A stretch of 37,368 bases of DNA. It comes from Rhodoluna sp. (GTDB lineage: Bacteria > Actinomycetota > Actinomycetes > Actinomycetales > Microbacteriaceae). The notes beneath the pieces were generated by a model that had not been told where the DNA came from, did not search any database, and worked only from the letters and a program-made list of their open reading frames with translations. Shown here piece after piece: positions 1 through 37,368 of this stretch. Numbering within the stretch: the stretch's first letter is position 1; each line of letters begins with the position of its first letter. The translations under genes and the position numbers were made by a program. The stretch spans positions 1-37,368 of the forward strand of contig JAURKU010000010.1 in the NCBI GenBank assembly GCA_030831605.1, given 5' to 3'.

Positions 1-378
1 CTCAACCATAAACTGGTGATTTCCCTCGGCGCGATTACCGTCGTTCCAGACCATCCAGGTTTTACCTTGAAGGTAAAACAGTCTTGGATCAGCAAACCAC
101 TGTCTGGAATGCTCATCAACGTTGGGATCGACGAATTCAATCAGGCTAGAAAACTCAACAGCACTACCGGAAATTACGTTCATTTCGGAATCTAGACGGC
201 AAATAGCAATTCTTCGAATCAAATCAGAATTTGCGACGAACCTGTAGGCCATGATGAAACCGTTTCGCCCATCAGAGATGATTGCCGGGTTGAATACGTG
301 GATGCCTTCGCCACTAATCTCTTTCCAACTACTTGGCACCATGGCCGTGATGTCGGCGGACTTGGATGTAAAAGTCAT
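1..378 (-). CDS. Beta-propeller glycosidase-like protein, 3' part outside window
   Basis: This ORF is absent from the supplied track because it runs off the window. Reading minus from the ATG at 378 gives 126 open codons (MTFTSKSADITAMVPSSW...). The segment DPRLFYLQGKTWMVWNDG resembles the blade motif of five-bladed beta-propeller glycosidases (GH43/GH130/GH32-like folds), in which an acidic residue starts a D-x-R-L-hydrophobic strand. There is no signal peptide, so it is probably cytoplasmic. It may act on an oligosaccharide or sugar-phosphate, but the substrate cannot be told from a third of a protein. It is transcribed away from the 147-aa membrane protein with about 160 bases between them. 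The coding frame is secure; the family call is moderate. Confidence 0.5.
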   Translation of the reverse strand, partial: MTFTSKSADITAMVPSSWKEISGEGIHVFNPAIISDGRNGFIMAYRFVANSDLIRRIAICRLDSEMNVISGSAVEFSSLIEFVDPNVDEHSRQWFADPRLFYLQGKTWMVWNDGNRAEGNHQFMVE

Positions 379-394
379 AAAAACCCTAATAAGT

Positions 395-412
395 TGAAGT
401 CCCCAGACTTCA
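395..412. promoter_or_regulatory. Perfect 7-bp palindrome in the 5' region of the glycosidase-like gene
   Basis: TGAAGTC-CCCA-GACTTCA forms perfect 7-base arms around a 4-base centre, ending 17 bases upstream of the ATG at 378. It could be an operator or an mRNA hairpin near the ribosome binding site. The rest of 379-539 shows a short GCCC-TTA-GGGC hairpin near 484-494 with no convincing T-tract, and no clear promoter. Confidence 0.3.
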
Positions 413-539
413 TAATGGAAACTGTTTGGTCTAAGTCTATTCAGTCGGCTTTGATTTACCGGTTATGTTGCCAGACAGGGCCCTTAGGGCACTTTTAGCC
501 TAGCTTCAACCAGCTTTGACTCTTAGCTGAGGGATTGTT

Positions 540-983
540 CTAGGCTTTAGTGCGCTTTTTTAGAAGTGAAATTATGAATAACACGATAAGAGCGTAAAAA
601 ACCGGCCAGTTCAACGCCGCACCAGGAGGGACATGCGAGCTTTCCAATTCTCCCATGAAACCTGCTAAAGCCCGAAGAGGGGCATCTAGGCTCAGAGATA
701 AAATCACGAGTGGCGTGAGTCCCTTATAGACAAAAAATATTACGAGCAGCAAAGCTGCAAGAAGCAATTGAATTGCTCCCCACTGATGAAATAACGCCAC
801 GACGTTGTTTCCGTCAGGGCCAGAAATCTCTACTCCAGCGATGCTGTTAGCACCTCCGTCAGGCGCAAATAGGTGGATGCCGCTGCGGACAATCACAACC
901 AACAAAAACAGAAAAGCCATTACCCTGACGAAGCGGTAGCCATCGTAATCTCTCGGGTTACTAGGAAAAACTGAATTTCTCAA
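540..983 (-). CDS. Small integral membrane protein, unknown function
   Basis: 147 aa with about four hydrophobic segments (roughly residues 20-38, 64-80, 85-108, 127-141) and a basic C-terminus (KKRTKA), consistent with a polytopic inner-membrane protein. No catalytic or transport motif was recognised. The start codon is TTG, preceded by GAGAGG at good spacing (GAGAGG-CCATA-TTG). It stands alone between the glycosidase-like gene and tRNA-Arg. Upstream at 1005-1019 is the inverted repeat GCACTA-ATC-TAGTGC, a possible operator. It resembles small DUF4345-type membrane proteins only in size and hydrophobicity, so no function is assigned. Confidence 0.65.
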   Translation of the reverse strand: MRNSVFPSNPRDYDGYRFVRVMAFLFLLVVIVRSGIHLFAPDGGANSIAGVEISGPDGNNVVALFHQWGAIQLLLAALLLVIFFVYKGLTPLVILSLSLDAPLRALAGFMGELESSHVPPGAALNWPVFYALIVLFIISLLKKRTKA

Positions 984-1093
984 TATGGCCTCTCAAACGT
1001 TACGGCACTAATCTAGTGCATAAAAGAAACCTGGTAGCGGTAGTTTAGGCTCGTGTATTCTCAAGGATCTTGGAAATTACATGATTCACTAAG

Positions 1094-1166
1094 CGCCCTC
1101 GGTAGGAATCGAACCTACGACCAAGAGATTAGAAGGCTCTTGCTCTATCCACTGAGCTACGAGGGC
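1094..1166 (-). tRNA. tRNA-Arg (anticodon UCU)
   Basis: On the minus strand the sequence folds as a full cloverleaf: acceptor GCCCTCG/CGAGGGC, D stem GCTC/GAGC, anticodon loop CTTCTAA giving UCU, T arm GTAGG-TTCGATT-CCTAC, discriminator G. CCA is not encoded. The anticodon stem pairs AGAG with CTCT, but its loop-closing position 31-39 is a C-U mismatch. A -10-like TAAACT lies at 1185-1190, about 18 bases before the 5' end. This tRNA reads AGA and AGG. Confidence 0.93.
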
Positions 1167-1254
1167 GAATTTGCTTCAAAGGACAGTTTAGCGCAACTGG
1201 GCTAACAGCACTAAAACGTAGCTTTCTGAGTTATACAGTGAACTTAGGTGCGCG

Positions 1255-2175
1255 TTAATCGTGAAGCAATTCACCCACTTCCACCAGATTTGTTGGTGGA
1301 ATGGCAACAATCATCCTATTGTTCAGGAACTCACTTTCCTGTTCCGTGAGAGGCCCCCGGCCCAGGACCGCGTGGTAGTCATCGTAAAGGTCGTAAATGC
1401 TGCCAAAGCTATTACAGGTATCCACCTGCGCGACCGGCGCGCCCGAGAGCCACCAAATTTGTTCACCCGCATTTACTGAGACAGACTTGAAGTCGCTAAA
1501 TTTGTATTCGGTTAATTTTGCTTTAGTAGGTAAGTAATACTCCACATTGTCCTCCCAAAGCACCAATCTGTAGCCATCTTCAAACTCAGTCTGTGAACTA
1601 TCTAGTATTGGATCTTCGGGGCTTACCCAAGTGACAGCGCCGGTTTCATCAGTGCAATTAAGTTCTAGATGGAAATTATTTGGATATAGAACTGGCCCAG
1701 TCCAAGTCCTTGTGGAAGGATATGGTTTTCCATCTGGAGTTGCATCGACTAGTAGATTCTCACCCCAATATTCTTTGGGGATCAGATAATAAAACTTATC
1801 GGCATTCCAAAAAAGATGCGGATAACTGATCAAATAATAAGTTTGACTGTTATTTCCCTGTAAGAAGAAACCTGATGGTTGAATCTCTGAAGGAGGAACA
1901 GCGGCATCGCCCTTGGGCCCTTGAATTCCTTGGAGGCCAACTGGCCCTTGCTCACCCCTAGGTCCAACAGAGTTCCAGCTTATTGCGGTTGTACCCCTAG
2001 GGCAGGTTTTAGGTGTATTTGAAACCTTAGTGATGTTGCCATTAACACCAGTTACACAGGCATAAATAACCTGTTCACTGCTTACATTGTTTACAGATTG
2101 CCCAAAAGCAAATCCACCACTAGTCATAGCTAAAGCAGCTACAACTGCAAAGGCTAGTTTCTCTTTCCTTGTCAT
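1255..2175 (-). CDS. Exported protein with short collagen-like stretch
   Basis: 306 aa. Residues 1-25 form a signal peptide (MTRKEK, hydrophobic core, FAFGQS cleavage area). Residues 38-70 carry the Cys-containing module seen before collagen repeats in many actinobacterial surface proteins (IYACVTGVNG...CPRGTTAISWNSV). Residues 71-91 are seven Gly-X-Y triplets. Residues 95-306 are a globular region rich in aromatic and acidic residues with a few Cys; I do not recognise the fold. No LPXTG motif or C-terminal membrane anchor is seen, so the protein is probably secreted or held by interactions. A minus-strand terminator-like hairpin separates it from the upstream collagen-like pair. Function is unknown; surface adhesion or a matrix role is inference. 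Confidence 0.75.
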   Translation of the reverse strand: MTRKEKLAFAVVAALAMTSGGFAFGQSVNNVSSEQVIYACVTGVNGNITKVSNTPKTCPRGTTAISWNSVGPRGEQGPVGLQGIQGPKGDAAVPPSEIQPSGFFLQGNNSQTYYLISYPHLFWNADKFYYLIPKEYWGENLLVDATPDGKPYPSTRTWTGPVLYPNNFHLELNCTDETGAVTWVSPEDPILDSSQTEFEDGYRLVLWEDNVEYYLPTKAKLTEYKFSDFKSVSVNAGEQIWWLSGAPVAQVDTCNSFGSIYDLYDDYHAVLGRGPLTEQESEFLNNRMIVAIPPTNLVEVGELLHD

Positions 2176-2225
2176 GTTCTTATTACCCTTCAGCGAATTT
2201 ACTTAGAAGTGAGTGATACAACTAA

Positions 2226-2247
2226 AAAGATAACAGTTTATCTGTTA
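2226..2247 (-). terminator. AT-rich intrinsic terminator after the collagen-like gene pair
   Basis: On the minus strand TAACAG-ATAAA-CTGTTA forms a perfect 6-bp hairpin followed by TCTTTTTAG. The stem is weak but the U-tract follows directly, and it lies downstream of the 194-aa gene and upstream of the 306-aa gene. Confidence 0.5.
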
Positions 2248-2289
2248 CGCCTCGCTGAGCGGCTCTGGGCTTAGATCGCTCGAAAGTAA

Positions 2290-2874
2290 TTACTTCTTAC
2301 CGCTAGAGCCTTTGGCTCCAGTTTCACCTTTAGCTCCGCGAGGGCCAGCAGCACCGGAGGCACCGGTGGCACCGGTTGAACCTGTTTCGCCTTTAGCGCC
2401 GGTTGCTCCTCTAGGGCCAACATTAGGGTTTCTTGGTCTTAGAACATCCCACATGTAGATCAAGAAAACAGGTAGCAGGATGTCGGTCAAGACAAAGATC
2501 GGATATTGGATCAAGTAGCCGGTGTACCAGGTTCCTTTTTGAAGAAACAAGGTGATGTGGCTAGAAATCAGTGAGATTGGCCAGACGACTGCAACGATTG
2601 GGAGGAACCTAACTAGATTTGAGTGGCCTGAGGCGTATCTCATCAAGATAACTGCTGGCCCGACTAGAAGCAAAATCCAGCCAATAGAAGAGATGGTCAG
2701 CTCTATTGCTCGAACTGGGTCCCCTTCAGCCATTGGGTTGAATAGGAAAAACCTTGGGAAGGTTAGGACAAGGGTTGCAATCAGGAAGGAGATGAATAAA
2801 CCAATCCCACCAACTACCAATCTGTGACTTATCTTTGAGTGATCCTCTTGAGGGGCAATGTGTAGGTTAATCAT
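2290..2874 (-). CDS. Four-TM membrane protein with C-terminal collagen-like tail
   Basis: 194 aa. Four predicted membrane helices (about 19-40, 57-78, 88-110, 118-142) are followed by DVLRPRNPNV and then 14 uninterrupted Gly-X-Y triplets that run to the last residue (about 153-194), rich in Ala, Thr, Lys and Glu. Basic residues flank the loop near 79-88 and the start of the tail, so the positive-inside rule places both termini in the cytoplasm, which is odd for a collagen-like tail. It lies 11 bases downstream of the 398-aa collagen-like gene and is probably co-transcribed. No enzyme motif is seen. A helix miscount would move the tail outside. Confidence 0.72.
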   Translation of the reverse strand: MINLHIAPQEDHSKISHRLVVGGIGLFISFLIATLVLTFPRFFLFNPMAEGDPVRAIELTISSIGWILLLVGPAVILMRYASGHSNLVRFLPIVAVVWPISLISSHITLFLQKGTWYTGYLIQYPIFVLTDILLPVFLIYMWDVLRPRNPNVGPRGATGAKGETGSTGATGASGAAGPRGAKGETGAKGSSGKK

Positions 2875-2885
2875 TTTTACTCTTT

Positions 2886-4082
2886 CTATTCGTTTGTTTC
2901 GTAGGTTCCAGAGATGTAGAAGTAATCCTGGGTACTTAGGTTGTGTGGCGAGTTGTGATCCATTTCAAGATCTCTTGTTCCGGATGGATAAAAAAGCATC
3001 AACTGAGTTGAGTTCGGACTAACATCAGCTGAAATTGCGTAGTGTTCGTGTGAACCAACAGCATGAATGGCAGCATCCCTAAATACATAGTCGCCAGCTG
3101 CTTTGAATGGCAAAGTTAGCGAGTAATCACCGGTTCCAAAATTTGTAACGGATGCTAAAGAGATGTAGATCCTGAAGTGAACCAGCGGTCCGTTCTTTAT
3201 GTAATAAGAGGAAGCTGGATTGCTTGAGTAAGTAAGGCCAGTTCCCGTCCAAGAGGAGGAATAGTAAATAGCTGAGCCAGAAATACCAGGAGGTCCCGGC
3301 GGTCCTGCAGGACCCTGAGCACCAGTATCTCCCTTGTCACCTTTTTCACCCTGTGCACCAGCAGGACCCATCGGACCAGTTTCACCGGTTGCACCAATTG
3401 CACCTTGTGGACCTTGGTCACCTATGTCACCCTTTGCTCCGGTTTCACCAATCGGACCCATTGGACCAGTGTCACCGGTTAGACCGGTATCACCCTTTGC
3501 CCCAGTTGCTCCTGGAAGACCTTGCTCTCCTTGTGCTCCTGTGTCACCTTTTTCACCCTGCGGGCCAATCGGACCCATCGGGCCGGTTGAGCCATCAACA
3601 CCAGCCAGCCCAGCGATTCCCTGAATGCCGGGTAAGCCTTGCTCTCCCTGTGGACCGGTTGCACCATTAGCTCCGGTCAAACCTGTTGGACCGATGGCGC
3701 CCTGCGGGCCGATTGGTCCTCTGGGTCCGGTTAAACCAATCGATCCAGCAGGACCGACAGCACCAATATCTCCCGGTTCACCTTTAGGTCCTTGTGGCCC
3801 GGAACCTAAAATGGAGCCGAGCAGCCCTTGCGGTCCGGTTTCTCCTTCATCGCTCGGGTCTGGAGTTTGCGATCCACCTTGCGGGCCAACGGCAACGGCA
3901 ACTGGTCCTGGTGGGCCGACTACCTCTTTGGGAAGTGAAATTACTCTAGTGAATCCGGTGAGCAGCATAAAAATAATGAAGCCGAGAATTAGAAATAGCG
4001 ATGTGAGAAATGTTGTTCTGACTACAAGATCCGGTAAAGGCTTCGTTGGAATTTTTTTACCGTAGTAGTCAAATTGGCTCAT
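2886..4082 (-). CDS. Membrane-anchored collagen-like protein with C-terminal beta domain
   Basis: 398 aa. The short N-terminus is followed by one membrane helix (about 23-45), an imperfect Gly/Pro linker (55-94), 58 uninterrupted Gly-X-Y triplets (95-268) and a roughly 130-residue C-terminal domain (269-398) rich in Tyr, Ser and Thr that ends in YISGTYETNE. That domain looks like a jelly-roll or phage-tail-like beta sandwich, as often found capping bacterial collagens; the fold is inference. The expected topology is type II: N-terminus inside, triple-helical stalk and tip outside. Pro and charged residues, including GEKGDKGDT, fit bacterial triple helices that lack hydroxyproline. It is first gene of a probable two-gene operon. 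Confidence 0.85.
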   Translation of the reverse strand: MSQFDYYGKKIPTKPLPDLVVRTTFLTSLFLILGFIIFMLLTGFTRVISLPKEVVGPPGPVAVAVGPQGGSQTPDPSDEGETGPQGLLGSILGSGPQGPKGEPGDIGAVGPAGSIGLTGPRGPIGPQGAIGPTGLTGANGATGPQGEQGLPGIQGIAGLAGVDGSTGPMGPIGPQGEKGDTGAQGEQGLPGATGAKGDTGLTGDTGPMGPIGETGAKGDIGDQGPQGAIGATGETGPMGPAGAQGEKGDKGDTGAQGPAGPPGPPGISGSAIYYSSSWTGTGLTYSSNPASSYYIKNGPLVHFRIYISLASVTNFGTGDYSLTLPFKAAGDYVFRDAAIHAVGSHEHYAISADVSPNSTQLMLFYPSGTRDLEMDHNSPHNLSTQDYFYISGTYETNE

Positions 4083-4136
4083 GTCCCGAGCCTATTGCCT
4101 CATGGAAACAAAACGTCGCCATTTGGAAAAACCAGG

Positions 4137-4176
4137 CACTTAGTTTTAAGTATCCATTCGCCTAGTTCTAAGTGAA
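4137..4176 (-). promoter_or_regulatory. Candidate promoter bracketed by an inverted repeat
   Basis: In the 181-bp divergent region between the collagen-like operon and the RND gene, arms CACTTAG (4137-4143) and CTAAGTG (4168-4174) form a 7-bp inverted repeat 24 bases apart. On the minus strand a candidate -35 TTCACT (4176-4171) and -10 GATACT (4154-4149), 16 bases apart, sit between or overlap the arms. The -10/-35 matches are only 4/6 each. Confidence 0.3.
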
Positions 4177-4263
4177 TTGGGAGTGTATGTAGTGAATTGT
4201 TACCTTTGCGGTCCGCTAATCTTGTATTAGTCAAAGAAAAATACCTAATAAATCGGAGATTTA

Positions 4264-7200
4264 ATGTTCCGCCTTTCAAAATTATCCTTAGCAAACCGCT
4301 CGGTTATTGCCCTTGTGACAGTGATCCTTGCTCTATTCGGTCTTATTTCAGTGAGCCAGCTAAAGCAAGAGCTATTCCCCTCCCTCGAGTTCCCTCAAGC
4401 CGCTGTGGTTACCAGTTACCCAGGAGCATCACCGGAAGTTGTTGACGCTCAGGTCAGCCGAGTTTTGGAACAAGCGATTTCTACTGTGGAGGGAGTGGAA
4501 ACTACTTCCTCAACCAGCCAGAGCAATCTTTCGACTGTGCGGGTAACTTTTGATTTTGGCACTACAAGTGCGAAGGTAACGGAACTTCTAAACAATGCAG
4601 TTGACTCAGTGAAGGCCACTCTTCCAGCGGCAGCAACTCCAAAGATATTTAGCGGTGGCCTCGAAACTATTCCGGTAGTAATTATGAGCGTTTCGGCTAA
4701 CTCCGGCGATAACAGCGAGATCAGCGAGTTGCTTCCTGATCTCGCAACGACACTTTTCAAGAAGGTGCCGGGTGTAAAAGATGTTCAGATTGGTGGAATC
4801 AGGGATTACCGCATCAACCTTGAACTAAACCAGATGCTGATGGCAGGATCAGGGCTAAACAGCCAGTCAATTCAAACAGCGCTCAAAACTAATGGCTTTG
4901 TTGTTCCGGCAGGAACGTTGGAGGATAGCGAAGGCCAGATTTCCGTTGAAGTTGGAAGCCCGGTTGAATCAATAGCCGCTTTAGAAACTCTGCCACTCAA
5001 TGGAACACTAACCCTCGGTGATGTCGCGGAAATTAGTTATGACCCGGCCCCAATCACCAGTATCTCTAGGGTGGATGGCAAACCAGCTTTGGCAATTGCT
5101 ATCACTAAAACTCAAGAGGGAAATACCGTTTCAATCTCGCAGGCAATAAAGCCATTGCAAGATGATCTGGCTGAGAAACTAGGTGGCGACGTAGAGGTCA
5201 AGGAGACCTTCAACCAGGCTCCTTTTATTGAAAAATCAATTGCCGATTTAGTCAAAGAAGGTGGCTTAGGACTTACCTTCGCAATTATCATCATTCTGAT
5301 TTTCCTAACCTCATGGCGCTCCACCTTGGTTACTGCCATATCTATCCCTACCTCGCTACTGGTTGCTTTTATTGGTTTGTCCGGTTTTGGTTACTCGCTC
5401 AACCTATTTACCCTGAGCGCTCTAACTATTGCTATCGGTCGTGTAGTGGATGACTCAATTGTGGTAATTGAAAACATCAACCGACACCTGTCCTATGGCG
5501 AAGAGAAACTTGAAGCAATCCTCAATGCTGTTCGTGAGGTAGCCGGTGCAATTACGGCAGCCACGCTCACCACAGTCGCTGTTTTCTTACCGATTGCCGG
5601 TGTTGGCGGTCTAGTTGGGCAGCTATTTAGACCCTTTGCGCTAACTTTTGCCTTGGCACTGATCGCATCACTACTTGTTTCCCTAACTATTGTTCCGGTA
5701 ATCGCCTACTGGTTCCTAAAGAACAAGTATGCGCTGGGCAAACTCACTCCAGCGCAAAGCAAGAAGCAGGCTGAAAAGATTCGCCTGGAGGAGAACGAGA
5801 AGGAACGCAAGTCGCTTTTGCAGCGCGGCTACCTACCAGTTCTTCGTCTAACTCAAAAGCGCCCAGTATTGACACTTGTTTCAGCTTTCGTGGTTTTGAT
5901 ATTCACATTCGGCCTAACCCCGTTTCTGAAAACAAACTTTATTGGTAACTCTGGATCAAACAGTTTCGCTGTTGCGCTAAGTGTCCCGCTAGGCAGCTCA
6001 CTTGAAGATAAGTCTGTTGCTGCTAAAAAAGTTGAGCAGCAACTACTTGATTCAGGAGATACCTTAGCCATCACCACCACCATTGGCTCTAACGACTCTA
6101 GAGTTGCCTTTGGCCAAACCGCCGGTGGCATCCAGTTCCAGGTCACCACTAAAGAAGGCGTAAACGGTGAGCTTTTCCAAGAAAAGATGACTAAGAAGTT
6201 CGCCGAGTTACCTGAGCAATACAAGGCAAAGTTTGAAAGCGGCCAGTCATTCGGTTCATCTGGAACTATCGATGTCACCGTAACTGCAAAAACAGACAGT
6301 CAGCTGCGCGAAGGTATAAAGAAGGTTGTCGATGCCCTTGATGGCAAGATCGCCAATGTTGAAGCGGAAATCACCAGCACTCTCAGTGAAAAGCAGCGAA
6401 CCCTAAAAATCACGGTTGACCGCAGCGTAGCAAGCCAAGTTGGATTAAGTGAAATTGCCATTGCTGGCATCGTTTCAAGTGCGATGACCCCGCAGTCAAT
6501 CGGTTCGATCAATATTGACAATAAGTCAACCGCTATTTACGTAAAATCCGATAACGTCCCAGAAACTATCGATGAGGTAAAGGCGATCAGGATTCCAACC
6601 ATGGCTGGAATCAGACCGTTAACCTCACTTGCCGATGTTGAGATTGCTCTGGTGCCAACCAAGGTAACTACACAGGATGGTGATCGGGCAGCGACAGTTT
6701 CGCTTACCCCGAAGGCAGATGCCAGCCTTACGACAATCACGATGGATGTTTCTAAAGAATTGGATAACTTGAAAGACAAGATGCCGCTTGGCACCACATT
6801 GCTTCCACTGGGCGGTGTATCAGCTGACCAAGCAGAATCCTTCAACCAGTTATTCCTAGCCTTACTGGCGGCCATCTGTATCGTTTATCTGATCATGGTG
6901 GCAACCTTCAGATCGCTAATGCAACCGCTGGTGCTATTGATTTCGATTCCATTTGCCGCGACCGGAGCTTTCGTCGCATTGCTGATAACCAACACAGCTC
7001 TAGGATTACCCGCTCTAATTGGAATGCTGCTTTTGGTTGGAATCGTGGTCACCAACGCCATTGTGCTTATTGACCTAATCAATCAGTATCGAGTTCAAGG
7101 TGTCCCGCTTGAGGAAGCGATCATGGATGGAGCAAGACAGCGTCTAAGACCGATTCTGATGACCGCACTTGCAACCATCGGTGCGCTTATGCCACTGGTA

Positions 7201-7365
7201 CTCGGCTTTACTGGTTCCGGAGGATTTATCTCACAACCACTGGGTATTGTCGTGGTCGGTGGCTTGTTCTCATCGACACTTCTAACTTTGGTGATTGTTC
7301 CGGTGCTATATCGACTAACCGAAGGTAGAAAAGAGCGCCGAGCTCTCAAGAAAGCCACTGCCTAA
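4264..7365 (+). CDS. RND-family efflux permease (AcrB/HAE1-like)
   Basis: 1033 aa, the usual length of an AcrB-type permease. An N-terminal helix (residues 10-28) precedes a porter domain with YPGASPEVVDAQVS, typical of RND pumps. A block of helices follows, including GRVVDDSIVVIENI. Its Asp396-Asp397 correspond to the TM4 proton-relay aspartates of AcrB. A second porter domain comes next, then the final helix block (about 870-1020). This is a proton-driven exporter in the cytoplasmic membrane, closest in style to Gram-positive SwrC-like pumps. No membrane-fusion or outer-membrane partner is adjacent, as expected in a monoderm. SD GGAG precedes the ATG. The substrate is unknown; drugs, lipids or surfactants are possible. 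Confidence 0.93.
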   Translation: MFRLSKLSLANRSVIALVTVILALFGLISVSQLKQELFPSLEFPQAAVVTSYPGASPEVVDAQVSRVLEQAISTVEGVETTSSTSQSNLSTVRVTFDFGTTSAKVTELLNNAVDSVKATLPAAATPKIFSGGLETIPVVIMSVSANSGDNSEISELLPDLATTLFKKVPGVKDVQIGGIRDYRINLELNQMLMAGSGLNSQSIQTALKTNGFVVPAGTLEDSEGQISVEVGSPVESIAALETLPLNGTLTLGDVAEISYDPAPITSISRVDGKPALAIAITKTQEGNTVSISQAIKPLQDDLAEKLGGDVEVKETFNQAPFIEKSIADLVKEGGLGLTFAIIIILIFLTSWRSTLVTAISIPTSLLVAFIGLSGFGYSLNLFTLSALTIAIGRVVDDSIVVIENINRHLSYGEEKLEAILNAVREVAGAITAATLTTVAVFLPIAGVGGLVGQLFRPFALTFALALIASLLVSLTIVPVIAYWFLKNKYALGKLTPAQSKKQAEKIRLEENEKERKSLLQRGYLPVLRLTQKRPVLTLVSAFVVLIFTFGLTPFLKTNFIGNSGSNSFAVALSVPLGSSLEDKSVAAKKVEQQLLDSGDTLAITTTIGSNDSRVAFGQTAGGIQFQVTTKEGVNGELFQEKMTKKFAELPEQYKAKFESGQSFGSSGTIDVTVTAKTDSQLREGIKKVVDALDGKIANVEAEITSTLSEKQRTLKITVDRSVASQVGLSEIAIAGIVSSAMTPQSIGSINIDNKSTAIYVKSDNVPETIDEVKAIRIPTMAGIRPLTSLADVEIALVPTKVTTQDGDRAATVSLTPKADASLTTITMDVSKELDNLKDKMPLGTTLLPLGGVSADQAESFNQLFLALLAAICIVYLIMVATFRSLMQPLVLLISIPFAATGAFVALLITNTALGLPALIGMLLLVGIVVTNAIVLIDLINQYRVQGVPLEEAIMDGARQRLRPILMTALATIGALMPLVLGFTGSGGFISQPLGIVVVGGLFSSTLLTLVIVPVLYRLTEGRKERRALKKATA

Positions 7366-7408
7366 AGCGTAGGATTATCCTGTCAGTAGGCAGAGCTAAG
7401 TTGAGTAA

Positions 7409-8011
7409 ATGATGAATATCCCCGAGTATCTAGTCTGGATCGATTGTGAAATGACTGGATTAGATCCAGAAAAAGACTGCCTGGTTGAAATAGCTGTTGT
7501 GATTACCGATATCCAACTGAATGTTGTCGATAAAGGTTTAGACCTAGTAATTAAACCGAGACCAGAATCATTAGCTGGTATGGATGATTACGTTCGCAAC
7601 ATGCACACCACCTCTGGCCTAATCAACGAGTTTGATAATGGTTTGGAACTCAAAGACGCTGAAGCTCAGGTCTTGGATTACATCAAGAAATATGTCCCAA
7701 CTGCAAAGCTTTCCCCACTAGCTGGCAACACCATCGGTACCGATCGAATGTTCATTTCAAGATACATGCCTGATCTCGATGGCCACCTGCATTACCGAAA
7801 CATCGACGTTTCGACCATCAAAGAGCTAGCTAAAAGATGGTTCCCCAAGGCTTATTTTCAGGCTCCCAAGAAAGTTGGCGGCCATCGTGCCTTAGCCGAC
7901 ATTCTGGAATCTATTGACGAGTTGCGACACTATCGCCAGAGCGTGTTCGTGGCAGAGTTTCAAGCACCGGCTGTAGTAACCGAAGGCTCTAGCCCTGCGG
8001 CTGAAGACTGA
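7409..8011 (+). CDS. orn: Oligoribonuclease
   Basis: 200 aa DEDDh 3'-5' exoribonuclease that degrades 2-5 nt RNAs, including pGpG, to mononucleotides in the cytoplasm. The catalytic set is visible: Asp12 and Glu14 (WIDCEMTGLDP), Asp112 (NTIGTDRMF), His159 and Asp164 (GGHRALADI). The C-terminus is about 15 residues longer than E. coli Orn, with an Ala/Glu tail. Two adjacent ATGs (7409, 7412) are possible starts and the ribosome binding site is weak. It is followed closely by tRNA-His and the YCII-like gene, and is probably co-transcribed with them; orn next to tRNA-His recurs in actinobacteria. Confidence 0.95.
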   Translation: MMNIPEYLVWIDCEMTGLDPEKDCLVEIAVVITDIQLNVVDKGLDLVIKPRPESLAGMDDYVRNMHTTSGLINEFDNGLELKDAEAQVLDYIKKYVPTAKLSPLAGNTIGTDRMFISRYMPDLDGHLHYRNIDVSTIKELAKRWFPKAYFQAPKKVGGHRALADILESIDELRHYRQSVFVAEFQAPAVVTEGSSPAAED

Positions 8012-8043
8012 TAAACTCTTAGCTGTGCTTCATTTGAAGCCAT

Positions 8044-8120
8044 GGTGGGTATAGCTCAGCTGGTAGAGCGCCTGGTTGTGGTCCAGGATGTCGCGGGTTC
8101 AAGTCCCGTTACTCACCCCA
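8044..8120 (+). tRNA. tRNA-His (anticodon GUG)
   Basis: Cloverleaf with acceptor GTGGGTA/TACTCAC, D stem GCTC/GAGC, anticodon stem CCTGG/CCAGG with loop TTGTGGT giving GUG, T arm GCGGG-TTCAAGT-CCCGT. The encoded extra 5' G (8044) faces the discriminator C73, the identity element of tRNA-His, and CCA is encoded at 8118-8120. Confidence 0.96.
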
Positions 8121-8138
8121 TAAAACCCTTGGAGAAAC

Positions 8139-8468
8139 GTGAAGCAGTTTCTGATAAACGTCTTAGACACTGAAACCGGAACCGCTTCCGGTAATGAAAT
8201 GGCTGAAATAGACGCCTTCAACGAGATGCTGCAAAATAACGGTCACTGGGTATATGCCAATGGAATTTCTTCACCATCCGAATCGGTAAAGATTGATAAC
8301 CGCTCTGACAAAAATGAATTAGTCGATGGCCCGTTATACGATGAGGAACTCTATGTTTCCGGTTTCTGGATAATCAAGGCAGCAGATAAAGAGCAAGCTA
8401 TCGTCTTGGCTAAATTAGGATCTAAAGCTTGTAATCGCCAGGTCGAACTTAGGCCGCTGCACGGTTAG
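8139..8468 (+). CDS. YCII/DGPF-domain protein
   Basis: 109 aa. The N-terminal strand [10 protein letters not shown], central ...[19 protein letters not shown] and terminal VELRPLHG match the YCII-related (DGPF) dimeric ferredoxin-like fold. The family is of uncertain activity and is often found beside extracytoplasmic sigma factors in actinobacteria, but no sigma factor is here. GTG start with GGAGA 4 bases upstream. It lies 18 bases after tRNA-His, so may be read from the orn transcript. Its TAG stop interlocks with the gatB TAA in the tetramer TTAG. Confidence 0.8.
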
Positions 8469-9970
8469 TTCTGATTAGCTCTTTCTAATACCAGTTCACG
8501 AACTCGTGCAGCATCAGCTTGGCCTTTCATCGCCTGCATCACTGCGCCGATTACTGCACCAGCGGCTTGAAGCTTACCCTCACGAATCTTTTCCAAGACA
8601 TCGGGTTGTTTGGCTAGTGCCTCATCAATTGCCGCAATTAGCGCACCATCGTCGGAGACCACTTCAAGTCCTTGTGCTTTGACAATCTCTTCTGGGCTTC
8701 CCTTACCGGCTAACACTTCGGCAAGAACTGTTCTAGCGATTCGGTCGTTGATTTTTCCAGAGTCAACTAGATTGGCAAGTTCGGCAACCTGTACCGGGGT
8801 AATTGCTAACTCGGAGACATCTTTATCTTCACTATTGGCAATTCTGGCTATCTCACCGGAATACCATTTTCTAGCAGCCTGAGCCTTGGCTCCGGCTGCA
8901 ACAGCTTCCTCGATGAAATCAAGCAAACCTGCATTTACTGCATCTCTAAATTCCATCTCAGCAAATCCCCACTCCGCAGCTAGTCGTTTGCGTCGATCAG
9001 CAGGATTCTCCGGAAGCTCTTGGCGTAATTTCTCAATTAGTTCAGTCGATGGTTGAACTGGAACTAGATCAGGCTCTGGGAAGTAACGATAGTCATCTGC
9101 ATCAGATTTAGGTCGGCCGGCACTAGTTGATCCTTTGTCCTCATGCCAGTGCCTGGTTTCCTGAGTGATAGAACCACCATCAGCAAGGATCTGAGCCTGG
9201 CGTTGAATCTCGTAACGAACGGCTCGTTCAATGCTTCGAAGGCTGTTGACGTTCTTGGTTTCGGTTCTGGTACCAAGTTTGTCTTGTCCCTTGGGGCGAA
9301 GCGAAACGTTAGCATCACAGCGAACGTTACCGCGTTCCATGCGAGCGTCAGAAACACCCAGTGCTTTAACAATCTCTCTAATCGATCTGACGTAGGCAGC
9401 AGCAAGCTCGGGAGCTTCTGCACCTGCACCAAAAACCGGCTTGGTTACGATTTCAACCAGCGGCACTCCGGCTCGGTTGTAATCTACGAGTGAATATTCA
9501 GCTCCCTGGATTCGCCCGGTGGCACCACCGATGTGAGTTAGCTTGCCAGCGTCCTCTTCCATGTGTGCTCGTTCAATCTGCACGGTAAAGACCTTGCCAC
9601 TTGGCACCTCAACATCAAGCGAACCGGCAAAAGCGATCGGTTCGTCATACTGCGAGGTTTGGAAGTTCTTAGCTAAATCCGGGTAGAAGTAGTTCTTTCT
9701 GGCAAATCTTCCAGTTGGGGCAATCTGGCAGCCGAGGGCAAGCCCAATCGAAATTGATGACTCGACAGCCTTTTTATTTACAGCGGGAAGAGATCCCGGC
9801 AAGCCAATACAAACCGGACACACATTGGTGTTCGGTTCCTCACCGAACTCATTGCGGCAACCGCAGAACATCTTGGTCTTGGTATTTAGTTCAACGTGAA
9901 CTTCTAAACCGATCACAACTTCAAAAAGCTCAATCGCCTTCTCGTAATCCATCAAGTTTGCCTTAGCCAT
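8465..9970 (-). CDS. gatB: Asp-tRNA(Asn)/Glu-tRNA(Gln) amidotransferase subunit B
   Basis: 501 aa. GatB binds the mischarged tRNA and activates the Glu/Asp side chain with ATP, receiving ammonia from GatA. N-terminal [20 protein letters not shown] starts the cradle domain, and the Cys cluster (FCGC...NVCPVC) matches the zinc site. The [18 protein letters not shown] segment is highly conserved. The C-terminal helical and YqeY-like tail domain covers roughly residues 330-501 and ends the protein at normal family length. It is last in gatC-gatA-gatB, with the gatA stop and gatB start sharing a base (TAATG), implying translational coupling. Confidence 0.97.
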
Positions 9971-11472
9971 TAGTTGACCTCCAAGCTTGGTGCGAAATCA
10001 ATCATTCGCTTACCCCAGACACCTTCCAGGATGCTCTCGAGTGCAGCTCCCGCCTCATACAAAAGTGCATCTTTGTAACTTGGAGAGAGCATCTGAATAC
10101 CGACCGGTAGCTGGTCTTCATCGGCAAGACCAATGGGCACCGAAATGCCGGGAAGCCCTGCCAAGTTAGCCGGGATGGTTGCAATGTCATTTAGATACAT
10201 CGCAAGTGGGTCGGCTACTTTCTCCCCGAATTTGAATGCTGTAGTTGGTGCAGTTGGTGAAATCAATACATCCGCTTTACTAAATGCATTAGCGAAATCG
10301 CGTTGAATTAGAGTTCTAACCTTTTGCGCAGCGCCGTAGAACTTATCGAAAGAGCCGGCAGAAAGGGCGTATGTGCCGAGGATGATTCTGCGCTTCACCT
10401 CAGGCCCAAAGCCTGCCTCACGGGTGGCCGACATGACCTTCTCAATAGTTGGGTTGCCCTCCGGCGTTACTCTCATGCCAAATCGAACCGAGTCAAATTT
10501 AGCAAGATTGCTAGAAGCTTCTGCTGGAAGGATCAGGTAATAAGCATCAATTGCATATTCAAAACTTGGGCAGTCAACCTCAACTATTTCTCCGCCTGCC
10601 TCAGTGATTAGTTTGATTGCCTCAGCAAAGCGGTTTCTAACTCCCTGCTGGAAACCTTCACCGGAAAGTTGTTTGATGAGACCAAAACGTTTACCCTTGA
10701 GAGTTCCGTTCTTTGCTGCCTGAACCATTGAACCTAGCGAATCTAAAAGTGAGGTACTATCAAAAGGATCATGTCCAGCAATAACATCCTGCAGGTAGGC
10801 AGCATCCAGAACATTTCTTGCCACTGGTCCGATTTGATCCAATGATGAGGCAAGGGCGATTAGCCCGTAGCGAGAGATTGCACCATAGGTAGGTTTGATA
10901 CCAACTGTTCCGGTTACCGCTGCTGGGAATCTAATTGAGCCACCGGTATCTGAACCAATGGCCAAAGGTGCTTGGAACGATGAAATCACTGAAGATGAAC
11001 CACCACCAGAACCACCAGGAGTTCTAGTTAGATCCCATGGGTTTTTTGATGGCCCGTAGGCGGAGAACTCCGTTGATGAACCCATGGCAAATTCATCGAG
11101 GTTAGTCTTACCCAGAATCGGCATCAATTGGTTCCGCAGCTTGGTTACGACTGTCGCATCATATGGCGGTACCCAGCCCTCCAGAATCTTAGACCCTGCG
11201 GTAGTTGGAGCATCGGTAGTGGTCAGGTTATCTTTGACAGCAATCGGTAATCCAGCAAGTTCAGGTAATTTTTCTCCAGCTTTGCGTCTAGCATCAACAT
11301 CTTTGGCGGTGGCAAGTGCGCTCGCTGCGTTGACAAATAGAAATGAATGAATCGCTGTGTCAACTTTGGAAATTTGGTCTAGGTGAGCTTGGGTTAGTTC
11401 CACCGAGGAGATTTCACCAGATTGAAGCAGTGAAATCAGTTCGCTGGCTGATTTTTTGATCAGTTCAGACAT
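9970..11472 (-). CDS. gatA: Asp-tRNA(Asn)/Glu-tRNA(Gln) amidotransferase subunit A
   Basis: 500 aa amidase-signature enzyme that hydrolyses glutamine to supply ammonia to GatB. The Ser-cisSer-Lys triad is identifiable: Lys80 (IAVKDN), Ser155 (TPGGSGGG) and nucleophile Ser179 (GSDTGGS), with the 24-residue Ser-Ser spacing of known GatA proteins. The usual GGSSGGS is GGSGGGS here; the catalytic Ser is kept. ATG start, 2 bases after the gatC stop. The length and C-terminal hydrophobic segments ([18 protein letters not shown]) are typical. Confidence 0.97.
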
Positions 11473-11474
11473 CC

Positions 11475-11771
11475 CTACTCCTCATCCAAAATAGCTGCCA
11501 CACGGAATCTCCCCTGAGCGCTGTCTGGCGCGCCAGATAAGGCATCAGCCTGGCTCAGCGATGGGCGTATTTCGTCTTCGCGGAAAACGTTACTTAGCGG
11601 AATTGGGTGGCTGGTTGCCGGAGTGTTCTCATCGACAATGTTGGAAATCTTGGCGACCGAATCGACTATCACGCTTAATTGTTCGGTGAAGCGAATCAGC
11701 TCAGCCTCGGTGAGGTCAATTCGGGCTAGATTAGCCAGATGACGCACCAAATCAGGGGTAATCTCGGACAT
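11475..11771 (-). CDS. gatC: Asp-tRNA(Asn)/Glu-tRNA(Gln) amidotransferase subunit C
   Basis: 98 aa belt subunit that wraps GatA and Gat[21 protein letters not shown] is the classic N-terminus, and the C-terminus ends [10 protein letters not shown] (family F-x-V-P-x-I/V-L). The track ORF starts 16 codons earlier at 11819, but AGGAAAGC lies just upstream of the ATG at 11771 and the upstream residues look non-coding, so the shorter start is chosen. First gene of gatCAB. A minus -10-like TATACT at 11804-11799 has no good -35. Confidence 0.95.
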
Positions 11772-11809
11772 TGCTTTCCTTTGGACTAGATAAATCAAGT
11801 ATATCGGGG

Positions 11810-11839
11810 CTGACAGCAAACCTTTTACTGGACTAAACT
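11810..11839 (+). promoter_or_regulatory. Promoter for the DivIVA-like gene
   Basis: CTGACA (11810-11815), an 18-base spacer, then TAAACT (11834-11839) gives a good vegetative promoter match. The predicted start near 11846 leaves a leader of about 46 bases to the ATG at 11892, which also argues against the track start at 11847. Confidence 0.55.
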
Positions 11840-11891
11840 TACACAGTTGCCCAAAAGCGCTAGGCGATACGTAATTCCAGGAGAAACCAAG

Positions 11892-15070
<3,179 letters not shown>

Positions 15071-15090
15071 CTATTAACAGGGTGGACAGA

Positions 15091-16218
15091 TTAGTCAATG
15101 CTCGCCGAGCTTGTTGAGAACTCAGCCACTGCAGATACGGTGGCATCAATTGTGACCTGGGCAAGTACTCGAGTGCCAAGATAAATAACAGCAGTTTGAC
15201 CTGGCGCTACCCCAAGAATAGGTTCATCTAATTTGATAATCATTTGCTGGTCAGTAACCGAAACCTGACATGGCACCTGCTCGCCGTGGGCCCGAACCTG
15301 CACATCTGCTGCGAAGAACTCCTCAGCATCAGCTTTGGCTTTACCGCACCAACTGTAGTTTTTACCCGATAACTCTTTCACCGCTAGAGCTGCTGCTGGG
15401 CCAACGACGACCTTGTTGGTCTTCACATCCACAGCTAACACATAGCGAGGCTTACCATCAGAAGCTGGCCTACCAAGTTGGAGGCCCTTTCGTTGACCGA
15501 CGGTAAATCCATGTGCTCCCTGGTGCTGGCCTAGAACATTGCCTTCCATGTCGACGATTTCACCAGCAGTGCTACCAAGTCGATCAGCCAACCAATCTTG
15601 GGTATCGCCTTCAGGAATAAAACAGATGTCGTAAGAATCGGGCTTGGCAGCAACCGAAAGCCCTCTTTCGGCAGCCTCTTGCCGAATTAGATCCTTACTG
15701 GCGGTATGTCCCAGCGGAAACATCGAGTGCTTTAGTTGTTCCGCGGTTAGTACGCCGAGTACGTAGCTTTGATCTTTAGCGAGCGCTTCAGAGCGGTGCA
15801 ATTCTAGGTTGCCTTCGCCATCTTTTAGGATGCTGGCATAGTGGCCGGTGCAGATAGCCTCAAAACCTAAAGCTAAACCTTTTTCCAGTAGCGCAGCGAA
15901 CTTGATTCTTTCATTGCAGCGCATACATGGATTTGGTGTCCGACCCGATTCGTATTCGGCTATGAAATCATCAACTACTTCTAGTTTGAACTTTTCACTA
16001 AAATCCCAGACATAAAAAGGTATTCCTAAGACATTCGCTGCTCGCTGGGCGTCCATGCTGTCTTCAATAGTGCAGCAGCCTCTCGAACCGGTGCGTAGAG
16101 TTCCAGGCATTCTAGATAACGCGAGGTGCACTCCAACAACTTCGTGACCTGCTTCGACAGCTCTGGCGGCAGCCACTGCACTGTCCACCCCACCACTCAT
16201 GGCCGCTAGTACTTTCAC
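15091..16218 (-). CDS. mnmA: tRNA-specific 2-thiouridylase
   Basis: 375 aa. MnmA adenylates U34 of tRNA Lys/Glu/Gln and inserts sulfur to give s2U. The PP-loop SGGVDSAV lies at residues 8-15; the catalytic Cys pair is Cys98 (TPNPCMRCN) and Cys199 (YDICFIPEGD). The central tRNA-binding segment GQHQGAHGFTVGQRKGLQLG and the C-terminal beta-barrel are present. GTG start overlaps the TGA of the cysteine desulfurase gene (GTGA), so the sulfur donor and the thiolase are translationally coupled. Length is typical. Confidence 0.97.
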   Translation of the reverse strand: MKVLAAMSGGVDSAVAAARAVEAGHEVVGVHLALSRMPGTLRTGSRGCCTIEDSMDAQRAANVLGIPFYVWDFSEKFKLEVVDDFIAEYESGRTPNPCMRCNERIKFAALLEKGLALGFEAICTGHYASILKDGEGNLELHRSEALAKDQSYVLGVLTAEQLKHSMFPLGHTASKDLIRQEAAERGLSVAAKPDSYDICFIPEGDTQDWLADRLGSTAGEIVDMEGNVLGQHQGAHGFTVGQRKGLQLGRPASDGKPRYVLAVDVKTNKVVVGPAAALAVKELSGKNYSWCGKAKADAEEFFAADVQVRAHGEQVPCQVSVTDQQMIIKLDEPILGVAPGQTAVIYLGTRVLAQVTIDATVSAVAEFSTSSASID

Positions 16219-17384
16219 TTTTGAACACCAGCTTTCAAGGCAGCATTGACAGCCGCTGGCAGTGCAGCAAGGAAGCCATCGATGTCTTCTCTGGTTGTCT
16301 TATTTCCAAGTGTGACGCGAATGCAACCGTTTGCATCTGCTTGCGATCTACCCATCGCAATCAGCACGTGACTTGGGCCATTTACTCCGGCTTGACAAGC
16401 TGAACCTGTGGAAACTGAAATACCTTGCTGATCCAATAGAAACAAGAGTGAATCTCCCGAGCAACCTTCAAATATGAAGTGTGCGTTATTCGGTAGTCTA
16501 TTTTCAATAGTTCCAGTGAATCGAGCAACATCGGTTAACCTGTGAACGCCTTGAACTAGATAGTCACGCAATTCGGCAAGCCGTTTAGCCTCGTCCGGTA
16601 ATTCCCGAACAGCAATTTCTGCAGCGTGGGCAAAAGCCTTCGCAGCCGGAGCGTTCATTGTTCCAGAACGAAGGCCACGCTCTTGGCCACCGCCGTGAAT
16701 TAGTGAGACAAGTTTGGTCTGTCGGGACACGACCATGGCCCCTACCCCAATAGGCCCACCTACCTTATGAGCCGATACAGCGAGTGTGGCAAGGCCTGAA
16801 TCAGCAAAACCGATCGGAATATGGCCAAAAGCAGCAACTGCATCGGAGTGAACGGGAATGCCAAATCTCGAAGCCAAAGAAGTTACTGCTTTGATGTCGA
16901 ATATCAAACCGGTTTCGTTATTGGCCCACATCAAAGTTATCAGCGCAACGCGTTCTTGAATCTGAGTTAGCAGAGTCGCTAGCCCAACTAGATCAATTTG
17001 CCCAAACTCATCTATCGGTAGCCAAATAATTTCTGCACCGTCGTGCTTTTCTAACCACTCGATTGGGTCGATGACAGCGTGGTGCTCGGTGCCAGCGGTA
17101 ATGATCAGATTACGCTTAGCATCTTCTTCTTTTCGCTGCCAATAGAGCCCCTTAATCGCCGTGTTGTTACTTTCGGTTCCACCAGAGGTGAAAATAATTT
17201 CACTGCGGTGACAGCCAAGGCTTTGGGCTAGGGATTCTCTGGCTTCCTCAAGAGCTTTTCTGACTGCTTGACCAGAGGTGTGAACTGATGAGGGATTACC
17301 CAATTCTTTTAGGTAGTGAACGTAACTTTCCAAAACTTCATCGCGGATCGGAGTTGTAGCTGCGTAGTCAAGGTAAATTCCCAT
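16215..17384 (-). CDS. Cysteine desulfurase (NifS/IscS family)
   Basis: 389 aa PLP enzyme that removes sulfur from cysteine as a persulfide. MGIYLDYAATTP is the classic start. His101 (GTEHHAV), Asp181 (VHSDAVAAFG) and Schiff-base Lys207 (SAHKVGGP) are present, and the persulfide Cys330 lies in STGSACQAG. The short active-site loop fits the IscS-like class that hands sulfur directly to MnmA, which is the next gene (overlapping by 4 bases). No Fe-S scaffold gene is nearby, so tRNA thiolation is the most supported role; an Fe-S role cannot be excluded. Confidence 0.95.
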   Translation of the reverse strand: MGIYLDYAATTPIRDEVLESYVHYLKELGNPSSVHTSGQAVRKALEEARESLAQSLGCHRSEIIFTSGGTESNNTAIKGLYWQRKEEDAKRNLIITAGTEHHAVIDPIEWLEKHDGAEIIWLPIDEFGQIDLVGLATLLTQIQERVALITLMWANNETGLIFDIKAVTSLASRFGIPVHSDAVAAFGHIPIGFADSGLATLAVSAHKVGGPIGVGAMVVSRQTKLVSLIHGGGQERGLRSGTMNAPAAKAFAHAAEIAVRELPDEAKRLAELRDYLVQGVHRLTDVARFTGTIENRLPNNAHFIFEGCSGDSLLFLLDQQGISVSTGSACQAGVNGPSHVLIAMGRSQADANGCIRVTLGNKTTREDIDGFLAALPAAVNAALKAGVQK

Positions 17385-17386
17385 GA

Positions 17387-18292
17387 TTAAAACATCTTTG
17401 CAGCTAAGTCCCGACGGGCTTTGATGACCGCAGGGTTGTTTTTTCCGACAGCATTGAATAATTCAAGCAGGTGATTGGTAAAAACTGTTTTATCTTCAGC
17501 AAGATCGAAAAACTCTAGCAAAAGCCCAAAAGCGGTTTCTGCATCACCGATGGCCAGTAAATAGTCAGCTTTTCGCATAGCCTCAGCAACTGTTTTCGGC
17601 TCAACGGCAAGTTCGGTTTCAATCTCCCCGGCATAGGTTCTTGCAACGAGTTTTACCTGAGCGAGACGCTCCAGGAGCGTCTCGTCATTTGGTTTATCTC
17701 TAAGTTCTTTTTGGTAAATCTCGACAGCAGCATCGAATTCCCCACGCTCCATGGCATCAAGGGCAAGCTGCTCACTTGGGCTTAGCTCTGGCTCAGGTTG
17801 AGTGCTCACCTCGCCGATTACTAACTCGCCTTCTAAGCCTTGGCTCTTGGCAAGTTCGATAAGTTTTTCTAGAAAAGTGATCAAGTCATCGACACTCTGA
17901 TCGCCCTGGAACAGTGGCCTAGGCTCACCAGCCAAAATCATTGCCACTGTCGCAGGTGCGGTAACCGCAAAGGCTTGGGCTAAGTCTGGCTGAGCCATGA
18001 TATCAAGCTTGGCTAAAAACCACTTTCCCTGTGAGTGCTCGGAAAGCTTTTCTAGCTTTTGGGTCAACGAAACGCTGGCGGCATCTGCCTTATCCCAGAA
18101 ACTGACAATCACTGGGACTACATTTGAGATTTCGATTACCGACCGGACAACTGGTTGGCTCAAATCAAGCGAAAAAGCTGGCACGGTAACTTTTGGCGTC
18201 TGACTATTGCTACCGATTTTATCTTTGACAACTTTATTGGCAAGAGCCGAAAGGTCAACTGCACCGCGGAAGGAATTATTAAGTTCGCTCAA
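17387..18292 (-). CDS. Thioredoxin-fold/TPR protein, CnoX (YbbN)-like, no CxxC
   Basis: 301 aa. Residues 45-150 form a thioredoxin-like domain (VVPVIVSFWDKADAASVSLT, then LDIMAQPDLAQAFAVTAPATV), followed by TPR-like helices (PSEQLALDAMERGEFDAAVEIY..., 175-301). The redox CxxC is absent, replaced by DKADAA after SFW, so it cannot act as a dithiol thioredoxin. It fits the CnoX/YbbN chaperone-like family, which holds clients for GroEL/DnaK. TTG start: the TTGA overlaps the upstream stop, with AAGG 7 bases before. It is 2 bases from the cysteine desulfurase gene and in one operon with it. Confidence 0.82.
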   Translation of the reverse strand: MSELNNSFRGAVDLSALANKVVKDKIGSNSQTPKVTVPAFSLDLSQPVVRSVIEISNVVPVIVSFWDKADAASVSLTQKLEKLSEHSQGKWFLAKLDIMAQPDLAQAFAVTAPATVAMILAGEPRPLFQGDQSVDDLITFLEKLIELAKSQGLEGELVIGEVSTQPEPELSPSEQLALDAMERGEFDAAVEIYQKELRDKPNDETLLERLAQVKLVARTYAGEIETELAVEPKTVAEAMRKADYLLAIGDAETAFGLLLEFFDLAEDKTVFTNHLLELFNAVGKNNPAVIKARRDLAAKMF

Positions 18293-20004
18293 TCTAGTGC
18301 CTTCACCGACAAGATACCTTGGCTAGCGCCAACCAGTCGAATTTTCTCTGCCGACCCGGAAACCGGAACGTAGAAAAGCATCTGGTTGCCATAAACGGTT
18401 TTTATCCCAGTTGATGAGCCAGGAGCGTTAAGTAGAATCTTGCCTTCTATGGTGGTCACCGACACCGCCTGACCGCGAATCTTTGGTCGGATAATCTCAG
18501 TGTCATTCATCTGAACAGCAACTAAACCACCCGATTCCAAAGTCAACATTCCAATAATGTTTGGGTTGCCCAAACTGTGTTGGAATCTAATTGAAGTCTT
18601 GGCGTTGACCTGCTTGGCAATCTTGTCTGCCTGATCCTGTGAGATGGCGGCATAAAACTTATCCGAAGCTAAATCAAATGCCTCGAAATATTTACTCTCC
18701 GTGCCTTTATTCAGGGTGTCACCGTATTTGAAAGGCAGGCTTTTGAGCTTGGTGGCGAGATACTCGTTCTCGGCCGCTACCGAGATAGCTCCGATATCCT
18801 GCGCCGCTACGTCGGGGAATTTGGCATTTGGTAATAGATCAATCAAATACCAAAGTTTATAGTTCTCTCGAGGGCTCTCCTGCTGCAGCACCAGAAGTTG
18901 GGGTGCACGGGTGGTCGCCTCAGATTTGGTGACCACCATGATAGTTCTTGGTTGCCAACCCAATTCAGCTGCCGGCAGTTGCATCGGTAGGGCTATGGTG
19001 ACCGGGTTAGCAATAATTTCCGGAAGCTTCGGAATTTTCTTGTTCTTGGTTTGCAAGAAGTACTGAATTTTTCTAAGTTCGAGTGCAGGACCGGCTACAC
19101 GGGTTAAAAGTAGTGGTTCATCCCTGGCCCCATCTGCAGTCTTCACTGTTGTGGCGACTTCACGAACGATTCTTTGAAGCTGGGCATCGTTGACCACAAC
19201 GCTGGTAGCTGGGCTCAAACCTGATTCTGTCTCTGGTTTAGCTTCAGCGGAATTAGCGCAACCGGCTAAAAGCCCAAAAGTTACTAATGCAGCTGGAATG
19301 ACTGCTATCTTCCGACCTATTCTTCTTCTGCCCCGAATCGGGATATCCGATCTGATTCTCTTACGATATTTTGGCCCCGATGGCGCTTTCGGTATTCGTC
19401 TTCTCGGGCCACGAAGTTTACGAAGGTTACGCAAGGCCCAGAAATTTAGAATCAGACCCAAAACGAGAAGTCCCAAGCCACCGTAAATTAAGACAAGCGG
19501 CCAATCGATCAAAGTGTTTACCTGCCAAATTATTGTGACTGCCTCTGGGCCATGCTTAAACCCGTCGCTAGCTAACAAAATTGCTGTGTCATCGGCCATA
19601 GCCACATCTGTGTTTAGGTCGTTTTTGACCTTTATTGCGGTTCGCCACATGTCGCTACCCTCGGGATTTTGATTTTCCCCACCAGCGGTAATCTCTGTTA
19701 CATCAGCCTCGTTGGCTTGGCTTAGATTTAGACTGACAAAGTTACTGGTTCCGATCCAATCCTGAATATCACGCTCTCTAGCATCTGCATAGAAAATCTC
19801 TTTCTGGCCTGATGCTTGAACGGTAATTTCACCAGGGAATCGCTTCAGTGTTTCATTTGGTATGACCGCATAGGAATAGGCGGAATTAAGCTCAAAATCG
19901 ACCTGTTTGCGGTTGGCGTCGTCAAATGGGCCCTTGATGATAAAGCCGGTTAGCACGCTTAGGGCCGAAAGGGCTAGCAGCGTGCTGGCAATAACAAACC
20001 GCAT
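18289..20004 (-). CDS. Membrane protein with internal lipobox-like segment
   Basis: 571 aa of unknown function. A helix at 1-23 is followed by an external domain (24-165), a second helix (about 166-190), a very basic cytoplasmic stretch (196-231, many Arg/Lys), then RKIAVIPAALVTFGLLAGC, which has the layout of a lipoprotein signal with Cys249 in LLAGC. The external C-terminal domain (250-571) is rich in beta-like segments. It reads as a membrane protein fused in frame to a lipoprotein; I see no internal ATG/GTG/TTG start near the junction. AAGGAG precedes the ATG. Cell-envelope location is supported; function is not. Confidence 0.72.
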   Translation of the reverse strand: MRFVIASTLLALSALSVLTGFIIKGPFDDANRKQVDFELNSAYSYAVIPNETLKRFPGEITVQASGQKEIFYADARERDIQDWIGTSNFVSLNLSQANEADVTEITAGGENQNPEGSDMWRTAIKVKNDLNTDVAMADDTAILLASDGFKHGPEAVTIIWQVNTLIDWPLVLIYGGLGLLVLGLILNFWALRNLRKLRGPRRRIPKAPSGPKYRKRIRSDIPIRGRRRIGRKIAVIPAALVTFGLLAGCANSAEAKPETESGLSPATSVVVNDAQLQRIVREVATTVKTADGARDEPLLLTRVAGPALELRKIQYFLQTKNKKIPKLPEIIANPVTIALPMQLPAAELGWQPRTIMVVTKSEATTRAPQLLVLQQESPRENYKLWYLIDLLPNAKFPDVAAQDIGAISVAAENEYLATKLKSLPFKYGDTLNKGTESKYFEAFDLASDKFYAAISQDQADKIAKQVNAKTSIRFQHSLGNPNIIGMLTLESGGLVAVQMNDTEIIRPKIRGQAVSVTTIEGKILLNAPGSSTGIKTVYGNQMLFYVPVSGSAEKIRLVGASQGILSVKALD

Positions 20005-20025
20005 AAGGCTCCTTTCAGGCTAAAC

Positions 20026-20055
20026 TTGGGGAAAGTAAGACAACTCGTCTATTCT
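20026..20055 (+). promoter_or_regulatory. Candidate promoter for the second DivIVA-like gene
   Basis: TTGGGG (20026-20031), 18-base spacer, TATTCT (20050-20055) inside the 74-bp divergent gap. The predicted transcript start lies a few bases before AAGGAG (20067-20072) and the TTG start at 20079. Confidence 0.4.
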
Positions 20056-20078
20056 ACCGAAGCCCTAAGGAGCGCCCC

Positions 20079-21164
20079 TTGGCAGCCGAAGAGACTGAAT
20101 TTCCAGTGGGTTTGCGCGGTTACGACCGTGCCAGCGTTGATGACGCTATCCGCGATTTTCGCCGTGAATTGCTAAATCTGACCACCCAAAACAGCACTTT
20201 AGCCAATGAGTTACGGGAAGCCCAGAATCGCTTAGTTGCCCTGGAAACCGAGCTTTCCGAGAACAAAAATCCAAGTTATGCAGGTGTTGGAGCTAAAGCC
20301 GCCCAAATTCTGGCAACTACGGAGGAACTTGCCCTAAAACTAGTCGCCGATGCCGAAAGTGATCGTGAAGCGATGCTCAGGGCTGCCGCCAGCACTATCG
20401 AACAGCAGAAGTTAGATGCCCAGGATTATTACGACGAACTTGTTGCCGAAGCTAACCGTCGGGCCGATCGCATCATCAATTCGGCTAAGAACGATTATGA
20501 CGAAACCATGGCTAAGGCCAAAATGGAGGCCGAGGAACTGGTCAACGATGCCATACGCGAGGCTGGGGCAACCCGTGGAGCAGTAGCAACCGAGGTTGCC
20601 AAGATGCGAGCAACTGCAAAGCGTGAGGTTGAACTAAAGCAGGCTGAGTCAGATCGCGCCTTGGCTGAGCGAAAGCTAATTCTAGAGCGTCAGCTCATGC
20701 AGCCATTTGGCCAAGCACTAGCCGACAGCATGTTGAGCGAACAGGCTCGAATCGATCTCAATTTAGAGCTCACCGCAAGACGAGCAGAAGCTGAAGCGGA
20801 ATATCTGAGAAAGCATCAAGAAGCGGTTGCAAAAACCCAGCGCTATCTCGATGATGCCAACGCACAGCTCTCCAACGCTCTTACCAGGGTGGCGGCAGCA
20901 AAACTTGAGGCGGAGACTCTAGAAGCAGGAGCTAAATCCATCAACAAGGCATCAACTGAACAGGCGAGGGCAAAAGCTGAACAGATTATTGCCGCTGCCG
21001 AAGCTGAGGCGAGAAATATCATTGCTGGCACCAAGTCCAAGGTAGCCGAAAGGCTTACTCAGCTAGAGGAAGCCGAAAGAAAATTAACCAATGAGCGCGA
21101 TAGCATTTTGGTGTATTTGAATAACCTAAAGCAGGTTATTGATCAAATCGATAAGGACATCTAG
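20079..21164 (+). CDS. Second DivIVA-like coiled-coil protein
   Basis: 361 aa from a TTG start with AAGGAG upstream. N-terminal FPVGLRGYDRASVDDAIRDF aligns with the start of the 11892 protein and with DivIVA GYxxxxVD motifs. The rest is nearly unbroken Ala/Glu/Lys coiled coil ending LKQVIDQIDKDI. The position-matched linker (NPSYAGVGAKAAQIL against NGYAALGAQFEQTL) supports paralogy. It probably assembles as a filament or polar scaffold at the membrane with its paralogue. It is followed after 21 bases by the AI-2E-family permease, so the two may be co-expressed. Function is inferred from architecture only. Confidence 0.82.
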   Translation: MAAEETEFPVGLRGYDRASVDDAIRDFRRELLNLTTQNSTLANELREAQNRLVALETELSENKNPSYAGVGAKAAQILATTEELALKLVADAESDREAMLRAAASTIEQQKLDAQDYYDELVAEANRRADRIINSAKNDYDETMAKAKMEAEELVNDAIREAGATRGAVATEVAKMRATAKREVELKQAESDRALAERKLILERQLMQPFGQALADSMLSEQARIDLNLELTARRAEAEAEYLRKHQEAVAKTQRYLDDANAQLSNALTRVAAAKLEAETLEAGAKSINKASTEQARAKAEQIIAAAEAEARNIIAGTKSKVAERLTQLEEAERKLTNERDSILVYLNNLKQVIDQIDKDI

Positions 21165-21185
21165 TCCTAGATTGGCAGGTGGGGC

Positions 21186-22247
21186 ATGTCAAAACCTAGT
21201 CTTATTAGGGTAAGCCACGCTTATCAGATTGGCCTATTAGGTGGCCTCGGTGTATTGACCGCAGTGATGCTCGGTAATGCGCTGTTATCAATCGCCAGCA
21301 TCCTGACCTCTATAATCACCGCGCTATTCTTAGCGCTCGGGCTTGAACCACTTATTCAGATTTTAGAAAAAAGAGTCAAGCGTCGCGCCATTGCGATATC
21401 GATTGTGGGTCTAGGTCTAATCGGTTTGATCACTATGGTGATTGTGGTAATTTTGCCACCGCTGATTAGCCAAGCTAGTGAGTTTCTAACTCACTTACCA
21501 GAATTACTAAAGGGTTTGGTGCAGACCCCATGGATCAGCGATCTTGATGCAAGATTCGATGGTGCGGTTAGCAATGCCCTTACCTCTTCCGGTGAGTATT
21601 TAGCCGATAGCAAAAATTGGCCGAATCTTTTAGGCGGAGTGGTTCAGGTTGGACTGAGTATCTTGAACGGGACGGCCGCTTTTCTAACCGTTTGCATTTT
21701 GACCATTTACTTTATTAGTTCACATCACGCCATCAAGAATGTGTTGGTAAATCTTGTCGCAAAGTCAAAGCGCGAGCGAGTCGGCCACATCGTCGACCAG
21801 GTAGTCACTTCGGTTGGCCGCTATGTGATGGGGCAGGTAAGCGTTGCCTCAATTAACGCTTCAATCGTGTTTATAACTTTGTTGTTTGCCGGTGTTGAAT
21901 ACGCCGTGGTGCTGGCCTTCATCGACTTTCTCTTGGTGCTAGTTCCGGTGGTTGGCTCAATTTCCGGTGCCATCGTCGTAATCGGAATTACGGCGGCCAC
22001 CATGCCGCCAGAGACCACAATCACGGTTGCCATAGTTGTGCTTCTTTATACCCAGCTTGAGGCCTACCTGATCTCGCCGCGAATTATGAAGCGGGCGGTA
22101 AATGTCCCAGCTGCCCTAGTGATGGTCTCTGCCCTTGCCGGTGGAGCACTGCTTGGAATTCTTGGAGCGCTGCTGGCCATTCCGGTTGCCGCCACAGTGC
22201 TACTAATCATTCGAGAAGTTTGGGTTCCGACACAAAATAAACGTTAG
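21186..22247 (+). CDS. AI-2E family (UPF0118) membrane permease
   Basis: 353 aa. Two N-terminal helix pairs with ALFLALGLEPLIQILEKR, an extracytoplasmic or amphipathic middle (ASEFLTHLPELLKGL), and a C-terminal helix block containing ...VPVVGSISGAIVVIGI and EAYLISPRIMKRAVNVPA, which is the family hallmark. Members export varied solutes, and some are Na+/H+ antiporters, so AI-2 transport should not be assumed. GGCAGGTGGGGC precedes the ATG. The stop interlocks with the convergent hydrolase gene in TTAG. Confidence 0.93.
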   Translation: MSKPSLIRVSHAYQIGLLGGLGVLTAVMLGNALLSIASILTSIITALFLALGLEPLIQILEKRVKRRAIAISIVGLGLIGLITMVIVVILPPLISQASEFLTHLPELLKGLVQTPWISDLDARFDGAVSNALTSSGEYLADSKNWPNLLGGVVQVGLSILNGTAAFLTVCILTIYFISSHHAIKNVLVNLVAKSKRERVGHIVDQVVTSVGRYVMGQVSVASINASIVFITLLFAGVEYAVVLAFIDFLLVLVPVVGSISGAIVVIGITAATMPPETTITVAIVVLLYTQLEAYLISPRIMKRAVNVPAALVMVSALAGGALLGILGALLAIPVAATVLLIIREVWVPTQNKR

Positions 22248-22957
22248 TAAAAATCAGGTAGTGGGGATTTAGCCGGGTTCACTACTTTTACAATTTCATC
22301 CAAGACTCGTTTTGTTGCGTTCTCTCCCACCCAGAGGTGTTTGGCTGCTTCGACTGCTATCAAATCAATATGGTTTATTACGCTAAAGCGCTGGGCCGCC
22401 TCAAGTGGCTTCAAATAATCATCATGCTCTGGGATTAACGCAACCAACTTTTTTGTAGTGTCATTCCAGCGAAGTAGTTCTTTTTCATTAGTTCGATGAA
22501 GTGGCGGAGAAAGTAAAATGGCGCCTAACACATCTAATTCCGGCCCATACTTTAGAGCCAGCTCCGTACCAAAAGACCAACCGACTAAATAAAGGTTTGG
22601 GAGTTTCCTCTGCTGGGCGTAATCGACCGCAGCCATAACATCGAGTCGCTCTGCAACACCATCTGCAAAGCTACCTTCTGATTTTCCATGCGGCGATTCG
22701 GTGCCGCGGGTATTAAACCTGAGCACCGCTAGATCAGCTAGGGCTGGAAGGCGGTTAGCGGCTTTGCGATAGATATGCGAATCCATAAAGCCACCGGCAG
22801 TCGGTAGCGGATGCAACATAATTAGGGTTGCTTTTGGTGAATTGCTTTGCGGAAGTGCTAATTCACCTACGAGCTTTAGATTATCTTGAGTAACTAGGCT
22901 CAGCGCTTCGCGTTTAGACGGCAGTTCAACCGAAGACTTTATTTCAATCCCACTCAA
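22244..22957 (-). CDS. Alpha/beta hydrolase
   Basis: 237 aa from the proposed TTG start. ATLIMLHPLPTAGGFMDSHI supplies the oxyanion region, VLRFNTRGTESPHGKSEG follows, GWSFG is the nucleophile elbow (Ser), and HDDYLKPLEAA and AAKHLW supply likely Asp and His. This is like the CocE/dienelactone-hydrolase-style small hydrolases. The track starts at an ATG (22984) inside the upstream gene, a 31-base overlap. The TTG at 22957 overlaps the upstream TGA as TTGA, with AAGG about 9 bases before it, so it is preferred. Substrate unknown, probably a cytoplasmic esterase. Confidence 0.85.
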   Translation of the reverse strand: MSGIEIKSSVELPSKREALSLVTQDNLKLVGELALPQSNSPKATLIMLHPLPTAGGFMDSHIYRKAANRLPALADLAVLRFNTRGTESPHGKSEGSFADGVAERLDVMAAVDYAQQRKLPNLYLVGWSFGTELALKYGPELDVLGAILLSPPLHRTNEKELLRWNDTTKKLVALIPEHDDYLKPLEAAQRFSVINHIDLIAVEAAKHLWVGENATKRVLDEIVKVVNPAKSPLPDFY

Positions 22958-23253
22958 ATTATGCGACCTTGGAATTTTTTCCAACAGTTGTTATGAAAGT
23001 GTCGTCGTTGGGTAGGCCCGGCTGCTGACTCCCAAGCAACCACGTGAGAAATGCCTGGGCCAAAACTTACCTGGCAGTAAGGACAGATCCAGCGCTTGGT
23101 TTCCTCTGCCGAGCGACCGGCGGTGGTTTGGACCGTGAACTCGGTACCATTTTTTACCTCAGTACGAGCAATACCAGAGCGAACTCGTTCTAAATCCAGC
23201 TCTTCTTCTTCAGCTTGGCGCTTAGAGTTTTTGGGTCGGTTATTTCTAGGCAT
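22954..23253 (-). CDS. Small putative zinc-binding protein, conserved in actinobacteria
   Basis: 99 aa. A charged N-terminus (MPRNNRPKNSKRQAEEEE) precedes a Cys/His set: CPYC, then HVVAWES and RRHFHNNCW, a likely treble-clef or Cys3His zinc site. The family is often mislabelled ATP/GTP-binding protein; no P-loop is present here. It begins immediately after the stop of the lysozyme-like gene (TAA then ATG) and couples to the hydrolase through TTGA. A nucleic-acid role is plausible but unproven. Confidence 0.75.
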   Translation of the reverse strand: MPRNNRPKNSKRQAEEEELDLERVRSGIARTEVKNGTEFTVQTTAGRSAEETKRWICPYCQVSFGPGISHVVAWESAAGPTQRRHFHNNCWKKFQGRII

Positions 23254-23910
23254 TTAGTACCAGTTGAACTTGTTTGAGTGGGCCATTGCACCGCAAGGCG
23301 CTCCGTATCGGTTCTTGATGTAACTAACTCCCCAACGGATCTGAGTTTCTGGATTAGTTTGCCAGTCAGATCCCATTTCTGCCATCTTCGCACCTGGCAG
23401 CGATTGTGGGATTCCGTAAGCTCCGGAGGACTTGTTGTATGCATTCCAACGCCAGTTTGATTCGCGCTCCCAGAGCGCTACGAGACAAGAGTACTGATCT
23501 CTTCCCCAACCCTGTTTGATCAAAAGGGAGTAGGCATAACCCTTCACGGTTCCGGTAGCCGGGGTTTCGGCATTGGCCACGTAAATGGCGGCCGCCTCAT
23601 CACCGGTGACAACTTCCCAACCATCTCTGGAAAAGCTGATTTTCTGCTGCGAAGCAAAACCATAGGTTTGCGAGTCGGCAGTATTTTCGAACTCAAAAGC
23701 ATAGGCGCTGGAGAGTGCTCCCCCGTAGGGATCAACTGCGGTTACCAAAACATAGGAGCCAGCAAAAAAGAAAGCTACTGCGCTAAAGGCGAGGTTGCGA
23801 ATGCGCTTGGCTAGCTGCCAATTCTTCATCCGCTCAGCAACATCAACTCCAATTACTCGGTTGATGATGCGCTTACGCAGAGTTGGACGGGCCAACTCAT
23901 ACCTACCCAT
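23254..23910 (-). CDS. Lysozyme-fold (transglycosylase-like) wall protein
   Basis: 218 aa. A basic cytoplasmic N-terminus (1-40), a membrane or signal helix (41-60), a linker, then a C-terminal lysozyme-like domain (about 138-218) with CLVALWERESNWRWNAYN, SGAYGIPQSLPGAKM and TQIRWGVSYIKNRYGAPCGA. Glu150 in the E-S-x-W context is the likely catalytic acid. This is the actinobacterial transglycosylase/aggregation-promoting-factor-like type. It probably cleaves peptidoglycan outside the membrane. It lies downstream of the secreted nuclease and DivIVA-repeat genes; a link to polar growth is inference. Confidence 0.85.
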   Translation of the reverse strand: MGRYELARPTLRKRIINRVIGVDVAERMKNWQLAKRIRNLAFSAVAFFFAGSYVLVTAVDPYGGALSSAYAFEFENTADSQTYGFASQQKISFSRDGWEVVTGDEAAAIYVANAETPATGTVKGYAYSLLIKQGWGRDQYSCLVALWERESNWRWNAYNKSSGAYGIPQSLPGAKMAEMGSDWQTNPETQIRWGVSYIKNRYGAPCGAMAHSNKFNWY

Positions 23911-23954
23911 GCCTGATCACCTCTAAAACCCAAGTTTAGCCGATGAGGGGTTAA

Positions 23955-24665
23955 TTACCCCGCTGGGATGCGTCGATCAGGACAGCTCTTGAGCACTCTA
24001 ACCATGGAATCGCGCTCTGCTTTAGTAACCCAGAGTTTGTATTTGTATTTGACCGCTATTTGTCTTGCCACATAGGGGCACCAGTATGCACGGCGCGGTG
24101 GTAGCCAGCTGGCCGCATCGCTATCACTTTTTCTGGAATTGGTCGGGCCATCTACGGCAAGCAAATTTAGCGGGTCGTTGTAAAAGTTGTAGCGCTGAGT
24201 GGAAGTTAGTTTCTGAGCGCCTTTTTGCCAGGCATCACTTACCGCGACCACGTGATCAATTTGCACAGCAGACGAGGTGCCAACGCCTCGAACGAAATTA
24301 ATGATTTTGCCGGTGTATGGATCAGTCAATTTACCAGTGGCGACGGTGCAATCGGGACTAGCCCGCCAGGTAATTGATTTTAGATCTCTCGCCAGAATGT
24401 AGTTTCGAACATCACAACTTCCAATCGAGCCCCAACCATCGCTGAATAGTTCTCGGTCATAACCGGTTTGCGGGGCCCTGCCCTTAATGGCCAATTTCGA
24501 AAGAATAGTGCTGGCTTTAGGCATAGCCGCCTGCACTTCACTGGCTACCAGCCCAAAGACTAAACCAAGGCCGATAAAGCTAGCGAGAAGTTTGGCGAAG
24601 TACGGTTTCACGTTGGATGAGTTCGACGAATTTGTCGATGAAAGCGTCGACTTGATGTTCAGCAT
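23955..24665 (-). CDS. Secreted HNH-family endonuclease (DUF1524/GmrSD-C-like)
   Basis: 236 aa. Signal region with Ser/Asn-rich n-region, hydrophobic core and AxA-like end (SEVQAAM, about residue 48). The domain carries VQIDHVVAVSDAWQKGA (Asp139-His140 in track numbering), YNDPLNLLAV, TNSRKSDSDAASWLPP and WCPYVARQ, the marks of secreted actinobacterial HNH nucleases. Likely roles are extracellular DNA degradation for nutrients or defence. The track start is a GTG at 24671; the ATG two codons on (24665) has GAGG at 5 bases, so it is chosen. It overlaps the upstream DivIVA-repeat gene by about 86 bases, unusually long; a GTG at 24611 would cut this but spoil the signal. Confidence 0.85.
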   Translation of the reverse strand: MLNIKSTLSSTNSSNSSNVKPYFAKLLASFIGLGLVFGLVASEVQAAMPKASTILSKLAIKGRAPQTGYDRELFSDGWGSIGSCDVRNYILARDLKSITWRASPDCTVATGKLTDPYTGKIINFVRGVGTSSAVQIDHVVAVSDAWQKGAQKLTSTQRYNFYNDPLNLLAVDGPTNSRKSDSDAASWLPPRRAYWCPYVARQIAVKYKYKLWVTKAERDSMVRVLKSCPDRRIPAG

Positions 24666-25143
24666 AGCCACCTCGCTTCATCTTGAACACACTAAGCCTT
24701 ACATCTTTAGCGCTGACTGGAAAGGTGTCGGTCAAGTGTGTTGCAAGTTGAGAACAGAGTTGATCCACCTGCTTTTTGCTATAACCCTGATTCGGCCAGC
24801 GCCGGCGGTCAAATTTCTGACCGTTTTTGCGTTTGACCCTTGATCCGAGCAGTTCCTTCAAGGCGTTTAGCTCCTGGACAAATTCGCCATAGCCCAGGCT
24901 AGCCAACTTGCGCTCCAGCTCACGCTGGGCGAATACGTCCTCTAGTTTTTCGATGGCAGAATCGACCGCTCCGATTAGGTAACCGTTTTTTTCTAGGTCA
25001 AATCTGGTTTCGCGAAGGCTGGAAACATCAAAAAGGACAATGCTTGGATCAAGATACTGCCTCTTTGCCAGCTCAAGAAACTTTTCCACCTGCTCGATGC
25101 TGTAACCGAGCTTGTTTGCTCGAGTAAACATTTGCCCACTCAT
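24580..25143 (-). CDS. DivIVA-domain repeat protein
   Basis: 187 aa. Four GY-x(4)-V motifs are visible: LGYSIEQVEKFL (12-23), NGYLIGAVDSAI (53-64), QGYSKKQVDQLC (119-130) and GGYAEHQVDAFI (158-169). The first and second halves are copies of one module of about 70 residues, each ending in QRE. This matches the described actinobacterial DivIVA-repeat family. Unlike the two long paralogues it has little coiled coil, so it may bind other polar proteins or curved membrane. Its ATG overlaps the cdsA stop (TGATG). Confidence 0.82.
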   Translation of the reverse strand: MSGQMFTRANKLGYSIEQVEKFLELAKRQYLDPSIVLFDVSSLRETRFDLEKNGYLIGAVDSAIEKLEDVFAQRELERKLASLGYGEFVQELNALKELLGSRVKRKNGQKFDRRRWPNQGYSKKQVDQLCSQLATHLTDTFPVSAKDVRLSVFKMKRGGYAEHQVDAFIDKFVELIQRETVLRQTSR

Positions 25144-26012
25144 CAGAAGAACCTAACCACAAATATCATCATCAGGTAGCCGGTAAGACATGCCGGCAGC
25201 ATCGAATCAAGTCTGTCCATCATGCCGCCGTGGCCTGGAATCAAACTAGACATATCTTTTACGCCCAGATCACGCTTGATCAGTGACTCGGCAAAATCAC
25301 CAAGTACGGCTGATAGCAAGATCACGGCAGTAATCACGAAGGCAAACCACCAGGGTAATTGAAGTAGCCACGGGGTTTGGATCAGGGTGCTGGCTAGTGC
25401 AAAGAGCACTGAGATGGCAAACCCCTCCCAGGTCTTTTTTGGGCTAACTTTTGGAAGCATGGGAGTTTTACCGATTTTCCTACCAAACAGATAGGCACTG
25501 CTGTCAATAAGGATTACCGTGGTGACAATTGTGATTACCCAGTACTTCCCCTCGACAAAGCCATCTCTTGCCGGTTCGGCTAATAGCAGTGCGGCAAAGC
25601 TCATGGTTAGCGGAACATAAATAATTACAAAAGCTGAAGCGGAAAAATCCCTGATGATTTCGCTAAAGCTGCGCTCTAGTGAAGCGCGCTGGATGATTAG
25701 TTCTACGCCTCGCCAAAGCATCATTATTCCGACCAGCCCGAGAACTGCCAACCACTGGTATCTCTCCCCACCCCAATAGGTAATTGGCATGACCAGAGCA
25801 GTTCCAACAGCGGCTGGAATTTTCGGCACTTGCCAGTTCTTTTGCCTTAGGGCATCACAGAGCTCCCATACGCCGAAAGCCGCAACTATAGCGATAAGAA
25901 ATATGAAGAGTTCTTTGACAATCAGGACCGAGATGAGAAAAGCACCAGCAAGCAGTAACCCGTAGATTACTGCCTGGGATACCGATCTCCCCTTGCTCTC
26001 TGTCTCAGCCAA
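25143..26012 (-). CDS. cdsA: Phosphatidate cytidylyltransferase
   Basis: 289 aa integral enzyme making CDP-diacylglycerol from phosphatidate and CTP for phospholipid synthesis. About eight helices; the signature near the C-terminus is complete: VSPKKTWEGFAISVL and GDFAESLIKRDLGVKDM, then IPGHGGMMDRLDSML. TTG start with GAGG 7 bases upstream, 2 bases after the frr stop. The order pyrH-frr-cdsA is widely conserved in bacteria. Confidence 0.96.
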   Translation of the reverse strand: MAETESKGRSVSQAVIYGLLLAGAFLISVLIVKELFIFLIAIVAAFGVWELCDALRQKNWQVPKIPAAVGTALVMPITYWGGERYQWLAVLGLVGIMMLWRGVELIIQRASLERSFSEIIRDFSASAFVIIYVPLTMSFAALLLAEPARDGFVEGKYWVITIVTTVILIDSSAYLFGRKIGKTPMLPKVSPKKTWEGFAISVLFALASTLIQTPWLLQLPWWFAFVITAVILLSAVLGDFAESLIKRDLGVKDMSSLIPGHGGMMDRLDSMLPACLTGYLMMIFVVRFF

Positions 26013-26014
26013 GG

Positions 26015-26575
26015 CTAGACCTCTAGGAGTTCGGTTTCTTTGCGTTTTAGCGCTTCGTCGATGTTATCTACGTGAGTCTTAGTTGATGCTTCTAATTCCT
26101 TTTCAGCCCGAGCTAGATCATCATCACCGGCCAAACCGTCTTTCTTTAGAGCGTCAAGTTCATCCTTGGCCTTACGGCGGATATTACGAACAGAAACTCT
26201 GTGGTCTTCGGCCTTGTTGCGAACTATCTTCACATAATCCTTGCGGCGCTCTTCTGTTAGTTCTGGTAGCGATACCCTAATCAGATTTCCGTCGTTGGTT
26301 GGGTTAGCGCCAAGATTAGGCATGTCTCTAATTGCTTTTTCAATAGCAGCAAGCGCTCCTTTGTCATAAGGAGTAACCACAATGGTTCTGGCTTCTGGGT
26401 TAGCAATTGAACCCAGTGAGGAAAGTGCAGTTGGCGTGCCGTAGTAATCAACCATTAGTTTCTGAAATAGTGCTGGGTTTGCTCTACCTGAACGAATGGT
26501 TGCGAAATCTTCCTTAGCCGATTCAACAGCTTTTTGCATCTTGTCGCTAGCGGTAGCCAAAATTTCTTGAATCAT
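26015..26575 (-). CDS. frr: Ribosome recycling factor
   Basis: 186 aa, standard length. RRF splits post-termination ribosomes with EF-G. Conserved [25 protein letters not shown], the [18 protein letters not shown] block and [19 protein letters not shown] are present. ATG start with GAAGGAATAAAA upstream. It lies 17 bases downstream of pyrH and 2 bases upstream of cdsA in the same operon. Confidence 0.98.
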
Positions 26576-26592
26576 TTTTATTCCTTCTTGAA

Positions 26593-27303
26593 TTACGCCT
26601 TTACGGTCGTACCAATCTTCTTACCCAAAAGCGCCTTTGTGATATTGCCTTCGGGTTGCATCCCGAAGATCACCATCGGGATATTGTTGTCCATGCAAAG
26701 GCTGAATGCCGTTGAGTCAACCACTTTGAGTTTTTTGACTAGCGCTTCCTGATATGTAAGCTCGTCAAGTTTTTTAGCGCTCGGGTCTTTCTTTGGATCA
26801 GCCGAGTAGACACCATCTACTCCGTTTTTAGCCACCAGGATTTCAGTGGCATGGATTTCAAGCGCTCTTTGCGCTGCAACTGTATCAGTTGAGAAGTATG
26901 GAAGACCTGCACCAGCACCAAAGACTACTACGCGACCCTTTTCCATGTGTCTAATTGCACGAAGTGGAATATATGGCTCGGTAACCTGTGCCATCGAAAT
27001 TGCTGACTGCACTCTGGTGTCACAACCTGCCTGCTCTAGGAAATCTTGCAGGGCAAGAGCGTTCATGACAGTTCCCAACATACCCATGTAGTCGGCACGA
27101 GCACGATCCATGCCACGTTGAGAAAGTTCGGCTCCGCGGAAGAAGTTACCACCACCAACGACAATAGCTATTTGCACCTTCTTAGCGGCTTCAGCTATTT
27201 CCCTGGCAATACCGGAGACGATGTCTGGATCAACCCCCAGGTTTCCCGCACCAAATGCCTCACCGGATAATTTCAATAAAACACGACGCTGAGTTGATGG
27301 CAT
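26593..27303 (-). CDS. pyrH: UMP kinase
   Basis: 236 aa hexameric kinase converting UMP to UDP. Conserved [45 protein letters not shown] and [16 protein letters not shown]. The track extends to 27357, but those 18 codons fall in the tsf terminator and promoter region; ATG at 27303 has AGAGGG 6 bases upstream and gives the normal family start. First gene of pyrH-frr-cdsA. A -10-like TAAACT lies at 27340-27335. Confidence 0.97.
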
Positions 27304-27355
27304 AGCTATCCCTCTCAAAAACCTTTTCTCATCTAGTTTAGGCTCTGGCTTAGCC

Positions 27356-27386
27356 AAAAGGCCCAGGTCTAGGACCTGAGCCTTTT
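27356..27386 (-). terminator. Intrinsic terminator after tsf
   Basis: On the minus strand AAAAGGCTCAGGTC-CTA-GACCTGGGCCTTTT pairs over 14 bases, with the single non-Watson-Crick position a U-G wobble. On the plus strand the same position is a C-A mismatch, so the hairpin is tuned for minus-strand transcription. It separates rpsB-tsf from pyrH. Confidence 0.8.
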
Positions 27387-27402
27387 GAATAGTTTAGAAA
27401 AA

Positions 27403-28230
27403 CTAAGCGCCTACACGGAATCGAGCAAAAGCCGACACGGTCAGACCGCTCTGTTCGAGAACCTTGCCAACGCTAACCTTGTTGTCTTTAGCAAAGTCTT
27501 GATCCAATAGGCAGTTCTCCTTGAAGAAGCCTTTGACTCGCCCTTCAACGATTTTCTCCAAGGCGGCCTCTGGCTTACCCTCATTGCGCGCTGTTTCGGC
27601 AGCAATTCTGCGCTCTGTTTCAACCACTTCGGCAGGAACATCGGCAGAGCTTAGATAGGTAGGGCTAAAGGCAGCGATGTGAACTGCAACATCGTGTGCG
27701 GTGTCTTTGTCAGCGCCTTTGAAAGCAACCAAAACGCCAACCTGCGGCGGTAGGTCTTTTGAAGTGCGGTGCAGGTAGGCATCTACGCTGTCGTCAGCAA
27801 CAACTGAAATGCGGCGAAGTTCTACCTTCTCGCCCATGATTGCTGCTTCATCGGTAATTGCATCGGCAACAGTCTTTGAACCAGCAGTGGCAGCCAAGGC
27901 GGCTTCTAGAGTTGTTGCTCCGGCAGCAACAATCGCGTCAGCGATCATATCTCCCAGTGCCACGAACTTATCTGCCTTAGCAACAAAGTCGGTCTCACAA
28001 GCAAGCTCGACTAGGTAACCGGTGCCACCAGAAACTCTGGCAACAACGATTCCGTTCGAGGTGGTGCGACCTTCACGCTTGGTTACGCCTTTTAGACCTT
28101 TTAGTCTCAGCACTTCCATAGCTTTGTCTAGATTGCCATCAGCCTCATCAAGAGCTGCCTTGCAGTCCATCATGCCAGCGCCAGAGCGCTCGCGAAGAGT
28201 CTTCACATCAGATGCGGTGTAGTTAGCCAT
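27403..28230 (-). CDS. tsf: Elongation factor Ts
   Basis: 275 aa nucleotide exchange factor for EF-Tu. TASDVKTLRERSGAGMMDCK is the N-terminal UBA-like domain; ACETDFVAKADKF contains the TDFV motif that contacts EF-Tu; the rest forms the core N and C subdomains with ...ENCLLDQDFAKDNKVSVG. The ATG shares a base with the rpsB stop (TAATG). Length is normal for actinobacteria. Confidence 0.98.
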   Translation of the reverse strand: MANYTASDVKTLRERSGAGMMDCKAALDEADGNLDKAMEVLRLKGLKGVTKREGRTTSNGIVVARVSGGTGYLVELACETDFVAKADKFVALGDMIADAIVAAGATTLEAALAATAGSKTVADAITDEAAIMGEKVELRRISVVADDSVDAYLHRTSKDLPPQVGVLVAFKGADKDTAHDVAVHIAAFSPTYLSSADVPAEVVETERRIAAETARNEGKPEAALEKIVEGRVKGFFKENCLLDQDFAKDNKVSVGKVLEQSGLTVSAFARFRVGA

Positions 28231-29066
28231 TACTCTTTGTCCTTAACTTCTTCGCTTGCTGCTTCTTCAGCTGGAGTTTCTTCAGCTTTCTCAGCCACCG
28301 GCTCGGCCTTAGCTTGTGCCTGGTCTAGTAATTCCTTCTCCCAGTCAGCAAGAGGCTGAACCTCTTCTGGCTTTGAGTGACGCTTCTTCAAACCCTCTGC
28401 AACTGCATCAGCAATAACTTTGGTTAGCAAGTGAACGGAGCGGATTGCGTCATCGTTACCTGGAATACCAAGGGTGACCTCATCTGGATCACAGTTGGTG
28501 TCCAAAATACCGATTACCGGAATACCAAGCTTCTTGGCTTCGGTAATTGCTAGGTGCTCCTTGATAGTGTCGACTACCCAAATTGCTGAAGGGGTCTTAG
28601 TGACATTACGAACACCGCCAAGAGTCTTTTCAAGCTTGGTCTTCTCGCGAGAAAGAATAAGTAGTTCTTTCTTGGTATAGCCAGATTTCTTGGTGTCCTG
28701 GAAATCCATGGTCTCAAGTTCCTTCAAACGAGCTAGTCGCTTAGAAACGGTTTGGAAGTTAGTTAGTAATCCACCCAACCAACGCTCGTTGATGTATGGC
28801 ATGCCTACGCGCTGCGCTTCGGTAGCGATGGCTTCCTGAGCTTGCTTCTTTGTTCCAACGAACAGTACGCTGCCGCCGGCAGATACGATATCGCGAACGA
28901 ACTCATATGCCTTATCGATGTGGGTGAGTGATTTTTGTAGATCGATGATGTAAATACCTGAACGATCGGTCAGGATGTATCTTTTCATCTTTGGGTTCCA
29001 GCGACGTGTCTGGTGACCAAAGTGAACGCCGTTGTCTAGCAACTGGCGGACTGTTACTACTGCCAT
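28230..29066 (-). CDS. rpsB: 30S ribosomal protein S2
   Basis: 278 aa. [20 protein letters not shown] and [10 protein letters not shown] are classic S2. The track start is 8 codons upstream, but AAGGAGAT sits 6 bases before the ATG at 29066. The last 40 residues are an acidic Ala/Glu-rich extension ([15 protein letters not shown]...) beyond the S2 core. It overlaps tsf by one base, and is preceded by a structured leader of about 195 nt. Confidence 0.98.
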
Positions 29067-29083
29067 GGCAGTATCTCCTTTTT

Positions 29084-29211
29084 GACGCAAAATAACTGCG
29101 TCGGTCAGTTAATGGCTATGAACGGTTGTTCAAAGCCCCTGGTGTCGCAACCGATAAACCCAACAAGTTGGGACCGACTATCGATTGTTGCTCGACACGC
29201 GAAGTCGATAG
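29084..29211 (-). promoter_or_regulatory. Structured rpsB leader RNA, candidate S2 autoregulatory element
   Basis: Within the 283-bp gap, the minus-strand transcript can form five perfect helices: CTATCGA/TCGATAG (29211-29205 with 29184-29178), GTCGGTC/GACCGAC (29178-29172 with 29106-29100), CCCAAC-TT-GTTGGG (29172-29159), CGGTTG/CAACCG (29153-29148 with 29128-29123), and GACGCA/TGCGTC (29102-29097 with 29089-29084). The last ends 5-6 bases before AAGGAGAT and shares GAC with the second helix, so full formation of both is exclusive. S2 leaders are known in bacteria; whether this one matches them was not tested. Confidence 0.55.
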
Positions 29212-29267
29212 GCACGCAAAAACGAAGGTAAATTCCTTGGATTTCTTGCGAACTTATCGCTTCCACA

Positions 29268-29296
29268 ACTATACCAGCCAGCCAAAAGGCTTTCCA
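29268..29296 (-). promoter_or_regulatory. Promoter of rpsB-tsf
   Basis: Minus strand: -35 TGGAAA (29296-29291), 17-base spacer ending TGG, -10 TATAGT (29273-29268). The start near 29261 would include every leader helix described. Confidence 0.55.
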
Positions 29297-29349
29297 CCCC
29301 TAAAACTTAGGGCCGTGGGCTAGCAAAGAAATAACCCAATAATGGCCTG

Positions 29350-29817
29350 ATGAAAGAAATTGCCGCCATATTGAGTTTGCTAAGCAGTTATGTGCCGAAC
29401 CCAGATCAGCCTTGGCTAAGCCCATTAGCTCAAAGCTTCGTCCTGCAACAATATTTAGCTCCACAAAGCGAGTATTCGGCTGGGCACCGAGGCATCGATT
29501 TGAATGCCGTAATAGACGAATTGGTCTTTGCCCCAGAATCAGGTGAAATCACATTTGTCGGTAAGGTTGGATACCGCCAGGTCTTGACCTTGGAAACTAC
29601 CCTCGGGGCCGTAACCTTTGAACCGGTTTGCTCAGATTTACTTGTCGGCAGCCAAATTATTCGCGGTGACGTGATTGGCACAGTTTGCCAACCCGACAGC
29701 GAGTATGTCTGGCACTGCGATATTGCCTGCATACACCTAGGCCTAAAAACTGAGCGCGGTTATCTAAGCCCTGAGGCTTATATATTTGGCATGAGCCCAA
29801 CAAGGCTTCTTCCCTAG
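29350..29817 (+). CDS. M23-like (LytM/peptidoglycan peptidase fold) protein
   Basis: 155 aa. GHRGIDLNA supplies His46 and Asp50 of the HxxxD zinc motif, and the C-terminus has WHCDIACIHLGLK, where the HxH of active M23 enzymes is replaced by the H-x-G form common in short actinobacterial homologues. The glycine-rich GEITFVGKVGYRQVLTLET matches LytM strands. The N-terminus has only a weak hydrophobic segment, so export is uncertain. Position next to rpsB matches the M. tuberculosis arrangement, where an M23-like gene also diverges from rpsB. It may be a regulator rather than an active hydrolase. Confidence 0.85.
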   Translation: MKEIAAILSLLSSYVPNPDQPWLSPLAQSFVLQQYLAPQSEYSAGHRGIDLNAVIDELVFAPESGEITFVGKVGYRQVLTLETTLGAVTFEPVCSDLLVGSQIIRGDVIGTVCQPDSEYVWHCDIACIHLGLKTERGYLSPEAYIFGMSPTRLLP

Positions 29818-30716
29818 GCACGAGGGTGGGCATTTTTATAGCCCTCACGCAAACGCTCAACTGAAACGTGTGTGTAAATCTGAGTCGTGCCCAAACTTGC
29901 GTGACCGAGTAGTTCTTGGACGGCCCTGAGATCAGCCCCGCCATCTAGCAGGTGGGTTGCGGCGGTGTGACGCAGGGTATGTGGCCCAGATGCACCGGTT
30001 GGAGTATCGGCAAGAAGTTCAGCAACCAACTGGTACACCGAACGAACACCAAGTCTTTTACCCTTGCTGTTTAGTAAAAGTGCTCGCTCCTGCGCTGCGG
30101 GATTGAAACTTTCACGAACGGCCAAGTAGGCTCTGAGCGCATCTTTAGCTGGGATTCCAAAAGGGACTACGCGTTCTTTTGACCCCTTACCAATAACTCT
30201 GATTATGTTTCGGTCAAGATCAAGTGAGAGCACATCTAAACCACATATCTCACTGACTCTAACCCCAGTGGCATAAAGCATTTCAAAAATAAAGTGATTT
30301 CTGATGGCCACTTGCTCGCCGGTTCCAGCCAGGGTTTGTAAATGGTCGAAAATATCTTGAAGTGATTCTTTAGAAACAACTTTTGGCAAATGTCTAGCTG
30401 ACTTGGGGGACTTAAGTCGCTGCCCCGGATCAGCGGCTAATACTCCTTCAACTTGGCACCAAGCTGTGAAAGATCTTATTGCAGCACTTTTTCTAGCCAA
30501 AGTGCTATTAGCCGCATCTCGCTGACTTACTTGCCAAAGCCATTCGCGTAGCAAGGCTAAATCTAGTTCCGAGAATTTATCTATTTTGCCTTCAAGAAAC
30601 CCAGCCAAATCGAGAACATCGCTGTGATAACTTTTCACGGTGTTCGCCGAATAACCGCGGAGTGTAGCAAGGTGATCGGCGAACCGATCAGCTAGTGCTA
30701 CAACTTCTGAGTGCAT
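29814..30716 (-). CDS. xerC: Tyrosine recombinase XerC
   Basis: 300 aa, normal length. SAM-like N-terminal DNA-binding domain (about 8-95), then the catalytic domain with Arg153 (ATGVRVSE), Lys177 (GKGSKERVVP), His246 and Arg249 (HTLRHTAATH), His272 (LGHASLGTTQ) and nucleophile Tyr281 (IYTHVS). With XerD it resolves chromosome dimers at dif near the terminus. No integrase-like excision partner or att repeat is nearby, so a chromosomal role is favoured. The stop interlocks with the M23-like gene in CTAG; dprA lies 14 bases upstream. Confidence 0.95.
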   Translation of the reverse strand: MHSEVVALADRFADHLATLRGYSANTVKSYHSDVLDLAGFLEGKIDKFSELDLALLREWLWQVSQRDAANSTLARKSAAIRSFTAWCQVEGVLAADPGQRLKSPKSARHLPKVVSKESLQDIFDHLQTLAGTGEQVAIRNHFIFEMLYATGVRVSEICGLDVLSLDLDRNIIRVIGKGSKERVVPFGIPAKDALRAYLAVRESFNPAAQERALLLNSKGKRLGVRSVYQLVAELLADTPTGASGPHTLRHTAATHLLDGGADLRAVQELLGHASLGTTQIYTHVSVERLREGYKNAHPRA

Positions 30717-30730
30717 ATCTCAAAGCGTAA

Positions 30731-31843
30731 TCACAACTTTTGCCAGCCTATGGAGATTTCACGAACCAGTTGACGCTTACTTAGCTGGGTGAGCGTGTAT
30801 TGGGTCTCGGCCAGGGTCATGCCGGCAAGCCGAGCGATAACCTCGTGACTAAGCGCCTTGCCTTGCAGAGCATCAAGCACCCTGGTGTGATTATCTATTC
30901 GGTTTATTGCTTGAAAATCTGGTTCTGTATTTAGGCCCATTAGTTCGGCAAGTTGGTTGGGGGTAGCGATAAGTTCTGCTCGCTGTTCCCTGATTAGCCG
31001 GTGGCACCCAGCCGATCTAACCGAATCAACTGGACCAGGAATAGCACCAACTGGACGGCCAATCTCATTGGCGTGATAAGCGGTGTTTATCGAGCCAGAG
31101 CGATAGCCTGCTTCTACGACTACGGTGGCTTTGCCTAAGCAAGCAATCAGGCGATTGCGTTGCAAAAATCGCCACCTCGATGGACTTACGCCAGGCGGCA
31201 CTTCGGAAATGACGGCACCTGAATGCCGAGCCAAATTGAAAAGTTCTAAATTGGCTGATGGATATAAACGGTCAAGTCCACCAGCCATGACACAGATAGT
31301 GTTGCCGTGGTTTTCAAGCGCTGCCTTGCTGGCTTTAGCATCTATGCCAAGTGCTCCCCCAGAGACAATCAGCCAACCCTGATCAACACAAAAGCGAACT
31401 AAATCTTGAGTCACCCTAAGCCCATAATCACTTGCCAAGCGCGCCCCGATAACACTGATAGCGGTTTCTTCAAAAACTTTCGGATCTCCAAGTACCCACA
31501 GTGCTGCGGGCAGATGATCTGCCAGATCGTCGAGTGTTGTTGGCCAATGATCTGACTCCGGGGTGATTAGTTCTCCGCCAAGTTGGGCCAATCGTTCTAA
31601 CGATTTCTCTGGGTTTGCGATGGCGATTCTTCGACGCCAGCATTCAAGCGAATCGGAGAGAGTTTGAATGAACCCTGCTGCCTGAAAGTAATCCGCCGGC
31701 AGGAGTGCCGCTAACTCTTTTGAACCAATTCCATCGCTAATTAGCGCAAGGGAATTAGTAACTCCAAGTTCTCTGCGTAATAAACCAGCTATCGCGTCCC
31801 CAGGCTCGGTTATCTCCGACCAGGTCGCATATGTTTCGAGCAT
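30731..31843 (-). CDS. dprA: DNA processing protein DprA/Smf
   Basis: 370 aa. Helical N-terminus, a Rossmann-like core with ALWVLGDPKVFEETAISVIG, LIVSGGALGIDAKASKAAL, GNTICVMAGGLDRLYP, GAVISEVPPG and GSINTAYHANEIGRPVGAIPG, then a winged-helix C-terminus (about 305-370). DprA loads RecA on incoming single-stranded DNA in transformation. The usual neighbours comM and yraN are missing between dprA and the DUF2469 gene. ATG start; 60 bases separate it from the DUF2469 stop. Confidence 0.94.
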   Translation of the reverse strand: MLETYATWSEITEPGDAIAGLLRRELGVTNSLALISDGIGSKELAALLPADYFQAAGFIQTLSDSLECWRRRIAIANPEKSLERLAQLGGELITPESDHWPTTLDDLADHLPAALWVLGDPKVFEETAISVIGARLASDYGLRVTQDLVRFCVDQGWLIVSGGALGIDAKASKAALENHGNTICVMAGGLDRLYPSANLELFNLARHSGAVISEVPPGVSPSRWRFLQRNRLIACLGKATVVVEAGYRSGSINTAYHANEIGRPVGAIPGPVDSVRSAGCHRLIREQRAELIATPNQLAELMGLNTEPDFQAINRIDNHTRVLDALQGKALSHEVIARLAGMTLAETQYTLTQLSKRQLVREISIGWQKL

Positions 31844-31903
31844 GCAGCAAGTATCTTGCTGTTCAAGCTACGCTTAGCCAGAAAAAATCAACCTGTTGAA
31901 AAC

Positions 31904-32236
31904 CTAGTTGTTGTTATCCCCAACAGTGAGTTCTTTAGGTAGATCGAAAGCTTTACCGGTTAGCTCTTCGATGTTTACATCCTTGAAAGTGAGTACTTTC
32001 ACGTTCTTTACAAACCGATCGGTGCGGTAAATGTCCCAAACCCAGACATCGGTGAGGCTTAGTTCAAAATAGAAATCGGACTCGGTATCAATTCTCTTGA
32101 ATTCAACTTCGTTGGCTAAATAAAGTCTTCGCTCTGTTTCAATCACGTAGCGGAAGGTGTCCACGACGCTGCGGTATTCACGAAATAGGGCTAGTTCAGC
32201 TTCCCGGTCGTAATCTTCAAATTCGTTCTCGTCCAT
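31904..32236 (-). CDS. DUF2469 protein
   Basis: 110 aa, cytoplasmic. MDENEFEDYDREAELALFRE, YRYV-like FRYVIETERRLYLANEV and VWVWDIYRTDRFVKNVKVLTF match the conserved actinobacterial DUF2469 family that sits beside rnhB. Acidic, probably alpha-beta, no known activity. ATG start; 12 bases downstream of rnhB. Confidence 0.93.
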   Translation of the reverse strand: MDENEFEDYDREAELALFREYRSVVDTFRYVIETERRLYLANEVEFKRIDTESDFYFELSLTDVWVWDIYRTDRFVKNVKVLTFKDVNIEELTGKAFDLPKELTVGDNNN

Positions 32237-32248
32237 GTGAAGGTTATT

Positions 32249-32920
32249 CTACCCCTGCAAAATCTTGCTCAGCCAACTTATTCGATGAATCTCGCTCGGG
32301 CCTAGTTCAACTAAGGCCCTGCGGTGCTGGGCCGAAGCATAACCCTTGTTCTTATCTAGACCGTAGCCGGGATACTCTTTGGCAAGGTTGAGCATGAGCT
32401 TATCCCTGGTCACCTTGGCCAAAACTGACGCGGTGGCTACCGAAACACAGTCTCGGTCTGCCTGAACCTTGGTGGCAACAGGAAAGCCAAATGACTTAGT
32501 GCCAAGGTAGTCAATATTGCCATCAAGAATCAGCTGCACGGGTTCCGATTTCAGGATAGCCAATGCGGTGGGTTGATCAAGCAATCCTTGGATACTACGG
32601 CTACCAGCCAAGCCGAGGGCTTTAATAATTCCGTGTTCTTCTATTTCAGAAACGGTTGCTGTGCCGACTGAATATCCGATCGCGTACTCAACTAAAAGTG
32701 GGAAGATCTCTTCTCTGGCTTTTTCGGAGAGCAATTTGCTATCTCGTAAATTCTCCGGCCAAGTGGTCTTTTGGATGTCAATAAGAGCAGCACCTACTGC
32801 CACCTCCCCAGCGATACAACCTCGACCGACTTCATCCATGCCAATAACATGCCTGACTCCGGCACCAGCAAAACTGGCTTCGAAATTAAGGCTTGGCAGC
32901 TGGGACGTTTTTGAAGACAT
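32249..32920 (-). CDS. rnhB: Ribonuclease HII
   Basis: 223 aa. GMDEVGRGCIAGEVAVGAAL carries the catalytic Asp29-Glu30; LILDGNID supplies the third acid and KVQADRDCVSVATASVLAKV the fourth with the conserved Ser/Ala helix. It removes ribonucleotides misplaced in DNA. It overlaps the end of lepB by 35 bases. Confidence 0.97.
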   Translation of the reverse strand: MSSKTSQLPSLNFEASFAGAGVRHVIGMDEVGRGCIAGEVAVGAALIDIQKTTWPENLRDSKLLSEKAREEIFPLLVEYAIGYSVGTATVSEIEEHGIIKALGLAGSRSIQGLLDQPTALAILKSEPVQLILDGNIDYLGTKSFGFPVATKVQADRDCVSVATASVLAKVTRDKLMLNLAKEYPGYGLDKNKGYASAQHRRALVELGPSEIHRISWLSKILQG

Positions 32921-33647
32921 CTGGGTAGTTATCTAGCCACTTGAGGTGATTAAACGGCCATGAAATTACAAAAGCTCGGCCAACAATATATTTCTTGGCA
33001 ATAAAGCCCTTGCCCGGTGCGTCCGGATGATATCTAGAATCTTCAGAATTACTGCGATTATCACCGAGTACCCAAATCGAATCCTGCGGAACAATAACAT
33101 CAAATTCTGTATCAGATGGGTTCACATCCTTAGCGATATACGGCTCAATAATCGGCTCACCGTTGATGGTGATTCGATTATTCGCATCGCAACAGACTAC
33201 GTGATCGCCAGAAACGCCAATTACGCGCTTGACCAGATGCTGGTCATTATCTGGTGAGATCAACCCGGCAACTGAAAGTAACCAGTCGCCGATCTGAGCT
33301 AGCGGATGACTTGGCTCATCCGGTTCGATATAACCTAGCCAGTCACCTGGATCTTTGAAAACCACAACATCGCCACGTTCAATTGGTATGACATTTGGCA
33401 CCAGCTGATTCACGATAATCCGGTCGTTAATTTGCAGAGTGTCAAACATCGAACCAGATGGAATGTAGAAAGAGCGGAAAAGAAAAGTTTTAACCAGTGA
33501 AGAAATTATCAGTGCCCAGAAAATTATGGTTAGCGTGTCAATTAACAGGGCAAGTAAAGAGTTCTTCTTTTTTAGTTCACGTAGCTTTTTCCGAGGTTCC
33601 TTAAAAGGACCTCTCGGCTCGCGCTCAACTTTTTCTTTTTTTGCCAT
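32886..33647 (-). CDS. lepB: Signal peptidase I
   Basis: 253 aa. A basic N-terminus (Lys/Arg-rich, 1-30), one membrane helix (about 31-52), then catalytic Ser66 (YIPSGSMFDTL), Lys140 (QHLVKRVIGVSGD) and the WVLGDNRSNSEDSRYHP box. It cleaves Sec and Tat signal peptides outside the membrane. The ATG has only a weak SD-like AAG upstream. It is part of the conserved rplS-lepB-rnhB run. Confidence 0.96.
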   Translation of the reverse strand: MAKKEKVEREPRGPFKEPRKKLRELKKKNSLLALLIDTLTIIFWALIISSLVKTFLFRSFYIPSGSMFDTLQINDRIIVNQLVPNVIPIERGDVVVFKDPGDWLGYIEPDEPSHPLAQIGDWLLSVAGLISPDNDQHLVKRVIGVSGDHVVCCDANNRITINGEPIIEPYIAKDVNPSDTEFDVIVPQDSIWVLGDNRSNSEDSRYHPDAPGKGFIAKKYIVGRAFVISWPFNHLKWLDNYPDVFKNVPAAKP

Positions 33648-33663
33648 AATTCTTGAGCTAAAC

Positions 33664-33690
33664 CTTAAATCGCTTTGGCGATCTTAGGAT
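33664..33690 (-). terminator. Weak imperfect hairpin between rplS and lepB
   Basis: CCTAAGATCGC-CAAA-GCGATTTAAGG pairs at 9 of 11 positions on the minus strand but has no real U-tract. It may attenuate rather than end transcription from rplS. Confidence 0.3.
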
Positions 33691-34050
33691 TTAGGCTTCA
33701 GCCTGGTTATCGCGCTTCTCGCGAATCTTCGCCTTCTTACCGCGAAGGTCACGAAGGTAGTAAAGCTTGGCACGGCGAACTGCACCCTTGCTGACCAACT
33801 CAATCTTGTCGATTACTGGAGAGTGAATTGGGAAAGTTCTCTCAACACCAACCTGGAATGAAACTTTACGAACGGTAAAGCTCTCGCGAACTCCAGCACC
33901 TGATCTGCGGATGACAATTCCTTGGAAGACCTGGATACGGCTGCGGTTACCTTCGATGATGTTTACGTGAACCTTAACGGTGTCACCGACACGAAATTCT
34001 GGGATATCGGTTTTTAGACTTGCTTTGTCGACTGAGTCTAGAGTTTGCAT
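33691..34050 (-). CDS. rplS: 50S ribosomal protein L19
   Basis: 119 aa, typical length. [29 protein letters not shown] and [31 protein letters not shown] are diagnostic. It sits at the subunit interface of the 50S. ATG with AGGAAGG well upstream. The 137-nt gap to trmD carries its candidate promoter and a hairpin GGCAA/TTGCC (about 34143-34166). Confidence 0.98.
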
Positions 34051-34156
34051 TTTTGTTACGCCTTCCTATTTGCACGCAGGTCAAAACGGGTATTTAGAGT
34101 TTCTTGATTTGCCTTTGCTCCCCTGCGGCGGAACCTTTATTTACGGCAACCTCTAT

Positions 34157-34185
34157 ATCTTGCCACAGCCAAAGCGCTAAAGCAA
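34157..34185 (-). promoter_or_regulatory. Candidate rplS promoter
   Basis: Minus strand TTGCTT (34185-34180), 17-base spacer ending TGTGG, CAAGAT (34162-34157). It has the same layout as the rpsP candidate (TTGCCT, 18, TGG-CAGAAT). Confidence 0.4.
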
Positions 34186-34187
34186 AG

Positions 34188-34871
34188 CTAATCTAGAAGA
34201 TCAGGCCTGATGCGCTTGGTTCGCTCAATCGCCTGTTCTAAGCGCCATTTGGCTATCTCGGCGTGATTACCAGATCTGAGCACCTCCGGCACTTCTAGAT
34301 CCCGCCAGATTGCCGGTTTGGTATAACTTGGATACTCCAACAGGCCATTGCTGTGTGATTCTTCAACCAGGCTCTCCGCATTACCGATTACCCCCGGAAT
34401 TAGCCGAGCTATTGCCTCAATCATGGCTAAGGCGGCAACTTCACCACCGTTTAGCACGTAATCGCCGAGGCTAATCATTTTCATTTCGCTCTTAGTTGCC
34501 GCCCAGTCAAAAACTCGCTGGTCGATTCCCTCGTAGCGACCACAGGCAAAGACAATGTGCTCTTTTGTAGCTAGTTCAGCAGCCAATTCTTGGTTGAACA
34601 GTTCTCCGGCAGGTGTTGGCACGACTAGAACGGTCGAACCATCTTTTGCCAATAGTTCATCCAAAGCCTCGCCCCAGGGTTCAGCTTTCATAAGCATCCC
34701 TGCACCGCCACCGTATGGTGAATCATCTACGGTTCTGTGCTTATCGTGGGTGTAATCACGCAAATTGACTGCAGAAAAATCAAGTATGTTCTGCTCTTGA
34801 GCTTTGCCTAACAATGATATGTCCAAGACATCAAAAAACTCAGGAAAGATAGTGACAGCCTGGATCTTCAC
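34188..34871 (-). CDS. trmD: tRNA (guanine-N1)-methyltransferase
   Basis: 227 aa. SPOUT-fold enzyme making m1G37, which prevents frameshifting. [37 protein letters not shown] and [20 protein letters not shown] (trefoil-knot SAM site) are intact. GTG start overlaps the rimM TAG (TAGTG), with AGGAGG 4 bases upstream. Confidence 0.97.
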
Positions 34872-35413
34872 TAGTCCTCCTCGATATCCTCAAATAGGCC
34901 CATAGGCGGAGTGATAACTACTCGGTTCTCGGAAACATTTACCTCAGGAACCAGCTGCTTTACAAACGGGACCATAATTTCAGTTTCGTTGTAGTCAATG
35001 ACCAAAAGATCTTGCGCTGGTAAATGCTCAACTCTAGCCACGGTGCCGATTTCTTTACCATCGCGATAAACCTTTAATCCAACCAATTGCTGGTCGTACC
35101 AGGCATCGGGTTCACTCGGAGCGACATCTAGATCCTGCTGGACCAACAAGATGGCTTTGATTAGGCTTTCGGCTTGAGTTCGATCTTCGATGCCTTCAAG
35201 AAATAACACCGGTTGAGAGTTGTACCAGCGCAGTTCCTTGACCGTTACAGTTTTGCCGAACCAAAATGATGATTCTGGTACTTGGAGACTAAAAGAAGCA
35301 CCTGGCACAAAACGTTCGTTTGGGGAGTCGGTGTAAAGCTCTAACTTGATAGCACCTTTGAGGCCGTGGGCCTTTAGTAACCGACCGACCCGAAGACTAG
35401 TTTGATTAGAAAT
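34871..35413 (-). CDS. rimM: 16S rRNA processing protein RimM, apparent AUU start
   Basis: RimM binds S19 and helps mature the 30S head. The track begins at a GTG (35308, 145 aa), but the same frame continues upstream with [20 protein letters not shown], the conserved RimM N-terminal barrel, so the short start cannot be right. Going back, the frame reads ATT-TCT-AAT-CAA-ACT-AGT-CTT-CGG, preceded by ACG-GCG and then TAG. No ATG, GTG or TTG exists between that stop and the conserved core. ATT (35413) gives 180 aa, the normal length, and overlaps the khpA stop by 8 bases. ACG two codons earlier is a less likely start. A sequencing error is the alternative. The C-terminal PRC-barrel ([20 protein letters not shown]) is intact. 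Confidence 0.9.
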
Positions 35414-35642
35414 CGCCGTCTACTACGTCTACGCGCACCTTCTTGCCATCGGCAAGAGCATTGATTACGGTGCGAAGGGCTTTGGCAGTGCGGCCTTTGC
35501 GCCCGATAACTCGACCGAGATCATCCGGGTGAACGTGGATTTCCAACATTTCACCTCGGTTGGTTGATCTCTCGGTTACTGTTGCATCCTCTGGATGATC
35601 AACAATTCCCTTAACCAAGTGTTCGAGCGCAGCGGCAAGCAC
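35406..35642 (-). CDS. khpA: KH-domain RNA-binding protein
   Basis: 78 aa single KH domain with GRVIGRKGRTAKALRTVI carrying the GxxG loop (IGRKGR). KhpA-type proteins bind RNA with a KhpB partner and affect cell size in Gram-positives; the partner is not in this window. GTG start with GAGG 8 bases upstream in the rpsP end. Position between rpsP and rimM is conserved in actinobacteria. Confidence 0.95.
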   Translation of the reverse strand: MLAAALEHLVKGIVDHPEDATVTERSTNRGEMLEIHVHPDDLGRVIGRKGRTAKALRTVINALADGKKVRVDVVDGDF

Positions 35643-35645
35643 GAT

Positions 35646-36233
35646 TTAAGCCTCTTCTTTGTTTTCTTCGGTAGCTGGAGTCTCTTCAGTGCCAGCAGCT
35701 TCTTCAGCAGCTTCTACCTGCTCTGCGGCAGGCTCTTCAGCGGCTGGGGCTTCGGCAACTACTTCTTCAACAGCTGGCGTTTCTGCTACTGCTTCAGCTG
35801 AAACTTCTTCAACCGCAACTTCAGCTGGGGTTTCTTCAGCAACTGCTTCTGCCACTTCTTCGCCCTTAGGCTTCAGTTTGATTTCTTCACGAGGCTTTAG
35901 CACTGGCTGCTTCTTTGTGTCAGCCACGAATACTTCCTTAGCAACCTGAGGCTTTACCTGGCTCTTTGCCGAGGCATCGCCCTTAGATTTCTGCAAGTCA
36001 CCGGTCAGTTTCAGTAGTGCTGCAACCTGCTCGGTAGGCTGAGCGCCAACGCCAAGCCAGTAAAGAGCACGGTCAGAATTGATTTCAATGATTGATGGTT
36101 CAGTGGTTGGTACGTAACGACCGATTTCCTCGATTACGCGTCCATCACGCTTGGTACGTGAATCTGCAACGACGATACGGTAGTGCGGCGACTTGAGCTT
36201 GCCAAGACGCTTTAGGCGGATTTTTACAGCCAC
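35646..36233 (-). CDS. rpsP: 30S ribosomal protein S16 with long acidic tail
   Basis: 195 aa. [30 protein letters not shown] is standard S16, whose core ends near residue 85. A Lys-rich linker ([30 protein letters not shown]) follows, then about 70 residues almost entirely Ala, Glu, Val, Pro and Thr. Long S16 tails are common in actinobacteria, but this one is at the long end. GTG start (GTG-GCT-GTA-AAA) with AGGAG 4 bases upstream. Confidence 0.97.
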
Positions 36234-36362
36234 AATGCTCCTGTTAATTATGAATTGGGGCGAACGATCAACCGTGAGCGTGGGGGCACACTCGGTAGTC
36301 TTGCTCTAATTTGGTTACCGGCTCCAGTTTGGTTAGAGGGTCAAACTGCGGGCAACTTGTTT

Positions 36363-36392
36363 ATTCTGCCAGAAAATCAGCTGTTCAGGCAA
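36363..36392 (-). promoter_or_regulatory. Candidate rpsP promoter
   Basis: Minus strand TTGCCT (36392-36387), 18-base spacer ending in extended TGG, then CAGAAT (36368-36363). It lies just after the ffh stop in the 162-nt gap and would start the rpsP-khpA-rimM-trmD transcript, leaving a leader of about 120 nt with no clear hairpin. Confidence 0.45.
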
Positions 36393-36395
36393 GTA

Positions 36396-37368
36396 TTACT
36401 GCAATCCGAAGGCCGAACCGCCCTCTTTCTTGCCCTCATCTAGCTGGATTCCAGCAGCTTCAGCTGCCCGCTTGGCTGGGTTACCGGATTTGGAACCCTT
36501 TTTCTTGCCTTTATCCTTCTTGCTTACCGGCCTAGGGCCAGTAGGCATTCCCATCGGCATACCTGGAATGTTGGGAGTGCCACCTTTAGCAACAGTCTTC
36601 ATCATCTTGGCAGCCTGCTCAAAACGATTGACCAGTGAGTTCACATCGGTAACAGTCATACCAGAACCCTTAGCGATTCGAAGACGTCTCGAGCCATTTA
36701 GGATCTTTGGTTCTCTTCTTTCCTTCGGAGTCATCGAAAGGATTATCGCCTCGGTCTTGGTAATCTCGCTATCGTCAAAATTATCCAACTGGTTCTTTAG
36801 TTTTCCAGCACCTGGAATCATGCCGAGCATGCTCTTGATTGAACCCATTTTCTTGATTTGGTTCATCTGGTCTAAGAAGTCTTCCAGGGTAAAACTATCC
36901 TTAGCCATCTTCTCGGCAATTTCAGCAGCCTGCTCCGCATCAAAAGCCTGCTGCGACTTTTCAATCAGGGTAAGAATATCTCCCATGTCCAGAATTCGAC
37001 TAGCCATACGATCTGGATAGAACGGTTCAAAACTATCTAGGTCTTCACCGGTTGAAGCAAACAGAATCGGCTTCCCGGTAACTTGGGCAACCGATAGTGC
37101 TGCACCACCTCGGGCATCACCATCTAATTTGGTTAGCACGACACCGGTGATGCCAACACCGTCTTCAAAAGCTTTGGCGACGTTGACCGCATCCTGACCG
37201 ATCATCGAGTCGATCACAAATAAAATCTCATCCGGCTCAACTGCCTTGGCAATGCTCTTTGCCTGATCCATCATTTCTTGATCGACACCGGTGCGACCTG
37301 CGGTATCAACAATTACTATTGAGAATTCTTTGCGACTTGCTTCCTTGATGGCATCTTTGGCTACCGAA
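36396..37368 (-). CDS. ffh: Signal recognition particle protein Ffh/SRP54, N-terminus outside window
   Basis: 323 codons are present; the frame continues past the track start at 37274 to the window edge (SVAKDAIKEASRKEFSIVIVDTAGRTGVDQEMM). VDTAGRT is the G3 motif, TKLDGDARGGAALS the G4 region, and the M domain follows with SGMTVTDVNSLVNRFEQAAKMM, the 4.5S-RNA-binding helix-turn-helix region, then a Gly/Met/Pro-rich flexible end. It delivers nascent membrane proteins to FtsY. The N and first G segments lie outside. Confidence 0.97.
   Translation of the reverse strand, partial: SVAKDAIKEASRKEFSIVIVDTAGRTGVDQEMMDQAKSIAKAVEPDEILFVIDSMIGQDAVNVAKAFEDGVGITGVVLTKLDGDARGGAALSVAQVTGKPILFASTGEDLDSFEPFYPDRMASRILDMGDILTLIEKSQQAFDAEQAAEIAEKMAKDSFTLEDFLDQMNQIKKMGSIKSMLGMIPGAGKLKNQLDNFDDSEITKTEAIILSMTPKERREPKILNGSRRLRIAKGSGMTVTDVNSLVNRFEQAAKMMKTVAKGGTPNIPGMPMGMPTGPRPVSKKDKGKKKGSKSGNPAKRAAEAAGIQLDEGKKEGGSAFGLQ

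Follow-up and report, generated by a model that had tools for sequence, protein, structure and literature searches.

The rpsB-tsf mRNA encoded in the window (the whole 37,368-nt stretch of DNA analysed here) would begin with an S2-responsive leader, an actinobacterial variant of the rpsB/t44 S2 leader with a pseudoknot close to the Shine-Dalgarno (SD) sequence as its control core, a reading to which we assign a probability of about 0.8. The pseudoknot and helix P1, within whose arm its 5′ strand lies, covary strongly among relatives. Membership in the S2 leaders is best described as resting on topology and on intermediate sequences rather than on an Rfam match. From the E. coli operator we infer S2 autoregulation of this leader, including S2 binding, repression and the direction of the effect.

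Promoter and fold of the rpsB leader

The rpsB gene, encoding S2, lies on the minus strand (28230−29066, ATG at 29066) and is followed by tsf (27403−28230, minus strand), pyrH and frr. Its SD, AGGAG at 29075−29079, was placed from the sequence and the leader comparison. The S2 protein comparison identified a Rhodoluna MAG as the closest named relative, and the collection contains 67 genomes of the genus to which the source genome belongs. A divergent ORF of 155 a.a. (29350−29817, plus strand) begins just upstream of the rpsB promoter and, judged by eye, may carry an M23-type peptidase domain.

An earlier, sequence-only reading had proposed the promoter TGGAAA-17-TATAGT for this leader. We found it on the minus strand, with backing from conservation among relatives: the −35 element TGGAAA (29296−29291), inside a conserved GTGGAWAA, is separated by a 17-nt spacer from the −10 TATAGT (29273−29268), which is preceded by TG within the extended −10 TGGTATAGT (29268−29276). 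The rpsB site was the only promoter-like site in 28900−29900, a match that by itself means little, since shuffles yield 1.3 such sites on average. It gains weight because both elements are conserved in the genus. The extended −10 TGNTANNNT occurs upstream of 60/61 genus leaders, compared with 12% in shuffles, and of 33/37 leaders of the wider set, compared with 4%, and GTGGA[ACT]AA occurs in 42/60 genus leaders (0.2% in shuffles), mostly 24−25 nt before the −10. The transcript is predicted to start at about 29261. The conserved GTGGA(A/T)AAC in the −35 region (29297−29290; 42/60 genus loci) also resembles part of the DnaA box TGTGGATAA, and may not be solely a −35 element.

The leader downstream of this promoter is highly structured, as had been claimed. 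Its fold reaches −70.6 kcal/mol versus −53.1 ± 4.0 kcal/mol in dinucleotide shuffles, none of which was as stable (0/200; z = −4.4), and all of the helices described earlier were found on the minus strand: P0, P1 (GTGTCG/CGACAC), CAATCGATA/TATCGGTTG, CCCAAC/GTTGGG, P4 and P5 (GACGCA/TGCGTC). Read 5′ to 3′ on that strand, the transcript 5′ end and P0 occupy 29263−29206 (29259−29255 paired with 29210−29206, with an inner hairpin between them), as placed by the fold and the leader comparison. The P0 of the window is longer than in most of the family; most genus members share an extension of about 30 nt relative to the other family leaders, the distance from the −10 to the conserved GAYUWCGC being mostly 64−71 nt in the genus versus 32−39 nt elsewhere in the family. 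This conserved element, GACUUCGC here (29206−29199), flanks the P1 5′ strand GUGUCG (29198−29193). The arm continues with the 5′ strand of P2, CAAUCGAUA (29187−29179, from the genus alignment), the pseudoknot 5′ strand GUCGGU in an internal loop (29178−29173, from covariation), the predicted apical hairpin P3, CCCAAC UU GUUGGG (29172−29159), the 3′ strand of P2, UAUCGGUUG (29156−29148, genus alignment), and the P1 3′ strand CGACAC (29147−29142, covariation). After P1 come the conserved CAGG (29141−29138, leader comparison), the hairpin P4 (29137−29114), with an AACC loop closed by C-G, the pseudoknot 3′ strand ACUGAC in the conserved register (29109−29104, covariation), and the optional SD-side hairpin P5, GACGCA/UGCGUC (29102−29084, alignment and leader comparison). 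Since the 5′ strand of the long-range helix sits within the P1 arm, this helix forms a pseudoknot. A pairing of the conserved CUUC with the SD in the minimum-energy fold was dropped, since many relatives carry CUAC.

Covariation of P1 and the pseudoknot

We compared rpsB upstream regions at the levels of the genus, the family, 80 named genomes and a phylum-wide sample. The set comprises 153 distinct actinobacterial rpsB leaders, each of which carries the GAYUWCGC-like anchor by which it was located. Their common order is GAYUWCGC, P1, a variable arm, UCRGUCC, the returning arm, P1′, CAGG, usually P4, AACYGA, an optional P5 and the SD, with UCRGU pairing with ACYGA as a pseudoknot that stops a few nucleotides short of the SD. 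Positions 1, 2, 4, 6, 7 and 8 of GAYUWCGC are invariant, although the search pattern was itself close to this motif, and the A and G of CAGG (positions 67−68) are present in 153/153 leaders; deeper classes and E. coli have GAGG where these leaders have CAGG. Double changes occur at most positions of P1, which is paired in 147−153 of the 153 leaders. P4, with 89% of its cells paired, is missing in some Streptomyces. One pseudoknot pair occurs as GC in 83 leaders, AU in 43 and GU in 27.

The alignments were made without using the pseudoknot. Among the 50 leaders of the genus alignment, 84% of the cells are paired, rising to 98% for the pseudoknot and 100% for P1, while the apical hairpin P3 and the upper arm align poorly (48% paired in the upper part of P3). 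The genus alignment contains 296 double-changed cells, compared with 115 in shuffles, and its covariation score is 0.375, compared with 0.168 in shuffles and at most 0.11 in slid versions. On every measure, all 500 shuffles fell short of the real alignment, and the slid versions stayed far below it; shuffles leave relatedness uncontrolled, whereas slides control it. Several pairs occur in three to six standard types, and the outer pseudoknot pair is seen as CG, AU, GU, UG, GC and UA. The class-wide alignment likewise has 81 double-changed cells versus 28 in shuffles. Compensatory changes among relatives, the lack of which would have counted against the earlier reading, are therefore numerous.

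The leader could instead be a structural or stability element, protecting the mRNA from RNase or serving as a standby site, with no control by S2. The 5′ hairpin P0 and the high fold stability would suit such a role, but the invariant unpaired nucleotides, the SD-linked pseudoknot, the placement always before rpsB and the indirect homology to an operator with an established S2 response all argue against it, and we regard it as improbable.

Pseudoknot registers and the SD-side hairpin

The sequence-only reading had drawn the long-range helix as GTCGGTC/GACCGAC, mutually exclusive with P5. This helix is present, and its 3′ strand GACCGAC (29106−29100, minus strand) does share GAC (29102−29100) with P5. 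The same 5′ strand, GUCGGU, also pairs with ACUGAC (29109−29104), 4 nt upstream of GACCGAC, in the conserved register UCRGU/ACYGA, which has no overlap with P5 in this genome. A switch, in which S2 or the state of the ribosome picks one of two exclusive helices, would draw on the real GAC overlap and on a comparable +4 register of seven pairs in a few close relatives only (L081, whose sequence L082 repeats, and L083, L084 and L085, the last two with GATCGAT in place of GACCGAC). Against it, the register drawn earlier has no covariation excess (72.8% of cells paired versus 71.9% in shuffles), its outer pair breaks in 40 of the 50 sequences of the genus alignment, and the conserved register requires no opening of P5. 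In addition, many relatives keep the pseudoknot without P5, which is absent from approximately 4/60 genus leaders, 5/37 of the family set and 35/55 other leaders, including nearly all Streptomyces. A third pairing register was tried and found unsupported.

The two overlapping helices are thus not both conserved, and the mutual exclusion did not hold up. Because the register lacks a covariation excess and P5 is missing in many relatives, the switch would be at most a small-clade feature; as first drawn it is unsupported beyond the closest relatives, and we consider it very unlikely. A longer form of the pseudoknot (CCACUCRGU/ACUGAGUGG), seen in about 25 leaders of the genus, would overlap the base of P5 by one or two G, so limited competition at the pseudoknot/P5 boundary is possible within the genus. 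With P5 left out, the unpaired gap from AACYG to the SD is about 4 to 8 nt in all groups (medians 4, 8 and 8), an approximate value since the pseudoknot and SD were placed by best pattern, biased towards finding the pseudoknot. Such a gap fits a spacer role for P5.

In the S2-responsive leader that we favor, P0 would be followed by the long P1 arm with its variable hairpin cap, and GUCGGU inside the arm would pair back to ACUGAC downstream of P1, which brings the pseudoknot to within a few nucleotides of the SD. S2 in excess, aided by S1 in E. coli, would bind the P1-CAGG-pseudoknot core and keep the pseudoknot closed, so that the 30S subunit could not settle on the SD and less S2 and EF-Ts would be made. 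P4 and P5 would be lineage insertions, with P5 holding the pseudoknot spatially near the SD without itself being the switch. An S2-held pseudoknot that blocks 30S entry would be the simplest reading, and the position of the pseudoknot beside the SD points to a mechanism that can be tested. A different regulator acting on the same RNA family (EF-Ts, or S1 alone), or transcriptional control, appears least probable: tsf does come after rpsB, and S2 in E. coli needs S1 for good repression, but S2 is the repressor of this operator in E. coli, and the sense strand showed no terminator or terminator-like site within the leader. A more elaborate proposal, which we consider unlikely although less so than these alternatives, is that the leader belongs to an actinobacterial S2-leader branch of its own, unrecognised by Rfam, whose SD-adjacent pseudoknot lengthens within the genus or slips 4 nt into the base of P5, producing a graded, lineage-specific shut-off.

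Relation to known S2 leaders

We searched with a structured model of the Actinomycetes leaders (R2), with the sequence-only model R1 serving as a check. R2 matched 74/80 named loci (E ≤ 0.05), each time immediately before rpsB; some of these are training loci, and the 80 represent the closest S2 proteins, mostly from the class Actinomycetes, and give no phylum prevalence. The whole-genome search found R2 in 30/397 genomes, once per matched genome, a count that is not a prevalence because scoring was limited to 8 candidates in each genome.

Leaders from other classes in the phylum-wide sample have the layout CRCACG, P1, CGGUCC or GGUGCC, P1′, GGAGG, AACC and SD. Their pseudoknots include CUUCCGGU/ACCGGAAG, UUAUGGU/ACCAUAA and UAAGGU/ACCUUA, and in several the 3′ strand abuts or overlaps the SD. 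A model built from 32 deep-class leaders (R3) found 53/80 deep-class loci, training members included, and matched the E. coli S2 operator with 36.4 bits (E = 5e-6, filters off), but gave no significant match to Actinomycetes leaders and did not find that of the window. The Actinomycetes model, in turn, matched a deep-class leader, L223 (E 2e-5). By sequence and structure profile, any homology would be indirect, from the Actinomycetes model to L223 and from the deep-class model to E. coli.

Three deep-class leaders of about 60 nt (L254, L263 and L268) have an 8-bp pseudoknot, CUUCCGGU/ACCGGAAG, in which ACCGGAAG enters the SD; these minimal leaders are well suited to structural work. Four leaders of one deep group (L264, L267, L271 and L275), of which R3 finds one only, have layouts that resemble one another but not those above (CACATG..., GGCTGCGG, CAGAGGACTAACGAATGGAG).

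The Rfam models t44 and rpsB hit several deep-class leaders in the right place but below the cut-off (best E 3e-5 and 0.007). The comparison with Rfam ribosomal leaders that had been suggested for the window left its leader unrecognised, with no match to either model at E ≤ 10, and a search with the window and 14 Actinomycetes loci gave no relevant match. Without a match at the gathering score, which is a database threshold and not a biological feature, the leader cannot be filed as a member of either family, and its link to known leaders runs through intermediates since both the Rfam and the deep-class models miss it. Of the earlier description as an S2 leader of lineage-specific shape, the shape proved specific to the lineage, and regulation by S2 is probable by homology with the E. 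coli operator.

If correct, a covarying S2 leader present in Streptomyces and Microbacteriaceae as well as in deep classes of Actinobacteria, and linked to that of E. coli, would be one of few very old ribosomal leaders, with an actinobacterial branch that the Rfam models miss. Fu et al. (2013) reportedly surveyed such leaders across phyla; the literature we searched, which lacked that study, contained no actinobacterial rpsB leader, and earlier notice is possible. According to PMC8470358, hardly any work has addressed the control of ribosomal proteins in Actinobacteria. The mycobacterial rpsO (S15) leader, also an actinobacterial leader of a ribosomal-protein gene, requires a pseudoknot for control (PMC8470358), but differs in gene, protein and sequence.

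The Rfam family RF01815 'rpsB', which we take to be the rpsB motif of Meyer et al., gives no match to the window. That motif was reported in Alpha-, Gamma- and a few other Proteobacteria, Cyanobacteria and Firmicutes, and not in Actinobacteria (Meyer et al. 2009, PMC2704228). Its topology, a long P1 with a J2-3 strand that pairs with the 3′ extension after P1, i.e. a pseudoknot (PMC2704228), recurs here in the rpsB 5′ UTR together with the variable cap; a short or absent P2 is allowed in both. The leader of the window differs in the GAYUWCGC and CAGG that flank P1 and in the P4 and P5, insertions that separate P1 from the SD. Autoregulation of rpsB-tsf by S2 is established in E. coli, where S2 in excess acts as the repressor at the operator with the help of S1, and the ribosome binding site lies outside the operator (PMC10931766). 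Like this operator (t44, RF00127), to which the deep-class model leads, the leader has P1 followed by the conserved AGG and AACC (CAGG and AACY here, GGAGG and AACC in the deep classes and E. coli) and a GGU strand pairing with ACC, but E. coli has GAGG and a short linker where the leader of the window has CAGG and hairpin P4.
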